From positions 1-64,000 of the forward strand of contig CASFYV010000005.1 of NCBI GenBank assembly GCA_949298985.1: a stretch of DNA of 64,000 nucleotides, written 5' to 3'. The position numbers and the translations under genes were made by a program. This document shows positions 1 through 64,000 of the stretch, piece after piece. Below the pieces are notes generated by a model. The model was not told where the DNA came from. It worked only from the letters and a program-made list of their open reading frames with translations, and did not search any database. Position 1 is the stretch's first letter. The number at the start of each line of letters is the position of its first letter. This DNA is from an uncultured bacterium. Its GTDB lineage: Bacteria > Cyanobacteriota > Vampirovibrionia > Gastranaerophilales > Gastranaerophilaceae.

Positions 1-78
1 AAAGTCCTAATAAAGTCCTGTTCAGTCCAGTTTAAAAACAATGCATCACAGAACTTCCGACGGCTAATGTTTAGAGTT

Positions 79-98
79 GTTGGGCAAGTATGCCCAAC
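79..98. repeat. Perfect inverted repeat, 8-bp arms with a 4-nt loop
   Basis: The arms GTTGGGCA and TGCCCAAC flank AGTA. No T-run follows on either strand, so a simple intrinsic terminator is not supported. The stretch 1-177 has no gene that I can see. It begins with two direct copies of AAAGTCCT (1-8 and 12-19). Confidence 0.45.
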
Positions 99-175
99 CG
101 ACAATTTATTCTATAGACAACGAACTGGACATTAAAATACAATTACAATAATTACAACAACTTTAATAAATTCAA

Positions 176-200
176 TAAAAGAGCCCCCTTAAGAGGCTTT
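176..200 (-). terminator. Probable intrinsic terminator of tRNA-Ser
   Basis: Read on the minus strand just past the tRNA-Ser 3' end, AGCC pairs with GGCT around a short loop, and a TTTT run follows. The stem is short and includes G-U pairs, so confidence is moderate. Confidence 0.5.
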
Positions 201-205
201 AAATT

Positions 206-295
206 CGGAGACGGAGAGATTCGAACTCTCGGTACAGGTTGCCCCATACAACACCTTAGCAGGGTGCCGCCTTAAGCCAACTCGGCCACGTCTCC
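206..295 (-). tRNA. tRNA-Ser (GCT anticodon)
   Basis: On the minus strand this folds as a class II tRNA of about 90 nt with a long variable arm. The acceptor stem is GGAGACG paired with CGTCTCC, the discriminator is G, and the T-loop contains GTTCGAAT. The anticodon loop is CTGCTAA, giving anticodon GCT (plus-strand positions 258-260), which reads AGY serine codons. The 3' CCA is not encoded, so it must be added after transcription, consistent with the CCA-adding enzyme gene at 27.3-28.7 kb. Confidence 0.95.
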
Positions 296-310
296 TCAGT
301 GCATAAGTCC

Positions 311-338
311 ATTCTAACACAAACTTTTTATTTTTCAA
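311..338 (-). promoter_or_regulatory. Promoter of tRNA-Ser
   Basis: On the minus strand, -35 TTGAAA (plus 333-338) and an extended -10, TG-T-TAGAAT (hexamer 311-316), are separated by 16 nt. The predicted start lies about 9 nt before the mature tRNA 5' end. This is a sigma-70-type arrangement. Confidence 0.7.
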
Positions 339-340
339 AA

Positions 341-367
341 TAAAAATCCTGAAATTTATTCAGGATT
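341..367 (-). terminator. Intrinsic terminator after the small minus-strand gene
   Basis: AATCCTGAA and TTCAGGATT form a perfect 9-bp stem with a 5-nt loop. On the minus strand it is followed by a T-rich tail. It lies between the small gene ending at 458 and the tRNA-Ser promoter. Confidence 0.6.
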
Positions 368-457
368 AAAATTTATACTCTCAACTATCTTAATACAGAC
401 AGGGGGAAATATAATATTGACCGAAAAACATTTCTTTTAAGTCAATTGTTTATACCA

Positions 458-613
458 CTACTTCACAGCTTGTAGTTTAATTTGAATACCACTTTCGGCA
501 TTAACAGCAACTGCGTTCGATACTGCCATTGTCCTTCGTTTTTTAGCCCCTCTTAATATAAATTCAACTCCGGTAAATGTATTATTGCTTGGGGTTGTAA
601 TCTTCTTCAACAT
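458..613 (-). CDS. Small hypothetical protein, 51 residues
   Basis: I do not recognise this protein. The reading frame stays open upstream to 733 (91 residues), but no ribosome-binding site precedes that start. The ATG at 613 has AAGGA about 9 nt upstream and begins MLKKITTPSNNTF, so I chose it. The product is basic, with a central RGAKKRR patch and an alternating hydrophobic C-terminal tail, and no signal peptide or obvious membrane segment. It stands alone, followed by an intrinsic terminator, which supports a real short transcript. It could still be spurious. Confidence 0.4.
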   Translation of the reverse strand: MLKKITTPSNNTFTGVEFILRGAKKRRTMAVSNAVAVNAESGIQIKLQAVK

Positions 614-979
614 ATCCTTTTGTCCTTTCCGATAATCTGTTCGCCTTGTAATATTCTTATCGGCATATTTTTTTTTAACTTTAGTATTTGTTAAATAAAA
701 TTTACAAATATTTACATCCACATGCTCTCTCATTATTTTTATAAATTTATTAAGTTTTATTACAAATATCCTTCATTCTAATGATTTTATTTTAAAAAGA
801 TACTGTTAACATATAACTATACTCCTTAAAAAACGACGATACACATATCCCTAATCAACAGCTATGCACGATAAAAAGTTCATAGCTTTTTCTTTTGTAA
901 AAATTTCTTAACATTATTCCCATTAAAAGCAATTTTTGTGATTTACATGTTTTAAAGGGAATGGAAGAAGTGTCGAAAT

Positions 980-1585
980 ATGAATATACAACCCATACAA
1001 CAAAACAATATTTCAATGGAAGGAAAACGTTTCAACTCTGCCAAGAAAGGCATTGGGCAGTTTATCATAGATATTCTACCAGAACACACGTCAAAAGAAT
1101 CAGCAAAAAAACTTGATAAATGGAATCGTATAGACAACTGGAGTTCCAGGCCTGACGTAAATAGAGGAATTTTAGGAGCGACTGCATTAGTAACACAACC
1201 TATTATAGACGGCTGCAACCATAAAGTTGATGAAGAAACTCGTAAAGTTTCTGTATGTCGTACAGTTGCAAAAATTCTTGCAGGAACAGGTGTTGGCATG
1301 TTTGTTGTTAGAGGACCTTTGTATAAATTAATTACTTCAATGACAAATATAAATGGAAAATCAAAATACAGTAAAGCATTAATACCTAAAAAATATTTAT
1401 CAGAAATCTCAGCGAATGAAAAATTTCTTAAAAACTATAGAAGTGCTCTTTCAATGTCTATAGCTCTTGGTGCAATGTGTATAACCAATTTTGTGCTAGA
1501 TGCACCACTAACAATAATATTAACGAATTTCTTTAAAGATAAAATTAATTCAAAACAAAAAGTAAAGGAGGGTAAAAATGAATAA
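980..1585 (+). CDS. Lineage-type membrane protein of unknown function
   Basis: A 201-residue protein that I cannot assign to a function. The N-terminus MNIQPIQQNNIS resembles the short Asn/Ile-rich leader on other proteins here. The middle contains a hydrophobic segment (GATALVTQPIID), then a charged stretch (KVDEETRKVSVCRT), then two further hydrophobic segments at about residues 93-115 and 155-185. The C-terminus is lysine-rich. It overlaps the next gene by 8 nt, so the two are probably translationally coupled and may form one complex. A weak GGAAG lies about 12 nt before the start. Confidence 0.7.
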   Translation: MNIQPIQQNNISMEGKRFNSAKKGIGQFIIDILPEHTSKESAKKLDKWNRIDNWSSRPDVNRGILGATALVTQPIIDGCNHKVDEETRKVSVCRTVAKILAGTGVGMFVVRGPLYKLITSMTNINGKSKYSKALIPKKYLSEISANEKFLKNYRSALSMSIALGAMCITNFVLDAPLTIILTNFFKDKINSKQKVKEGKNE

Positions 1586-2141
1586 CTCACCTTTACAAAG
1601 AGGACTTGAATGGGTTTACCAAAATTTCAAAAAAAATACTGCTACAATGCTTGTCGTAACAGGAACGCTAGGATGGGCTTTATCATCTCTTGCTCAAATT
1701 GGAGCTGTTTTAGTTAACCCCAAAATATCTAAAGAACAAAAAAGTTTCCTTGTTCCACAAGAATTTTTAGATGCAGTTGTTAATATCGGTTCTTTTTTCC
1801 TAGTTACACAATGTACAAAAAAAATAATCTCAAAATTAGCTTCTACAGGTAAATTTGCACCTCAAAAAGTTCGAGATTACTTAAATAAAAATAAACATCT
1901 TTATGGAGATAAAGTTGGAAAATTATCTCTTGATTTAGACGAAGTAATAAAACAAGATCATTTATTTCCAAAAGAATCTTATTATGCATATAAAAATATA
2001 ATTACAACAGGCGGCACCATTGGTGCTAGCATACTTTCTTCCAATATAATAACTCCAGTTGTAAGAAATAGTATGGCATCAGATATGCAAAAGAAATATT
2101 TGAACAACAGACCTCAGCCTAGCAATGGCATGAAAATATAA
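1578..2141 (+). CDS. Small membrane protein, partner of the preceding gene
   Basis: A 187-residue protein of unknown function with hydrophobic segments near residues 22-45, 65-82 and 143-162. The last is followed by TPVVRN and a QKK motif. This pattern of a membrane segment, then a proline, then a lysine pair recurs in the large membrane proteins at 33.1-34.3 and 36.9-38.3 kb. A strong AAGGAGGG site inside the upstream gene fixes the start. The 8-nt overlap with the upstream gene argues for an operon and joint function. Confidence 0.7.
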   Translation: MNNSPLQRGLEWVYQNFKKNTATMLVVTGTLGWALSSLAQIGAVLVNPKISKEQKSFLVPQEFLDAVVNIGSFFLVTQCTKKIISKLASTGKFAPQKVRDYLNKNKHLYGDKVGKLSLDLDEVIKQDHLFPKESYYAYKNIITTGGTIGASILSSNIITPVVRNSMASDMQKKYLNNRPQPSNGMKI

Positions 2142-2146
2142 AAAAT

Positions 2147-2152
2147 TATGCT
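2147..2152 (+). promoter_or_regulatory. Candidate -10 element of a leaderless promoter for the flavoprotein gene
   Basis: TATGCT lies 11 nt before the ATG at 2164 and no Shine-Dalgarno sequence intervenes, so transcription would start within a few bases of the start codon. The same TATGCT-N11-ATG spacing occurs before the gene at 16467. Confidence 0.45.
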
Positions 2153-2163
2153 AAAATAGTCAT

Positions 2164-3405
2164 ATGGTAAAATATGATTATGGAATAATAGGTGGAGGTC
2201 CTGCTGGATATAGTGCAGGGATATTTTTAGCAAAACAAGGTAAATCTGTAATACTATTTGAAAAGGATTTGTTAGGAGGTACTTGTCTTAATAGAGGATG
2301 TATTCCAACAAAATCACTTTTACATTTTTCTCAACAATTTGCAGATTCTAAAAAATTAGAAGAGTTCGGAATAAAAATCAATACTGAAGAATTTGATTTT
2401 TCAAAAATTATAGAAAAAAAAGATAAAACCGTTGAAAAAATAAGAAAATCTTTAGAACTTGCAGTTAAAAATTCTGGCGTAAAAATAGTTTATAACGAAG
2501 CTTGTATAAAAGATAATACAACTATTTTAGCAGGAGATAATGAATATAAAGTAGATAAAATAATCCTCGCAACAGGCTCAAAACCTAAACAAATAAAAGG
2601 AATTGAGTTCGACAACGAATTTATTTTAAATTCTGATAACTTACTTAGTTTAAACAAACTGCCAAAATCTATTTTAATTGTAGGTTCAGGTGCAATTGGA
2701 GTTGAATGGGCAAGAATATTTTCAAACTTTGGAGTAGAAGTTACAATTATAGAACTCGCTGAACATTTAATTCCGCTTGCAGATATTGATATTTCTAAAA
2801 GAATTGAAAGAATTTTTAAACAGAAAAAAATCAAATTCTATACTAAAACTTCAATTCAAAATATTGAAAATAAAGCAGTAATACTATCAAATGGAGAAAT
2901 AATTTCTCCCGATTTAGTACTTATTGCTGCAGGAAGAGAAGCTAATACACAAAATATCAAATGCGAATGTATTTTGGGTGATGCTTGCAATGAAATCAAA
3001 CTAGCTCATTATGCAATTAGTCAAGCAAAATCACTAGCTTTAGGGTTACCTTTTGATAAAGACTTAGTTCCATCAATAATATATGGAGAGCCTGAAATCG
3101 CTTGGGTAGGAATTCAAGAAAAAGACTGTGGTGAGAATTGTAAATCAACTCTTATGCCAATAACAGCTCTTGGGAAATCTTGGTGTGATGACTCTACTGA
3201 TGGATTTATAAAAATTATTACTAAAAAAGATGAAATCTGCGGAGCAAGTATTATATCAAAAGAAGCATCAAGCTTAATCCACATTTTCCTAATTGCTATA
3301 AAAGAAAATTTATCAATAAAAGAAATAAAATCTATGTGTTTTGCTCATCCAACATATGCAGAAGGAATTTTTGAAATACTAAATTCGATAGAAATTGATT
3401 GCTAA
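2164..3405 (+). CDS. Dihydrolipoamide dehydrogenase-like FAD/NAD oxidoreductase, short form
   Basis: A class I pyridine nucleotide-disulfide oxidoreductase. It has an FAD-binding GGGPAG near residue 10, a redox-active pair in GGTCLNRGCIPTK (about 38-50), an NAD-binding GSGAIG (about 175) and the C-terminal HPTYAEG motif that supplies the His-Glu pair. These features favour lipoamide dehydrogenase. At 413 residues it is shorter than the usual 460-470. The segment between AAGREANTQ and the GDA motif is contracted by roughly 25-30 residues, removing part of the second FAD-contacting region. No 2-oxoacid dehydrogenase genes are adjacent, so the partner is unknown. Another disulfide or mercuric reductase-like role is possible. 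Confidence 0.75.
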   Translation: MVKYDYGIIGGGPAGYSAGIFLAKQGKSVILFEKDLLGGTCLNRGCIPTKSLLHFSQQFADSKKLEEFGIKINTEEFDFSKIIEKKDKTVEKIRKSLELAVKNSGVKIVYNEACIKDNTTILAGDNEYKVDKIILATGSKPKQIKGIEFDNEFILNSDNLLSLNKLPKSILIVGSGAIGVEWARIFSNFGVEVTIIELAEHLIPLADIDISKRIERIFKQKKIKFYTKTSIQNIENKAVILSNGEIISPDLVLIAAGREANTQNIKCECILGDACNEIKLAHYAISQAKSLALGLPFDKDLVPSIIYGEPEIAWVGIQEKDCGENCKSTLMPITALGKSWCDDSTDGFIKIITKKDEICGASIISKEASSLIHIFLIAIKENLSIKEIKSMCFAHPTYAEGIFEILNSIEIDC

Positions 3406-3514
3406 AATTCAAACTTATTATTACTTTAATGACCAAATATCTATAATTAACAAGTTTTTTAATCATCTTATTACTTATTTTTTTATTTAATTATCCCTAT
3501 AAACTAAAAAGCTT

Positions 3515-3991
3515 TTAATTATTTTTAGCGTATTTTAAAAAGGTCTGAACTTTAGTTTGCATCATTTCTTCTACAATCTGCCACTTTCCATTAGCTTGTT
3601 TTTGAACAATCATATAAGTTTTTAATTTATAACTTTCACCGCTTGGCTGTCTTAAAGAAGAAACTTTATATTTACCATTACCTAAATCTGTTACTACAAT
3701 ATTAGAATAATTATTTTTGTAATTTCTAAGTTTCGCTCCGGCTTGACCTATTTTCATTTGTTTAATGTAAGTTGCAGTATCAGTATCAACATTTACAGTG
3801 GTTCCATCAGGCTTTACAACCTGTCTTATTATCTTTGCATTTGAAGAATACATATTTGCTACAGTTGGACTATAAGTATTAGCTGCATTTACATATGAAT
3901 TAAAAAAGTTCAAAACTTCTTGCTTATCATCAGCAAAAGCCATAGCTGAAAAGAAAACCATTAGAACTAATGATAATAATATTTTTTTCAT
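3515..3991 (-). CDS. Exported NTF2/SnoaL-like protein
   Basis: A 158-residue protein with a clear signal peptide (MKKILLSLVLMVFFSAMAFA, then DDKQE), so it is probably periplasmic or secreted. The mature part starts with a helix typical of NTF2-like folds (EVLNFFNSYVNAANT). It continues as beta strands with YKVSSL and GKWQIVEEMMQTKV, the usual SnoaL ending. No catalytic residues can be assigned. It sits alone between the flavoprotein gene and lysC, reading opposite to the former. The fold call rests on pattern only. Confidence 0.65.
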   Translation of the reverse strand: MKKILLSLVLMVFFSAMAFADDKQEVLNFFNSYVNAANTYSPTVANMYSSNAKIIRQVVKPDGTTVNVDTDTATYIKQMKIGQAGAKLRNYKNNYSNIVVTDLGNGKYKVSSLRQPSGESYKLKTYMIVQKQANGKWQIVEEMMQTKVQTFLKYAKNN

Positions 3992-4040
3992 TTAAAACCT
4001 CTCTATTTATATAACGCTAAATAGGTAAATATTGTTCATC

Positions 4041-5309
4041 TTAATCTAAATCAGGTAAATCACCTTTAACATCAGCAATTTCATCACAATCTAAATGAAA
4101 GATTTTATGCAACCCAATAACGGCTTCTTTAGCTTTATCTTCGGCAACAATACAACTTATTTTAATTTCACTTGTTGAAATCATCTTTATATTTATACCT
4201 AAATCAGCTAAAGTTTTAAACATCGTAGCAGCTATACCAGGACGGTCAATCATGCCAGCACCAACAATTGAAATTTTAGCAATTTTATCATCTACAAATA
4301 CATTACTAAAATCAAGTTCTTGCTTAACTTTTTCTATAACTTCCATCGCTTTATCTAAATCGCCTTTATCAATTGTAAAGGCAATATCATTTGTATTCAA
4401 AGCTTTTCTGGCATATGACTGAATAATCATATCAACAGAAATATTTTCTTTAGCCAAACCATTAAATAAAACCGCAGCAGTTCCTGGGTTATCTTTTACA
4501 TCACAAACAACAATTCTTAATTGTGATAAATCAGATGCAACACCTGTTACAGGTTTATGTAATTCCATTTCGTTAACTCCTAATATTAAAGTTCCTAAAT
4601 TCTCTAACTTAAAAGTACTTCTAACTCTAAGAGGTACTTTATATTGTTTAGCTGTTTCAACAGCTCTTGGATGAAGAACATTAGCCCCAACACGTGCTAA
4701 TTCAAGCATTTCTTCATACGAAATTTCTTCAAGTCTTGATGCAGTAGGAACAACCCTAGGATCAGTAGTATAAACACCTTCTACATCAGTATAAATATCA
4801 CATCTTTTAGCATTTAAAGCTCCTGCAAGAGCAACTGCAGAAGTATCAGAACCTCCACGACCTAAAGTTGTTATTTCCAAATCTTCAGTCACACCTTGAA
4901 AACCGGCAACCACAACTACTTCACCTTTATCAAGATGTCTTCTTATTTTATTAGTTTTAATATTAATAATTCTAGCTTTAGAATGAACTTTTTCAGTCAT
5001 AATACCAACTTGAATAGCATTCATACTAACAGCAGGACATCCTTGAGCTTGTAAAGCCATTGCTAATAAAGCAATAGAAACGCCTTCTCCGGTAGATAAA
5101 AGCATATCCATCTCTCTAGAAGAAGGATTCTCAGAAATTTCCTTTGCCATTTTAACCAAATAATCCGTAGTATGTCCCATTGCAGAAACTACGACTACTA
5201 CGTCATTTCCAAGATTTTTTTCTCTTATAATAGCTTTAGCAACATTTTTTATTTTATCTGTATCAGCAACAGATGTTCCCCCAAATTTTTGAACTATTAT
5301 ATCTTTCAT
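4041..5309 (-). CDS. lysC: Aspartate kinase
   Basis: Phosphorylates aspartate, the first step to lysine, threonine and methionine. The amino-acid-kinase domain starts with KFGGTSVAD. It continues through FQGVTEDLEITTLGRGGSDT (aspartate/ATP site) and YTDVEGVYTTDPR. Two ACT domains follow from about residue 260 (NPGTAAVLFNGLA and RPGIAATMFKTLA), which normally bind lysine and/or threonine for feedback control. The length of 422 is slightly above the typical 400-410. dapB and asd of the same pathway lie 50 kb away at 55.7-57.5 kb. Confidence 0.95.
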   Translation of the reverse strand: MKDIIVQKFGGTSVADTDKIKNVAKAIIREKNLGNDVVVVVSAMGHTTDYLVKMAKEISENPSSREMDMLLSTGEGVSIALLAMALQAQGCPAVSMNAIQVGIMTEKVHSKARIINIKTNKIRRHLDKGEVVVVAGFQGVTEDLEITTLGRGGSDTSAVALAGALNAKRCDIYTDVEGVYTTDPRVVPTASRLEEISYEEMLELARVGANVLHPRAVETAKQYKVPLRVRSTFKLENLGTLILGVNEMELHKPVTGVASDLSQLRIVVCDVKDNPGTAAVLFNGLAKENISVDMIIQSYARKALNTNDIAFTIDKGDLDKAMEVIEKVKQELDFSNVFVDDKIAKISIVGAGMIDRPGIAATMFKTLADLGINIKMISTSEIKISCIVAEDKAKEAVIGLHKIFHLDCDEIADVKGDLPDLD

Positions 5310-5510
5310 TATTACCTTTTCCTACTTTGTCCTAAACATTATATAAACAAACAAAATGTTTTACAACTATTATTTTTTAATAAAAATATTACTATAAATA
5401 GATGAGATTTTATAGTGTTTTTAAAGAAAAAATCATTAAATCCGTCTATTAGTATTGACTTTATTTAAAATAAAATTAAATAAAGAATGTAACATAGGAG
5501 ATATTCCAAC

Positions 5511-6818
5511 ATGGGAATGGCAGCATCACAAGCAAGATATCTAGCACTTACAGCACGAAAAACAAATACTGAATGGGAAGGTCAACAGATAAACCAAGCA
5601 AGAACCGCCCTTGCAAATCAAAGTGCTAATTTATTCAATCAACTACTTGCCCTAGAAGTTCCAAATGCTCCAAAAACAACTGACTATACAGAAATACAAT
5701 ACTCTTATACTGATGGAGAAAACGAATCTGTAATTGAAAGTTGGGAACAATTATCAAGTGCGGATCCAAACTACAATTACGTTGTAAATCGTTATTATTA
5801 CGCTGATATCTATACCGGCTCTAAAAAATTATTAGAAAACCCTCAAGTTCAAACCAAGGGAGAGCTTAGCATAAATGATTTCAAAGATCAAAACCCAACA
5901 GTAACATATAATGCAAACGACAATACATATACAATAACAACAGCAGATGGAGAAAGTAAAACATATTCTGCTATAGGAGATTATACTCAAGATAAAAAGT
6001 TAGAAAATGCTCTAAGAGATTTTGAAACCGCAAAAGGAATGGCACAGGCTGATGGCGTTTTAACAACAGATGGAGTCTATGGTTATCAAGATGCAAACGG
6101 AACTTGGCATTTCTTTTTAGAAGACGAAATTTCAGAACCAAAAGATTACTCAACAGTTTATGTTCCATCTTATGTTGGAAATTCAAAACTAACAAAGCTT
6201 ACAGAACTTACAGAAGATCAAGCAGCAGAACTTGCTCAAATTCTTAAAGACTGTTCTGATAGTTCTATTAGCGAATATTTAAGTTTTGATAACGACGGAA
6301 ACCTTGTATATAATGGCGAAGGCATTTATACATTTGATTTACAAGGCAAAACTTATTTCACAACTGAAAAAGATTTATATAATAGCATGCAAACTCAATA
6401 TGAATACGATAAACCAATAGATATTCAAGAGAAATTAGCATACTACAACGCCACATATGTAAAAACAAAAATTGAAGAAACAAGTAATGCATTACTTGAA
6501 ACAGATGGTAATGGCAGATTTACTTCAGTTAAATTTGATGACGATAGCGTTGTTTATTCTCTAAATGTAGAGACTGTAACAGATGAAGATGCATATCAAG
6601 ATGCAATGAATGAATATATGTACAAAAAAGAACAATATGAAAAAACTATTGCAGATATAAATGCACAAACTTCAATTATTCAACAAGAAGATAGAACGCT
6701 TGAACTAAGATTAAAACAATTAGACACCGAACAAAATGCACTTGCAACAGAAATGGATGCGGTTAAAAAAGTTATCAAAGACAACGTTGAAAAAACATTC
6801 AAAACGTTCAGTGATTAA
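5511..6818 (+). CDS. 'MGMAASQAR' family protein, copy 1
   Basis: A 435-residue protein of unknown function. It shares its first nine residues (MGMAASQAR) and its C-terminal pattern (TEMDAVK, then DNVEKTFKTFS) with the gene at 54187-55341, while the middles differ. The N-terminal 50 residues and the last 60 are predicted helical and rich in Gln/Ala/Glu. The centre is Asp/Tyr/Thr-rich with repeated YNxxDNTYTI-like strands. There is no signal peptide. Conserved helical ends around a variable centre resemble filament or axial subunits, which is an inference. AGGAG lies about 10 nt before the ATG, and a strong terminator follows. Confidence 0.8.
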   Translation: MGMAASQARYLALTARKTNTEWEGQQINQARTALANQSANLFNQLLALEVPNAPKTTDYTEIQYSYTDGENESVIESWEQLSSADPNYNYVVNRYYYADIYTGSKKLLENPQVQTKGELSINDFKDQNPTVTYNANDNTYTITTADGESKTYSAIGDYTQDKKLENALRDFETAKGMAQADGVLTTDGVYGYQDANGTWHFFLEDEISEPKDYSTVYVPSYVGNSKLTKLTELTEDQAAELAQILKDCSDSSISEYLSFDNDGNLVYNGEGIYTFDLQGKTYFTTEKDLYNSMQTQYEYDKPIDIQEKLAYYNATYVKTKIEETSNALLETDGNGRFTSVKFDDDSVVYSLNVETVTDEDAYQDAMNEYMYKKEQYEKTIADINAQTSIIQQEDRTLELRLKQLDTEQNALATEMDAVKKVIKDNVEKTFKTFSD

Positions 6819-6828
6819 TAAAAAAATA

Positions 6829-6870
6829 AAAAATAAAAGCTTGCATTTTTATGTGCAAGCTTTTATTTTT
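6829..6870. terminator. Bidirectional intrinsic terminator
   Basis: A long perfect stem with core GCTTGCA and TGCAAGC is flanked by A-rich and T-rich arms, with an 8-nt loop. It serves both convergent genes, the copy-1 'MGMAASQAR' gene and the GT5-like gene. Confidence 0.85.
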
Positions 6871-6883
6871 TACTATAATCAAC

Positions 6884-9586
6884 TTATCCAACTCGAGAAA
6901 GTGATCCATTTTTCTTTTCTTCTTCAAACTTAGGAGAAAGTAATCCAGATTTGTACCCTAGATATCCTAATCCTGCTAAAGCGGCGGTTACAATTGTAAC
7001 ACCGGCAGCCATCTTACCTTTTCTACCACCGAAATTCATAACACTTCTTGTCTTTTCAACTATAGACCCGTTAGCATTAGGAAAATGAAGCTTTATTAAT
7101 TCATTAGAAGAAATATTTTTTCCTTTATTATTGAAATGATAGTCGAAATAAAGTTGTCCTGCAGATTTGTTTGTCTTACTTAACCAACCGTTTCCAAACC
7201 AAGTTGTATCAGCTTTTATTTGGTTTGCAAGAATTGTCTCAGCATTTTTGTTATTTCTATCTGTTATTAATGCTCTTTCCAAGCACTCAGCCATTTCATC
7301 TGAAATTACAGAATCTCTTAATTTACGAAGAGCCTTATTATACTTATCATCACCCTCAAGTGTTGATTTCAATAATGCTTCAGGAATTTCTTCGTTTACT
7401 TGACCTTTATAACGTTTTTTAATATCACTAACAATTTTATTCTTTACATCGTTAAAGGCTTTTTTAGTATCTTCATTAGCCGCTTCTAGTGCAACTTTTT
7501 CTGACATAAAATATTCATGTTTTCCTTTATATGCATCCATTAGCTTTGTTTCAGCAGCAACTGACGGATCAAAATTCTTTTGTGCCATACCTTGAACATT
7601 TGGAACAATAGGTGTACATAGACATTTTTTAGCTTCTAAATCTGTCAACTCACAAGGTGCAAATCTTGATGGCAGAAGTGCTACATCACCAGCCATAGCA
7701 AAGTCTTTACCAGGAGTCCATCCATCCATCATTAACATTCTACCTTTTAATTCAGGCTTAGAACTGAATAATTGGAATTTTTCAACAGTTTGAGGTTCAT
7801 ATTGCATATCTCCGCCGAAAATAAGGATTGCATTAGGATCTTTTTTAGCATATTTTTCGAAAGAATCAATTACGGTATCCATACCTTTTTGGAAATCGCC
7901 ACGTCCCCAGCTTACAATGAATTTAACGTCTTCACCTTTTTTGAGTTTAGAAAGATATTCATCATTAATAGAGCCATAAATTTTAGCTTTTCTTCCAGAT
8001 GCACCTGTCAAAATTTGCATTCTTCCGCTATCAGCTTTTTCCCATTCATTATTTTTTGCATTAAAATATTGAGCATTTAAGTATTTTTTATCAAATCTTT
8101 CAAGCAAATTAATCTTGTTTTGTCTTTTCACTTCTCTTACTGTTTTAAGATCTGTTTTATTAGGATCAAATACTTGGAATTTTTTTACAACAGTTTCTGT
8201 TCCGTCAGCTAACTTTAATTTTACATCATCTCTATAACCCGGCTGTAAAATTTCTTTTTTAAATGGAGAAACATTTGGATCCATCAATGGGTTTGTAATA
8301 CCTTTAAACCTGCCTAATTTATCTAATTCAACCAAATCTTCATACATTTTAGATACCAAATCATTTGTAATTAATGAATCATGGTAACCTTCAGATACAG
8401 TAGACAGCATTGGAACATAGCCTTCTTTTGCATAATGAATCGCAACATTAAAAGCATTCATTCCACTTTTTGGTCTTACAAAGTCTTTCAATACAGTTTC
8501 CCTTAAAAAGTCTTCTTCTCGACCAAGTTTCAAGGCTTCCATATATTCTTTGCTATTTAACAGTTTTTCTAAATCTTGTTTAGTAGCACCTAAATTAACT
8601 ATAGCTTGTCTAGCTCCCATAGGCTGGTCATATCCGGCATTCATGTTATGACCTACACCGCCTAGAAACTTATCAAGCCAGTAGCTGTCACCAGCGGCAT
8701 TTTTTTGTGCGGCATAGTGCATTGTAAACATTGATTGTCCGTCAGAACATAATAAATATTTTGGATCAATATTATATTTTTCTTTCAAACCAGGAAGTAA
8801 TTCAACAGTAGCCTTATCATATTTTGCGTAACCCTGACCTTGCCACCCTGATGCAAATCTTTTTTCCAAATCTGAACCTGTTGCAGTTGCATAACTAAGT
8901 CCATCAGAATATTGTTTTGGCATACTAGCCGTAGAATCTACATATGTAAAAACAAATTCCAATTTATCTTGTAATTCTTTGCTCATAGCACGTTTATTCA
9001 TTGCTTTTTGCAAAGCTTCACTTTTTTGAGCTTTATACATTTTTATAGGAACATTATCCTCAAAACCCCAGTTCATATTAGAGGATTTTACTTCATCCAA
9101 TAAAAATATACTATCCTTTTCTTTGTCTAACAATTTTACTATATCAGTAGAATTATCAATTTCTTTTGCCGTTATAAATGGAGTACCTTCTTTCCCTTTA
9201 AAAGGATGCCCCTCAGGTAAGTTATTAGGAATAGTTCTTACCTTTACATTTTGTGGAATAGGATGATTTACATCTCCTGTTTTAGGATCAACATTCTTTT
9301 TATATTCTACCTGTTGATTATATAAAGGAATAATTTTTACGATTTTATCTACATCTTTATCCAAAAAGTTATAGTCATTAACAACAGTACCGACACCACC
9401 GCCATTGAATCCGAACAGAGGCTCTTCTGCAACAACATGGGCAATATGTCTAGGGTTTCCTGATCTAAAAGAGATCATCGACATATTTTTAGGTACATTA
9501 ATAACAGATGATTCCACACTTGTAGTTTCTCTCAAATTCTTTGCCCTTAAAGGTGCATAATTTGGATTGATTGCATTAATCTTCAT
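6884..9586 (-). CDS. GT5 (glycogen/starch synthase)-like protein with C-terminal membrane segment
   Basis: A 900-residue protein with a GT-B glycosyltransferase body like glycogen synthase. It has an N-terminal GGGVGTVVNDY loop (about residue 60, in place of KxGGL), a VSWGRGDFQKG segment, then IFGGDMQ, and PSRFAPCELTDLEA near residue 640. In GlgA the last motif reads PSRFEPCGLTQL with a catalytic Glu. Here that position is Ala643 (codon GCA, checked on the minus strand). The protein is nearly twice the usual length of about 480. It ends with a hydrophobic helix (about residues 860-880, VTIVTAALAGLGYLGY) and a charged tail, suggesting membrane attachment. The N-terminus MKINAINPN...ISFRSGN carries the recurring leader-like motif. 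Activity as a glucan synthase is uncertain. Confidence 0.75.
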   Translation of the reverse strand: MKINAINPNYAPLRAKNLRETTSVESSVINVPKNMSMISFRSGNPRHIAHVVAEEPLFGFNGGGVGTVVNDYNFLDKDVDKIVKIIPLYNQQVEYKKNVDPKTGDVNHPIPQNVKVRTIPNNLPEGHPFKGKEGTPFITAKEIDNSTDIVKLLDKEKDSIFLLDEVKSSNMNWGFEDNVPIKMYKAQKSEALQKAMNKRAMSKELQDKLEFVFTYVDSTASMPKQYSDGLSYATATGSDLEKRFASGWQGQGYAKYDKATVELLPGLKEKYNIDPKYLLCSDGQSMFTMHYAAQKNAAGDSYWLDKFLGGVGHNMNAGYDQPMGARQAIVNLGATKQDLEKLLNSKEYMEALKLGREEDFLRETVLKDFVRPKSGMNAFNVAIHYAKEGYVPMLSTVSEGYHDSLITNDLVSKMYEDLVELDKLGRFKGITNPLMDPNVSPFKKEILQPGYRDDVKLKLADGTETVVKKFQVFDPNKTDLKTVREVKRQNKINLLERFDKKYLNAQYFNAKNNEWEKADSGRMQILTGASGRKAKIYGSINDEYLSKLKKGEDVKFIVSWGRGDFQKGMDTVIDSFEKYAKKDPNAILIFGGDMQYEPQTVEKFQLFSSKPELKGRMLMMDGWTPGKDFAMAGDVALLPSRFAPCELTDLEAKKCLCTPIVPNVQGMAQKNFDPSVAAETKLMDAYKGKHEYFMSEKVALEAANEDTKKAFNDVKNKIVSDIKKRYKGQVNEEIPEALLKSTLEGDDKYNKALRKLRDSVISDEMAECLERALITDRNNKNAETILANQIKADTTWFGNGWLSKTNKSAGQLYFDYHFNNKGKNISSNELIKLHFPNANGSIVEKTRSVMNFGGRKGKMAAGVTIVTAALAGLGYLGYKSGLLSPKFEEEKKNGSLSRVG

Positions 9587-9867
9587 AGATTACTCCTTAC
9601 ACACATAACTTTTCTATATATAATAAAAAACACACATAAAAAAAATTAACACCCATACATCTTTATATTAAGAAATATTAAGTAAATTTTTATTAAGTTC
9701 ACAGGTGATATTCTACCAATAAAAAAATTTCTTTTCAATAGACATTTAGCGAGAAGTTATTGTAAAGTTTTGTAAACATATTTATCCAAATATAAATCTT
9801 TTTAGCAATTTTTTGCAAAAAGAAAACTTTATATAAGTAAGGTTAGATAAAAATAGGTTAGGTAGGT

Positions 9868-10500
9868 ATGATTAATAATATTACGTCTATGGACACAATG
9901 CGTCCACAGATGTCGGTAGCAAAAGCCACACCTTCATTAAGTGGCATGAGCATGCCGGCAATTCTGGGATTTAAAACCCCTGTCATAGGGCAAAAAGCAA
10001 CGTTAAGAACAAAAAAAATAAAAAGGAGTGACAATATAGTTATAGTCGGAGAAATAGACGATGACTATGTCGATGAGGTAGAAGAAACTGTCAATGTAAA
10101 ACGAGAGGTTGATTCAAACTTCTTTAGTTCGGGGCAAATAATAGTTCCTGTAAAACATAAGATTAAATACCTTAAGAATTGTTATATTATAGACTATATA
10201 CAATCACCCAAAGCTCGTTGTGGATTAGGTTCAGAAGCTATAAAAAATTTAGCTGAAAAAGTAATGTTTGATCAAAAAGCTCAAGGGAGAATAGTGACCT
10301 TTTCGACGCCTATAGCAAAAGAGTCGTCCCCAGCATTATTTTTCTATAAACTGGGATTCAGGTTTACGTCACCCCTTGCAAATGAATATATGGAGGAGTG
10401 TTTGAAAAAAAATGTTCCTGATATACCAGCTCAAACAGGAATGATGTATTTACCGAAAAGTCGGCTACATAAATTACTAAGATATGGAGAATTATTCTAA
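9868..10500 (+). CDS. GNAT-fold acetyltransferase-like protein
   Basis: A 210-residue protein. Residues about 105-165 match the GNAT acetyl-CoA fold: a strand YIIDYIQ, then the pyrophosphate loop RCGLGSEAIKNLAEK, then SSPALFFYKLGFRF, the usual motif B. The first 45 residues are Met/Ser/Pro-rich (ending ILGFKTP) and resemble the leader motif on other proteins here. An acidic stretch (EIDDDYVDEVEE) precedes the GNAT region. The substrate is unknown. The start has TAGGTAGGT just upstream. Its stop codon is followed one base later by the ATG of the next gene, a probable tail-anchored protein, so the two are likely co-translated. Confidence 0.7.
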   Translation: MINNITSMDTMRPQMSVAKATPSLSGMSMPAILGFKTPVIGQKATLRTKKIKRSDNIVIVGEIDDDYVDEVEETVNVKREVDSNFFSSGQIIVPVKHKIKYLKNCYIIDYIQSPKARCGLGSEAIKNLAEKVMFDQKAQGRIVTFSTPIAKESSPALFFYKLGFRFTSPLANEYMEECLKKNVPDIPAQTGMMYLPKSRLHKLLRYGELF

Positions 10501-10501
10501 A

Positions 10502-10783
10502 ATGTTAGAAGCACATTATTCTATTGATACAAAAGTAAAAAAAACACAGAATATAGTAGCAGAAGCTCCGACAAAAATCCCTAAACATAAATTATTTTCG
10601 AATGAAGAAGCTAATAAAAAAATTTATGCAATTAATTCTGATATTTATGAAGGAGCAAAAAAGGAGCAGAAAAAAAATGAATTTAATAAATCAATGTATT
10701 TTAAAATTTTTGGAGGAATTACATTACTAACGGCAGGTATCGCCGGTATTGATAGAATAAAAAAATTCTTTAAAAAATCTTAA
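10502..10783 (+). CDS. Small C-tail-anchored protein
   Basis: A 93-residue protein of unknown function. The N-terminal 60 residues are polar and lysine-rich. A single hydrophobic segment (KIFGGITLLTAGIAGI) near the C-terminus, followed by DRIKKFFKKS, gives a tail-anchor topology with a basic end. I chose the ATG one base after the stop of the GNAT-like gene. An alternative ATG at 10484 would overlap that gene by 17 nt. The pairing suggests that the GNAT-like protein may act at the membrane, but this is inference from position only. Confidence 0.6.
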   Translation: MLEAHYSIDTKVKKTQNIVAEAPTKIPKHKLFSNEEANKKIYAINSDIYEGAKKEQKKNEFNKSMYFKIFGGITLLTAGIAGIDRIKKFFKKS

Positions 10784-10874
10784 TAAGAAATAAAAATATT
10801 TATGTTAATATGAGAATAGTTAGGATAAATTATTTTAACTAAAGGAGTTTTATAGTAAACGAGGGTATTAAAAT

Positions 10875-12719
10875 ATGTGCGGAATAGTTGGGTACATTGG
10901 AAAAAATAAAGCTGTAGACATTTTATTAGAAGGTTTAACAAGCTTAGAATATAGAGGTTATGATTCCTCTGGTATCGCTTTAAATATTGATAACAAAGTA
11001 GAATTATTTAAAGCTGCTGGTAAACTTCAAAATTTAAAAGATATAGTTGATAGAAATTACAGTGAAATATCAAAATCAACAATTGGTATAGGTCACATAC
11101 GCTGGGCAACTCATGGAGCACCAACAGTAGCTAATGCCCACCCTCATTCTTGTAATTGTGGCAGAGTTGCAGTAGTTCATAATGGTATTATAGAAAACTA
11201 TAAAGAACTAAGAGAAAAACTTGAAAAAAATGGATGTACATTTCGTTCTCAAACAGATACAGAAACAGTTGCACATTTGGTAGCTTCAAAATTTGCACAA
11301 ACCCAAGATTTAACTGAAGCTGTAAGATTAGCCACAAAAGAAATTGAAGGAGCATATGCACTTTGCGTAATTCATCAAGACGTAAAAAATACAATAGTCG
11401 CAACCCGCAGAAATGCTCCACTTCTTGTTGGAATAGGTGAAAATGAATATTATGTAGCATCTGATGTTCCAGCAATAATTCAATACACAAAACAAGCATT
11501 TTACTTAGATGATAATCAAATAGTTACATTAACTCCTGATTCAATGAGATTAATTGATATTGAAAATAACTCTATATCTCCTAAAATTGAAACTTTACCT
11601 TGGGAGCCTGTAGCGTTAAGTAAAATGGGTTATAAACATTTTATGCTTAAGGAAATCCATGAGCAACCTGATGTTGTAAGAAATGTTCTATCAGGAAAAT
11701 TAAGAGCAATGGACGAAAATATAACATTAAATGAGGTTACATTAGATAAAGAAAAAATAAAAAATCTAAATAGAATTCAAATTGTTGCCTGTGGAACATC
11801 TTTACATGCAGCAATGGTAGGTAAATATATAATAGAAGATTTTTGTGGAATAGCGGTAGATGTAGAACCTTCAAGCGAATATATTTATAGAAAAACCATT
11901 ACTGATAAAAACACTTTAGTAATAGGTGTATCACAATCAGGAGAAACTGCAGATACAATTACAGCGGTAAGACAAGCTAAAAGTAAAGGCTCACATATTT
12001 TAATCATTACAAATAGACCGGATTCAACAATGGCAAGAGAAGCAGACAGTTTAGTGCCTGTAAATGCTGGAATTGAAGTATCAGTAGCAGCGACAAAATC
12101 TTATATGGCTCAATTAATATCTTTTTATTTAATCGCAATTTACATTGCAGAAATAAAAGAAAGTATGAAAACGGAAGATTTATCAAGTTTAAAACATGAG
12201 CTAATTGTACTACCTCAAAAAATTGAAAAAATTCTTGCACATAAAGAGGACATTCAAAAATGTTCAAAGGCTTTTTCTAGCTCAAAGGATTTTATATTTA
12301 TCGCAAGAGGAATAAACTTCCCAACAGCACTAGAAGGAGCCTTAAAGCTAAAGGAAATAAGCTATATAAATGCCACAGGCTATACAGCAGGAGAATTAAA
12401 ACATGGTCCGATTGCCATGTTAGATGAAACAATGCCGGTATTATCAATATTAATGTCAGGAAAAGTTTACGATAAAATTTTATCAAACTCAGAAGAAGCG
12501 AAAGCTAGAAATGCAAGAATGATAGCATTAACAGATTCAGAAGATGAAAAATTAAATGAACTTTTTGACTACATAATAAGAATCCCTGAAATTTCAGAGA
12601 TACTATCTCCGGCACTAGCTATAGTACCATTGCAATTAATAGCCTACTATATAGCAGAATTTTTAGGCAAAGACGTAGATCAGCCAAGAAATCTAGCAAA
12701 ATCAGTAACGGTAGAATAG
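10875..12719 (+). CDS. glmS: Glutamine-fructose-6-phosphate aminotransferase (isomerizing)
   Basis: Makes glucosamine-6-phosphate from fructose-6-phosphate and glutamine, feeding peptidoglycan and lipid A. It starts MCGIVGYIG, with Cys2 as the nucleophile of the glutaminase domain. Other class II amidotransferase residues follow (HIRWATHG, then NGIIENY, then FRSQTDTE). The two SIS isomerase domains show CGTSLHAA and SQSGETADT, and the end is DQPRNLAKSVTVE. The length of 614 is normal. GAGGG lies about 9 nt before the ATG. I saw no glmS ribozyme core in the short leader. A 54-residue gene starts one base after its stop. Confidence 0.97.
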   Translation: MCGIVGYIGKNKAVDILLEGLTSLEYRGYDSSGIALNIDNKVELFKAAGKLQNLKDIVDRNYSEISKSTIGIGHIRWATHGAPTVANAHPHSCNCGRVAVVHNGIIENYKELREKLEKNGCTFRSQTDTETVAHLVASKFAQTQDLTEAVRLATKEIEGAYALCVIHQDVKNTIVATRRNAPLLVGIGENEYYVASDVPAIIQYTKQAFYLDDNQIVTLTPDSMRLIDIENNSISPKIETLPWEPVALSKMGYKHFMLKEIHEQPDVVRNVLSGKLRAMDENITLNEVTLDKEKIKNLNRIQIVACGTSLHAAMVGKYIIEDFCGIAVDVEPSSEYIYRKTITDKNTLVIGVSQSGETADTITAVRQAKSKGSHILIITNRPDSTMAREADSLVPVNAGIEVSVAATKSYMAQLISFYLIAIYIAEIKESMKTEDLSSLKHELIVLPQKIEKILAHKEDIQKCSKAFSSSKDFIFIARGINFPTALEGALKLKEISYINATGYTAGELKHGPIAMLDETMPVLSILMSGKVYDKILSNSEEAKARNARMIALTDSEDEKLNELFDYIIRIPEISEILSPALAIVPLQLIAYYIAEFLGKDVDQPRNLAKSVTVE

Positions 12720-12720
12720 A

Positions 12721-14162
<1,442 letters not shown>

Positions 14163-14199
14163 GAGTACGAGTAAAAAAGTTAACTCAAATCTAATATAA

Positions 14200-14228
14200 A
14201 AAAGCTTGCCCATTATAGGCAAGCTTTT
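14200..14228. terminator. Bidirectional terminator overlapping the end of the DXS-like gene
   Basis: AAAAGCTTGCC and GGCAAGCTTTT form an 11-bp stem with a 7-nt loop. The minus-strand gene's last codons and stop lie within the hairpin. It also ends the glmS-ahcY transcript. Confidence 0.8.
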
Positions 14229-15976
14229 ACATCTTCTAAAATTAATTCCTGTGTTAATCGATATCTTTGATAAAGAACATCTAGCGGTACTCTATCAGGG
14301 AAATCTTTTTCTGCCCCATAGTTCAAGACTTTCATATCAGAATTGCCATAATAGCTAGCAATTTTTTCTCCAAATCCACCGTTTAAAATTCCATCTTCCA
14401 GTGTAATAACTATTTTGTGATCATATTTTAAGCTATTCAACAATTCTTTATCAATTCCGCTTATGAATTTAGGATTGATTAGCGTAGCATCGATATTTAA
14501 TTCTTGTTTTAATTTTTCTTTGACATCTTTTGCTAAATAGAAGAAATTTCCTAAGCCCAATATCGCAATTTTAGAACCTTTTTCAGCTACTTGATATTTA
14601 TTTAAAATTGAATAATCCGTGTTATCCTTATTATTTGAGCTAATTAGTTTTCCGGCTGGAACTCTAATAAATACTGTATGTTCATTTTGGCTAGTAGACC
14701 ATTCAAGCATTTTCAAGTATTCTTCTTTATTTGTAGGTGCTAAATAGACTACATTTGGAATATTGCTAATTAAAGGAATATCAAAGCAAGTCAAATGTGT
14801 TGCATCTGCTCCTGATATTGCTCCCCAAAATACCAAAATAGTCGCCGGGTTGTTATTAAGAGCCAAGTCTTGTGAGATTTGGTCATAAGCTCTTTGTACA
14901 AATGAGCTCATAACACCTAATACCGGTCTTGCTCCATTTTTAGCTAAGCCTGATGCAAAAGCCATTGCATGTTCTTCTGCAATACCTACATCGACATAAT
15001 TTTGTCCCATTTTTTCTCTAAATTCTTGAGTGAAGCCTGTAACAGCTGGAGTTGCAGGAGATATTGCAACAATTGGCATTCCTTCCTCTTTTTTTCTTAG
15101 AATAAAATCTGCTGTTGTTGTTGCATAGTCTTCTATTTTAGATGCAGGTTGACCAAAATTCTTTATCGTATTTGGCATAATCCAGTGGAACATTTCTTTA
15201 TTTTGTTCTGCTAAATTACAACCTTTTCCTTTAAGAGTTGTTATATGAACAACTACAGGGTGATTGATATCTTTAACTTTTTCAAAAGTTTCAATCAGTT
15301 TTTGAATGTTGTTTCCATCATTTACATAGTAGTAGTCAAAACCTAAAGTTTTGAAGAAATTGCATTCGCCTTCTCCGTTTGTATCACGTAAATATTTAAG
15401 ATTGGCATATAATCCGCCTTGGTTTACTGCAATAGACATGTCATTGTCATTAACTACTATAATAATATTACTGTTTAAAGTCGCAGCATTATCCAAACCT
15501 TCAAAAGCTTCACCTCCGCTTAGAGATCCATCTCCGATTAGAGCGATTATATTTTCTTTTTCACCTTTAATATCTCTTGCTTTAGCAAGACCAGTTGCTA
15601 AGCTAACGGAAGTTGAAGTATGTCCAATTTTAAACATATCATGTTCACTTTCTTCCGGTGCAGTGTAGCCTGTGTATTTTAAATATAAGTCAGGGTTAAT
15701 AAAACCTTCTTTTCTTCCTGTTAGAATTTTATGCGGATAGCATTGATGAGATACATCAAATACTATTTTATCAACAGGAGAATTAAATACATAGTGCATA
15801 GCAATAGTAGCTTCTACAATTCCTAAATTTGGTCCTAAGTGCCCTCCAATTGTATCAACTTTTTTTATAATACATTCTCTTATTTCTCTTGCAAGTTCAT
15901 TCATCTCGTTTAGATTTAACTTTTTTAAATCTTCTGGTGAGTTTATATTTTCTAAAACATTAATTGTTTGTTGCAT
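14213..15976 (-). CDS. dxs: 1-deoxy-D-xylulose-5-phosphate synthase-like, divergent acceptor site
   Basis: A thiamine-diphosphate enzyme of the DXS family, 587 residues. Seen are GGHLGPNLGIVE (44-55), DVSHQCYPHKILTGR (74-88), GDGSLSGGEAFEG (148-160) with NDND as the Mg/ThDP motif, and GIAEEHA with catalytic Glu334. I chose the ATG at 15976 because AAAGGAG lies 7 nt upstream. The open frame continues 12 codons further. In the pyrimidine domain the usual DRAG(I/L)VGxDG motif reads VFWGAISGAD, LRCIPN reads ISNIPN, and SDENE reads TNKEE, so several residues expected near the glyceraldehyde-3-phosphate site are changed. It may be the pathway DXS or a paralogue with another acceptor. ispF is at 60.6 kb. 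Confidence 0.78.
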   Translation of the reverse strand: MQQTINVLENINSPEDLKKLNLNEMNELAREIRECIIKKVDTIGGHLGPNLGIVEATIAMHYVFNSPVDKIVFDVSHQCYPHKILTGRKEGFINPDLYLKYTGYTAPEESEHDMFKIGHTSTSVSLATGLAKARDIKGEKENIIALIGDGSLSGGEAFEGLDNAATLNSNIIIVVNDNDMSIAVNQGGLYANLKYLRDTNGEGECNFFKTLGFDYYYVNDGNNIQKLIETFEKVKDINHPVVVHITTLKGKGCNLAEQNKEMFHWIMPNTIKNFGQPASKIEDYATTTADFILRKKEEGMPIVAISPATPAVTGFTQEFREKMGQNYVDVGIAEEHAMAFASGLAKNGARPVLGVMSSFVQRAYDQISQDLALNNNPATILVFWGAISGADATHLTCFDIPLISNIPNVVYLAPTNKEEYLKMLEWSTSQNEHTVFIRVPAGKLISSNNKDNTDYSILNKYQVAEKGSKIAILGLGNFFYLAKDVKEKLKQELNIDATLINPKFISGIDKELLNSLKYDHKIVITLEDGILNGGFGEKIASYYGNSDMKVLNYGAEKDFPDRVPLDVLYQRYRLTQELILEDVKACL

Positions 15977-16102
15977 AATCGCTCCTTTCTTATACCAATT
16001 ATTATAATACAAGTTTTTAAATCATTATATTATCATAGATTTTTTAACAATGAAAAATAGTTTTTATATTGAATTAATGTAAAGACGAAAGGAGAACGTT
16101 TT

Positions 16103-16408
16103 ATGTTTTATAATGTAATGAAAGCGAAAGAAATTGTAGAATTAGATGGTAAGGCTCTTGAAAGAAAATTATTAATGGGAGATGATGAGCATTCCATAAG
16201 CATTATTGCCATGCGAAAAGAAGAAATCATTGATACTCATACTTCTAAATCAGATGCTGCTGTTTATGTTTTGGATGGTGAAATTGAAATACATTTTGAT
16301 GCAGAAAAATTTAAACTGGATAAAGGTGAGATATTAATGTTTAAAAAAGATAAAGAGCATAAAGTTTTAGCTTTAAAAAATAGTAAATATTTATTAATAA
16401 AAATATAG
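16103..16408 (+). CDS. Small cupin-domain protein
   Basis: A single-domain cupin of 101 residues. Motif 1 is ITAMRK-like followed by DTHTSKSDAAVYVLDGEIEI. Motif 2 is KLDKGEILMFKKDKEHKVLAL. Metal-binding histidines are partly kept (H in DTHTS, H in EHKV), but the first motif lacks the usual HxH pair, so metal binding is uncertain. The substrate is unknown. AAAGGAG lies about 9 nt before the ATG and an intrinsic terminator follows, so it is a one-gene unit, divergent from the DXS-like gene. Confidence 0.75.
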   Translation: MFYNVMKAKEIVELDGKALERKLLMGDDEHSISIIAMRKEEIIDTHTSKSDAAVYVLDGEIEIHFDAEKFKLDKGEILMFKKDKEHKVLALKNSKYLLIKI

Positions 16409-16417
16409 ATTCTATAA

Positions 16418-16440
16418 GGGAGAAAATTTTCTCCCTTTTT
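16418..16440 (+). terminator. Intrinsic terminator after the cupin gene
   Basis: GGGAGAAAATTTTCTCCC is a perfect palindrome followed by TTTTT. Confidence 0.85.
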
Positions 16441-16449
16441 GTTTAAAAA

Positions 16450-16455
16450 TATGCT
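16450..16455 (+). promoter_or_regulatory. Candidate -10 element of a leaderless promoter for the umuC operon
   Basis: TATGCT lies 11 nt before the ATG at 16467, with no Shine-Dalgarno sequence in between and a terminator directly upstream. I see no clear -35 hexamer. Confidence 0.45.
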
Positions 16456-16466
16456 AAACTTTAGTT

Positions 16467-16691
16467 ATGTTAGATATAAAAACAGGTGAAAATATTGAAG
16501 CTCTTTATAAACTGGTAGAAATAAAAGCCGGAAAACGAATAGAAAAATTTAGGACTACAGATGTAAAAAGAGCTTTAAAATTCCATAGGTGGTATGTAAA
16601 TCGTTATAAACAAGGGCTTTTGATGGAGATTTATCCGCAAAAAAAAGTTTATGATTGGAAAGAAAAAAAAGTTGAGCTGGTATTTGAATAA
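16467..16691 (+). CDS. Small basic protein encoded just upstream of a UmuC-type polymerase
   Basis: A 74-residue protein that I do not recognise. It is lysine/arginine-rich with aromatic residues (FHRWYVNRYKQG, YDWKEKKVELVFE), consistent with nucleic-acid binding or a small polymerase accessory, but that is a guess. It is too short for UmuD and has no LexA-type Ser/Lys protease signature. Only 2 nt separate it from the polymerase gene, so the two are surely co-transcribed. The start probably lies on a leaderless mRNA. Confidence 0.65.
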   Translation: MLDIKTGENIEALYKLVEIKAGKRIEKFRTTDVKRALKFHRWYVNRYKQGLLMEIYPQKKVYDWKEKKVELVFE

Positions 16692-16693
16692 TT

Positions 16694-17914
16694 ATGTCTT
16701 TGCAAAAATATATAGCTTTGATAGATTGTGATAGTTTTTTTGTATCTTGTGAAAGAGTTGTTAATACTGAGTTTCAAAAACTGCCATTAAGTGTAGTTTC
16801 CGGAGAAAGGGGTTGTGTAATATCAAGATCAAGAGAAGCGAAATTATTAGGTGTTCCAATGGGGATTCCTCTTTTTCAAGCTGTTGAAAAATATCCTGAA
16901 TGTATTTATTTATCAGCTAATCATTATGTTTATACTCTTATATCTAATAAAGTGATGAAAATTTTAAAAGAGTTTAGCCCTAATGTTGAAGTTTATTCTA
17001 TTGACGAAGCTTTTGTTGATTTAACGGGGCTTACTAAACTTTATAAAAAAAATTATTATAATTTGGTAAAAGATTTGCAAAGGAAAATCCTGGAAGAAAC
17101 AGGAATTCCTGTTTCAATCGGGGTTAGTAGATCAAAAACTTTAGCTAAGTTAGCTTCTGATAAAGCTAAATCAACAAGAGAGAGAATTTGTTTAGTAGGC
17201 AATTCTAAAATAAAAGAGTTTCTTTCAATTACTGATATTCAAGAGATTTGGGGTATTGGAAGAAAATTAGGAATAAAATTAAAAGGCTTAGGTGTTAGAA
17301 AGGCTTTGGATTTAATTGAAAAAGATGATTTATGGATAAAATCAAGGTTTGGTAAAAATGGGCTTATTATTAAGTCTGAACTTCTAGGAAATATTGTTTC
17401 TAAAGTTTCAAATGAGATTGAATTACCTAAATCTCTTAGTGATAGTAAATCGTTTTTAGAGTTTACTTCTGATTTAAATTTTTTGAAAAATGAACTTTCT
17501 ATTCATATTCATGAAGTTTGTTCAAGGCTTAGAAAAATTAATTCTAAGACCTCTTTAATTGGAGTATTTTTAAAAACAAAAGATTTTAGAACTAATTATG
17601 AAAAAATTTCTTTAGAAGTTCCAACGGATTTTGAATTTGAAGTTTCTAAATATGCTTTTCAATTATTAGAAAAAATGTATTCCCCTAATATTCTTTACAG
17701 AAGTGTTGGAATTGTTTTGGAAGATTTTAATTCTACTAAAAATGAACAGCTTTTATTATTTGATAATGAAGAAAAAAGATTACAGAAAGAAAATCTTGGT
17801 AAGAGTTTAGATAAATTAGAAAAAAAATTTGGAAGGAATATTGTAAGGACAGGGTTTGTTAATAAAGAAGTTCCTTTTAAACAAGGTTTTTTAACATCTC
17901 CAAAAGATGTTTAG
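16694..17914 (+). CDS. umuC: Y-family DNA polymerase, UmuC-like
   Basis: A translesion polymerase of 406 residues. The catalytic acidic residues are in IDCDSFFVSCE (Asp11) and YSIDEAFVDL (Asp104, Glu105). The palm continues with PVSIGVSRSKTLAKLAS and a helix-hairpin-helix IWGIGRKLGIKLKGLGV. The start residues, SRSREAK, and overall spacing fit UmuC better than DinB. A clamp-binding motif QLLLF occupies residues 352-356. No umuD or imuB/dnaE2 partner is present. Instead a 74-residue gene precedes it by 2 nt. The final about 50 residues are short compared with E. coli UmuC. A role in damage tolerance is inferred from the family. Confidence 0.88.
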   Translation: MSLQKYIALIDCDSFFVSCERVVNTEFQKLPLSVVSGERGCVISRSREAKLLGVPMGIPLFQAVEKYPECIYLSANHYVYTLISNKVMKILKEFSPNVEVYSIDEAFVDLTGLTKLYKKNYYNLVKDLQRKILEETGIPVSIGVSRSKTLAKLASDKAKSTRERICLVGNSKIKEFLSITDIQEIWGIGRKLGIKLKGLGVRKALDLIEKDDLWIKSRFGKNGLIIKSELLGNIVSKVSNEIELPKSLSDSKSFLEFTSDLNFLKNELSIHIHEVCSRLRKINSKTSLIGVFLKTKDFRTNYEKISLEVPTDFEFEVSKYAFQLLEKMYSPNILYRSVGIVLEDFNSTKNEQLLLFDNEEKRLQKENLGKSLDKLEKKFGRNIVRTGFVNKEVPFKQGFLTSPKDV

Positions 17915-17943
17915 ATTTCGTAAAATATGATTGAATTTCATTT

Positions 17944-19347
<1,404 letters not shown>

Positions 19348-19348
19348 T

Positions 19349-20317
19349 ATGTTAAAAGATTTTTTGGATAAAAGACAATGTTTTAAATTAGTTTGCGGAG
19401 CCGGTAATGAGGATGTAATAGAGGTTGAAAAGCTTGTAACTGTTTATTCTCTAGCAGGATGTATGTTTTTTGATTTATGTGCAAAACCTGAAATTGTAGA
19501 TGCTGCAAAAAGAGGTTTAGAAAGAGCAGGAATAAATGAAGATAGGTATTTATGTGTAAGTGTTGGTATTGATGGAGATCCTCATATTACAAAAGCTGTA
19601 ATTGATCAAGAAAAGTGTGTAAAATGTGGGAAATGTAAATCAATTTGTCCTCACGATGCAATTATTGAATTAGATAAATACAAAGTAAAGAAAGAACGTT
19701 GTTTAGGATGTACTCAATGTGCTAAAGTTTGTCCAAAAGGTGCTATTGAAATGGTAAGTCAACTTCAAGATTATAGAGAAGTTTTGCCTAAGTTAATTGC
19801 AAAAGGGATTGATTGTATTGAGTTTCATGCAATTTCTGAAGATGAAAAAGATGTTAATGAAAAGTGGCTTCAAATAAATGAAATGTTTGATGGAATGCTT
19901 TGTATTTCAATTGATAGGTCAGAACTTGGAGATAAAAAACTTGTTGAAAGAGTTAAAAGATTAATTTCTATAAGAAAACCCTATACAACTATTATTCAGG
20001 CTGATGGTATTGCAATGAGTGGTAGTAATGATGAATATGGAACAACTCTTCAAGCAGTTGCAACAGCTCAATTATTCCAAAACGCAAATCTTCCTGCATA
20101 TATTATGATGTCAGGTGGGACAAATACGAAATCTACAGAATTGACTAAAATGTGTGGTGTAAAACCACATTGTTTAGCTGTTGGATCTTATGCAAGAAAA
20201 ATTATTAGAGATTATCTTTTAAAAGAAGATTTGTTTGAAAATAAGCAAGCTTTTGACGAGGCTGTTAAAATTGCTAAGAATTTAATAGATATATCTTTAA
20301 GGAATATGAATGATTAA
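19349..20317 (+). CDS. ldpA: LdpA-like two-[4Fe-4S] ferredoxin-domain protein
   Basis: A 322-residue protein starting MLKDFLDKRQCFKLVCGAGNE. The opening FKLVCGAG, the TVYSLAGCMFFDLCAKPEIVDAA segment and the following DPHITKA closely match cyanobacterial LdpA, a redox-responsive input protein of the circadian clock. Eight ferredoxin cysteines are intact: Cys90, 93, 96 and 100, then Cys118, 121, 124 and 128, enough for two [4Fe-4S] clusters. The C-terminal half is barrel-like (IDCIEFHAI, TTIIQADGIAMSG, PAYIMMSGGTN). I used the ATG one base after the gdhA stop. The downstream HAD gene overlaps it by 8 nt. The symbol is by similarity, and a clock role is not implied. Confidence 0.75.
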   Translation: MLKDFLDKRQCFKLVCGAGNEDVIEVEKLVTVYSLAGCMFFDLCAKPEIVDAAKRGLERAGINEDRYLCVSVGIDGDPHITKAVIDQEKCVKCGKCKSICPHDAIIELDKYKVKKERCLGCTQCAKVCPKGAIEMVSQLQDYREVLPKLIAKGIDCIEFHAISEDEKDVNEKWLQINEMFDGMLCISIDRSELGDKKLVERVKRLISIRKPYTTIIQADGIAMSGSNDEYGTTLQAVATAQLFQNANLPAYIMMSGGTNTKSTELTKMCGVKPHCLAVGSYARKIIRDYLLKEDLFENKQAFDEAVKIAKNLIDISLRNMND

Positions 20318-21065
20318 TTTAAAAACTTCGGATTGGGAAATCGAAAATATAGATACTGTTTTGTTTGATAAAGATGGTACATTTATTGATTTGCATTATT
20401 TTTGGGGCAAAATGAGTGAAATGCGTTCTTTAGAATGTATAAAAGTTTTTCAACTTAATGAAGATGTTTTTGAATCATTATGTTTAAGTCTTGGGTATGA
20501 TAGAAAAACAGGGAAAATGTTGAAAGACGGCATTACAGCTCTATATTCTCGTCCTAAAATAATCGAAATTTATACAGAAGATTTAAATGTTTTAGGAGCA
20601 AATGCTTCTGAAAAACAAGTAGAAGAAATTTTTGACAGGGTAAGTAAAGAATTTTATAAAAATTTATCTGAGTATACAAAACCAATACCGGAAGCGATTG
20701 AGTTTATAAAAAAAATAAAATCTTTAGGTGTAAAAACAGGAATTGTAACTTCTGATTCAATAGAATCAACAGAATTAACGATAAAGCATTTTGGTTGGGA
20801 AAATTTATTTGATGTTGCAATAGGTAGAGAAAGTACCAAAGAAACTAAGGAAAGCGGAATTCCTGTTAAATTAGCTTTAGAGAAGATTAATTCAAAAGCT
20901 GAAACTTCAATAATGGTTGGAGATGCTCCAATGGATTATATTGCTGCAAAAAATGCTGGGGTTAATAGAACTATTTTAGTTGCAACAGGGCAAATCGAAA
21001 AAGATGATTTATTAAAAACATCGGAGTTTTCTCTTAATAGTCTAGATGAGATTATTTTATATTAA
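20310..21065 (+). CDS. HAD-family phosphatase (phosphoglycolate-phosphatase type)
   Basis: A 251-residue haloacid dehalogenase-like hydrolase. Motif I is LFDKDGTFID, with a Lys between the aspartates. Motif II is GIVTSDS, a lysine-containing segment (GRESTKETK) is motif III, and GDAPMDYIAAKNAG is motif IV. A helical cap sits between motifs I and II (about residues 20-130), placing it in the C1-cap group with phosphoglycolate phosphatase and similar enzymes. The substrate is unknown. It overlaps the LdpA-like gene by 8 nt and so belongs to the gdhA operon. Confidence 0.8.
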   Translation: MINLKTSDWEIENIDTVLFDKDGTFIDLHYFWGKMSEMRSLECIKVFQLNEDVFESLCLSLGYDRKTGKMLKDGITALYSRPKIIEIYTEDLNVLGANASEKQVEEIFDRVSKEFYKNLSEYTKPIPEAIEFIKKIKSLGVKTGIVTSDSIESTELTIKHFGWENLFDVAIGRESTKETKESGIPVKLALEKINSKAETSIMVGDAPMDYIAAKNAGVNRTILVATGQIEKDDLLKTSEFSLNSLDEIILY

Positions 21066-21136
21066 CTTTCTTAACAATATATCTTTATTTTATAAAATAT
21101 GTCACAATAAATATATTGTAAGGGAGGAGAAAAAAC

Positions 21137-22291
21137 ATGAAAGACAAAACTTTTTTAATGATTCCAGGTCCTACACCAGTACCAGAATCAGTGATGATGG
21201 AAATAGCAAAACACCCTATTGGACATAGATCATCCGAATTCTCCTCCATATTAAAAGAAGTTTATGAAAATTTAAAATATGTTTTCCAAACAAAAAATGA
21301 TGTCTTCATGTTCACATCAAGCGGAACAGGTGCTATGTGTGCAGCACTAGAAAACCTTGTAAATGAAGGCGATAACGTTTTATGTCTATCTCTTGGTAAT
21401 TTTGGTAATCGTTGGGCTAAAATTGCAGAATCAAGAGGTGCTAACGTTGAAAAAATAGAAGTTGAAGCTGGTGAAGTTATAGATCCGGAAGTTTTAAGAA
21501 AAAGACTTGCAGAAGATACAGACAAGAAAATTAAAATCGTAACTCTTACCCATAGTGAAACTTCAACAGGTGCAGCTAATGATGTTAAAACTTTATGTTC
21601 AATTATAAGAGAACACGGAGCTATATCTGTTGTAGACGGTGTTACATCAGTTTGTGCTATGCCTTGCAAACCTGATGAATGGGGTATTGATGTTCTTGTA
21701 TCAGGATCTCAAAAAGGATTTATGATTCCACCAGGATTAGCATTTTTAACAGCAAACGAAAGAGCTTGGAAAGTATATGAACAATGTAAGCACCCTAGTT
21801 TCTATTTTGACTGGGCTGCACATAAAAAAGCAGTAGAAGGAGACACAACTCCATTTACTCCTGCAGTTAATTTAATTGTAGGACTTAATCAAGCTTTAAA
21901 AATGATTAAAGAAGAAGGTATTGATAATATGAATGCTCGACATAAACGTCACGCTATGGCTTTAAGAAAAGCGTTAAGAGCAATTAACTTAGAGCTTTTA
22001 GTGAAAGATGATAAGAATGCAAGTCTTTCAATTACATCAATACTACCACCTGATGGGATCTCTGTACCGGATATCAGAAGTACTATGAAACAGGATTTTG
22101 ATATCGTAGTTGCAAATGGCCAAAATAAACTTAAAGACAAAATCTTTAGAATGGGTACTTTAGGTTTTGTATGCGATAGAGATTTAATCGCAGCAGTTGG
22201 AGCATTAGAAGCAACATTAGTTAAGCTTGGACATAAATTTGAAGTGGGTAAAGGTGTCCAAACTATTATTAATGAGTTAAAGGAGATATAA
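21137..22291 (+). CDS. Class V aminotransferase (serine/alanine-glyoxylate type), likely phosphoserine aminotransferase role
   Basis: A 384-residue PLP enzyme that starts with IPGPTPVPESV and continues with HRSSEFSSIL, GTGAMCAALENLV and VTLTHSETSTG. VVDGVTSVCAMP and the PLP-lysine motif VSGSQKGFMIPPG follow. This is the serine-glyoxylate / soluble-hydrogenase-small-subunit group found next to serA in cyanobacteria and archaea, not canonical SerC. Because it lies one operon position before serA and a SerB-like phosphatase, it probably transaminates 3-phosphohydroxypyruvate. A very strong GGGAGGAG site precedes the ATG. The stop overlaps the serA start by one base. Confidence 0.88.
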   Translation: MKDKTFLMIPGPTPVPESVMMEIAKHPIGHRSSEFSSILKEVYENLKYVFQTKNDVFMFTSSGTGAMCAALENLVNEGDNVLCLSLGNFGNRWAKIAESRGANVEKIEVEAGEVIDPEVLRKRLAEDTDKKIKIVTLTHSETSTGAANDVKTLCSIIREHGAISVVDGVTSVCAMPCKPDEWGIDVLVSGSQKGFMIPPGLAFLTANERAWKVYEQCKHPSFYFDWAAHKKAVEGDTTPFTPAVNLIVGLNQALKMIKEEGIDNMNARHKRHAMALRKALRAINLELLVKDDKNASLSITSILPPDGISVPDIRSTMKQDFDIVVANGQNKLKDKIFRMGTLGFVCDRDLIAAVGALEATLVKLGHKFEVGKGVQTIINELKEI

Positions 22292-23883
22292 TGAAGGTTT
22301 TAGTTACAGATAAAATAAATGAATCAGCAGGTAATATTATCGCTGATGTTGCAGAAGTAGATTTTCTGCCAACAATGAGCGAAGATGAATTAGTAAAAAT
22401 TATTCCTCAATACGATGCTTTAATGGTTAGAAGCCAAACAAAAGTAACTCCAAAAATTATTGAAGCAGGGAATAATTTAAAAATTATAGGTAGAGCAGGC
22501 GTTGGAGTTGATAACATTGATTTAGATGCCGCAACTCAAAAAGGTATTATTGTTGTTAACTCTCCTGACGGTAATACTATGGCAGCAGCAGAACATACAA
22601 TAGCTTTAATGCTTGCAATGGCACGAAATATCGCACCTGCAGCAACTTCTACCAAAGAAGGTAAATGGGATAGAGCAAAATTCACAGGTTGCGAACTATT
22701 TAGCAAGACACTAGGTGTTATTGGATTAGGTAAAATCGGTTCACATGTTGCTGAAGTAGCTCTTGCTCTTGGAATGAAGTTAGTTATATTTGATCCATTT
22801 ACATCAAAAGAAGTTGTTGAAAAAATGGGTGGTGAGTATGTTCAAAACCTAGATGAATTTTGGCCTAAATGTGATTTTATTACAGTACACGTTCCTAAAA
22901 CAAAAGACACTGTTAATATGATTAACAAAGATACAATGGCAAAAATGAAAAAAGGTGTTCGCTTAGTAAACTGCGCAAGAGGTGGTATTATAAACGAACA
23001 AGACCTTAAGGATGCAATTGAATCAGGACAAGTTGCAGCAGCAGCTATTGATGTTTATGAAAACGAACCAAATATTCAAGACTGTCCACTAATTCATTGT
23101 GAAGGAAATATTGTATTAACTCCTCACTTAGGAGCAAGTACTAAAGAAGCTCAAATTAATGTAGCAATAGATGTTGCAGAACAAATAAAAGAAGTGTTAT
23201 CTGGAGGTTCAGCATCATCTGCAGTTAACATTCCATCTTTGAGACCAGATAAATTAGAGCCTGTAAAAGATTATATGCAAATTGCAGAAAACTCTGGAGA
23301 ACTTGCAATGCAAGTTACAGGAGGAATGATTAATACTATTGAAATTACAGCGCAAGGAGATTTAGCAGAATTAGATATTCAACCTCTAGAAGTTGCAGTT
23401 TTAAAAGGTGCATTATCATCAATGCTTGAAGGAGTTAATTATGTAAATGCTCCAGTTCTTGCTAAGAAAAGAGGTATTGATATAATTTCAAGTCGTTCAA
23501 AAGTTAAATGTAATTTTGCTGGCTTATTAACTATTAAATTAACAACTGATAAAGGAACAACAACTGTTGCAGGAGCACTGGTTGCAAAAGATATTCCTAG
23601 AATTGTTAAAATTAATGATTATGAAACAAGTATTAGACCTGAAAAACATATGTTACTTGTTCCACACGTTAATAAACCGTCTATGATTGCAAAAGTTGCA
23701 CAAGTTATTGGTGAAAATAACATAAATATTGGCTCAATGAACGTTGTTCAAAAGAACGACAAACACGAAACAGAATCTATAATGGTTATCAACATTGATT
23801 CCGAAGTTAATGAAAAAACTCTATCAGGAATCGCTCAAATAGATGGCGTTCACGATCCTAAGTATGTTAGTCTTTCAGCATAA
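22291..23883 (+). CDS. serA: D-3-phosphoglycerate dehydrogenase
   Basis: Oxidises 3-phosphoglycerate to 3-phosphohydroxypyruvate, the first step of serine synthesis. It is the long form of 530 residues. The dehydrogenase domain has [15 protein letters not shown], the NAD-binding [36 protein letters not shown], and [10 protein letters not shown] with the catalytic His. The intervening allosteric-substrate-binding domain (about 320-450) is followed by a C-terminal ACT domain ([20 protein letters not shown]), normally serine-binding. It is joined to the aminotransferase gene by a one-base overlap and followed after 9 nt by a SerB-like phosphatase gene. Confidence 0.97.
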
Positions 23884-23892
23884 GGAATATTT

Positions 23893-24513
23893 ATGAAATT
23901 AGCAGTTTTTGACTTTGATTCTACTTTAATGGATGGAGAAACAATTGAATTTCTTGCACGTGAAGTTGGAATTGAAGAAAAAGTAAAAGATATTACAACA
24001 AGAGCTATGCAAGGAGAATTAGACTTTTTTGAAAGTCTACAAAAGCGTGTTTCTCTTCTTCGTGGACTCAAAGTCGATACTGTTAATCAAATTTGTGAAA
24101 ATTTACCTCTAATGAATGGCGCAGAAGAAACAATTAAAGAACTTAAAAATAGAGGTTATAAAGTTGTATGTTTTTCTGGTGGGTTTAAAAATGCAACAGT
24201 TTCATTTGCTAAAAAACTAGGACTAGACGGAGAATTTTCAAACATACTTCACTCCAAAGATGGAATATTGACAGGCATGGTTGGGGGTGAAATGATGTTT
24301 AATAACTCAAAAGGGCAAATGTTGCTAACAATACAAAAACTTCTAGGAATAACTCGAGAAAATATTCTTGTTATAGGTGATGGAGCAAATGATTTAAGTA
24401 TGTTCCAATATGCAGATAAACGAGTTTCTTTTTGCGGAAAACCAATATTAGAAAAAGAAGCTAATATTATTATTAAAGAAAAAGACTTATCTTTGATTTT
24501 AAATTATGTTTAA
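23893..24513 (+). CDS. serB: Phosphoserine phosphatase-like HAD-IB hydrolase
   Basis: A 206-residue HAD phosphatase that would complete serine synthesis. Motif I is FDFDSTLMDGET with the nucleophile Asp9, motif II is VVCFSGGFKN, and motif IV is VIGDGANDLSMFQYA. The sequence VGIEEKVKDITTRAMQGELDFFESLQKRV is the classic substrate-cap helix pair of SerB, and GGGEM-like spacing supports phosphoserine specificity. It lies 9 nt after serA. Together the three genes form a full serine operon. Confidence 0.92.
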   Translation: MKLAVFDFDSTLMDGETIEFLAREVGIEEKVKDITTRAMQGELDFFESLQKRVSLLRGLKVDTVNQICENLPLMNGAEETIKELKNRGYKVVCFSGGFKNATVSFAKKLGLDGEFSNILHSKDGILTGMVGGEMMFNNSKGQMLLTIQKLLGITRENILVIGDGANDLSMFQYADKRVSFCGKPILEKEANIIIKEKDLSLILNYV

Positions 24514-24514
24514 A

Positions 24515-24799
24515 TTAAACAATTCTTTCAAAAGTTGTATCTAATTGTTTTTCATATTTGATTTTGTTTTTCTTCAAAACCGCTTCAAAATTATCGTCTT
24601 TATTATCTTTTACCCTAATATCAATTCTTGTATAAACACCGGAATTTTTTATTCTATTGAAAGTTGTATTAGCATTGTAAATCCAACCGGAGCCCATTAA
24701 TGCTCCAAGTGTAAATATTTGCGGTTTAGATGTTGCAGAACCTGTATCAACAGTAAATGTACTTTTAAAAGGCAATGATTGTAAATTTGTAATTTTCAT
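24515..24799 (-). CDS. Small hypothetical protein with the recurring N-terminal motif
   Basis: A 94-residue protein of unknown function beginning MKITNLQSLPFKSTF, another example of the M-K-I leader followed by F-K and a small residue. The rest is strand-rich and ends in a basic helix (AVLKKNKIKYEKQLDTTFERIV). I used the ATG at 24799. The frame continues upstream for 13 codons, but those encode a hydrophobic run with no ribosome-binding site. A TATGGT element lies exactly 11 nt before this ATG, suggesting a leaderless transcript. It converges on serB with only one base between the stop codons. Confidence 0.6.
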   Translation of the reverse strand: MKITNLQSLPFKSTFTVDTGSATSKPQIFTLGALMGSGWIYNANTTFNRIKNSGVYTRIDIRVKDNKDDNFEAVLKKNKIKYEKQLDTTFERIV

Positions 24800-24971
24800 A
24801 TTTTTATAAAACCATATAAAAATAAAATTTGCTAGCATTAAGTGTAATAATTACATTTAACTAATTCTAAAGTATTATTTTGTAACAAAACTTAATATTT
24901 GTATAATTGTTATTATGCTTGATTTATAGCAATATTTGTTTAATAAATATATAAAAATTTTAGAAAAAAGA

Positions 24972-25020
24972 TTGATTATATTGTATGTTGTTGGTATAAA
25001 TTTGCATGGACGATTAGTCC
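24972..25020 (+). promoter_or_regulatory. Promoter of the GT35 phosphorylase-like gene
   Basis: -35 TTGATT (24972-24977), a 17-nt spacer, and -10 TATAAA (24995-25000). The transcript would start near 25007, and its first bases form a small hairpin (GGAC-GATTA-GTCC, 25008-25020) that could protect the 5' end. Confidence 0.65.
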
Positions 25021-25056
25021 TTTAGTAGTACACATTAAAGAAAAGGTATAAGAATT

Positions 25057-26748
25057 ATGACATTACCAAACGTAGCGTATTTCTCAATGGAAATAGCAAT
25101 GGATCAATCACTAAGCACATATTCAGGTGGTTTAGGATTTTTGGCAGGTTCTCATATGTTATCTGCTGGTTATTTACAAATGCCAATGGTAGGTGTGACA
25201 ATGTTATGGTCATACGGTTATTATGATCAAAGAATCGACCATTCAGGCAACGTTGAAGTAGCATATATTAGAAAATATTATGATTACTTAGAAGATACAG
25301 GAATTGTAGTGGATGTAGATACTTTTGGTGAAAAAGTAAAAGTTAAAGCTTTCAAAGTAAATCCGGAATTATTTGGCACTTGTCCTGTATATTTATTAAC
25401 AACAGATATTGATGGAAACAGTGATTGGGCTAAGAGCATTTCACACAAACTTTATGATGGAAATGACAGAATAAGAATTGCTCAAGAAACAGTTTTAGGT
25501 ATTGCAGGTGTAAGAGTTCTTCAAGCTGCAGGATACAATTTCGATGTTATCCATATGAACGAAGGTCACGCACTTCCGGCTGCATTTGAATTATTAAGAC
25601 AGTATAATGGTAATTTAGATGAAGTAAGAAGAAAAACTGTATTTACAACTCACACTCCAGTTGCTGCTGGTAATGAAGTTCACTGGGTTGATACATTATT
25701 AGAAGGTGGATTCTTTGCTGGTGCTTCAAGAGAAAGAGCTATTCAATTAGGTGGTGAAAACTTCTCTTTAACAGTAGCTGCTTTAAGAATGTCAAGAATC
25801 GCAAATGCTGTTTCTCAATTACACGGTTTAGTTGCTAATAAAATGTGGGAATGGGTTGATGGAAGATGCCCTATTAGAGCTATCACCAATGCTGTAAACT
25901 TACATTATTGGCAAGATGAAAGAATGAATGGTGATAAATCATTTGATGAATTATTAGCTGCAAAAAGAGAAATGAAAGAAGAATTATTCAAGTATGTAGC
26001 TAACGTTGCTGGTAAGAGATTTGATCCAGATGTATTAACAATCACTTGGGCAAGAAGATTTGCTGATTACAAACGTGCTTGGTTAATCTTGATGGATAAA
26101 GATAGAATCAATAAATTACTTGAAGAAAACAAAATTCAAATTATCTTTGCTGGTAAATTCCACCCAGATGATGTTATGGGTAAAGAAATGTTCAATAAAT
26201 TGTTGAATCGTTCTCATACATTAAAGAATGTTGTAGTATTACCAGGATATGAATTACAATTATCAGGTATGTTAAAACGTGGTACAGATGTTTGGTTAAA
26301 TACTCCATTAAGACCATTCGAAGCATCAGGTACTTCAGGTATGTCAGCTAACGCTAACGGAGCTATCCACTTATCAATATTTGATGGATGGACTGTTGAA
26401 GGTACATTCAATGGAATTAACGGTTATACAGTTGAATATCCAGGTTTAGATGATGATATGCCTTGGGAAGAAAGACACTGGAAAGATCATGAATGTGTAA
26501 TGGATATTATTGAAAATCAAATTATCCCTACATATTATAATAATAAACAAGAATGGGCTAGAATGATGAGACAAGCTATTAGAACTTCTGAAGCTTACTT
26601 CAATTCTGATAGAATGGTAATTGAGTATTATAACAGATTATATGCTCCAATTGCACATGACGATTGCTCAGCAGGAGAAAAGAAGAAAGAATTAAATATT
26701 TCAGAAACTCCAACATTTGATGCTTGGACTTATTCTAATATTAAATAA
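25057..26748 (+). CDS. GT35 alpha-glucan phosphorylase-like protein lacking the PLP lysine
   Basis: A 563-residue protein of the short alpha-glucan phosphorylase group. Diagnostic segments are VAYFSMEIAMDQSLSTYSGG, LGFLAGSHMLSA, FDVIHMNEGHALPAAFE, FTTHTPVAAGNEV, ANAVSQLHGLVANKMW and ARRFADYKRA. The C-terminal motif that normally reads GTSGMK, with Lys carrying pyridoxal phosphate, reads GTSGMSANANG here. Ser430 (codon TCA at 26344-26346) replaces the lysine. Without PLP the usual phosphorolysis should fail, so it may be a different glucan-active transferase, a carbohydrate-binding protein, or an enzyme with relocated chemistry. A single-gene unit between its own promoter and a terminator. Confidence 0.85.
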   Translation: MTLPNVAYFSMEIAMDQSLSTYSGGLGFLAGSHMLSAGYLQMPMVGVTMLWSYGYYDQRIDHSGNVEVAYIRKYYDYLEDTGIVVDVDTFGEKVKVKAFKVNPELFGTCPVYLLTTDIDGNSDWAKSISHKLYDGNDRIRIAQETVLGIAGVRVLQAAGYNFDVIHMNEGHALPAAFELLRQYNGNLDEVRRKTVFTTHTPVAAGNEVHWVDTLLEGGFFAGASRERAIQLGGENFSLTVAALRMSRIANAVSQLHGLVANKMWEWVDGRCPIRAITNAVNLHYWQDERMNGDKSFDELLAAKREMKEELFKYVANVAGKRFDPDVLTITWARRFADYKRAWLILMDKDRINKLLEENKIQIIFAGKFHPDDVMGKEMFNKLLNRSHTLKNVVVLPGYELQLSGMLKRGTDVWLNTPLRPFEASGTSGMSANANGAIHLSIFDGWTVEGTFNGINGYTVEYPGLDDDMPWEERHWKDHECVMDIIENQIIPTYYNNKQEWARMMRQAIRTSEAYFNSDRMVIEYYNRLYAPIAHDDCSAGEKKKELNISETPTFDAWTYSNIK

Positions 26749-26762
26749 GATATTTATTTGAT

Positions 26763-26799
26763 AAAAAACGGTCGTTTCTTTTAGAAATGACCGTTTTTT
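26763..26799. terminator. Bidirectional intrinsic terminator
   Basis: AAAAACGGTC pairs with GACCGTTTTT, with an inner TTTC/GAAA stem, and T-runs lie on both outer sides. It separates the GT35 gene from the convergent phosphatase gene. Confidence 0.85.
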
Positions 26800-27300
26800 T
26801 TATTTCAGAGTTTTGATTTTTTCAAGAAAAGCTTTTCCCCAATTCATTAGATTTGGATATTTATCCTGTTTTAATCCATATTTAATCCATTCCGCTTCAT
26901 TTTCTTGCATTGTTCCTATTCCTTTTATGGATTTATAAATAAAAGAATATAGACCTGTCCTATCAGCTCCGTGCATACAATGAATATGAACTTTTTTATT
27001 TTGTGAAGAAATTTTTTTTATTAAATCTAAAAATTGAAAAACTTTTGATTCTTCCGGGTATCGAGAGTTTGATGGAATATTATGATAAGTCATTCCTTGT
27101 TTTTTTACAATTGTTTCTTCATCAAATTTTGGTCGGTCTGTAGTAAATGTTCGAAAGTTAATTATATCAGTAACACCTTGAGATTTTAACCATTCAAAAT
27201 CTTCTTTTTGGGGTTGTGCTGATCTTGAGATAAAATTATCTATTTTTTGATAATTAGGAGGTTGACCTTTAAAATTAATTGTTGATAGTGGATATTTCAT
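26800..27300 (-). CDS. Tyrosine/dual-specificity phosphatase-like protein
   Basis: A 166-residue protein with the protein-tyrosine-phosphatase loop HCMHGADRTG (Cys108, Arg114). It is preceded by the dual-specificity-type segment RSAQPQKEDFEWLKSQGVTD and the strand IINFR. The N-terminus MKYPLSTINFKGQPP carries the recurring leader-like motif of this genome. The substrate is unknown: proteins, phosphoinositides or nucleotides are possible. It overlaps the upstream CCA-adding enzyme gene by 26 nt and is the last gene of the MATE-rsmE-cca run. Confidence 0.85.
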   Translation of the reverse strand: MKYPLSTINFKGQPPNYQKIDNFISRSAQPQKEDFEWLKSQGVTDIINFRTFTTDRPKFDEETIVKKQGMTYHNIPSNSRYPEESKVFQFLDLIKKISSQNKKVHIHCMHGADRTGLYSFIYKSIKGIGTMQENEAEWIKYGLKQDKYPNLMNWGKAFLEKIKTLK

Positions 27301-28660
27301 TATAGATAACCTTTACATAATTTATTGCATCTTGTTTTGTTACGACGATATCATTTAATTGAGCTTCATTTAAAGCTTTAATAATTTTCCCTAATACAGG
27401 AGAAGGTTTAATATTTAGTATATCAACAATTTCATTTCCGTCAAGTAATTTTGGCAGAGGTTCTAATGTTTCTATTTTTTCAAAGTAGAAATTCAGTAAT
27501 TTGTTTAGTCCATTTAAATTTGAATTTATTATTTCTTCGGTAATTGCAGGTCCTTTGGCGGATAATCTATCAGCTTTAGCTAGAATTATATTATCAATTA
27601 CATCATTATCCATTTTTCTTATATATCTCATCATTATTTTTTCGTTTAAGTCTGGAGACGCTATAACACTTGATGGATATATATGATATTTTATCATTTT
27701 AGAAATATATTCTATTTGTTTTTTTGAAAATTTTAGTTCTTTTAGTAATGGTTTTACAAGTTTTGCACCTTGATTGTCGTGGCCGATGAAGCGATGTCTT
27801 CCGGTTTCTTCTACAGTCCAAGTAGAGAATTTACCTATATCGTGTAAGAAGGTTGCAAGTTTTAGATGATTTATTCTTGGAAACCCTCCGAAATCAACCT
27901 TATCTATATGTTTTTTTATTTTATCATTTGAGTTTAAGTATTCTAATTCAACTTGTCTTACACTTTCTATTAAATGATTAAATAAGTCCAAGTGATGATG
28001 AGTGTTTTTAGGAACTTTTTTCATCTCTAAAACACAAGGGAAAATTTTTTCTAATAAACCGATTTTATCTAATTCCATTAGAGCTTTAGAAGTGTAATTT
28101 CCTCCAAATAATTTCATTAATTCGTAATGAATTCTTTCTTTTGCAGGATTTAGGGCAAGGTGAGAGTACCTATTGAGAGCATTTTTTAAATCATTATCCA
28201 TCTCAAAGCCTGTAGTTGCATAAAATCTAAAAGCTCTTAGAATTCTCAACGGATCATCAATAAAATTTTCCTCTTTTATAAATCTAAGTTGTTTGTTTTT
28301 TATATCTTGAATACCATTAGTTATATCAATAAAATTAAGGTTTTTAAGGTCGTAAGCAATTGCGTTAATAGTAAAATCTCGTCGTTTTAAATCTTCCTCT
28401 ATAGAATTTCCTTGAATTTCAGAAATATCTAAAAAATTTTCTTTATCTTTTAAAACTACTCTATAAATTTTATTTATATTATCTAGTTCTATAAAAGTTC
28501 CATCAAATTTTTCAGCTATTTTATGTGCAAAATCTTCAGCATTTTTTATAGCAATATCTCTATCAGGAGTAGTTTTATTCATTAGAAAATCTCTAACAGC
28601 TCCTCCAACAAGATAGCCTTCATTAATTTCTTTTAGAATAAAATCATCCTTGATATTCAT
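27275..28660 (-). CDS. cca: CCA-adding tRNA nucleotidyltransferase with HD domain
   Basis: A class II poly(A)-polymerase/CCA-adding enzyme of 461 residues. The head domain shows LVGGAVRDFLMNKTTPDRDIAI, with the Asp pair for metal binding, then RRDFTINAIAYD and RILRAFRFYATTGF. An HD domain follows (LATFLHDIGKF, then RFIGHDNQGA). The two tRNA genes here lack an encoded CCA end, in keeping with this enzyme. I used the ATG at 28660. A TTG two codons upstream is also open. It overlaps rsmE by 17 nt. A role limited to A-addition in a split system cannot be excluded. Confidence 0.9.
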   Translation of the reverse strand: MNIKDDFILKEINEGYLVGGAVRDFLMNKTTPDRDIAIKNAEDFAHKIAEKFDGTFIELDNINKIYRVVLKDKENFLDISEIQGNSIEEDLKRRDFTINAIAYDLKNLNFIDITNGIQDIKNKQLRFIKEENFIDDPLRILRAFRFYATTGFEMDNDLKNALNRYSHLALNPAKERIHYELMKLFGGNYTSKALMELDKIGLLEKIFPCVLEMKKVPKNTHHHLDLFNHLIESVRQVELEYLNSNDKIKKHIDKVDFGGFPRINHLKLATFLHDIGKFSTWTVEETGRHRFIGHDNQGAKLVKPLLKELKFSKKQIEYISKMIKYHIYPSSVIASPDLNEKIMMRYIRKMDNDVIDNIILAKADRLSAKGPAITEEIINSNLNGLNKLLNFYFEKIETLEPLPKLLDGNEIVDILNIKPSPVLGKIIKALNEAQLNDIVVTKQDAINYVKVIYNEISTINN

Positions 28661-29375
28661 ATACAATACATCCTAATCCCATAATTACTGCTGTTTCAGC
28701 CTTTAAAATTAAATCTCCCAAAGTTATTATAGGTAAATTTTTTTCTTTGAAAAATTTAAATTCTTTTTGAGAAAAACCACCTTCGGGGCCTATTATTATA
28801 AGAATTTTTTCTGATTTTTTTATAGGGTTTTGGGTTAAATAATGTTTTAAAGATATTTCAGTTGAGCGTTCACCAAAAACTATTATTTTATCAAAATTAT
28901 TATTTAGCACTTTTTCTAAAGTACAAGGTTCGTAGCAAGTTGGAATTTTAGCTCTTTCACATTGTTTAGATGCTTCAAGCATAACTTTTTGCCATTTTTC
29001 GTGCTTTTTATTAAGTATTGATTTATTTAGGGCACAATTGTCTGTAATTATCGGATAAACAGCTCTTACACCAATTTCTGTAGCTTTTTCTATTATGGTT
29101 AGTTGAGCGTCACTTCTTAGAGGTGTTTGTGCTAGATATAAATCAAATTCTAAATCTCTTTTTGATGGGTAACTTTTTTCTATTTTACAAATAATTTCAT
29201 TAGAATTTATATCAGTAATAATTGTTTCATATTGGATTTGATTTTCGTCTATTAAAAGTAATTTTTCGCCAATTCTTGAACGTAAAGATTTTGCAATATG
29301 TCTATAATTTTCTATATCATTTATTTTAATAGAATTATTTTGAATATTTTCTGTTTTTATGAAAAAATGTGGCAT
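28644..29375 (-). CDS. rsmE: 16S rRNA (uracil-1498-N3)-methyltransferase
   Basis: A SPOUT-class RNA methyltransferase of 243 residues. The N-terminal PUA-like part contains HIAKSLRSRIGE. The knot domain contains IEKATEIGVRAVYPI, then the SAM-binding IIGPEGGFSQKE and LGDLILKAETAVIMGL, the standard RsmE signatures (the usual LG-RILR-ETA reads LGDLILKAETA). It is 4 nt downstream of the MATE gene and overlaps cca, so the four minus-strand genes form one operon. Confidence 0.95.
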   Translation of the reverse strand: MPHFFIKTENIQNNSIKINDIENYRHIAKSLRSRIGEKLLLIDENQIQYETIITDINSNEIICKIEKSYPSKRDLEFDLYLAQTPLRSDAQLTIIEKATEIGVRAVYPIITDNCALNKSILNKKHEKWQKVMLEASKQCERAKIPTCYEPCTLEKVLNNNFDKIIVFGERSTEISLKHYLTQNPIKKSEKILIIIGPEGGFSQKEFKFFKEKNLPIITLGDLILKAETAVIMGLGCIVYEYQG

Positions 29376-29379
29376 TTTA

Positions 29380-30693
29380 TTAATCCTTATTAAAATCTTT
29401 TTCTAAGAAATTAAATTTTCTAATCAATGTAATTAGCATTATTGTACATAAGACTATAGCAGAAACAATAAGTCCATACCAGAAACCTAGTAGGTTTAGT
29501 TTTTTAGTAAAAGCTAAATAACTTCCAAAAGGAATAGAGATAAGCCAATATCCTATAAAATTGGCAACCATAACCATTTTTGTGTATTTAATTCCTTTGA
29601 AAATTCCTGCTAATGCAACTTGTAGTCCGTCAAACACTTGAAAGAAGCAAAGTGAGTAGACTATTGGAATACAAACTGTGATTAGAGTTTTATCCAGAGT
29701 AAATAATTTTACGATATTTTCTGAAAATATTGCTACAAAAATAGCTGAAATCGCCATAAATGAAACAGAAAGCCAAATTCCTGTTTTAGAATAGTTTTTA
29801 AGAGATTTAAAATATCTTGCACCATTTGCAAAACCTACTTTTACAGCTGTAGCGTTAGAAATGGCTAAAGGAATCATAAAAGAAACACTTGTTATTGTGC
29901 ATACGATGTTATGAGCTGCTGCATAAATTCCGGAAACTCTTCCCATTATAATTGTAATAGCATTAAATCCTATAAATTCTATCATAACAGCAAGGGAAGC
30001 GGGCATTCCGACTTTTATTAAGTCTTTGTAATAGTTTTTATCTTTATGATGTTCAATATTAACTTTTTTAAAACAGTACCAAATAAGTACAAAACCCATA
30101 AAATATCGTGTTAAAAGACTTGCAATTGCAAGACCAATAGCTCCCATAGAAGGTATAGGGCCAAATCCGAATACAAAAATTATGTTTAGTGCAACATTTA
30201 CGAAAATACAAAATACAGTTAATATATTAGGAAAAACTACTATTTCAAAGGCTTGTAGGAATTCTTTTGCCATACAATGAATATAAGCTCCAAATGTTGA
30301 AAGAGCAGTTATCCAGAAATAATCTTTTATCGCAGGGATAAGTTTTGTTTCCAGCCCTAATTTATCAATTAAAGGCATAAAACCAAATATTAGCAAAGAA
30401 CTTATTAGAGATAGAATTAGTGCAAATTTTAAAGACGGATAGAAATATTTTTCAGCATTTTTACCTTCTCCTCTATAATTAGATAAAATCGCAGAAATAC
30501 TTGATAATATACCTATTCCAAACATCATAATACAATTTATAATAGCAGTTGCAATACTAATCGCAGCAAGAGTATCTGTAGAATGTCTTCCGGCAACAAC
30601 AACATCACCTACGCCAATTAGAATAAACCCTAAATTGCCAAGAATTATAGGGGTTGCAATGTTTAAAATATCTCTAATATAAAAATTTCGCAT
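29380..30693 (-). CDS. MATE-family multidrug/organic cation transporter
   Basis: A 437-residue inner-membrane protein with about 12 hydrophobic segments. It has the MatE-type N-terminus (NIATPIILGNLGFILIGVGD, then GRHSTDTLAAISIA) and the duplicated second half (VGMPASLAVMIEFIGFNAITI). It is expected to export drugs or metabolites using a Na+ or H+ gradient; the substrate cannot be told. First gene of an operon with rsmE, cca and a phosphatase. It diverges from the cobalamin-riboswitch operon. Confidence 0.9.
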   Translation of the reverse strand: MRNFYIRDILNIATPIILGNLGFILIGVGDVVVAGRHSTDTLAAISIATAIINCIMMFGIGILSSISAILSNYRGEGKNAEKYFYPSLKFALILSLISSLLIFGFMPLIDKLGLETKLIPAIKDYFWITALSTFGAYIHCMAKEFLQAFEIVVFPNILTVFCIFVNVALNIIFVFGFGPIPSMGAIGLAIASLLTRYFMGFVLIWYCFKKVNIEHHKDKNYYKDLIKVGMPASLAVMIEFIGFNAITIIMGRVSGIYAAAHNIVCTITSVSFMIPLAISNATAVKVGFANGARYFKSLKNYSKTGIWLSVSFMAISAIFVAIFSENIVKLFTLDKTLITVCIPIVYSLCFFQVFDGLQVALAGIFKGIKYTKMVMVANFIGYWLISIPFGSYLAFTKKLNLLGFWYGLIVSAIVLCTIMLITLIRKFNFLEKDFNKD

Positions 30694-30761
30694 AAGTTAA
30701 TTATAGTATAAAAGCAAAATAAGTATCTATCTTAAAGGATATTTATGTTATTATAAAGAAA

Positions 30762-30896
30762 ATCAAATACGAGGAAACATTGGTGAAATTCCAAGACTGT
30801 GCCGCAGCTGTTAAAGTCAGAATGCTCTAAAATATGTAAAAATTGCGATTCACGATTTTACATTTGGCTTCTAATGCTGCGGAAATATTTAGCAAA
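30762..30896 (+). promoter_or_regulatory. Cobalamin riboswitch (short form)
   Basis: The B12-aptamer core is present. GAGGAAAC is followed by TTGGTGAAATTCCAA (P3 hairpin, 30780-30794). GACTGTGCCGCAGCTGTTA (P4-P5 region) comes next, then AGTCAG-AATGCTC. A later AT-rich hairpin (about 30834-30863) exposes TGCG (30844-30847), the exact complement of CGCA in loop 5 (30803-30806), matching the conserved L5-L13 kissing interaction. The peripheral CCACTG/GGGAAG arm is absent, which puts it in the compact class. The region between the last hairpin and the AAGGAAG site (about 30896) contains CTTC and GCT, which can pair with the site, so control is probably translational. Confidence 0.85.
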
Positions 30897-30909
30897 GGAA
30901 GTTTTTATT

Positions 30910-31602
30910 TTGTCAAACGCAGTAACACAAGTAAATAAAACAAATGCAGGGCTTTGTCCTCACGGGCTTCCACCAAGTGCGTGTCCTATATGTTCCAATA
31001 TGGGCGGAGGTTCAATGAGGGTAGGAGAGCGTCCTCAAAAAGCAGGTGAGATGAGTTATCATCAATGTGCAATGATTGGGGCAATGATGAAAGCAAGAGC
31101 TATTAGGCTGGAAAATCATGAAAAAAATCTTCAACAAAGAGCCGAAGCCATTTTACAATTTCAAGCGAATCTTGATAAAATGATTCAGAAAATGGGTGAA
31201 TTTGTAAATAAAATATCAAATAACTTTCTTTTGGCTCCTGTTGGTTATACAATTAATAATATCGTCGTTCCAATATTGAGAATGATTAGAAATATCCCTA
31301 ATATTATTTCTAATGTTCAAGATAAATTATCACAAATTAAACAGAAATTTATTGATATACAAGATAAATTAACTGCTATTTTTGGAGAAGCAAAAGCTTT
31401 TGTTCAGAAAAAAATCAGTGAGCTAGTTAGTGTTATTAAATCTAAGTTTGAAGGTCTTTTTAAGATTTTTAAGCGTAATAATACACAAGATGACGAAACT
31501 AAAATTGATGAGGATAAAAAGCTTTTTAATTTAAAAACAGTAATAAATAAAATATTAAATCGAAAGAAAAAAGATGATTCAGAAGATAAATCAAGATCTT
31601 GA
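30910..31602 (+). CDS. Unknown protein with Cys/His cluster, under cobalamin-riboswitch control
   Basis: A 230-residue protein of unknown function. I chose the TTG at 30910 because AAGGAAG lies 8-9 nt upstream. The open frame reaches back to 30799 but runs through the riboswitch. Near the N-terminus is LCPHGLPPSACPICSNMGGG, a C-x9-C-x2-C plus His cluster that could bind a metal or cofactor. Next come a Met-rich region (CAMIGAMMKARAI), a coiled-coil-like helix (ENHEKNLQQRAEAILQFQAN) and an amphipathic or membrane-associating middle (LLAPVGYTINNIVVPILRMI). A long helical, lysine-rich C-terminus completes the protein. There is no signal peptide. It overlaps the next gene by about 29 nt. Confidence 0.7.
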   Translation: MSNAVTQVNKTNAGLCPHGLPPSACPICSNMGGGSMRVGERPQKAGEMSYHQCAMIGAMMKARAIRLENHEKNLQQRAEAILQFQANLDKMIQKMGEFVNKISNNFLLAPVGYTINNIVVPILRMIRNIPNIISNVQDKLSQIKQKFIDIQDKLTAIFGEAKAFVQKKISELVSVIKSKFEGLFKIFKRNNTQDDETKIDEDKKLFNLKTVINKILNRKKKDDSEDKSRS

Positions 31603-33100
31603 TTCTAATATACATAGAAAAAATATGACAAAAACGCAAAAGAGGAATGATGCAAATGTTCAAGAAGGTGTTATTGTAAATTCTTTTGTGAAAGATCCTC
31701 TTATGGATGGGGTAAAAGCCGGAAGTTTTGATAGTGAAACAAGTAGATTTACTCCTTTGAATGAAACGATTGATACGTTAATAATTTCGAATTCACAAAT
31801 TGATTTACCCGTAAAAATTTATGAAAAAGAAGATAAAAAAAGGAATCCATTAATTCCTTTAATTATAGGTACGGTTGGATTTATGGGGCTTTTAGGTGGT
31901 TTTACGGCAATGATAAAAAAGTTTTCTAAGGGTAAATTAGAATCAACTAAAGAGTATTTGCTTCCGGGAATTACAAGAAATCATTGTATTAATGATGAAA
32001 TTCATCAAAGTATTTTTAGTATGATTCAATCACCTAATAGAAAAACTATTTTGGCATCTTTAGGAGTTATAACTCTCGGTTCTATGGCTTTTATGGGGAA
32101 AATTTTTATAGATGGTTTTAAAGAAGTTTGGGTAAAAAAACAAGAGGCGGATATTCAGAAAAATCTTCAAGAAAATTTGATAGAAGTTGAAACTCAGTCT
32201 TTTTCAGGAAAAATTCAGATAATCAGAAGTATGTTATCTTCAAAAGCGGATCTTCTTTCTAAAGAATTATCGTTTAAAGGTGAGAAAGATCATAAGGGGA
32301 ATGATAAGTCTGATAAATTAAAATTGCTAATATTAGGAAGTGTTGCTTTGTTATCAATTTTAGGTTTAGGATATTATGCTGTAAAAAATATTAGAAAAAG
32401 TGATGAATATATAAAAAATAGTATTAAAAATACAAGATTGGGTATTGATAAGGTTATTGAAGATTTTAATAATGGTAAAAATTTAGATAATATTCAAGGT
32501 CATTTTGGAGAAATTTTATCAGGAAAGGAGGCTTATAAACATCTGATTGAAAATATGTTGGAATCAATTTATGCAACTCCTAGTGATATAAAAAATTATG
32601 TAGACAAAATGAATCTTAAAGATGTTGAAAAAAAAGAATTTATTAATTATTTGAGTGAAAGTATGAATCAGGCAACAGAGAAAGTAAATGCGGCAATCGG
32701 TGGTTCTGGAAGAAATAAAATTACATATTTTTCTCATGTTAATGATTATTTATCATTTTTCTATGATTGGCTTATGAATCCTAGAAATCCGCAATTTAAA
32801 AATTTGTTTTTTGGGATTGCGGGAGTTTCAGCTTTAGCTTATGGTGGTAAATCTGTGGTAGAAGCGATAAAAGAGGTTCAGGTAAAGAAATATAATGCTG
32901 AAATAGAATTAGATTTGCAAAAAAGATTAGTTTCAACTGAACTTCGCAACTTCAAAGCGAAAAAAGAGTCAGCGATAGAACCTTTGTGTGATGAATTTTT
33001 TAAACAAAAACAAGATGGTAAATCAAAAGAAGATTTGAAAATTATTGCGGATAATATTTTATTTGAAATTAAAAATGGTCCGCCTTTTGTATATTCTTAA
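31574..33100 (+). CDS. Large membrane protein of unknown function, second gene of the riboswitch operon
   Basis: A 508-residue protein. Hydrophobic segments lie near residues 96-118 (LIPLIIGTVGFMGLLGGF), 157-178 (LASLGVITLGSMAFMG), 252-270 (LLILGSVALLSILGLGYYAV) and 407-425 (LFFGIAGVSALAYGG), separated by charged helical stretches. Two of them are followed by a similar unit (VWVKKQEADIQKNLQENL and VQVKKYNAEIELDLQKRL), so the protein looks like an internal repeat of membrane helix plus coiled segment. The function is unknown, but it is in the cobalamin-regulated operon. The start may instead be ATG 31625. It converges on the next gene with overlapping stop codons. Confidence 0.7.
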   Translation: MIQKINQDLDSNIHRKNMTKTQKRNDANVQEGVIVNSFVKDPLMDGVKAGSFDSETSRFTPLNETIDTLIISNSQIDLPVKIYEKEDKKRNPLIPLIIGTVGFMGLLGGFTAMIKKFSKGKLESTKEYLLPGITRNHCINDEIHQSIFSMIQSPNRKTILASLGVITLGSMAFMGKIFIDGFKEVWVKKQEADIQKNLQENLIEVETQSFSGKIQIIRSMLSSKADLLSKELSFKGEKDHKGNDKSDKLKLLILGSVALLSILGLGYYAVKNIRKSDEYIKNSIKNTRLGIDKVIEDFNNGKNLDNIQGHFGEILSGKEAYKHLIENMLESIYATPSDIKNYVDKMNLKDVEKKEFINYLSESMNQATEKVNAAIGGSGRNKITYFSHVNDYLSFFYDWLMNPRNPQFKNLFFGIAGVSALAYGGKSVVEAIKEVQVKKYNAEIELDLQKRLVSTELRNFKAKKESAIEPLCDEFFKQKQDGKSKEDLKIIADNILFEIKNGPPFVYS

Positions 33101-34311
33101 AGATTTTGTTTTTTAAGAGAGTTTTCATATCTTTTTTTAGTAAAGTAATTGGTCATCCCTGCAACGAAAAATCCCATAATTCCAATAGAAAAGATGTATG
33201 GAAGCCCTGTAATTAGAACTTTTTGTTTTACTAAAGATTTATATTCGTCTTGAATATTAGTTTTTCTTTTTTTAGCAAATTTTTCTGCGAGATTACCTAA
33301 GTCATCAAATTTTGGTACATTTAAATCTTTATCAATAGTGTCTTTACATTTACCCATTTTACTAAGGATTTTTTTGAAAGCGTGTTCTACAAATTCACTA
33401 CCTGTAATCACGTATAAAGCAACTAATGGAAATCTTGTTGCTGTTTCTTTTAGGTTTTCTTTTCCTCTATCCGCGGACGCTCCAAAATATCCGGCACCGC
33501 CTACTAGTACACAAGTTGTTAGTTGTCCTTTACTTAGACATAATTTCCCATTTTGATTATTAAAATCCATGCATAAATATTTATTGAAGAAATTTTTTGC
33601 TTTTTTATTCTTTTTAAATAATTTACTACCGGGAGCAACAATAAATTCAGAAATATTTTGTAAAATTTTTGAATTCTTTCCTTTTGTAGCAAGTAATGTT
33701 GCAAGGCCTAAGCAACCTGCATATAAACCTGCAGCTAGTTTTATATGATTTTTTGCACTTTTTCTAACTTTTTCTTGATGAGCTTTGTCCTCTTTATTAT
33801 TTTCTAAAGAAGCTATATTTTTAAAATCACTTTTGTTAAATATTTTTAAAGTCATTAAATTTTTGATGTAGTTTAGAGAAAATTCTGTAAGAGGAATTGC
33901 CATTGCAGCAAGTGCTATTGCAGCTTTTACAGGAAGTGTTTTTTTGTTGTTATTTTTAGTTATAGGGTTATATTTAGCTTTTTCGATTAAATCAACTCCC
34001 TTTGTTGCAACTTCTTTTTTTAAGTTGTTTGGTAAATTTTTAGAAAATATTTTTCTTGCAACTCTTTCTCCTAAAATTGTAGGCACAAAATAGATTAAAG
34101 CTTCTTCAGTTGTTTCTAAAAAAGTATTTTCGGTTAAATCGGCTAAGCTTCTTGAAAAAACAACTTTTGGAATAAGACAAGTTGTTGCATCTTGTATAAA
34201 TCTCGTCGTAGAAAGTCCGGATGCTTGTTCTTTATGTCTTACGAATTTAGCTGCAGGACGTAGAGATTTTGGTAATGTGTCTATTAATATTTTGTTATTG
34301 TTTGACGTCAT
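33097..34311 (-). CDS. Membrane protein of unknown function
   Basis: A 404-residue protein with hydrophobic segments near residues 127-142 (KAAIALAAMAIPLTEF), 190-207 (LAAGLYAGCLGLATLLA), 265-285 and 370-392 (ITGLPYIFSIGIMGFFVAG). The last is followed by MTNYFTKKRYE. It contains basic loops and the ESRG-like segment SRSLADLTENTFLETTEE. The arrangement resembles the gene at 36903-38348, so the two may be distant relatives. The start ATG follows AAAGGAAC. It is a single gene, opposite in direction to the riboswitch operon. Confidence 0.7.
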   Translation of the reverse strand: MTSNNNKILIDTLPKSLRPAAKFVRHKEQASGLSTTRFIQDATTCLIPKVVFSRSLADLTENTFLETTEEALIYFVPTILGERVARKIFSKNLPNNLKKEVATKGVDLIEKAKYNPITKNNNKKTLPVKAAIALAAMAIPLTEFSLNYIKNLMTLKIFNKSDFKNIASLENNKEDKAHQEKVRKSAKNHIKLAAGLYAGCLGLATLLATKGKNSKILQNISEFIVAPGSKLFKKNKKAKNFFNKYLCMDFNNQNGKLCLSKGQLTTCVLVGGAGYFGASADRGKENLKETATRFPLVALYVITGSEFVEHAFKKILSKMGKCKDTIDKDLNVPKFDDLGNLAEKFAKKRKTNIQDEYKSLVKQKVLITGLPYIFSIGIMGFFVAGMTNYFTKKRYENSLKKQNL

Positions 34312-34419
34312 AATTCTGTTCCTTTAAAACTTGTAAATCTAAAAACTTGCTTTTTTTTGAGCGTTTTTGTTTACAAATTTTAAAACATTTAAATTTTAGA
34401 GTAACAAAACCGCTCGGTT

Positions 34420-34470
34420 TAACTACCCTAAATAAAATCTAAAAGAAAGTTGCAAAATATAGGGTAGTTA
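34420..34470. repeat. Long-range inverted repeat, 11-bp arms
   Basis: TAACTACCCTA (34420-34430) and TAGGGTAGTTA (34460-34470) are perfect complements 29 nt apart, giving arm centres 40 bp (about four helical turns) apart. They lie upstream of the minus-strand membrane-protein gene. They could be paired operator half-sites or a stem-loop. Confidence 0.4.
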
Positions 34471-34529
34471 TACTAACCCACGCCACCAATTTCTATTTAG
34501 ATTAATGTTTAATGTTTTCATAATTAAAA

Positions 34530-34559
34530 TTCCTTGTATCGATATATCGATACAAGGAA
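34530..34559 (-). terminator. Perfect 30-nt palindrome, probable terminator of udp
   Basis: TTCCTTGTATCGATA is followed directly by its exact reverse complement. It lies 25 nt past the udp stop codon, and on the minus strand a T-rich tail (ATTTTAATT) follows. The absence of a spacer also allows a role as a protein-binding site. Confidence 0.5.
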
Positions 34560-34584
34560 AGTATAAATTAATTTATTATAAAAG

Positions 34585-35343
34585 TCAAGCAATTAGTAGT
34601 TTAATAGCTTCAACCGCAGTTTTTATTGCTGAATCTGTGTCGTGTACAACAGGGTTTTCAAGATTTTGTTTTTCTCTTTCTTGATTAGCAACAACTAAAA
34701 AGATAGAACCTACTTGAACTTTTAAATAACTACCCACAATAAATAATGCTGCAGATTCCATTTCAGAAGCTAAACAACCTAGTTTTAACCAAGCATTCCA
34801 TTTGTTTTCAAGTTCGTAATTTACCGGCATTAAACTAGGGTTGTGTTGACCATAAAACGAATCTTTACATTGAACAACTCCAACATGGTAATTTTGATTG
34901 AGTTTTTTTGCAGCATTAATTAAAGAAGTTACTATTTCATAATCAGCTACTGCAGGAAATTCGATTGGAGCATATTCCTTTGTAGTTCCTTCCATTCTGA
35001 TAGCACCTGTTGCGATTACTAAATCACCACTTTTAACGTTTAAATCCATTCCTCCGCAAGTTCCAACTCTTATGAATTTTTTTGCACCAACTTTTACTAA
35101 TTCTTCCAGTGCAATTGCGGCAGAAGGTCCGCCAATTCCTGTTGAAGTTACGCTAACTTTAACTCCGTTTAAATATCCTGTGTAAGTTGTAAATTCTCTT
35201 CTGTCTGCAACAAGTTTTGCATCATCAAAATATGCAGCAATTTTTTCGCATCTTTTAGGATCTCCAGGAAGAATGACATATTCTCCAACATCACCTTCTT
35301 TTAATCCAATATGATATTGAGTACCATCTGTTGAATATTTCAT
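34585..35343 (-). CDS. udp: Uridine phosphorylase
   Basis: A nucleoside phosphorylase of the PNP/UDP family, 252 residues. It shows [21 protein letters not shown], then [24 protein letters not shown], and SEMESAALF with the ribose-binding Met-Glu. The QKDSFYGQ-like segment ([13 protein letters not shown]) is typical of uridine phosphorylases. It salvages pyrimidine nucleosides. I used the ATG at 35343, which has GAGGAG 8 nt upstream, and which begins [13 protein letters not shown]. It has its own strong promoter and a terminator on each side. Confidence 0.93.
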
Positions 35344-35368
35344 ATAAATCTCCTCTTTTGAAAAATAT

Positions 35369-35397
35369 ATTCTAACAATAATAAAATTTGATGTCAA
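35369..35397 (-). promoter_or_regulatory. Promoter of udp
   Basis: Consensus -35 TTGACA (plus 35392-35397), a 17-nt spacer, and extended -10 TG-T-TAGAAT (hexamer 35369-35374). One of the best promoters in the window. Confidence 0.8.
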
Positions 35398-35400
35398 TAA

Positions 35401-35436
35401 AAGAGCCTAAAACTTGAATGTCTTAGGCCCTTTTTA
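35401..35436. terminator. Intrinsic terminator between the permease gene and udp
   Basis: GAGCCTAAAAC pairs with GTCTTAGGCCC with one mismatch, with a T-run on the minus-strand side. It lies just after the permease stop and just before the udp -35. Confidence 0.7.
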
Positions 35437-35453
35437 ATTATTGTTATAATTTA

Positions 35454-36779
35454 TTATGTTAAAAATCTAAACCAAATATAAGCAGTACTCATTATTAATG
35501 CTGTTGCAGTAACAAGTACACCATATTTTAAGAAGTACATAAATTTGATAGGATGACCGGTAGAAGCTGCAGTTTCTGAAACAATAACATTAGCAGCGGC
35601 ACCGATAATTGTCATATTTCCGCCTAAGCAAGCACCTAGAGATAAGCACCACCAAAGAGGGAAAGTGTAATCTCCGCCCATAACTTTTTGAACTTCTACT
35701 AATAATGGTGACATAGTTGCGGTATACGGAATATTATCAATAATACCTGATAAAATACCTGAAGCCCATAAAATAATCATTGCAGTTGCTTTTTGAGAAC
35801 CGTTAGTTACATTTAATAGCCATTCAGACATTAATTTAATACCGCCGGCGTGTTCTAGACCACCAATAATTATGAATAAACCGATGAAGAAGAAAATAGT
35901 GTTCCATTCAACTTCATTAAATATGTGGTGAGGTTTTTCAAATAACAATAAGAAAGCTGCACCGGCCATAGCTGTTACACAAGTTTGGATATGAGTAATA
36001 TCGTGTAACATAAAGCCCAAGATAACAAGACCTAATACAAGACCTGATCTAATCATAAGAGCTTTGTCAGTGATTGTATTTGAGTTATCTAAGTTAGCAA
36101 CTTTTGCCATTTTATCAGCATCTGCTATAAGCTGTTTTCTGAAAATAAATGTAAGTATCCCTACATTTACAACTAATATTGCAAAAACAATGCCTGTTAA
36201 TTCTTTAATGAAATCCATAAAAGAAAGTCCGGCAGCACTTCCGATAATAATATTTGGAGGGTCTCCAATTAATGTTGCAGTTCCACCGATATTTGATGCT
36301 AAAATTTCTGTGATTAAGAATGGGATAGGGTTTATATCTAATTCTTTTGCGATAACAAATGTTACAGGCATGATTAAGATAACTGTTGTAACATTATCTA
36401 AAAAAGCTGATACAATAGCTGTGAAAAATGCTAGTGATATTAATATCAGCTTAGGTTGTCCCTTTGTCATTTTTAGCATTTCATTAGCTATCCAATTGAA
36501 CATTCCACTTTTTGTTGCAATGCTTACAATAATCATCATTGAAACAAGTAAAAAGATTACATTGAAATCAACGAAATTAATAAAATAACCGTGGTCAAAT
36601 ACTCCATTAACTAATTTGTCTTGACCTAATAAACCTAAAATTAATGTTAAAGCTGCACCAATTAAGGCTACAGTAACTTTAGGTATTTTTTCAGTAGCAA
36701 TAAAAACATATGCTACAAGAAGAATAGTAGCTGATACAGGAATTGCATGCGAATGTATCAAGCTCATTAAACCTTCCAT
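35454..36779 (-). CDS. ArsB/NhaD-type ion permease
   Basis: A 441-residue inner-membrane transporter with about 11-12 hydrophobic segments and the two half-repeats typical of the ion transporter superfamily. The first re-entrant motif is SAFLDNVTTVILIMPV followed by SNIGGTATLIGDPPNIIIGSAA. The second is SGIIDNIPYTATMSPL followed by GACLGGNMTIIGAAANVI. These fit NhaD Na+/H+ antiporters and ArsB-like pumps; the ion cannot be settled from sequence alone. AAGGAGG lies just before the ATG, and a likely -10 TATAAT is near 36858. It forms a one-gene unit. Confidence 0.88.
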   Translation of the reverse strand: MEGLMSLIHSHAIPVSATILLVAYVFIATEKIPKVTVALIGAALTLILGLLGQDKLVNGVFDHGYFINFVDFNVIFLLVSMMIIVSIATKSGMFNWIANEMLKMTKGQPKLILISLAFFTAIVSAFLDNVTTVILIMPVTFVIAKELDINPIPFLITEILASNIGGTATLIGDPPNIIIGSAAGLSFMDFIKELTGIVFAILVVNVGILTFIFRKQLIADADKMAKVANLDNSNTITDKALMIRSGLVLGLVILGFMLHDITHIQTCVTAMAGAAFLLLFEKPHHIFNEVEWNTIFFFIGLFIIIGGLEHAGGIKLMSEWLLNVTNGSQKATAMIILWASGILSGIIDNIPYTATMSPLLVEVQKVMGGDYTFPLWWCLSLGACLGGNMTIIGAAANVIVSETAASTGHPIKFMYFLKYGVLVTATALIMSTAYIWFRFLT

Positions 36780-36902
36780 TTTTCCTCCTTCTATTTTTTA
36801 TACAATATCGAATAAGCTTTATGCTTAATGTTAATTTCGACCGTTATTTTAATCATATTATAAAAAGATGTTCTTTAGGGTAAATAAATGTAACAATTTA
36901 TT

Positions 36903-38348
36903 TTACTTTGTTTTCTGTTTGTCTTTGCTGTAATCATAAAGCCCAGGGAAGGCGTCTACACCAGTTGTTTTCTTTGTAACATAGTACTGAATTTTTGGAA
37001 TGACATAAGATAAGAATATTGCTGCAACAGAAAAACCTGCGGCGAAATTTATTCCATTATATATTAAGTTTTTCTTCTGTACTTTTTCAATTAATGCTTT
37101 ATCAATTTTTCCATCTTTAGATTGTTTGCAAAGATATTCGACATATTTTATCATTTCATCTTTTAGATTATAAAGACTTTTATTTGATACATATTTGAAC
37201 TCATCTTTATTAGCACCTTTAGTAAAATCTGTAAAGACTTTATCTAAAAGTTTAGGGTCATTTATTTCAGCAACGTTAAAAGCATCGATTAATTGTTGTT
37301 TTGTTAATACAGCTTCTCCTATTCTTTCAGGTTGTAATTTCGCCATTTCTCTTGCTCTTTCAAGAATCTTAGAATCTGTTATATGTTTTTCAGCTTCGCT
37401 TAATTTGATTACTTCAAGAGGTTTTCTTTTAAATAATTTATCAAAAGCAGAAGGCTTAGTTGTTTCAAAGTTTATTTCCTTAGGAAGTTCGATATTTTTA
37501 CCTAAAACCGCATTTTTAAAATCATCAACATTCATTTTGTTATCTTTAATATAATTTAAAAGATGTTTATTTAATGTTTCAGCAGTAGCAGGGTTCAATC
37601 TTGTAGAATTTCCGGTTTGAGCAAGGTTAAGAAGATTTCTAACGTGTCCTTGAGCCCACATATAGAAATAAATTGAACCGATATCACGAATTGCAATTTC
37701 TCTACGTTCTTCTTTTGTACGAGCATTGTACATTCTTCCGCCTGCAATACCTGCATCACTAGATAATAATTTGCCAGTGTTTGTATTTTCAATTGCATTT
37801 GTGAAAACATTTATCGCGTTTATTCCAGCACCTTTAAATGAAGGATTATGTTGAGCCTTTAGTCGTTCTAATTCATCTCTTTGTTTTTTTAGTTTTTTTG
37901 TAAGTCCTTGATTGAATTTAGGAACAACAAAACCTATAAACAAGTTTGTAATAATGACACTGGTAAGTACTTTTGCTCCTTTAATTAAAGCAACTTGTTT
38001 TGCATTGAATCCTTTAGGAGCAACTTTTTTCATGAAGTTTTCAAAAGGAGTTCTTAAAGCTTTATCTGTTCCAACATCAAAATTCTTAGTAGTTTTTAGA
38101 ATTTTATTAACTAATTTATCCCCAAGAGCATTCATTGCCCCGACCCCGCAAAGCCAAACAATTGATCCTGAAGATTCCTCAATAAAACGTTCTCTAGCTT
38201 CATCAATACCGCCACGATGGTAAGCTTGGTAAGTTCTTCCTGCAACAACAGTAGCTTCTAGTGCTGCAATCGGTGCCATAGCGTCAGCTTTTGTCATTGA
38301 TGTTATTACTTTTGATAAAGTTACTTTATTACCTGAAATCGGATTCAA
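36903..38348 (-). CDS. Membrane protein of unknown function with two related membrane segments
   Basis: A 481-residue protein starting at a TTG (MNPISGNKVTLS) with AAGG 7-8 nt upstream. Two hydrophobic segments end in near-identical motifs: FIGFVVPKFNQGLTKK (about residue 140) and FLSYVIPKIQYYVTKK (about residue 460). Each has a membrane helix, a Pro-Lys, and a TKK ending. A related form (FFVAGMTNYFTKK) is at the end of the gene at 33097-34311. Between them is a soluble, charged region of about 280 residues. Another hydrophobic stretch is GSIVWLCGVGAMNALG. The function is unknown. It sits alone upstream of rplS, reading away from it. Confidence 0.7.
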   Translation of the reverse strand: MNPISGNKVTLSKVITSMTKADAMAPIAALEATVVAGRTYQAYHRGGIDEARERFIEESSGSIVWLCGVGAMNALGDKLVNKILKTTKNFDVGTDKALRTPFENFMKKVAPKGFNAKQVALIKGAKVLTSVIITNLFIGFVVPKFNQGLTKKLKKQRDELERLKAQHNPSFKGAGINAINVFTNAIENTNTGKLLSSDAGIAGGRMYNARTKEERREIAIRDIGSIYFYMWAQGHVRNLLNLAQTGNSTRLNPATAETLNKHLLNYIKDNKMNVDDFKNAVLGKNIELPKEINFETTKPSAFDKLFKRKPLEVIKLSEAEKHITDSKILERAREMAKLQPERIGEAVLTKQQLIDAFNVAEINDPKLLDKVFTDFTKGANKDEFKYVSNKSLYNLKDEMIKYVEYLCKQSKDGKIDKALIEKVQKKNLIYNGINFAAGFSVAAIFLSYVIPKIQYYVTKKTTGVDAFPGLYDYSKDKQKTK

Positions 38349-38472
38349 AATAAAACCTTTCTCTTTTACAGGGATTTTAAAATTTGTGAAACTTATTTTT
38401 TGTTAATTTTAAAAAAAAATGTTACAAAAGTAAAAAAAACTTTACAAAATTTTAAAAAATAGAAATCTTTAC

Positions 38473-38501
38473 TTGTAATTAGATTATGTTTTATTTATGA
38501 T
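38473..38501 (+). promoter_or_regulatory. Promoter of rplS
   Basis: -35 TTGTAA (38473-38478), a 17-nt spacer, and -10 TATGAT (38496-38501), about 45 nt before the rplS start codon. Confidence 0.6.
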
Positions 38502-38545
38502 TGATTTAAATGTATACGTAGTCAAAATATAAAGGGAATAGCAAA

Positions 38546-38899
38546 ATGAATCCTATTATTAAAAATTTAGAAGCAGAATATACAACAAGAGAATTACCAG
38601 AAATGAATCCTGGTGATACTGTAAGAGTTTCTGTAAAAATCGTTGAAGGTAACAAAGAAAGATTACAAGCTTACGAAGGTACTATTATTGCTGAACACGG
38701 TTCAGGTATTAATAAAACAATTACCGTAAGAAAAGTATTCCAAGGTGTTGGTGTAGAACGTGTATTCTTAGTACACTCTCCTCGTATTGAAAAAATTACT
38801 GTTCAAAGACGTGGTGATGTAAAACGTGCTAAATTATATTACTTAAGAGAACGTTCTGGTAAAGCAACTCGTATTAAGGAAAAAATTGAAAAAAGATAA
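38546..38899 (+). CDS. rplS: 50S ribosomal protein L19
   Basis: 117 residues with the L19 signatures [26 protein letters not shown]-like [10 protein letters not shown], and the closing [26 protein letters not shown]. It lies at the 30S-50S interface. AAAGGGAA precedes the ATG. rbgA, a GTPase for large-subunit assembly, follows 13 nt later, so this is a ribosome-assembly operon ending with a DNA-repair gene. Confidence 0.97.
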
Positions 38900-38912
38900 G
38901 AGGTAATTAAGC

Positions 38913-39761
38913 TTGCATATTCACTGGTACCCAGGGCATATTGCCAAAGCTGAACGTCAGCTTAAAGATAAATTGAATTTGGTTGATGTGATAATTGAGG
39001 TACGTGATAGCAGATTACCTTTGAGTAGTAGTTATTCAAACATAAAGAAGCTTTTGGGAGAAAAACCAAGGCTTCTTTTGTTGAATAAGGCTGATTTGGT
39101 AGATAGAGATGAATTAAAAGCTTGGGTGAGTTACTTAAAAAAGACTACTCAATGCCCTGTTATTGTAACAGAAGCTAAAGGGAATAAAGATTTAGCTCAA
39201 GTAGTTAGAACTGCAGTGGAATTAAGTGAGCCTAAAATACAGGCTTTGATGGCAAAAGGTCTTTTAAGACGTCCGGCTAGAGCAATGGTTGTTGGAATGC
39301 CAAATGTTGGGAAATCAAGTGTTATAAATAAATTAACAAAATCATCCAAAACAAAAATTGGTGCAAAAGCCGGTGTTACTCGTCAACAACAGTGGGTAAG
39401 GATTAATCCTAAACTTGAATTATTAGATACTCCTGGGATAATTCCGACTAAACAAGATGATCAATTACAAGCTGTAAAGTTAGCGTTTGTAAGTTCAGTA
39501 TCTGAAAATGCATATTCTCCTGAACCTGTTGCAAAAGCTTTGTTGGATATGCTTTCAAAGATGTGTAATGATTATTTGTGTGAGTATTATAAAGTTGAAA
39601 ATTTAACTTTAGAAGAAATTGCTTTAAAGAGAAATTGGGTTATAAAATCTGAATCTCCTGATACAGAAAGAACTGCGATATATGTTCTTAAGGATTTTAG
39701 AGAAGGCAGGTTAGGTAAATTTATATTAGATGAGTTGCCTGAAGATGAAGAAAAGATGTAG
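38913..39761 (+). CDS. rbgA: Ribosome-assembly GTPase RbgA/YlqF
   Basis: A circularly permuted GTPase of 282 residues. The G4 motif LLNKADLVDR comes first, then G5 (VTEAKG), G1 (GMPNVGKSSVINKL), G2 (GVTRQQQW) and G3 (LDTPGI). It begins HIHWYPGHIAKAERQLK, the standard YlqF start. It helps in late 50S assembly. Translation starts at TTG 38913, supported by AGAGG 9 nt upstream. The end overlaps the tag gene by 17 nt. Confidence 0.95.
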   Translation: MHIHWYPGHIAKAERQLKDKLNLVDVIIEVRDSRLPLSSSYSNIKKLLGEKPRLLLLNKADLVDRDELKAWVSYLKKTTQCPVIVTEAKGNKDLAQVVRTAVELSEPKIQALMAKGLLRRPARAMVVGMPNVGKSSVINKLTKSSKTKIGAKAGVTRQQQWVRINPKLELLDTPGIIPTKQDDQLQAVKLAFVSSVSENAYSPEPVAKALLDMLSKMCNDYLCEYYKVENLTLEEIALKRNWVIKSESPDTERTAIYVLKDFREGRLGKFILDELPEDEEKM

Positions 39762-40290
39762 TTGGGTAGATTTAAAATCAGATATTTATGTAAAATATCA
39801 TGATGAGGAATGGGGAGTTCCTAAATATGATGATAGAGATTTGTTTGAACTTCTTGTTTTAGAGTCTTTTCAGGCTGGTTTAGCTTGGATTACTGTTTTA
39901 AAAAAACGTGAAGCTTTTAGGGAGGCTTTTGATAATTTTGATGTATTAAAAGTTGTTAATTATAAAGAAGAGAAGATAAATGAATTATTAAATAATGAGA
40001 AAATTATAAGAAGTCGTGGAAAAATAAATGCAAGCATAAATAATGCTAAGATATTTATTTTAATTCAAAGAGAATTTGGTTCTTTTTCTAATTATATTTG
40101 GTCATTTACAAATAAAAAAGTCGTTAAAAATAATACAAATAATATTCCGGTAAGTACAGAGCTTTCGGATATTATATCAAAAGATTTAAAAAAACGTGGT
40201 ATGAAATATGTAGGAACCGTAATAATATATTCATATTTACAAGCAATTGGTGTTGTAGATGATCATGAAATTGATTGCTTTAGGTATTAG
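39745..40290 (+). CDS. tag: DNA-3-methyladenine glycosylase I
   Basis: Removes alkylated adenine from DNA. 181 residues from the chosen ATG. It starts MKKRCSWVDL, placing the zinc-binding Cys as in E. coli Tag. It continues with YHDEEWGVPKYDDRDLFELL, FQAGLAWITVLKKREAFR, RSRGKINASINNA and KKRGMKYVGTVIIYSYLQA. The closing DDHEIDCFRY supplies the other His and Cys ligands. The open frame extends five codons upstream inside rbgA, but the family start favours this ATG. Its stop overlaps the convergent dnaB stop. Confidence 0.95.
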   Translation: MKKRCSWVDLKSDIYVKYHDEEWGVPKYDDRDLFELLVLESFQAGLAWITVLKKREAFREAFDNFDVLKVVNYKEEKINELLNNEKIIRSRGKINASINNAKIFILIQREFGSFSNYIWSFTNKKVVKNNTNNIPVSTELSDIISKDLKKRGMKYVGTVIIYSYLQAIGVVDDHEIDCFRY

Positions 40291-41681
40291 AATACATCTG
40301 TTTTAATAGGGTTTTTAAATTTGGTGATGCTTCCTTGGAATAGAAGTTTAACAGTTCCAACAGGGCCGTTTCTGTGTTTTGCAATAATGATTTCAGCTTC
40401 GCCTTTATTAGCAGCCTTTTCTGCTTGTTCTTCTTCATCATTTGCATTTTTATAATATTCATCACGGTAGATAAACATAACGATATCGGCATCTTGTTCG
40501 ATAGAGCCAGATTCTCTTAAGTCAGATAACATAGGTCGTTTATCTGTTCTACTTTCTACCGCACGTGATAATTGAGATAGTGCAATAATCGGAACATTCA
40601 ATTCCTTAGCTAATATTTTAAGACCTCTTGAAATACTAGAAATCTGCTGCATTCTATCTTCTCTGCCGGAGCCTTCAATTAATTGTAAATAGTCAATTAC
40701 AATCAGTCCTAAATTCTTTTCAGCCATCGCTAATCTTCTACATTTAGCTCTTAAATCTGTAATGTTACAACCTGCGGTGTCATCAATATAAATAGGAGCT
40801 TCTGAATAGCTGTTCATAGCGACTGCTAGTTTTTCCCAGTCCTTAGCTTGCATATTACCTGTTTTTAGTCTTTGAGTATCAACTTCAGCTTCTGAACATA
40901 AAAGACGTTGTACAAGCTGTTCCTTTGACATTTCTAATGAGAATATTGCAACCGGAGTATTTGCTCTTAGTGCGACATTTTGTGCAATGTTTAGAGCAAA
41001 TGCGGTTTTACCCATCGCAGGGCGAGCTGCTAAAATAATCAAATCTGATTTTTGAAGTCCGTTCATCATTGTATCTAAGTCATAAAAACTAGTAGGTACA
41101 CCAGTTAGAGTGCCTTTGTTATTATAACGTTCTTCGATTTTTGCATATGTATCATATACTAAATCTTTGATTGGGGTAAGTGACTTTGACGCTTTTTGAG
41201 AAGCGATATCAAATATTAATTTTTCCGCAAGTTCTAATGATTCTTCAATGGGATTTAAGTCATATCCTGATGATACAATTTCAGATCCTGCATTTATTAA
41301 CGAGCGTTTAATAGCTTTTTCTTGGACTATTCTTGAATAATATTCAACGTTAGTTGTAGTAATAGTTTTATAACTTAAATCGTTGATAAATGCACGTCCT
41401 CCAACCAATTCAAGTTTTTGATTGATATTAAGGACATCAGATACTGATACGATATCGATTTTGTCTTCTCCGTTATAGAGTTGGAGCATTGCTTCATATA
41501 CATATCTGTGAGCAGGTTTATAGAAAGATTCCGGTCTCAAATGCTCTACAATTTTATTCATACAAGTTGGGTTAACCAAAATTGCACCTAAAATTGCTTC
41601 TTCTGCATCAATATTTTGAGGCATTAATTGTGATAAATCTTCCGCTTGTTGCTTCTTTTTTGATGTATATGATGATGTCAT
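40287..41681 (-). CDS. dnaB: Replicative DNA helicase
   Basis: 464 residues. The N-terminal domain has PQNIDAEEAILGAIL and FYKPAHRYVYEAM. The RecA-like motor shows Walker A ARPAMGKTAFALNIA, then FSLEMSKEQLVQRLL, Walker B LIVIDYLQLI and the arginine-finger region GSIEQDADIVMFIYRDEYY, closing with KHRNGPVGTVKL. It unwinds DNA at the fork. No intein is present. It lies 27 nt downstream of proS on the same strand. rplI, its frequent neighbour, is not seen. Confidence 0.97.
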   Translation of the reverse strand: MTSSYTSKKKQQAEDLSQLMPQNIDAEEAILGAILVNPTCMNKIVEHLRPESFYKPAHRYVYEAMLQLYNGEDKIDIVSVSDVLNINQKLELVGGRAFINDLSYKTITTTNVEYYSRIVQEKAIKRSLINAGSEIVSSGYDLNPIEESLELAEKLIFDIASQKASKSLTPIKDLVYDTYAKIEERYNNKGTLTGVPTSFYDLDTMMNGLQKSDLIILAARPAMGKTAFALNIAQNVALRANTPVAIFSLEMSKEQLVQRLLCSEAEVDTQRLKTGNMQAKDWEKLAVAMNSYSEAPIYIDDTAGCNITDLRAKCRRLAMAEKNLGLIVIDYLQLIEGSGREDRMQQISSISRGLKILAKELNVPIIALSQLSRAVESRTDKRPMLSDLRESGSIEQDADIVMFIYRDEYYKNANDEEEQAEKAANKGEAEIIIAKHRNGPVGTVKLLFQGSITKFKNPIKTDVF

Positions 41682-41708
41682 TTAGTCGAACTCCTTTAAT
41701 CTCTAACA

Positions 41709-43454
41709 TTATTTTATATTATGAACTGCAGTTACGACAATTTCGGCCGCATCTTCAGGTTTCATTTGAGATTTTTCATTTGTTTCTCTTGTTTTGAATT
41801 CTACTAGACCTTCATTAATTGATTTTCCTACTGTGATTATGTAAGAGAAACCTATTAGTTCTGCATCTTTGAATTTAACACCAGGACGTTCATCTCTATC
41901 ATCTATTACGACTTCTACTCCATGCTTTTTAAGAGTTTCGTAGATATCATTTGCAACTTTCATTTGTAATTCATCTTTTGTGCTTACTGGAATTACTATT
42001 GCATGGTATGGTGCAATTGCTAAAGGCCATTTGATACCGAATTCATCATAATGAGCTTCAACAGCAGCTGCAGCAGTTCTTGAAATACCGATACCGTAAC
42101 AACCCATTACATAAGGTTTTGTTTTCCCATCAACATCAGTAAATACTGCATTCATTGGCTTTGAATATTTTGTTCCTAATTGGAAAATATTACCAACTTC
42201 AATACCTCTTGTTACTTTTAGAGGTTTGCCACATTGTGGACATAATTCTCCAGCTTCTACCAGTCTTATATCGGTAACAATTTCAGGTAGTTTAACTTCA
42301 CTACCCCAATTATAGCCAACTCCGTGTTTATCTTCTTGGTTAATTCCAATTACGAAATTTTTCATTTCTTTAACGGTATTATCAGCAATAATTGTAACAG
42401 GATACCCGTTATATTCTTTTAAACCATTTGGTCCGATAAAACCTTTAGCTGCATCAAATCCGTTTACACCCATCATTTCTTCGATTTCGCCAGCTGTTGC
42501 AATTCTAATATCAACTCCGCCTACAGCATTCATAAGTTTGGTTTCTTCTACTTGTTTATCTGCTCTTATTAAAGCTAATACAGGTTTTTTATCAACAATA
42601 TATACAAGAGTTTTTACAATTATTGTAGAAGGTATTTTTAAGAAATCTGATAATTCTTCTATTGAATGAGTATCAGGAGTATCTATAATCTCAGCTTTTT
42701 CATATTTTCCTACAATATTAGCTTCCGGTAAATTAGAAATAGCATGGTTTGAATTAGCTGAATAATCACAGCTATCGCAGTAGAATACATCATTTTCTCC
42801 GGCATCAGTATCAGTAATTACCATAAATTCATGGCTTACACTTCCACCGATTGCCCCTGAATCTGATTGAACCATTTTTGTATTAAGTCCACAACGTTTA
42901 AATATTCTGCTATAAGCTTTTGCCATATTTTCGTATTCTTTTTTTAGTCCTTCTTCAGAAGTATCAAAAGAATAAGCATCTTTCATTATAAATTCACGAC
43001 CTCTTAAAAGTCCAAAACGAGGACGGACTTCATCTCTAAATTTTGATTGGATTTGGTATAAATTTACAGGCAATTGTTTGTAAGATTTTAAACCATCACG
43101 AGCTATTGATGTAATTATTTCTTCATGAGTAGGTCCAAGACACATTTCACGATTGTGTCTGTCTTTCAATCTCATAAGTTCTTTTCCGTAAACTTCCCAT
43201 CTGCCTGATTCTTCCCAAAGTTCTTTAGGTTGAACAAATGGCATGAGTAATTCTTGAGCTCCAGCTTTGTCCATTTCTTCTCTAACGATATTTTCAACTT
43301 TTTTAAGTACTCGCCACATTAGGGGTAAATAATTATAAACCCCAGAGGTAAGTTTTCTTATGTATCCTGCTCTTACTAGCATTTTATGTGAAATAACTTC
43401 CGCATCTGACGGAAATTCTCTTAGTGTTTGTACAAATAATTTTGACATTTTCAT
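41709..43454 (-). CDS. proS: Prolyl-tRNA synthetase (bacterial type)
   Basis: A class II synthetase of 581 residues, the bacterial form with an inserted editing domain. Motif 1 includes GVYNYLPLMWRVLKKVENIVREEM. Motif 2 is RDEVRPRFGLLRGREFIMKDAYSFD. The editing insertion spans about residues 225-385 (SIEELSDFLKIPSTIIVKTLVYI). Motif 3 is YGIGISRTAAAAVE. The C-terminal anticodon domain ends VEVVIDDRDERPGVKFKDAELIG. An extended -10 (TGGTAGAAT) lies upstream. No T-box leader was seen. Confidence 0.96.
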   Translation of the reverse strand: MKMSKLFVQTLREFPSDAEVISHKMLVRAGYIRKLTSGVYNYLPLMWRVLKKVENIVREEMDKAGAQELLMPFVQPKELWEESGRWEVYGKELMRLKDRHNREMCLGPTHEEIITSIARDGLKSYKQLPVNLYQIQSKFRDEVRPRFGLLRGREFIMKDAYSFDTSEEGLKKEYENMAKAYSRIFKRCGLNTKMVQSDSGAIGGSVSHEFMVITDTDAGENDVFYCDSCDYSANSNHAISNLPEANIVGKYEKAEIIDTPDTHSIEELSDFLKIPSTIIVKTLVYIVDKKPVLALIRADKQVEETKLMNAVGGVDIRIATAGEIEEMMGVNGFDAAKGFIGPNGLKEYNGYPVTIIADNTVKEMKNFVIGINQEDKHGVGYNWGSEVKLPEIVTDIRLVEAGELCPQCGKPLKVTRGIEVGNIFQLGTKYSKPMNAVFTDVDGKTKPYVMGCYGIGISRTAAAAVEAHYDEFGIKWPLAIAPYHAIVIPVSTKDELQMKVANDIYETLKKHGVEVVIDDRDERPGVKFKDAELIGFSYIITVGKSINEGLVEFKTRETNEKSQMKPEDAAEIVVTAVHNIK

Positions 43455-43629
43455 AATAAATAATTCCCCTAATTCAATTCTATTAACTAAATTCTACCAT
43501 AAACAAATATGTAATTTAATAATAAAAAATTACCTGACAAACTTATTGCATAAAATTTTATAATATGATAAAATTTTTTCGTAAGGCGAAATAGACTTTC
43601 TTTTGCCATCTCAGTAAAAGATAAAAGGG

Positions 43630-43878
43630 GTGACTATGCAAGTTTCTACAATTTCTGTTAATCATAATAAAGGCTATAACTTAAGTAATAATATGCCATT
43701 TTATAATAGCAGAAGCAATGAGCCTATTGGGGATACTTCATTTAATTCTTTAACTCCTTACACTATTAAAAAGTCTAATACAGTGGAAAAATTACCTCAG
43801 ATTTTTGATAACATTAATGAATGGCAAAATTTTTGTCATAAACAGATTTTAGGCGAAAAGCTTAATACTATTGCATAA
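43630..43878 (+). CDS. Small hypothetical protein upstream of ribF
   Basis: 82 residues, unknown function. The N-terminal 60 residues are Asn/Ser-rich and probably disordered (QVSTISVNHNKGYNLSNN, then DTSFNSLTPYT), recalling the leader-like motif elsewhere. The C-terminal 25 residues form a likely helix (DNINEWQNFCHKQILGEK). AAAGGGGTG lies just before the ATG, a strong site. The stop is 2 nt before the ribF start, so ribF is probably translated by coupling. Confidence 0.6.
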   Translation: MTMQVSTISVNHNKGYNLSNNMPFYNSRSNEPIGDTSFNSLTPYTIKKSNTVEKLPQIFDNINEWQNFCHKQILGEKLNTIA

Positions 43879-43880
43879 TA

Positions 43881-44720
43881 ATGAATACTAATTTAGTTTT
43901 AGGTTTTTTTGATGGAATACATATTGCTCATAAGGAGCTTATTCAGTCTGCTGTAAAAGCTGGAAAAACAATACTTATTACTTTTAAAGAATCTCCTGCG
44001 ATATACTTTAAGAAACCTTATAAATATATTTATCCGAGGGAATATTCGCTAAATAAAATTAAGGATTTAGGTGTTAATGAGATTTTAGAATTTGATTTTA
44101 GCCAAATAGCAGGCATGGCTGCAGAGGATTATGTAAGATTTATTGTAGAAAAATTTTCGCCAAAAGCAATTTATACAGGTTTTAATCATACTTTTGGGGC
44201 TAATAAAATTGGAAACCCTGAGCTGTTAGAAAAATTGCAGAAAAAATATAATTATGAATATTTTTGTATTCCTTCTATTGAAGATAATGGAGAAATAGTA
44301 AGTTCTACTCTTATTAAAAATCTAATACAAGTTGGTAATATGGAAAGAGCGAATCGTCTATTAGGAACAAACTTCTTTATTGAGAATGTTGTTCAAGAAG
44401 GTGCTAAAATAGGTAGAACGCTTGATTTTCCAACAGCTAATATAGAGTATCCTCAAAATATTCTACAGCTTCCATATGGTGTTTATTTTATAAAATATAA
44501 TGAATATTCTGGACTTTTGAATTGGGGCATGCGACCTACTGTTAATAATATTATTAAACCAGTTGCTGAGGCTCATATTATTGGTTTTGATGGTGATTTG
44601 TATGGTGAGAAAGTTCGGTTTGAAATAATAAAAAAAATTCGTGATGAGAAAAAATTTCAAAATTTAGAAGAGCTTAAAAATCAAATAAAAAAGGATATAG
44701 ATGAATGCTTAAAGTTGTAA
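43881..44720 (+). CDS. ribF: Bifunctional riboflavin kinase / FAD synthetase
   Basis: 279 residues. The N-terminal adenylyltransferase shows LGFFDGIHIAHKELI, ITFKESP, and NHTFGANKIGNPELL, then VSSTLIKNLI. The C-terminal kinase shows GRTLDFPTANIEYP, LPYGVYF, NWGMRPTVNN and AHIIGFDGDLYGEKV, then F(E)IIKKIRDEKKF. It makes FMN and FAD from riboflavin. It has a small gene upstream (2 nt) and overlaps the formyltransferase gene downstream by 16 nt. Confidence 0.95.
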   Translation: MNTNLVLGFFDGIHIAHKELIQSAVKAGKTILITFKESPAIYFKKPYKYIYPREYSLNKIKDLGVNEILEFDFSQIAGMAAEDYVRFIVEKFSPKAIYTGFNHTFGANKIGNPELLEKLQKKYNYEYFCIPSIEDNGEIVSSTLIKNLIQVGNMERANRLLGTNFFIENVVQEGAKIGRTLDFPTANIEYPQNILQLPYGVYFIKYNEYSGLLNWGMRPTVNNIIKPVAEAHIIGFDGDLYGEKVRFEIIKKIRDEKKFQNLEELKNQIKKDIDECLKL

Positions 44721-45688
44721 TAGTCGGCTATGGAGAAATGTTTACAAATTTAATCGCAGGAGCTTTGGATGCAAATTGTGAAATAGTCGGTGTTTTTAGA
44801 AATGAGATGCGAAAATATCCTTCTATTATTAGAAAAATAAAAGATATTTTAAATCCTTCATTGGATTATAATTATATAAAAAGTTATAATCTTCCTGAAA
44901 TTTATGCAAATAGCGTTAATTCTAAAGAGTTTAAGAAAAAACTTTTAATACTTAATCCCGATATAATGTTAATCGGTTCTTGGGGTGAGAAAATAAAGAA
45001 GGAAATTTACGATTTACCCAAAATTGCAACAATCAATGCTCATCCATCACTTTTGCCAACATACCGAGGTCCAAATCCTTATTTTTGGACTATTAAAAAT
45101 AGGGAACAGACAAGTGGAGTAACTTTTCATCTCGTAGATGAAGGTTTTGATACAGGAGCAATACTTGCTCAAGAAGAAGTAAAAATTTATCCTTCTGATA
45201 CAGGAAAAACTCTAAAAGAACGTACTGTACTCACAGCAAGAGGGGTAGTTTGTGAACTTTTAAAAGCATTAAGGGAAGATATTATTATTCCGCTTCAACA
45301 AAGGGAAGATAAAGCCAGTTATTATTCTTATCCAAGCGGATTAGAACTTGATTTCGAAAAGAGTGCGGAAGAAAATGAAGCTTTAATAAGGGCTATTAAT
45401 CCTTGGGGAAAAGCTTATTTTTATAATAATGGTACACCCTTAGCAGTAAAATTTGCAGACGTTCAAGATAATATTTATGAAAATAGTAAAATAGGAGAGG
45501 TTGTGGATGTTTCTATAAGTAATAAAGAAATATCAGTAGTGTGCGGAAATAATAAAATTCTTAAGATGAAGGTGGATTTATATAATAAATTTGACAGATT
45601 TTTTACAAAGAATTATCTGAAGCATGATATAGAAATAGGAAAAATTGTAAAAAAAACTAAAAATAAAAAAGAAAGATTTGATATTTGA
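44705..45688 (+). CDS. Formyltransferase-family protein (Fmt-like)
   Basis: 327 residues with a formyl-THF transferase domain: LNPDIMLIGSWGEKIKKEI, NAHPSLLPTYRGPNPYFWTI, then SGVTFHLVDEGFDTGAILAQEE. The Asn-His catalytic pair and the SLLP-YRG motif are intact. It differs from canonical Fmt, which has RGPAP-I--AI, and the N-terminus (MLKVVIVGYGEMFTNLIAG) is unusual. The C-terminal OB-like part (NPWGKAYFYNNG) is typical. It may be the methionyl-tRNA formyltransferase or a sugar N-formyltransferase. It overlaps ribF. No def gene is adjacent. Confidence 0.75.
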   Translation: MLKVVIVGYGEMFTNLIAGALDANCEIVGVFRNEMRKYPSIIRKIKDILNPSLDYNYIKSYNLPEIYANSVNSKEFKKKLLILNPDIMLIGSWGEKIKKEIYDLPKIATINAHPSLLPTYRGPNPYFWTIKNREQTSGVTFHLVDEGFDTGAILAQEEVKIYPSDTGKTLKERTVLTARGVVCELLKALREDIIIPLQQREDKASYYSYPSGLELDFEKSAEENEALIRAINPWGKAYFYNNGTPLAVKFADVQDNIYENSKIGEVVDVSISNKEISVVCGNNKILKMKVDLYNKFDRFFTKNYLKHDIEIGKIVKKTKNKKERFDI

Positions 45689-45726
45689 AATTTATATATT
45701 CTTAAAAATTTATAAAATTATAAAAA

Positions 45727-45751
45727 AAGACTTCCCGAACGGAAGTCTTTT
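45727..45751 (-). terminator. Strong intrinsic terminator after the tRNA-derived segment
   Basis: AAAGACTTCC and GGAAGTCTTT enclose CGAAC. On the minus strand TTTTTTTATAA follows. It is a near-copy of the hairpin immediately after tRNA-Gln. Confidence 0.75.
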
Positions 45752-45769
45752 AAAAAACTGGGGCGGAAG
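45741..45769. repeat. 29-bp direct repeat, copy A (tRNA-Gln 3' end plus terminator arm)
   Basis: Identical over 29 bp to 45935-45963. The repeat contains the last bases of the tRNA-Gln acceptor stem (TGGGGCG on the plus strand), the A-rich spacer and one arm of the terminator. In this copy the rest of the tRNA is missing. Confidence 0.8.
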
Positions 45770-45895
45770 CTCTTGCTCGGTCGCGTGTAACGGCATTTCG
45801 AGTTGTGCTTCGAGATTTCATCTCTTGCAAAACTCTTCAGCCTTAGCTCCCTCGCGTGATTCGAACCTCCTTCTCCGGTTCGAACCCTTCCTTTT
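45770..45895 (-). other. GC-richer segment with two tRNA T-arm-like motifs
   Basis: A stretch of about 125 bp, clearly richer in G+C than its surroundings, between the two 29-bp repeats. On the minus strand it has GGGTTCGAACC and GGAGGTTCGAATC, both tRNA T-arm-like, then GCGAGGGAGC and a basic 23-codon frame starting ATGAAATCTCGAAGC. No complete tRNA can be folded. It may be a tRNA-derived repeat, a remnant of insertion at tRNA-Gln, or an unnamed small RNA. A TAATAAAAGG stretch just upstream could serve as a -10. Confidence 0.5.
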
Positions 45896-45920
45896 ATTAT
45901 AATTTATATAAATGCTAAAC

Positions 45921-45943
45921 AAGACTTCCTAAAAGGAAGTCTT
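45921..45943 (-). terminator. Hairpin just after tRNA-Gln
   Basis: AAGACTTCCT pairs with AGGAAGTCTT around AAA. The T-run on the minus strand is weak (TTGTTTAG), so read-through into the downstream segment is plausible. Confidence 0.5.
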
Positions 45944-45963
45944 TTAAAAAACTGGGGCGGAAG
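45935..45963. repeat. 29-bp direct repeat, copy B (inside the intact tRNA-Gln)
   Basis: Exact match to 45741-45769, offset by 194 bp. This copy belongs to the functional tRNA gene. Confidence 0.8.
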
Positions 45964-46024
45964 GATTCGAACCTCCGAGATGGCTGGACCAAAACCAGCT
46001 GCCTTACCACTTGGCGACGCCCCA
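45952..46024 (-). tRNA. tRNA-Gln (TTG anticodon)
   Basis: A minus-strand cloverleaf of 73 nt. The acceptor is TGGGGCG paired with CGCCCCA, with discriminator G. The D-arm is GCCAAGTGGTAAGGC, and the anticodon stem CTGG/CCAG holds loop TTTTGGT with anticodon TTG. The T-arm contains GGTTCGAATCC. The 3' CCA is not encoded. The 3' end and terminator are partly duplicated about 194 bp downstream on the same strand. Confidence 0.95.
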
Positions 46025-46037
46025 TCGCGTCACACTT

Positions 46038-46068
46038 ATTATAATAAGATATCAATATTAAATGTCAA
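46038..46068 (-). promoter_or_regulatory. Promoter of tRNA-Gln
   Basis: Consensus -35 TTGACA (plus 46063-46068). The AT-rich -10 can be read as TATTAT (16-nt spacer) or TATAAT (19-nt spacer). The predicted start is a few bases before the mature 5' end. Confidence 0.65.
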
Positions 46069-46087
46069 GATTTTTTTATAAAATCAA

Positions 46088-46112
46088 AACGTCTGAGATT
46101 ATCTCAGACGTT
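46088..46112 (-). terminator. Intrinsic terminator of the Met/Tyr/Gly-rich protein gene
   Basis: AACGTCTGAGA and TCTCAGACGTT form a perfect 11-bp stem with a 3-nt loop. On the minus strand a TTTTGATTTTAT tail follows. Confidence 0.75.
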
Positions 46113-46140
46113 ACACACATATTTTGAAGGGGAATTTGTA

Positions 46141-47037
46141 TTATTCTCTTGTTAATTGCCAGCAAATATCACCTGCCATAGCTGCTAATGCTGCAATTTT
46201 ACCCCAACGTCCACACTTAACACTGCTATTAGTTGCTAAACTTGTTATTCCAGAAGCTAAAAGTCCTGCTCCATAACCAGCTGCACCAGCTGCTAATGCT
46301 TCTGTGCCTTTTCCTACATAACCACCCACTTTTTCTATACGATCCTTACCAGCTTTATTGTCAACTGTTGTTCCATATAAATAACTCAAAGTTTCTTCTG
46401 TGTATTTATCATGGTATTCTTTTTTTCCTAAGAATTCTTTGTTGAATCCATGCATAAATGCGGTTTCACCATATTTTCTGATATCTCCTCTAAGATCAAC
46501 TTGTGCTCCTACTTTTGGAGATATTTGTTGGGTATATAATTCTTCAATGAATTTGTTAACAGCATCTTCAACATTCATTTTACTGCTATTTGATTTGAAA
46601 TAATCGCTGTATTTTGTAAAAATTAATTGTTTTAATTTATCATATTCTTCACAAATTCCGTCTTGATCGCCTTCTACAATTTTGTCATGCAATGTTCTGA
46701 CTTTGCTTTCGATACCAGTATCAATCATTGCTTGCTCAAAAATTGCTCTGTCATGAGAATTCATAGCATTGGTTTTATTTTGTAACATTATATCGTGAAC
46801 AGCACTACTGTGAGATAATTGAGCTTTTTCAATATCTTGATAAGCTTGATTCATTTGTCCCATAAATGCCGGATAATACATTCCCATCATCATAGGATTA
46901 TACATTCCCATACCGTTCATTGCATTCATAGGAGAATAATATGAACCATATGAACTATAATCACTTAGTCTTGTTAATCCTATCGGATTCATATATGGAT
47001 TGTAACCTATTCCTGTTATGCCAGATAAGTATGACAT
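46141..47037 (-). CDS. Met/Tyr/Gly-rich protein with C-terminal hydrophobic hairpin
   Basis: A 298-residue protein of unknown function. The first 55 residues are low in charge and rich in Met, Tyr, Gly, Ser and Pro (YNPYMNPIGL, MNGMGMYNPMMMGMYYP). A helical, charged middle follows (about 60-230, including HDKIVEGDQDGICEEYDKLKQ). The last 60 residues hold a glycine/alanine-rich hydrophobic hairpin (ALAAGAAGYGAGLLASGITSL, then GKIAALAAMAGDICW). There is no signal peptide. Such a hairpin could insert in a membrane as in translocators or pore proteins, but that is only an analogy. GGAGG lies close before the ATG. Confidence 0.7.
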   Translation of the reverse strand: MSYLSGITGIGYNPYMNPIGLTRLSDYSSYGSYYSPMNAMNGMGMYNPMMMGMYYPAFMGQMNQAYQDIEKAQLSHSSAVHDIMLQNKTNAMNSHDRAIFEQAMIDTGIESKVRTLHDKIVEGDQDGICEEYDKLKQLIFTKYSDYFKSNSSKMNVEDAVNKFIEELYTQQISPKVGAQVDLRGDIRKYGETAFMHGFNKEFLGKKEYHDKYTEETLSYLYGTTVDNKAGKDRIEKVGGYVGKGTEALAAGAAGYGAGLLASGITSLATNSSVKCGRWGKIAALAAMAGDICWQLTRE

Positions 47038-47209
47038 AATTACCTCCTACGAAGTTCGTTAAACTAACCTTTTTTTACCTTACATATAAATAAAGTTGTT
47101 TTGTTTTTAATAATTGATATTTTTTATATTTATATTTACAAAACTTTACAATTTATTAACTCTTGCTTTTGTTGTATCATATTTTTAGGAATTTATGCGG
47201 GGAGCTGTA

Positions 47210-47935
47210 ATGGAGATTAAAGCAAATAATTTAATAAAAATATATGGTGATAGAAGTGTAGTAAACGATATTTCTTTTTATATGAATAAAGGAGAGGTTG
47301 TTTGTTTACTTGGGCCAAATGGTGCGGGTAAAACTACTACTTTTTATATGATTGTAGGTTTAGTAAAGCCTAATAAAGGTTCGGTTTATATTGATGATAA
47401 AGAAATTACTTATTGGCCGATGAATTTGCGTGCAAAAGCAGGTATTGGTTATTTACCACAAGAAAACTCTATTTTTAGAAAGTTAACAGTTGAAGAAAAT
47501 ATTAATTTGGTTTTAGAAATGAATGATAAGTTAACTGTTAATGAAAAAAAGATGAAGTTAGAGGAACTTTTAACTGAATTCGGGGTTATGAAATTGAGAA
47601 AATCTCCGGCAGTAGCTTTGTCAGGGGGAGAAAGACGCCGTGTAGAAATTGCAAGGGCTCTAGCTGCAAGTCCTGATTTTATGTTATTAGATGAACCATT
47701 TGCAGGAATCGATCCAATTGCTATTGGTGAGATTAAGGATAATATAAGAAAGATTTCTGAAGATAAAGGATTGGGGGTTTTGATTACTGATCACAATCCT
47801 AAGGCAACTTTATCTATTACAGATAGAGCGTATGTGATTTTTGATGGTAAGATAAAAATTCAAGGTAAGAGTACTGATGTTGCAAATGATCCTGTTGCTA
47901 AGGAATTTTACTTAGGAAAGGATTTTAAACTATAA
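47210..47935 (+). CDS. lptB: LPS export ABC transporter ATPase LptB
   Basis: 241 residues. It has Walker A GPNGAGKTTTFYMIVG, the Q-loop YLPQENSIFRKLTVEEN, signature LSGGERRRVEIARALA, Walker B FMLLDEPFAGIDP and switch His in ITDHN. It powers extraction of lipopolysaccharide from the inner membrane. I used the ATG at 47210, preceded by GGGGAG at the right spacing, instead of the ATG five codons upstream. The permease gene follows after one base. Confidence 0.94.
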   Translation: MEIKANNLIKIYGDRSVVNDISFYMNKGEVVCLLGPNGAGKTTTFYMIVGLVKPNKGSVYIDDKEITYWPMNLRAKAGIGYLPQENSIFRKLTVEENINLVLEMNDKLTVNEKKMKLEELLTEFGVMKLRKSPAVALSGGERRRVEIARALAASPDFMLLDEPFAGIDPIAIGEIKDNIRKISEDKGLGVLITDHNPKATLSITDRAYVIFDGKIKIQGKSTDVANDPVAKEFYLGKDFKL

Positions 47936-47936
47936 T

Positions 47937-49061
47937 ATGAAAAAACTTTTTACTGTATATGACAGATATATTTTTATGCAGGTTCTTATAACAACGATTG
48001 TTGCAATATTGTTGTTTACAATTGTTTGGATTGCCCCTGAAATGCTTTTAAATACCATAAAAAAAGTTTTAGCTCATGAATATACTGCTAAAACAGGGGT
48101 TTTGGTTTTGGTGTATGAGTTACCTAAAATTTTAGGAAAAGCTTTCCCTGTAGGTTTGTTATTAGGTTCTCTTTTTACTTTTGATAAATTAAGTAAAGAT
48201 TCTGAACTTACTATTTTTAGAGCTGTTGGAATGTCTTTTCATAGAATACTTGCTCCTGTTTTAGTTTTAAGTTTTATTGTTACATATTTATGTTTTGTAA
48301 CTTACGATAAATTGATACCCTATTCTTGTCAGAAATTATTAGAGATAAAGGGTGGTGCCGCATTAACACAGTATATTTATACAAAGAAAGATGAGAATAA
48401 TTATCCTGAACAAGCAGTCGTTGTTTCAAGGTTCTTTCAGGGCAATATGACTGATGTTATTGTTATGAATTTTTCAAAGCAAATTTTTAGTGACTTGCAT
48501 GGTTTAGAAAATATTTTAGTAGCAAAAAATGGTCATAAGGGTTTAACGCTTAGTGGAAAGTCTAGTTGGATTCTTGAAGATGTAACTTCATATGATATTG
48601 ATGAAGAAGGAATTTTTAAACGAGTTACACAAAAAGATAGAGTAGATATTTTAGTTGGTGATGATGCTGATGACGCGTATACAATAATGATTAATTCTAC
48701 AAAAAGAGATAGAGATATTGATAATAAAAATTTGAAACATTATGTAAATTTGTTAAAGAAGGCTAACTTAGATGAAAATTATCGTTTGATGGCAAATAAA
48801 TATTATCAAAGATTTTTTCATCCTTTTGTTTGTGTTTTGTTAGCTGTTATGGGGTGTTTATTAGGGTTTAGTAAACCACGAGAACAAAGATTAATCGGAT
48901 TTACAATAGCAATAGGTTGTATATTTGTTTATTATATAACTCTGCCATTCTTTGATTTATTGGCAGAAAAAGGAGTGTTGCATCCTCTTTTAACTGCAGC
49001 ATTTCCTCCAATAGCTTTTTTAGTTGCGATTATTATGTTTTATAGAACAAGGGATTTATAA
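47937..49061 (+). CDS. LptF/LptG-family LPS export permease
   Basis: A 374-residue inner-membrane protein with six hydrophobic segments: three near the N-terminus (VLITTIVAILLFTIVWIAP, GKAFPVGLLLGSLFTF, LAPVLVLSFIVTYLCF) and three near the C-terminus. A periplasmic beta-jellyroll-type domain (about 130-265) lies between them. The coupling segment LSKDSELTIFRAVGMSFHRI is diagnostic. It forms the channel half with LptB; whether it is LptF or LptG, or pairs with itself as in some single-permease lineages, cannot be told. It is followed one base later by a signal-peptide protein gene. Confidence 0.88.
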   Translation: MKKLFTVYDRYIFMQVLITTIVAILLFTIVWIAPEMLLNTIKKVLAHEYTAKTGVLVLVYELPKILGKAFPVGLLLGSLFTFDKLSKDSELTIFRAVGMSFHRILAPVLVLSFIVTYLCFVTYDKLIPYSCQKLLEIKGGAALTQYIYTKKDENNYPEQAVVVSRFFQGNMTDVIVMNFSKQIFSDLHGLENILVAKNGHKGLTLSGKSSWILEDVTSYDIDEEGIFKRVTQKDRVDILVGDDADDAYTIMINSTKRDRDIDNKNLKHYVNLLKKANLDENYRLMANKYYQRFFHPFVCVLLAVMGCLLGFSKPREQRLIGFTIAIGCIFVYYITLPFFDLLAEKGVLHPLLTAAFPPIAFLVAIIMFYRTRDL

Positions 49062-49062
49062 T

Positions 49063-49878
49063 ATGAAAAAATTATTTTTGTTTATTTTATTATTTGTAAC
49101 AACAGCGGTTTTTGCAGCCGCTCCAATTAATGTTACCTATGAAGACGGTATATATCATATAATATTGAGCGGAGATAAAATAAAAAAACAAATTAAATTT
49201 GTTTCTTCTTCCAGTTTAACTACTAATAAAGAAGTGCATAATAAATCAGGTTCATTGTTAACAATAAATGCCGGTTTTTTTGATCCAAAAAATGAAAAAA
49301 CCATGTCCTATATTGTGAATGATGGTCAAATTGTTGAGGATCCAATCTTTAATGAAAATATAATGATAAACCCTATTTTAAGACAAAATATGTCTAAAAT
49401 TTTAAATAGAACAGAATTTAGAGTTATGGATTGTGATGGTAAATACAAATATGAAATTGCTCAACATAATTCTAGTGTAGATTTTTTGTGCTCTATTCAA
49501 ACTTCAGCACAAGCAGGTCCTCAACTTTTGCCTAATTTAAGGTTAGAAGAGGAGTTTTTTATAGTTAAAGATAAGGATGGTAATATTATAAGAGAATCAG
49601 CTTCTGTTACACAAAAAACTCCAAGAACTTTGATTGGTATAAAGAATTTAGCAGAAGGTAAACAGGAAGTTCATATTTTTATAGTTACCAATGAACATCC
49701 AATGGATATTTATGAAGCTAGAGATTTGTGTTCAAGTTATGGTTTAGATAGTGCTATGGCTTTTGATGGTGGTAGTTCTACTTCTTTAAATTATAAAAAA
49801 ATAAATGTAGTATCAACTCAAGATAATAATGATACAGGCAGAGGTTTAAAATCATTTATGATAATTCAAAAGAAATGA
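49063..49878 (+). CDS. Exported phosphodiester glycosidase-family protein
   Basis: 271 residues with a signal peptide (MKKLFLFILLFVTTAVFA, then AAPIN). The mature region matches the NAGPA/phosphodiester-glycosidase fold: LLTINAGFFDPKN, then VTQKTPRTLIGIKN, and AMAFDGGSSTSLNYK. The family hydrolyses GlcNAc-1-phosphodiesters or related envelope links. The adjacent lptB-permease genes suggest an envelope role. I used the ATG at 49063 because it opens the signal peptide. The frame extends 13 codons upstream into the permease gene. Confidence 0.82.
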   Translation: MKKLFLFILLFVTTAVFAAAPINVTYEDGIYHIILSGDKIKKQIKFVSSSSLTTNKEVHNKSGSLLTINAGFFDPKNEKTMSYIVNDGQIVEDPIFNENIMINPILRQNMSKILNRTEFRVMDCDGKYKYEIAQHNSSVDFLCSIQTSAQAGPQLLPNLRLEEEFFIVKDKDGNIIRESASVTQKTPRTLIGIKNLAEGKQEVHIFIVTNEHPMDIYEARDLCSSYGLDSAMAFDGGSSTSLNYKKINVVSTQDNNDTGRGLKSFMIIQKK

Positions 49879-49882
49879 TAAT

Positions 49883-50095
49883 TTATTTTGATATCTTTTC
49901 GAATGTTATTTTATAACCAAGTTCTTCGAGAATCATATCTAATTCATTAAAGTTAGCAGTGCCTTTTTTAAGTTTGGTTGATAAGTTTTGTATAGAGTAA
50001 GCTTTTCCTTTTTTTTCAGCAATACATTTTGCTAAATAAGTAAGGGTTACTCCGTTTTCAAATGCTAATTTTCGTATTTCATTTCCAATATTCAT
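49883..50095 (-). CDS. Small helix-turn-helix (XRE-like) protein
   Basis: 70 residues folding as a compact helical DNA-binding domain: NEIRKLAFENGVTLTYLAKCI, a loop, then YSIQNLSTKLKKGTANFNEL with the likely recognition helix. It ends with DMILEELGYKITFEKISK. Family: XRE-type or phage-like repressors. A TATAAA lies about 8 nt before the ATG without a ribosome-binding site, so it may be leaderless. It diverges from a small gene whose promoter carries a perfect 25-bp palindrome, a candidate operator. Confidence 0.75.
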   Translation of the reverse strand: MNIGNEIRKLAFENGVTLTYLAKCIAEKKGKAYSIQNLSTKLKKGTANFNELDMILEELGYKITFEKISK

Positions 50096-50147
50096 ATTTT
50101 AAATTTATAACAATAGTTTATTTTTTAAAATATAGTTTAAAATAATC

Positions 50148-50177
50148 TTGACAATATTAAAATATTATTTTAATATT
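50148..50177 (+). promoter_or_regulatory. Promoter with overlapping palindromic operator
   Basis: -35 TTGACA (50148-50153), a 17-nt spacer, and -10 TAATAT (50171-50176). A perfect palindrome with 12-bp arms and one central base fills 50153-50177, covering the spacer and -10. A dimeric repressor, possibly the HTH protein encoded opposite, would block transcription here. Confidence 0.6.
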
Positions 50178-50214
50178 AAATATATATTTTATAAAGTTTA
50201 AGAAAGGAGTTTTT

Positions 50215-50406
50215 ATGGATGAAGTTTCTAAAAAAGAATTTTATGATATTGTTGGGATGCTTGACTTAATTTTTTATGCATTAAAATGGCAATCCTGTAA
50301 TAATAATGATGATTGGAAATATTTTTCTACAATAAAAATTTTAGATTCTACAATATTAAAATTAAAATATTTTGGAGTTAATAATATAGGTTGTTTGGAT
50401 GATTAG
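50215..50406 (+). CDS. Small acidic hypothetical protein opposite the HTH gene
   Basis: 63 residues, unknown function, with a helix MDEVSKKEFYDIVGMLDLIFYALKW-like opening (described here only in part) and a second helix (ILDSTILKLKYFG). It has tryptophan and cysteine residues and ends CLDD. A strong AAGAAAGGAG precedes the ATG by about 6 nt and an intrinsic terminator follows, so it is well supported as a gene. It may be regulated by the divergent HTH protein. A toxin-antitoxin relation is possible but has no direct sign. Confidence 0.65.
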   Translation: MDEVSKKEFYDIVGMLDLIFYALKWQSCNNNDDWKYFSTIKILDSTILKLKYFGVNNIGCLDD

Positions 50407-50411
50407 AAAAT

Positions 50412-50448
50412 AAAAAGACCGAATTGAATACTCAATTCGGTCTTTTTT
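50412..50448. terminator. Bidirectional intrinsic terminator
   Basis: A perfect 16-bp stem (core GACCGAATTGA / TCAATTCGGTC) with a 4-nt loop and A/T-runs on both sides. It ends both the small gene and rplL. Confidence 0.9.
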
Positions 50449-50463
50449 ATTAAAGATGTCAAA

Positions 50464-50838
50464 CTACTTGATTTCAACAGTAGCACCAGCAGCTTCAAGT
50501 TGTTTTTTGATAGCTTCAGCTTCGTCTTTTTTAACGCCTTCTTTAACAGCTTTAGGAGCACCATCAACTAAATCTTTAGCTTCTTTTAAGCCAAGACCAG
50601 TGATACCTCTAACTTCTTTAAGAACAGCGATTTTCTTATCAGCTGGAACAGAAGCTAAGATTACGTTTACTTCAGCATCTGCATCTTCAGCTGGAGCAGC
50701 AGCTGCAGCAGGAGCAGCAGCAACAGCTACAGGAGCTGCAGCAGATACGCCGAATTTTTCTTCCATAGCTTTTACTAATTCAGCTGCTTCTAATAAAGTT
50801 AATTTTTCAATTGATTCTAAAATTGATTCGATACTCAT
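50464..50838 (-). CDS. rplL: 50S ribosomal protein L7/L12
   Basis: 124 residues. The N-terminal dimerisation helix is [30 protein letters not shown]-like, followed by an Ala/Pro-rich hinge (about residues 33-55). The C-terminal domain ([21 protein letters not shown], then [15 protein letters not shown]) ends in GATVEIK. It is the stalk protein that recruits translation GTPases. It lies 53 nt downstream of rplJ. Confidence 0.97.
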
Positions 50839-50891
50839 TGTTTTTTCTCCTTTTATGTTTTTGTTAATTGTAATACGTTTTTAGCATAAAT

Positions 50892-51413
50892 CTATGCTGC
50901 TTTTTGATCTCTAACTGCTGCAATAGCTCTAACAAGAGATGACATAACAGCATTGACAGAGTTTGCGATACCAGAGGCAGGTGAATTGATACAACCAAGC
51001 ATTTTTGCGTAAATTTCTTCTTTTGAAGGAAGAGTTGCAAGAGCTTTTGCTTCTTCTGCAGACATTAGTCTTCCGTCCATTGCTGCAGCAACGATTTCGC
51101 CTTTTTTAGCCTCTTTAATAAATTGAGATAAAGCTTTTGCAGGTGCTACCTGATCTTCATAACCAAATGCTAAAGCGATTGGTCCTTTTAAAGTTTCTGC
51201 TAACACTTCATATTGAGTGCCTTTAAGAGCTAACTTTGCAAGGGTGTTTTTTGTAACCATATAGTCACCACCATCTTTTTGAAGAGATCTTCTTAATTTG
51301 GTGATTTCTTCTACGCTTAAGCCTTGATATTCGGTAACAATTACAACTTGTGCTTTTTCAATTTTTTCTTTGATAAGTGCTACCTTATCATTTTTGAAAG
51401 CTTTTGTTGACAT
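50892..51413 (-). CDS. rplJ: 50S ribosomal protein L10
   Basis: 173 residues, with KVALIKEKIEKAQVVIVTEYQGLSVEEITKLRRSL-type opening (seen in part), then YMVTKNTLAKLAL, GPIALAFG and the helical tail that binds L7/L12 dimers. It anchors the ribosomal stalk. A leader of about 245 nt precedes it, which in other bacteria binds L10-L7/L12 for autorepression. Confidence 0.96.
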   Translation of the reverse strand: MSTKAFKNDKVALIKEKIEKAQVVIVTEYQGLSVEEITKLRRSLQKDGGDYMVTKNTLAKLALKGTQYEVLAETLKGPIALAFGYEDQVAPAKALSQFIKEAKKGEIVAAAMDGRLMSAEEAKALATLPSKEEIYAKMLGCINSPASGIANSVNAVMSSLVRAIAAVRDQKAA

Positions 51414-51660
51414 TTTTTGCTCCTTTTTTCATACATCCCTAAGTTTTCACCTAAGGTGTTTATATTTATTTTCGACCTATTTTCATACTAAAAAGATTTT
51501 GCAATCTTCTTTAATCGCAAAACCTACACAACTTAGCTATCTATATTTTATGTATTTAGCTCGGGCTTTTACTTGATTGTCTTTCGCCCGGGTGTAATCT
51601 CGGCTAGCCTATTTCTAATTTAAATCCTAACTCGGATACTAACTGTCTGCGATTATATTG
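51414..51660 (-). promoter_or_regulatory. Long rplJ leader, probable L10 autoregulatory RNA
   Basis: About 245 nt of untranslated RNA with several pairing segments, including CCCGGGCGAAAGAC, an AGCCCGAGCTAA segment and CACCTTAGGTG near the end. A GC-rich part (about 51560-51610) stands out in AT-rich DNA. Its position before rplJ-rplL suggests an L10-binding leader. I did not derive a full fold. Confidence 0.5.
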
Positions 51661-51662
51661 AA

Positions 51663-51691
51663 AGTCTAACAATAACATGCTTTATTGTCAA
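51663..51691 (-). promoter_or_regulatory. Promoter of rplJ-rplL
   Basis: Consensus -35 TTGACA (plus 51686-51691), a 17-nt spacer, and -10 TAGACT (51663-51668), starting just past the end of the upstream glycosyltransferase gene. Confidence 0.7.
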
Positions 51692-51693
51692 GT

Positions 51694-53145
51694 CTATTTC
51701 TTTGTCGCCGTTATTACGGTCCAAGAACCGATTTTATCGACTTTATAATTTGTGTATTCATTATTTAATTCTTTTATTAAAGAATTTTTTATAATTGAAA
51801 ATGTCATAAACATTTCCGGTATTTTAGGATTATTTTTGTTTAATTTTATAAAATCATCATCAAAAAAAGAAACACTGTCTAGAAAAACTACAGAAATCGT
51901 TTCATTTTTATATATGTCTTTTAGTATTAAATTTGGGTTTTCAAGGTAATCGAAACGATTAATTTTACTGATGTAGTATGTATTTCTATTTTTTAGGTTG
52001 ATGTATCTATAAAATCTATTCGGTTCATAGTATGTAAAAATAATTTTATCGGGTGATCTTCTATTAAGAATTTCTCCAACTATTCTGTGTCCTTCTGTTC
52101 TTCTAATTTTTGTTACATAATAAGGGGTGAAAAATGCTATTAAATGGAAGGTTATGAATATTATAAAAAGGGCTAAACCTATTTTTTTTAGTCGAGTAAA
52201 TCCAATTGTTATAAGTAGTATTAATATTGGTAAAATCTCTATTGAATATTTTGTTATAAAAACTATTTTTCCACTGTAGGCTAGAATCGAAAGAGACATT
52301 ATTGTTAATGATGCAATAGTTATAATACCTTTAAAATTTTTTATTCCATATAAAAGACCTGTTATGGCTATTAATGTAGGAATAGTTTGCCAAATAATAT
52401 AATTTTTATTATAGAAAAACACGGTTGGAGCGTTTATGTTATTTGTGAGTATCGGAGAAAAATAGTCACTAAAGAGAAATAAAATATTTGTATAGGTAAA
52501 ATGTCCCCACCATTGAGAAGAAGGAAGCATTTTTAATATATTTATTCCTAATGGAATAGTAATTAATATTATTGTTGAAAAAATAATTATAAATTTTTTA
52601 GATAGTTCTTTTTTCTTGTAAATAAGGTAGAGCATATTAAAAAGTATATATATTATTCCTAAATGGTGGGTAAGAATAATAAGAAGATTTGATAGGATGT
52701 ACCCTATTTTATTAAAGTGGGTATTTTCTTTTAAAAGCTTAATCGTGAATAGTAATGAAAGTGTTGAAAATAGGAAAACTAAAGAATAAAATCTGACTTC
52801 TTGGGCATAGTATATTAAAAATGATAAAATAGAAGTTATACTTGCAGCTATTAGTCCAGTTTTTTTAGAAAATTCTTTTCCAACAAGGTACATGATTAGT
52901 ATGCTTAAAAATGATGGAATGACAGAACTTAGTCTTAATATTAGGTCGGAATTTTTAGCAAAAATTTTTAAATAAAAGTAATAAAGAGGCATATGGCATT
53001 GTTTTATTATTTCTTGAAAAAAACCTTCTTTAAAAGGGGTTTGAGCGACAAACCAGCTTACATATTCGTCATTCCAAAGACCTTCAGGTTTATTAATAAA
53101 ACTAAGTCTAAGTAGTAAACCAATAAAAAGAATAATAAAAAACAA
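51694..53145 (-). CDS. GT39-type (ArnT/PMT-like) membrane glycosyltransferase
   Basis: A 483-residue protein with about 9-11 hydrophobic segments. The first periplasmic loop carries GLWNDEYVSWFVAQ, with the acidic pair that is catalytic in GT39/GT83 enzymes. The motif CHMPLYYFYLKIF and VIPSFLSILIMYLVGKEF follow. A soluble C-terminal part spans about residues 355-483. Members transfer sugars from polyprenyl-phosphate donors to lipid A, glycan or protein. The divergent GT2 gene probably makes the polyprenyl-phosphate sugar. Translation starts at TTG with GGGGAG upstream. Confidence 0.82.
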   Translation of the reverse strand: MFFIILFIGLLLRLSFINKPEGLWNDEYVSWFVAQTPFKEGFFQEIIKQCHMPLYYFYLKIFAKNSDLILRLSSVIPSFLSILIMYLVGKEFSKKTGLIAASITSILSFLIYYAQEVRFYSLVFLFSTLSLLFTIKLLKENTHFNKIGYILSNLLIILTHHLGIIYILFNMLYLIYKKKELSKKFIIIFSTIILITIPLGINILKMLPSSQWWGHFTYTNILFLFSDYFSPILTNNINAPTVFFYNKNYIIWQTIPTLIAITGLLYGIKNFKGIITIASLTIMSLSILAYSGKIVFITKYSIEILPILILLITIGFTRLKKIGLALFIIFITFHLIAFFTPYYVTKIRRTEGHRIVGEILNRRSPDKIIFTYYEPNRFYRYINLKNRNTYYISKINRFDYLENPNLILKDIYKNETISVVFLDSVSFFDDDFIKLNKNNPKIPEMFMTFSIIKNSLIKELNNEYTNYKVDKIGSWTVITATKK

Positions 53146-53169
53146 CTTGCTCCCCTTATCTTATTTATA

Positions 53170-53175
53170 TATAAT
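53170..53175 (+). promoter_or_regulatory. Candidate -10 of a leaderless promoter for the GT2 gene
   Basis: TATAAT lies 7 nt before the ATG at 53183, so transcription should begin at or next to the start codon. The whole space to the divergent GT39 gene is only 37 bp. Confidence 0.45.
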
Positions 53176-53182
53176 ATTTTAC

Positions 53183-54121
53183 ATGACAAAGCTTATTATT
53201 CAAATACCTTGTTATAATGAAGAGGAAACGCTTTTAACAACTTTAAATGCTCTTCCTAAAAAGGTTGAAGGAATTGATAACATAGAGGTTTTAGTAATAG
53301 ATGACGGTTCTATTGATAGTTCGGCTGAAATTGCTAAAAGTTGGGGGGCAAGTGTTTTAGAGATAAAACCTAATAGAGGTTTAGCGAATGCTTTTAGATT
53401 AGGTTTACAGGAAGCTTTGAGATTAGGAGCTGATATTATAGTAAATACCGATGCTGATAATCAGTATTGTGCAGATGATATTGGTAAGTTAGTAAAACCT
53501 TTGTTAAGAGGGGAAGCTGATATTACTATCGGAGCAAGGGATATATTTTCTATAAAAGATTTTTCGCCGATAAAAAAGGTATTTCAAAAATTTGGTTCTG
53601 CCGTATTAAGATTATTATCTTCTACAAAAGTTGAAGATGCTCCTAGTGGTTTTAGGGCGTTTACGAAAGATGCAGCTTTGAAATTGAATGTTTTTGATAA
53701 TTATACTTATACGATGGAAACTTTGTTGCAAGCAAATGTTAAAGATTTAAAAATCGTATCCGTTCCAATAAGAGTGAATCCAAAGTTGAGAGATTCTAAA
53801 TTAGTGAAAAATATTTTTGATTATATTTTTAAGTCTATGAAAACTACTATTCGTATGTTCATAGTATATAGACCTTTTAGATTTTTTATATCTTTAGCTT
53901 TTTTGATAGCTTTATTGGGCGTTTTTTGGGTTTTGAGGTTTGTTTATTTTTATTTTATTGGTGCTGGTAACGGGCATGTTCAGTCTTTGATTTTTGCAGC
54001 AATTTTTTTGCTTTCTTCAGTGCAGTTATCTATTATTGCAATATTAGGGGATTTGCTTTCTGTTAATAGAAAATTATTGGAAGATATCCAAATAAGAATT
54101 AAAAAATTAGAACTTAAATAA
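53183..54121 (+). CDS. GT2 polyprenyl-phosphate glycosyltransferase (DPM1/GtrB-like)
   Basis: 312 residues. The GT-A domain starts MTKLIIQIPCYNEEETLL and has VLVIDDGSIDSS, then NRGLANAFRLGL, and NTDADNQY with the metal-binding aspartates. EDAPSGFRAFTKDAA is the DPM1-type acceptor motif. Two membrane segments close the protein (about 235-262 and 270-295). It makes a polyprenyl-phosphate-linked sugar, a fit substrate for the neighbouring GT39 protein. The frame is open 12 codons upstream, but this ATG matches the family. Confidence 0.88.
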   Translation: MTKLIIQIPCYNEEETLLTTLNALPKKVEGIDNIEVLVIDDGSIDSSAEIAKSWGASVLEIKPNRGLANAFRLGLQEALRLGADIIVNTDADNQYCADDIGKLVKPLLRGEADITIGARDIFSIKDFSPIKKVFQKFGSAVLRLLSSTKVEDAPSGFRAFTKDAALKLNVFDNYTYTMETLLQANVKDLKIVSVPIRVNPKLRDSKLVKNIFDYIFKSMKTTIRMFIVYRPFRFFISLAFLIALLGVFWVLRFVYFYFIGAGNGHVQSLIFAAIFLLSSVQLSIIAILGDLLSVNRKLLEDIQIRIKKLELK

Positions 54122-54127
54122 AAAGAA

Positions 54128-54155
54128 AAAACCACTATAAAGAAGTGGCTAAAGA
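54128..54155 (-). terminator. Intrinsic terminator of the second 'MGMAASQAR' gene
   Basis: On the minus strand, CCACT and AGTGG form a short stem followed by TTTTTTC. Confidence 0.6.
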
Positions 54156-54186
54156 AAAGGGAAAAAGGGAATATTTGTTATATAAC

Positions 54187-55341
54187 TTAACTAAAGATAC
54201 CAAAAGTTCTTTCAACGTTATCATCACGAACTTGTTTAATTGAATCCATTTCTGTAGTAATAGATGATCTTTCTGTTTCTAATTTACTTAAGTCTTGATC
54301 ATATTTAGTATCTTTATCATTTATTTTATCTAATTCATATTCATATTCAGCTTCAGCTTTTTTTAAGTTAGCATCGTCTTGAACTTCAACAAGCATATTT
54401 TCGTTTGTACTTGTTGCTACATTTGTTTGAGACCAATTTTTCCCGTCGAAATATTCTATAACAACTCGACCAGCTTCAACCATATTATTAAACCAAGCAT
54501 TTCCGTTTTCTCCGGATTCACATTGTGGAGGTATTGAAGTGCAGCCGCCTTTAGCTTGTATTTCTTCAAATAAATTAGCGTAAAAATTAAATTCATCTAG
54601 AGGAAAATCTTCCGGAAATGTTTCATCATATTCTGGTGGGTCTTGAGGAGCTTGCTTATCTCTTCTCATATATTCATAAATATCTTTTCGGATTTCTGCA
54701 TTATTATATAGTGCATCTCTGAAAGTTTGTAAAGTTTGTTTTTGTAAATCTTTGTCATCACCGCTCATAGCTTCTTGTAAAGCGTCATATTCAGTGCTAA
54801 CTTTATCAGAATGGATTTTATATGCGTATCTTTCAGCATCTGTCATGAATAAGTTGCTATCACCATCTCCATAATCAATACTATCTTGTAAATTTCCAAT
54901 GCCGATTTCTGTTCCTTGACCATATGCTCCTAGAGATAAATCTACGTCATTATAACTAAATGAACGTCCCATTCCTATCATTGCCCAAGCAAATGAATAT
55001 TTGTCACTATTGGAAAATTCATTATATATTTTTTCTGCTTCTTCTGTTACGTAAACTTTACCTGTTTTTGAATCTATTAAAGAATAATTTTTAGTTCTAT
55101 TAGGATTATAACCGCATAAAGTAGAAAAATTTGCATCTATAAAACTTTTTGTTCCATCACTATTCATGTACGCTACTTGAATTTTTGTAGCATCTAATGC
55201 GTCACAATAATCTTGATACAACTCATCTTTTTGAGTTGACAAAGCTATTTTTTGATTCATGACGTTTTGAGCTTTATACTCTACGTCATGGAGTCTACTC
55301 GTTAGAGTCAATAATCTAGCTTGTGATGCTGCCATTCCCAT
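54187..55341 (-). CDS. 'MGMAASQAR' family protein, copy 2
   Basis: A 384-residue protein sharing its ends with the gene at 5511-6818. It starts MGMAASQARLLTLTSRLHDV and closes with a helical segment containing TEMDSIKQVRDDNVERTFGIFS (given here in part). The middle is Asp/Tyr-rich and different in sequence. It has CTSIPPQCESGENG as a possible disulfide loop and WFNNMVEAGRVVIEYFDGKNW. No signal peptide. It has a long AT-rich leader, an AAGGA about 13 nt before the ATG and its own terminator. The shared ends suggest that they assemble or are exported by the same machinery. Confidence 0.8.
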   Translation of the reverse strand: MGMAASQARLLTLTSRLHDVEYKAQNVMNQKIALSTQKDELYQDYCDALDATKIQVAYMNSDGTKSFIDANFSTLCGYNPNRTKNYSLIDSKTGKVYVTEEAEKIYNEFSNSDKYSFAWAMIGMGRSFSYNDVDLSLGAYGQGTEIGIGNLQDSIDYGDGDSNLFMTDAERYAYKIHSDKVSTEYDALQEAMSGDDKDLQKQTLQTFRDALYNNAEIRKDIYEYMRRDKQAPQDPPEYDETFPEDFPLDEFNFYANLFEEIQAKGGCTSIPPQCESGENGNAWFNNMVEAGRVVIEYFDGKNWSQTNVATSTNENMLVEVQDDANLKKAEAEYEYELDKINDKDTKYDQDLSKLETERSSITTEMDSIKQVRDDNVERTFGIFS

Positions 55342-55471
55342 AGTATTTGTAACGTCCTTATATTTTTCCCTTGTTAATATTTTTTACGGCATTTTTTCGA
55401 AAAAACTTTAAAATTTTTATAGAAATATTTACAAAAATTTACATTATGATATTATTTAAGAATATATTTCT

Positions 55472-55580
55472 CAAAAAAAACGAAAAGCCGCAATCTGTTG
55501 CGGCGTTAACTCACGTTAGATAAAGGAGTGGAGGAGAAAATAAAGAAAAGAGATTATATCTGACTAATTCCACAATTTAT
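55472..55580 (-). ncRNA. Candidate small RNA with anti-Shine-Dalgarno-like stretch
   Basis: The 357-bp space 55342-55698 has no gene. On the minus strand, GCCGCA and TGCGGC (55487-55504) form a perfect 6-bp stem with a 6-nt loop, followed by TTTTCGTTTTTTTT, a good terminator with no coding gene in front of it. Upstream lies a pyrimidine-rich stretch (TTTTCTCCTCCACTCCTTTA) complementary to ribosome-binding sites, and a plausible promoter (TTGTAA, 18 nt, TTATAA) near 55585-55615. This layout fits a trans-acting small RNA of about 90 nt. Confidence 0.4.
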
Positions 55581-55665
55581 ATATTTATAACATATTGGAT
55601 ATATATTGTTACAAAATTTAATATTTTGTGTAATATTTATTTTATACTTATAAATTTGTTTATAG

Positions 55666-55671
55666 TATAAT
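55666..55671 (+). promoter_or_regulatory. -10 element upstream of dapB
   Basis: A perfect TATAAT 27 nt before the dapB ATG. The -35 region is AT-rich without a clear hexamer. GGGAGG serves as the ribosome-binding site. Confidence 0.45.
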
Positions 55672-55698
55672 TACAGTACCTATAGAGGGAGGTTTGAT

Positions 55699-56445
55699 AT
55701 GGTTAATGTAGCTGTATGTGGTGCAAATGGAAAAATGGGACAAGAAGTTGTAAAGGCAGTAAGTGCATCAAAAGACCTTACTCTTGTTGCGAAAATAGAT
55801 ATTTATAATGGAGAATTTGTTTCTATAAAGGATGCCTGCGAAACTGTTAAAATAGATGTTTTAATTGATTTTACCCAGCCTAAGTCAATATATGAAAATG
55901 CTTTATTTTGTTTGAATAATGGTATAAATATTGTTATTGGGACAACTGGGTTAAGTGATGATGAAATAGAAGTTTTGAAAAGTTTATCAGAAGAGAAATG
56001 TTTAGGTTGTTTAATAGCTCCGAATTTTTCAACGGGTGCAGTTTTGATGATGAAATTTGCACAGATGGCTTCAAAATATTTTGATAATGCAGAAATAATA
56101 GAATTGCATCATAATCAAAAAAAAGATGCTCCTTCCGGCACAGCTGTAAAAACTGCTTTAATGATGGCTAGTGAAAATACTAATTTTACTACGGGTAATT
56201 GTTCTGAAGTTGAAACTATAAAAGGAGCAAGAGGGGCTAATTCATATAATAATATACATATTCATTCTGTAAGAATGCCTGGTTATATAGCTTCTCAAGA
56301 AGTGATATTAGGAGCTAGTGGTCAGATTTTAACGATAAGACACGATTCTATGAACAGGGAATGTTATATGGATGGTGTCTTAAGAGCTGTTAGATATGTT
56401 ATTGATAATAAAAGTTTTGTATACGGTTTAGAAAATATTCTTTAA
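55699..56445 (+). CDS. dapB: 4-hydroxy-tetrahydrodipicolinate reductase
   Basis: 248 residues. NAD(P)-binding VAVCGANGKMGQEV at the N-terminus, then VLIDFTQPKSIYEN and VIGTTGLSD. The catalytic segment EIIELHHNQKKDAPSGTAVKTA holds the His-His and Lys residues. The C-terminus has IHIHSVRMPGYIASQEVILG. It acts in the diaminopimelate/lysine pathway after DapA. The asd gene follows after 8 nt, and lysC is elsewhere in the window; together they cover several early lysine-pathway steps. Confidence 0.96.
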   Translation: MVNVAVCGANGKMGQEVVKAVSASKDLTLVAKIDIYNGEFVSIKDACETVKIDVLIDFTQPKSIYENALFCLNNGINIVIGTTGLSDDEIEVLKSLSEEKCLGCLIAPNFSTGAVLMMKFAQMASKYFDNAEIIELHHNQKKDAPSGTAVKTALMMASENTNFTTGNCSEVETIKGARGANSYNNIHIHSVRMPGYIASQEVILGASGQILTIRHDSMNRECYMDGVLRAVRYVIDNKSFVYGLENIL

Positions 56446-56453
56446 AAGGAGAA

Positions 56454-57470
56454 ATGATGAGAAAGCCAAGAATAGCTATTTTAGGAGCAACAGGTGTTGT
56501 TGGAAGAGAGATTACAAAAATTACTGAAGAGTTAAATGTTGAATTTGAAAGTATTAAGTTCTTATCAAGTGCTAAAAGTGCCGGATCAAAAATTACTTTT
56601 AAAGGAAAAGAATATACTGTTGAAGAGGCTACTCCGGAAATCTTTGATAATATAGATATCGTTATGGCTTCAGCAGGTGGTTCAACAAGCCAAAAATTTG
56701 CACCGGAAATAAAAAAACGTGGAGGAGTGATTATTGATAATTCTTCTGCTTTTAGAATGGAAAAAGATGTTCCTTTGGTTATTGCAGGTGTTAACGATGA
56801 AGATTTGAGACTTCATAAAGGTATCATTGCTAATCCAAATTGTTCGACTTCTCAATTAATGTTGGTTTTAGAGCCTTTAAAAGAGTTTGGTATAAAAAGA
56901 TTGATAGTTTCTACTTACCAGGCTGTTTCAGGTGCTGGATTGGCGGCTATAAATGAACTGAGGGAAGATACTGTTGCTAATTTAGAAGGTAAAGCTTTTG
57001 AAAATAAATGTTTTAAAAAGCCTATTTCTTTTAATGTAATTCCTCAGATTGATGTTTTTTGTGAAAATGGATACACAAAAGAAGAAATGAAAGTTGTAAA
57101 TGAAACTAGAAAAATTTTGCATTTAGGAGAGGATACTTTAATTTCTTGTACTGCGGCAAGAGTTCCTGTTTTTAACGGTCATAGTGAAGCTGTTGATATA
57201 GAATTTGAAAAAGAGATTTCTCCAGAAAAAGTTAGGGAAATTTTATCAAGTGCTTATGGGGTTAAAGTTATTGATAATCCAGATAATTTCGAATATCCAA
57301 CAACTAGAGATGCTAGTGGTGTAGATCCGGTTTTTGTTGGACGTATTAGAAAAAATTTAGCTTTTAAAAACGGTATTTCTTTATGGTGTGTTGCTGATAA
57401 TTTAAGAATTGGTGCGGCTTTAAACACTGTAAGAATTTGTAAAAGAGTTATAGAAATGGGGTTGTTCTAA
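56454..57470 (+). CDS. asd: Aspartate-semialdehyde dehydrogenase
   Basis: 338 residues. N-terminal IAILGATGVVGREI binds NADP. Other motifs are FLSSAKSAGSKI, then DNSSAFRMEKDVPLVI, and the catalytic Cys in IANPNCSTSQLM. VSTYQAVSGAG and the C-terminal RVPVFNGHSEAV follow. It makes aspartate semialdehyde from aspartyl phosphate for lysine and threonine/methionine. GGAG lies before two consecutive ATG codons, so the start may be the second one at 56457. Confidence 0.96.
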   Translation: MMRKPRIAILGATGVVGREITKITEELNVEFESIKFLSSAKSAGSKITFKGKEYTVEEATPEIFDNIDIVMASAGGSTSQKFAPEIKKRGGVIIDNSSAFRMEKDVPLVIAGVNDEDLRLHKGIIANPNCSTSQLMLVLEPLKEFGIKRLIVSTYQAVSGAGLAAINELREDTVANLEGKAFENKCFKKPISFNVIPQIDVFCENGYTKEEMKVVNETRKILHLGEDTLISCTAARVPVFNGHSEAVDIEFEKEISPEKVREILSSAYGVKVIDNPDNFEYPTTRDASGVDPVFVGRIRKNLAFKNGISLWCVADNLRIGAALNTVRICKRVIEMGLF

Positions 57471-57471
57471 T

Positions 57472-57690
57472 ATGAAGATTTTGAATGTTAGTGCTAAAAA
57501 TATAAAGATTAAACCTACAGAGAGAAAAATTAAAAAATCAGAGGAAGTTTTATCTCAAGTCAGTGATAATATATTACCTAAAGAAATGCCTGTAGAAAAA
57601 AAATATGATAATAATATCGAGTATCAAGATATATTTCAATCAATAAAAAATAAAATACAAGTTTCAATTGATAATATGAAGAGGAGATAA
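57472..57690 (+). CDS. Small basic hypothetical protein between asd and rfaE2
   Basis: 72 residues, unknown function. The start MKILNVSAKNIKIKP again shows an M-K-I leader. The rest is charged and probably helical or disordered (RKIKKSEEVLSQVSDN, then IFQSIKNKIQVSIDNMKRR). It starts one base after the asd stop and ends 6 nt before the TTG of the next gene, so it is embedded in the operon. No signal peptide or membrane segment. Confidence 0.6.
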   Translation: MKILNVSAKNIKIKPTERKIKKSEEVLSQVSDNILPKEMPVEKKYDNNIEYQDIFQSIKNKIQVSIDNMKRR

Positions 57691-57696
57691 GTTATT

Positions 57697-58167
57697 TTGG
57701 GTAAATTAGTTTCTCAAAGTGAAATACAATCTATAGTAGAGAGTCAACAAAAGCAGGGAAAGACTTTTGTTGCAACTAATGGGTGTTTTGATATTCTTCA
57801 TGTTGGTCATGTTAGATATCTGCAGAAAACAAAAGCATTAGCAGATTATTCTATTGTAATGTTAAATTCTGATACTTCTGTAAAATCTATAAAAGGACCT
57901 GATAGACCAATAAACAACGAAATAGATAGAGCTGAAATATTATGTGCTTTAAGTTGTGTAGATTATGTGGTAATATTTGAAGAAAAATCTCCAGGATCTT
58001 TATTAGAGAAGTTAAAACCGGATTTTTATACTAAAGGTGCTGATTATACTTTAGACACTCTTCCAGAAAAGGAAATTGTTTTGAGGAATAATATAGAGGT
58101 AAAATTTATAGACTTTGTAGAAGGAAAATCTACAACTAATGTGATAAAAAAGTGTTTAGATAAATAA
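57697..58167 (+). CDS. rfaE2: D-glycero-beta-D-manno-heptose 1-phosphate adenylyltransferase
   Basis: 156 residues, a stand-alone nucleotidyltransferase. TNGCFDILHVGHVRYL contains the HxGH motif, then SVKSIKGPDRPINNEIDRAEILCAL, and YTKGADYTLDTLPE. It makes ADP-heptose for the LPS inner core. In E. coli this activity is the C-terminal half of HldE. TTG start at 57697 with GAGGAG about 9 nt upstream. It leads into lpxD-lpxC-fabZ, linking heptose and lipid A supply. Confidence 0.93.
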   Translation: MGKLVSQSEIQSIVESQQKQGKTFVATNGCFDILHVGHVRYLQKTKALADYSIVMLNSDTSVKSIKGPDRPINNEIDRAEILCALSCVDYVVIFEEKSPGSLLEKLKPDFYTKGADYTLDTLPEKEIVLRNNIEVKFIDFVEGKSTTNVIKKCLDK

Positions 58168-58178
58168 AGGAGTGTATT

Positions 58179-59273
58179 ATGAAAACTTTTACATTGGAAC
58201 AGATAGCACAGATTGCTGGTGGAATGCTTTCAAAAGCAAAGGATGTTGCCATTACAAAGATAGCACCGCCATTGTTGGCAGATGAGAATACTTTAGCATT
58301 GGCTTTGAGTGAAGAAGAAATTGCTAATTTATCCAAAACAAAAGCTTCAGCAGCATTAGTGCCGTTAGGTGTTAATATAGAAGGGTTTTCAACTATTGAA
58401 GTAGAAAGACCTCGTTTAGCAATGATGAAGTTAATAACAATGTTTTATGAAGAGCCTCATGTAAATTCAGGAATTCATCCTAGTGCAACAGTTCATCCTT
58501 CTGCAAAAATTGGACAAAATGTTTCTTTAGGGCCAAATGTTGTGATAGGTGAAAATGCTCAAATAGGAGATAATTCAAAAATTTTAGCAAATTGCTATAT
58601 TGGAAATGGCGCTGTTATTGGTAATGATTGCTTCTTTCACCCATCAGTTTGTGTAGGAGATAGAGTAAAAGTCGGAAGTAAGGTTATTTTACATCATGGA
58701 GTATCATTAGGGGCAGATGGTTTTAGTTTTGTAACTGAAAATCCTAATAATATTGAACAAGCAAGAAAAGATGGTGAAATAAAAGAGAATAATGTTGAAC
58801 AAGTTATTTTTAAAATTCCATCAATTGGTTCTGTAGAAATTGGTAATAATGTTGAAATAGGTGCTAATACCGCAATAGATAGAGGTACTATTGAAAATAC
58901 TGTTATAGGTGATAATACTAAAATTGATGATTTAGTTATGATTGGTCATAATTGCCGTATTGGTAAAGGTTGTATGATTGTATCACAAGTGGGAATTGCT
59001 GGTAGTTGTGTAATTGGTGATAGAGTAGTAATTGCTGGTCAAGCAGGTCTTGCGGATCATATTAGTATTGGCGATGATACAATTATTGCTGCACAAGCCG
59101 GGGTAACAAAGAGTTTCCCTGAAAAATCTATCGTTGTAGGAGCTCCTGCTGTTCCTAGAAAAGAGTTTATTAAGCAGCTTAAGATTATGAAGGATGCTGG
59201 AGATTTAATTGCTAAATTTAAAAAATATGAACCACTTTTAAAATCTTTTGAAGAAGGAGCTTCTGAAAATTAA
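58179..59273 (+). CDS. lpxD: UDP-3-O-acylglucosamine N-acyltransferase
   Basis: 364 residues. N-terminal uridine-binding domain (IAQIAGGMLSKAKDVAITKI), then a left-handed beta-helix of hexapeptide repeats from about residue 105 (ATVHPSAKIGQNVSLGPNVV). The catalytic histidine is in MIGHNCRIGKGCMIVSQVGIAG-like sequence (given in part), and a helical C-terminus follows. It adds the N-linked acyl chain in lipid A synthesis. AAAGGAG precedes the ATG, and its stop overlaps the lpxC start by one base. Confidence 0.95.
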   Translation: MKTFTLEQIAQIAGGMLSKAKDVAITKIAPPLLADENTLALALSEEEIANLSKTKASAALVPLGVNIEGFSTIEVERPRLAMMKLITMFYEEPHVNSGIHPSATVHPSAKIGQNVSLGPNVVIGENAQIGDNSKILANCYIGNGAVIGNDCFFHPSVCVGDRVKVGSKVILHHGVSLGADGFSFVTENPNNIEQARKDGEIKENNVEQVIFKIPSIGSVEIGNNVEIGANTAIDRGTIENTVIGDNTKIDDLVMIGHNCRIGKGCMIVSQVGIAGSCVIGDRVVIAGQAGLADHISIGDDTIIAAQAGVTKSFPEKSIVVGAPAVPRKEFIKQLKIMKDAGDLIAKFKKYEPLLKSFEEGASEN

Positions 59274-60109
59274 TGGGTACTATTAAATCTGAAATTAAAA
59301 CATCCGGTAAAGGGTTAATGAAAAACCGTAATTGTGAGGTTATTATAAAACCTTCAAGAGGTGGTAATATTAGAATTTTTTCAAAAGGTTCTGAGGTCCC
59401 TTTTAATGTGAGTATAGATAATTTATATTCTACGGATCACTGTGTAACTTTATGTAGTAAAGAACACCGAACTTTGTTAGGTGATTATAAATATAAAGTT
59501 ATGCTTTGTGAACATTTTGTTGCCGCGTGTGCAATTTGTGGAATAGATTCTATAGATGTATATCTTTCAGAAGTAGAAATGCCTATTTTTGATGGTAGTT
59601 CAAAAGTTTGGGTAGATTTATTTAAAAATGCAGGAATAGAAGATGTAAATAAGGATTTATATACTGTTTCAGAACCTGTTTATTATTTGAATGGTAAGAC
59701 AAGTCTTGTTATTCTACCTGATAAAGAACTTCGTATAACATATGGTGTGAATTATGATCATCCTGATTTAACTCGTTGCTGGGTTACTATGGATAATAAT
59801 AATTTAGAAGAAATTATCGAAGCGAGAACTTTTGGTTTTTATAAAGATTTAAAAAAATATCAAATGTTAGGTTTTGCAAAAGGCGTAACAATTGATAATA
59901 CTGTAGGTTTAAAAGATATTGGTTATACTACTGAATTACGTTCAGAGCAAGAACCTATAAAACATAAAATTTTAGATTTAATAGGAGATTTATATTTGGC
60001 AGGAGTTTCTCCTTTAAATTTAAGAGCTCAAATTCTTGTTAAAGAAGCTGGGCATGCTGTTCATACAAAAGTTGCTCAAATATTAAAGAATAAACTTGTA
60101 AAAATATAA
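59273..60109 (+). CDS. lpxC: UDP-3-O-acyl-N-acetylglucosamine deacetylase
   Basis: 278 residues, a zinc hydrolase. The first zinc His is in MLCEHFVAACAICGID. The EARTFGFY loop follows, and HKILDLIGDLYLAGV carries two more zinc ligands (His, Asp). HAVHTKVAQIL provides the final catalytic His. The first committed step of lipid A synthesis. The N-terminus is KTSGKGLMKNRNCEVIIKPS, near the usual SGxGLHSG form, with LMKNR in place of LHSG. It overlaps lpxD by one base. Confidence 0.93.
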   Translation: MGTIKSEIKTSGKGLMKNRNCEVIIKPSRGGNIRIFSKGSEVPFNVSIDNLYSTDHCVTLCSKEHRTLLGDYKYKVMLCEHFVAACAICGIDSIDVYLSEVEMPIFDGSSKVWVDLFKNAGIEDVNKDLYTVSEPVYYLNGKTSLVILPDKELRITYGVNYDHPDLTRCWVTMDNNNLEEIIEARTFGFYKDLKKYQMLGFAKGVTIDNTVGLKDIGYTTELRSEQEPIKHKILDLIGDLYLAGVSPLNLRAQILVKEAGHAVHTKVAQILKNKLVKI

Positions 60110-60119
60110 GGAGAAAAAT

Positions 60120-60560
60120 ATGTCAGATGAAATAATTACTTTAGATACGATGCAATTAATGGAAATGTTGCCTCATAGATATCCTTTTTTGTTAGTTGAT
60201 AGAATTACAGAATGTGTTCCTGGTAAATATGCAAAAGGATATAAAAATTTGACTATGAATGAAGAATTTTTCCAAGGTCATTTCCCAGGTAATCCTGTAA
60301 TGCCAGGGGTATTGCAATTAGAAGCATTGGCTCAATGTTCAGCACCTGTTTTAATGACTTTGCCTGAATATAAAGGAAAATTGACACTTTATGCTGGTGT
60401 TGATAATGTAAGATTTAAAAATATAGTACGTCCTGGTGACAGGTTTGATATGGTGATTGAACTTGTTAAAGTTAAAGGTCCTATATGTAAGAGCCACGGT
60501 GTTGGATATGTAGATGGAAAAGTTTGCATAGAAGCTGATATGACTGTAGCGTTAAAATAG
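60120..60560 (+). CDS. fabZ: 3-hydroxyacyl-ACP dehydratase FabZ
   Basis: 146 residues, a hot-dog fold enzyme. LPHRYPFLLVDRI, then the catalytic His in FFQGHFPGNPVMPGVLQLEALAQ (given in part) with the catalytic Glu, and RFKNIVRPGDRF. It serves fatty acid elongation and competes with LpxA/LpxD for 3-hydroxyacyl-ACP, which explains its place after lpxC. AAGGAG precedes the ATG. The operon ends here; lpxA is not in the window. Confidence 0.96.
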   Translation: MSDEIITLDTMQLMEMLPHRYPFLLVDRITECVPGKYAKGYKNLTMNEEFFQGHFPGNPVMPGVLQLEALAQCSAPVLMTLPEYKGKLTLYAGVDNVRFKNIVRPGDRFDMVIELVKVKGPICKSHGVGYVDGKVCIEADMTVALK

Positions 60561-60571
60561 TTTTCCATAAT

Positions 60572-60610
60572 AAAAATGCGGGCTTGTTTGAAAAACAAGC
60601 CCGCATTTTT
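60572..60610. terminator. Bidirectional terminator between fabZ and ispF
   Basis: A perfect 18-bp stem (core GCGGGCTTGTTT / AAACAAGCCCGC) with a GAA loop, and A/T-runs on both sides. Confidence 0.92.
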
Positions 60611-60616
60611 ACTTTT

Positions 60617-61108
60617 TTATTCAATTCTTTCTAACATTACTACAACTTGAGCTTCAATAGCGAGTTTTTCTCCAACGGCGTCTAATTGTTCTTTAGTTTT
60701 AGCTTTTATAGATATATCTGTTTTTGAAAGTCCTAGTAGTGGAGCTAGGATTTTTTTCATTTTTGGTATATATGGCATCATTTTTGGAGCTTGTGCAATT
60801 ATATTAGCATCAATGTTATTAATCCAATAACCTTCTGCTTGTATAATATCGTAGACGTTTTTTAGTAACACTAAACTGTCAGCATCTTTAAATCTATCAT
60901 CTGTATCAGGGAATAAAGTTCCAATATCATCCATGGCTAAAGCTCCTAATAGGCTGTCAATTATTGCATGTACTAAAACATCAGCATCTGAATGTCCTAA
61001 AAGACCTTTTTCGTAAGGGATTTCTAAACCGCCGACTATAAGCTTTCTTCCTTCTACTAACTTATGTATATCGTACCCTAAGCCTATTCTATATTTTTGT
61101 TCTGCCAT
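60617..61108 (-). CDS. ispF: 2-C-methyl-D-erythritol 2,4-cyclodiphosphate synthase
   Basis: 163 residues. GLGYDIHKLVEGRKLIVGG holds the zinc Asp-His, LLGHSDADVLVHAIIDSLLGA the third ligand, and MDDIGTLFPDTD and KDADSLVLL follow. It forms the cyclodiphosphate in the MEP isoprenoid pathway, to which the DXS-like enzyme at 14.2 kb would also contribute. I used the ATG at 61108, with GGGAG 8 nt upstream. A TTG two codons earlier is also open. Confidence 0.95.
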   Translation of the reverse strand: MAEQKYRIGLGYDIHKLVEGRKLIVGGLEIPYEKGLLGHSDADVLVHAIIDSLLGALAMDDIGTLFPDTDDRFKDADSLVLLKNVYDIIQAEGYWINNIDANIIAQAPKMMPYIPKMKKILAPLLGLSKTDISIKAKTKEQLDAVGEKLAIEAQVVVMLERIE

Positions 61109-61296
61109 ATACAAGACTCCCTTCTGATAACTTCCTATATACTTATACTACCACATTATAAATACTTAATAACGAAAATTGTTTATTTTGTATTAATCTT
61201 AATATTTCTTAATAAAAAGCTTAAAAAAGTCAAATTTTCTACTTTGATATACTTTATATATATGTAAGAGATATTTAAAAAGAGAGAGTAAGTAAA

Positions 61297-61542
61297 ATGA
61301 CAACAACATATGATGCTATTGAAAGAAATAAAAAACCTGTAGGAACAATAGAAATTCCAGAAAATTTTCATAAATATTATTTAAATAAGCAAGATAGACA
61401 AATGAGATTTAATAATGGTGGAGATCCAATTTACGCGATTTTCGATAAAATAGACAATCGTCCGTTATCAAAGATTACAAAAGATTTTTTCAAAGAGTTA
61501 GCAGATGATTCTATCAGATTTGTTTCTTCATTAGTTAAATAA
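61297..61542 (+). CDS. Small hypothetical protein
   Basis: 81 residues, unknown function. It starts MTTTYDAIERNKKPVGTIEI, with a compact strand-rich centre and a C-terminal helix (PLSKITKDFFKELADDSIRF). No signal peptide or membrane segment. AGAGAGAG precedes the ATG by about 10 nt, a weak to moderate site. It is a lone gene between ispF (divergent) and the convergent YkgJ-like gene, whose stop is 2 nt away. Confidence 0.6.
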   Translation: MTTTYDAIERNKKPVGTIEIPENFHKYYLNKQDRQMRFNNGGDPIYAIFDKIDNRPLSKITKDFFKELADDSIRFVSSLVK

Positions 61543-61544
61543 AA

Positions 61545-62111
61545 TTATTCAAATTCTTCTTTAAGCCATTCTATAAGAGCTTTATCTTCTCCAAAATATA
61601 GATTAAATTCTTTTTCGAAGTTTTTGTTTCTAAGATAATTTCGTTCTATATTAAAAGCTAAAGGTTCTGTTCCATCTTCTGATTTTTTTATGATTTTATT
61701 TTTTTCTTTATCAAATACATTAGAATAATTGAGATCTATATTGACACAGAAAGGTATTCTTTTTTTATTATTTTTGTCATAAGAAATTAGTCCAAAGGTT
61801 CTACAAATAATAGCTCTTGCAGGATATACAGTACAAATATCGTTTATTAAAAAAGGGCATTCATACATTTTTGTTCTGGAATTTTTTATAAGTTTATTAA
61901 TTTTTTCATTGATTTGATCTTTAATATTTTCATCAAGTTCGTTATAGTATAACATAAGATAAACAAACTCTAGTTCTGAAATGGGATATTCTCCTTCTTT
62001 GCAACAATAAGCACAACCTTTTTTACATTTTATGAAAGGTGTTTGGGATTTGAACATTTTTGTTAAAGATTTATCAATGAATTCTAGGTATTTTTTATAT
62101 CTTTCAATCAT
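61545..62111 (-). CDS. YkgJ-family cysteine-cluster protein
   Basis: 188 residues. The family signature is complete: CKKGCAYCC (Cys29, 33, 36, 37), then YECPFLINDICTVYPARAIICRTFG with further cysteines, and FCVNIDLNY. The cysteines likely bind a zinc or an Fe-S cluster. The biochemical role of the family is not settled. It overlaps the YihY/BrkB gene by 8 nt and lies downstream of the NrnA-like gene, forming a three-gene run. Confidence 0.85.
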   Translation of the reverse strand: MIERYKKYLEFIDKSLTKMFKSQTPFIKCKKGCAYCCKEGEYPISELEFVYLMLYYNELDENIKDQINEKINKLIKNSRTKMYECPFLINDICTVYPARAIICRTFGLISYDKNNKKRIPFCVNIDLNYSNVFDKEKNKIIKKSEDGTEPLAFNIERNYLRNKNFEKEFNLYFGEDKALIEWLKEEFE

Positions 62112-62988
62112 TATTTTTAGAATTTCGTATTTGTTTAATTTCGTGATAACGTTCTAGCTTATTATATAATTGAGAATTTATTTCTCCACCAATTAAAATC
62201 AATATTGATGTATAGTATAACCACATCATCATAACAGCAAATCCTGCAATGGTTCCGTATACAAAGTTATATGTATGTAAATTGTTTATATAAATAGAAA
62301 AAAGCCAAGAACCTAAAAGCCAAGAAATACAAAAGAATAAAGAACCAGGGAAAGCACTGTGTCTACGTAATTTTTCATTTCCACTTAGATCTGGGAGTAT
62401 ATAATAGCTTAAATATGCCATTATAAACAGAGTTAGAAATGCAACCGGCCAACGGATAAATAACATAATATCAGCGGAATGTTGTGTTGTGCCGAGATAT
62501 GCAACTAGGAATTTTGTAATAACTTTTCCAAATACGATGGTTGTAATGCTCAAAAAAAGTACTAATGTATTAACAAAAACCATAATTAATGCTAATAATC
62601 TGGAATATAAAAAGTTTCGAGTTTCTTTGACTTTATAGGCTCTGTTAAGTCCTTTTGCGACAATTGCCATCGTATTAGTTGATAGGAACAATGTAATGCA
62701 GAATCCTAAAATTGCTACAAGACCTCCTTTTTTGAAGAAAAATACTTCGTTTAATACGGTATTTACCACATAAAACACATCGTGTGGCATAATATTTTGC
62801 ATAAATATAAATATTGGTTGCATAAAATATTGTTTTCCAATATATCCGAATAATGCTGTTAAAAAAAGGAATAAAGGACAAATCCCTATACAAAGCATAA
62901 ATCCCATTTCTGCAGCCATGCCAAAAAAATCATGCTCAACTACTGAATTTATTATATTTCTAAGTGTTTTAAATTGATATTTTTTCAT
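62104..62988 (-). CDS. YihY/virulence factor BrkB-family membrane protein
   Basis: 294 residues with six hydrophobic segments. Family features are the start (AAEMGFMLCIGICPLFLFLTALFG), LGFCITLFLSTNTMAIVAKGLN, and the ending FAVMMMWLYYTSILILIGGEIN. Often mis-named RNase BN. The transport or envelope role is not established. Overlaps of 4 nt upstream (NrnA-like) and 8 nt downstream (YkgJ-like) show tight coupling. Confidence 0.88.
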   Translation of the reverse strand: MKKYQFKTLRNIINSVVEHDFFGMAAEMGFMLCIGICPLFLFLTALFGYIGKQYFMQPIFIFMQNIMPHDVFYVVNTVLNEVFFFKKGGLVAILGFCITLFLSTNTMAIVAKGLNRAYKVKETRNFLYSRLLALIMVFVNTLVLFLSITTIVFGKVITKFLVAYLGTTQHSADIMLFIRWPVAFLTLFIMAYLSYYILPDLSGNEKLRRHSAFPGSLFFCISWLLGSWLFSIYINNLHTYNFVYGTIAGFAVMMMWLYYTSILILIGGEINSQLYNKLERYHEIKQIRNSKNND

Positions 62989-63932
62989 AAATTAATTTCA
63001 TCTAAAATCTTTTTAATACTATCTTTTATATTTGCTTTTATTGTACAGCCGGCGGCAAATGTATGTCCACCACCGCCAAATTTTGAACAAATAGCTGCAA
63101 CATCTGTTTTTTTACTTCTCATAGATATTTTCGTAAGTTTTGTATCTACCTCTTTTAAAACAAAAGATACTTCTGTAGTTTCAATTGCTCTTAAAGTTTC
63201 AGCTATTCCATCTGTATAATCATCTCCTGCAGAGAATTTTTCTAAGTCTTTTTTATAAACTGTTGTATATGCAATTTTACTGTCTTCTGAAAAAACAGCT
63301 TTATTTACACAATAGTTTTGGAATAATACAAAGTTTTTTGTTTTTGTTTCATAACATTGCTTATAAATAAAATTCGGATTTGCACCAAAATCAATTAAAT
63401 CAGCAGCTGCTCTTAAAGTATTAGATGAAGTGTTTTCAAACCTAAAATTGCCCGTATCAGTCATTATTGCTGTATAAAGAGCTATTGCGATGTCTTTATC
63501 AAGTTTCCAATTGTTGGTTTTAAAATAGTTGAATAAAACTTCTCCGCAAGAACTGGCATTAGGTTCAATAATTTGGTAATCACCAAATTTTGGATTTGTT
63601 TTGTGATGATCAATATTAATTGTACATTTTGCCTTGTCAAAAAATATTTTAGAATCCATAACTCTATCTATAGCAGCAACATCAAGAGTTATAACTAAAT
63701 CATAAACAAGAGATTTATCAAAATATCTTTGGGCTAAATCAATATTAGGCAAGAATTTATAATTGTAAGGGATATTTGATACGACGTTCATATCAGCTTT
63801 TTTCTTAAAACGATTATAAATCATTTTATAGAGAGCACACATAGAACCTAAAGTATCCCCATCAGGGTTCATATGTGTTAATAATAATATTTTTTTTGAA
63901 GATTTTATGATATTATCTAAATTACAGTTCAT
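62985..63932 (-). CDS. nrnA: NrnA-like DHH-family phosphoesterase
   Basis: 315 residues. The DHH domain shows LLTHMNPDGDTLGS (His20, Asp24, Asp26), LVITLDVAA, and INIDHHKTN (Asp108-His109-His110). The DHHA1 domain ends FGGGGHTFAAGCTI. NrnA enzymes degrade nano-RNA and often dephosphorylate pAp. Whether both activities are present cannot be told. First gene of the minus-strand run. It diverges from the partial gene at the window's edge. Confidence 0.9.
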   Translation of the reverse strand: MNCNLDNIIKSSKKILLLTHMNPDGDTLGSMCALYKMIYNRFKKKADMNVVSNIPYNYKFLPNIDLAQRYFDKSLVYDLVITLDVAAIDRVMDSKIFFDKAKCTINIDHHKTNPKFGDYQIIEPNASSCGEVLFNYFKTNNWKLDKDIAIALYTAIMTDTGNFRFENTSSNTLRAAADLIDFGANPNFIYKQCYETKTKNFVLFQNYCVNKAVFSEDSKIAYTTVYKKDLEKFSAGDDYTDGIAETLRAIETTEVSFVLKEVDTKLTKISMRSKKTDVAAICSKFGGGGHTFAAGCTIKANIKDSIKKILDEINL

Positions 63933-63951
63933 TACAATATAGTACCATAAA

Positions 63952-64000
63952 ATGAAAAAAATTCTCTATACAGATTTTGAAGGAGTTGATACCGTCATAA
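63952..64000 (+). CDS. Start of a gene cut by the window edge
   Basis: An ATG opens MKKILYTDFEGVDTV and the frame continues past the end of the window. Only 16 codons are visible, so no function is assigned. No ribosome-binding site is present. A TATAGT (63938-63943) lies 8 nt before the ATG, which would give a nearly leaderless mRNA. Confidence 0.5.
   Translation, partial: MKKILYTDFEGVDTVI

Follow-up and report, generated by a model that had tools for sequence, protein, structure and literature searches.

A predicted AdoCbl-II riboswitch leads a lineage-specific membrane operon in Gastranaerophilales

Introduction

The B12 riboswitch of M. tuberculosis ppe2 has been shown experimentally to have a translational OFF arrangement (PMC11260477). 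It is a compact class II element with an L5-L13 kissing loop and overlapping target genes, the first of which encodes a lineage-specific protein of uncertain function. This protein, PPE2, is a member of the PE/PPE family and shares its operon with cobQ and cobU (PMC11260477). Among small membrane systems outside the BtuCDF and ECF families, the cobalamin transporter BtuM is a single protein of six transmembrane helices in which a conserved cysteine ligates the corrin cobalt (PMC6072759).

Here we analyse a cobalamin riboswitch and two genes, A and B, in a 64,000-nucleotide stretch of DNA (the window) from Candidatus Gastranaerophilales (Melainabacteria), a lineage with relatives from rumen and gut. 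The locus resembles that of ppe2 in its compact class II aptamer, kissing loop, overlapping genes and lineage-specific first target, although the OFF arrangement is predicted here. It differs in that no cobalamin gene lies in the operon, and no sequence relation was found. Like BtuM, A and B would make up a small membrane system that belongs to neither the BtuCDF nor the ECF family. In contrast to BtuM, with which it is compared by description, B consists of two homologous halves with four hydrophobic segments in all and does not combine six helices and an invariant cysteine, and the Cys/His cluster sits on the separate protein A. The riboswitch class is known and its set of target gene families is new, with ppe2 as the precedent for lineage-specific targets of B12 riboswitches. 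A literature search, which was not exhaustive, found no paper linking a riboswitch with Gastranaerophilales or describing the A-B operon. That a cobalamin switch is conserved ahead of genes without a known family, in more than 100 sampled species of a common animal-gut order, is direct evidence for undescribed B12 biology.

Results

A sequence-only reading of this DNA had placed a B12 aptamer directly 5' of two overlapping genes and proposed a search with the Rfam cobalamin models. That search confirms the aptamer: Infernal (cmscan, Rfam 15) reports AdoCbl-II (RF01689) at 41.3 bits (E 1.9e-6 for the window), above the gathering score of 36.5 bits (Table 1). The 31 contigs (1.79 Mb) of the window's genome hold no other RF01689 match and none to the larger RF00174 model. 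The core nucleotides of RF01689 are kept. The J3/4 segment carries GGAA and no UCU is seen by eye at J6/3, a combination from which the preferred cobalamin form is not assignable. We infer that the leader RNA binds cobalamin.

Table 1. Features of the riboswitch-A-B locus (window coordinates).
Feature	Coordinates	Strand	Basis
AdoCbl-II riboswitch aptamer	30759..30835	+	cmscan 41.3 bits; single RF01689 match in genome
Aptamer loop L5 (GCCGCAGC), half of kissing loop	30801..30808	+	Sequence; 7-nt complement at 30876-30882
Hairpin GTAAAAATTGCGATTCACGATTTTAC, interval between aptamer and regulatory stem	30836..30861	+	Read in sequence; role inferred
Anti-Shine-Dalgarno strand GGCTTCT of regulatory stem (P13-like)	30866..30872	+	Pairs with 30897-30903
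L13 loop GCTGCGG, complement of L5	30876..30882	+	7 contiguous pairs; L5/L13 co-variation
GGAAGTT, Shine-Dalgarno strand of regulatory stem	30897..30903	+	6 nt 5' of start codon
Gene A, 230 aa, TTG start; N-terminal Cys/His cluster, then all-helical	30910..31602	+	ORF, alignment, dN/dS, model
Gene A codons 16-28, CPHGLPPSACPIC	30955..30993	+	C16, P17, H18, G19, C25, P26, C28 invariant
Gene B, 508 aa membrane protein, four hydrophobic segments, two homologous halves	31574..33100	+	ORF, alignment, hhalign
Gene B repeat copy 1, residues 144-215: membrane segment and VKKQEADIQKNLQ helix	32003..32218	+	hhalign E 5e-11
Gene B repeat copy 2, residues 393-465: membrane segment and VKKYNAEIELDLQ helix	32750..32968	+	hhalign

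We read the leader as a translational OFF switch of classical layout, which would mask the ribosome-binding site of gene A. Its L13 sequence sits in the loop of the GGCTTCT/GGAAGTT stem, whose 3' strand is the Shine-Dalgarno region, so that the kissing loop is coupled to the expression platform as in other RF01689 members. We compared 53 distinct leaders from the window's clade with mononucleotide shuffles. A complement to L5 of at least 7 nt is present in 74% of the leaders and 10% of the shuffles, and the kissing element together with a stem holding the Shine-Dalgarno in 45% and 1.2%, respectively. L5 position 7 and its partner co-vary across relatives (A-T 18, G-C 14, G-T 8, A.C 1; Fisher p 1e-4, a value that ignores the kinship of the sequences). 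Minimum-energy folding of the leader alone gave an uninformative z of -0.4, and the comparative analysis was used in its place. We propose that the aptamer would bind cobalamin when its intracellular level is high, that L5 of the ligand-bound aptamer would kiss the L13 loop, and that the regulatory stem would then sequester the gene A Shine-Dalgarno and lower gene A translation. Translation of gene B would fall too, by way of its 29-nt overlap with the end of gene A, and both proteins would be made when cobalamin is scarce. Repression of A and B by cobalamin is thus predicted, and this OFF mechanism, which is well supported by sequence, forms part of our best explanation of the locus.

The longest open reading frame of gene A in a program-made list opens at GTG 30799, within the aptamer. 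The true start is almost certainly TTG 30910, since AAAGGAAG (30894-30901) lies 8 nt upstream and the alignment of relatives begins there; many of these also have TTG at this position. The CPHG...CPIC cluster attributed earlier to the first protein is present, and C16, H18, C25, C28 and C53 are invariant in an alignment of 34 orthologue sequences. These residues could bind zinc, cobalt or corrin cobalt. The structural model of A is all-helical and of low confidence (pLDDT 64-66 for the A and B models), and neither model has a Foldseek match below E 0.001. The best PDB profile match to A, a designed helical binder (E 9e-4), was read as coiled-coil composition, and weak PspA/ESCRT-III-like fold-search matches (E above 1) were set aside.

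The invariance of these five residues would suit a system for acquiring cobalt or another metal, repressed by cobalamin, in which the Cys/His cluster of A hands the metal to the membrane protein B. Cobalt transporters are classical cobalamin riboswitch targets, and the CbiMNQO and CbtAB systems are cobalamin-repressed. Cobalt uptake serves corrin synthesis, however, and E. coli CobS, CobT and CobU, the three corrin-related queries of the search, have no tblastn match in ~87% of the window's genome. The CobA genes of other genomes are solitary, and a Cys3His cluster most often means zinc. We consider metal acquisition very unlikely.

Protein B has four hydrophobic segments, at about residues 105, 168, 261 and 420, in agreement with the earlier description of a 508-residue protein with about four membrane segments. 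The internal duplication of a VKK...LQ unit proposed in the same reading is real: the first and second halves of the protein align as homologues (hhalign 97%, E 5e-11), with 26% identity across 72 columns. The C-terminus EIKNGPPFVYS is conserved, and no cysteine is invariant among 34 sequences. A PDB profile search with B returned nothing. Its model is all-helical and of low confidence (pLDDT 64), with a best Foldseek E of 0.12 and a best VIA Z of 6.9 among helical bundles. For both genes, dN lies far below dS, indicating purifying selection. Two further membrane-type proteins of the window, at 33097-34311 and 36903-38348, also have no Pfam match; profile comparison rejected them as kin of B, and short F-K-G type motifs recur by eye in both and in other proteins of the lineage.

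Neither A nor B matches a Pfam or NCBIfam family at its cut-off, in line with the earlier statement that they resemble no BtuB, BtuCDF, CbiMNQO, ECF, cobalamin synthesis or isozyme protein. At the same cut-offs neither carries a recognisable CbiMNQO, ECF or Cbt transporter domain. By sequence, A and B, with C where it adjoins them, look co-transcribed and belong to no recognised family. A third gene, C (~150 aa), lies 3' of A-B in 24 of 35 larger neighbourhoods; this is not the arrangement of the window's genus, where it adjoins the operon at 1 of 61 loci. In the window's genome, C stands alone on another contig (L277:15670-16056), with no riboswitch in front, after a gene that by eye looks like a prepilin peptidase. 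Pfam and NCBIfam searches gave nothing beyond chance-level helical matches for C, as for A and B, and no enzyme domain is found in any of the three.

Riboswitch, A and B keep this order throughout the lineage. RF01689 was found in 267 of the 287 genomes sampled from the window's family, and the first 31 loci examined mostly show the order aptamer-A-B, with 5 in which the aptamer precedes a class III ribonucleotide reductase. Gene B is next to gene A in all 35 larger neighbourhoods and was found in 162 of the 386 genomes drawn from the whole phylum, every one of them within this order; these counts and the E-values given here refer to drawn samples in which related genomes are not independent. 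A search upstream of orthologues, also suggested by the earlier reading, found the aptamer at all 116 A loci whose upstream sequence was long enough. Of these aptamers, 105 matched by pattern and 11 were recognised by eye, the latter having substitutions or being cut at their left end. The strict pattern matched 0 of 1,871 control stretches. Two loci (L192, L097) have no gathering-level match, their aptamers being enlarged by insertions; such peripheral-loop insertions in some relatives, and targets of unknown families, are where these riboswitches depart from typical RF01689 members, with which they share an above-threshold score, the core nucleotides and a kissing loop that masks the Shine-Dalgarno. 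Three outcomes that the sequence-only reading had named as counting against it, a sub-threshold Infernal score, an aptamer missing at orthologues and membership of a known unrelated family, were not found. Upstream of gene A at two other loci (L064, L191), two AdoCbl-II-like aptamers lie back to back on opposite strands, one leading A-B and the other facing away, apparently toward another gene.

This conservation bears on whether the riboswitch of the window's genus is an unresponsive relic, merely inherited. Few or no B12 users in that genus would fit such a history. Against it, aptamers of the genus score 41-52 bits and keep their core despite sequence divergence, compensatory changes preserve the loop-loop pairing and the Shine-Dalgarno stem, and both genes are under purifying selection. 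A relic is highly improbable.

The same aptamer class has two other targets in the order. In two genomes of another family (G477, G485), an AdoCbl-II aptamer leads an operon of TonB receptor, FecCD permease, ATPase and binding protein; both genomes also have A-B-C, there behind a lower-scoring aptamer (28 bits). G227, from genus g6, likewise has a btuBCDF-type operon with an AdoCbl-II aptamer in front. The name btuBCDF-type rests on operon structure and riboswitch, no protein scoring above an NCBIfam equivalog cut-off. Such operons (L110/L102 in G477, L067 in G227) occur in few members of the order. A and B have no homology to any part of the BtuB-BtuCDF system, and neither they nor the window's genome include a TonB-dependent receptor or FecCD-type permease. 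As A-B-C coexists with a riboswitch-led btuBCDF-type operon in G477 and G485, A-B is not simply a replacement for that operon.

The third target of the aptamer in the order is the class III ribonucleotide reductase (nrdD, nrdG). Within the same family, the aptamer precedes nrdD at L015, L018, L025, L026, L027, L056, L058, L070 and L071. The known targets of this aptamer class in the order are thus uptake and a B12-independent isozyme. nrdD is the B12-independent stand-in for nrdJ, and on this model A-B-C could be a B12-independent version of a B12-dependent process and hence be shut off by cobalamin. Control of nrdD by the same aptamer class and the retention of A-B in genera that lost NrdJ and CobA speak for this. 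However, A, B and C show no recognisable enzyme family or catalytic domain, which disfavours a replacement isozyme, and we know of no B12-dependent counterpart that the duplicated membrane protein could replace. On balance, a replacement role is clearly unlikely.

Most sampled members of the lineage seem to have no conventional importer. Neither a FecCD permease nor a TonB receptor was found in any of the 30 genomes sampled from families f1 and f2, a sample that left out genus g6, the home of the G227 exception. AdoCbl-dependent NrdJ occurs in 15 of these 30 genomes and CobA in 16. Scored together in 32 genomes, NrdJ and a CobA/CobO adenosyltransferase go together almost without exception: both are present in 17, CobA alone in 1 and neither in 14. 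The CobA genes examined are solitary, outside any synthesis cluster, and clustered corrin synthesis around CobA was sought in G073 and G005 and not seen. Most NrdJ-positive Gastranaerophilales carry two separate CobA/CobO genes per genome, which do not lie in a cobalamin cluster. CobA accompanies A-B somewhat more often than its absence (20 of 33 versus 4 of 11), a weak and non-significant association in hand-picked draft genomes (Fisher p 0.19). PduO and QueG were found in 0 of 47 genomes tested and are uninformative for association.

In the window's genus, neither CobA nor NrdJ was found. The window's genome contains NrdD and NrdG, with NrdD the only ribonucleotide reductase found, and searches for PduO, QueG, FecCD permease and TonB receptor in it were negative; E. 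coli MetH, MetE, NrdA, NrdB, EutB and EutC have no tblastn match in the same ~87% of it. The B12-binding domains of this genome lie in radical-SAM proteins, of which one is HpnJ/BchE-like. B12-binding radical-SAM proteins would need cobalamin, though not the adenosyl form, and these are the only candidate B12 users in this genome. Genus g26, in which A-B and the riboswitch are absent, also has a B12-binding radical-SAM match.

These genomes raise the prospect that B12 acts as a cue for niche or community state and controls a lineage-specific envelope or membrane structure, built from A, B and C and unrelated to corrinoid metabolism. The riboswitch and A-B persist in genera with no AdoCbl-dependent enzyme found, and A and B look structural, with long helices, a duplicated membrane module and no known domain. 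In the window's genome, moreover, gene C lies apart beside the putative prepilin peptidase and not behind the riboswitch. On the other hand, cobalamin riboswitches nearly always serve genes for corrinoid or cobalt uptake, synthesis or isozymes, and the other two targets of this aptamer in the order are of these kinds. We regard the cue as unlikely, although it is a serious contender.

Discussion

We propose, as a best guess held tentatively, that A and B serve corrinoid acquisition or handling. In this explanation, which we favour while still doubting it, the locus would be a lineage-specific, cobalamin-repressed membrane operon whose products A and B, and perhaps C, help to acquire or handle corrinoids under scarcity. 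A, B and the C protein encoded beside them in most genera would form a membrane complex, with B as a two-fold duplicated membrane part extending long helices outside the bilayer. Protein A would be the helical partner of B, either soluble or peripheral, and would bind metal or corrinoid cobalt through its Cys/His cluster.

The sequence-only reading had suggested an unrecognised corrinoid or cobalt acquisition system. Its corrinoid half fits the context, because some relatives have btuBCDF-type operons behind this riboswitch class, and because most of the sampled family is without a BtuC-type permease or TonB receptor while many members have NrdJ and CobA. Its cobalt half is less likely, since a limited search of the window's genome found no corrin-synthesis gene. 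Several observations count against acquisition: A-B-C stands beside a btuBCDF-type operon in two genomes, the presence of A-B does not track CobA significantly, no AdoCbl-dependent enzyme was found in the window's genus, and no transporter-like fold was recognised in the low-confidence models of A or B.

A more specific version, in which A-B(-C) is a new family for corrinoid import or handling that dispenses with TonB receptors and BtuCD-type permeases and provides the B12 route of most Gastranaerophilales, is rather doubtful. If A-B-C does import corrinoids, it would explain how the AdoCbl-dependent reductase is supplied without BtuB and BtuCDF-type transport. If it does not, cobalamin would serve as a signal where it has hardly any use as a cofactor.

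Two minor observations stand apart from the operon's function. Three loci (L138, L142, L191) come from records named Acinetobacter or Fusobacterium sp. CAG:439 and carry the Gastranaerophilales operon, so that these public names look wrong. Elsewhere, at 26800-27300, the window encodes a protein resembling tyrosine or dual-specificity phosphatases (Pfam Tc-R-P, E 5e-9).
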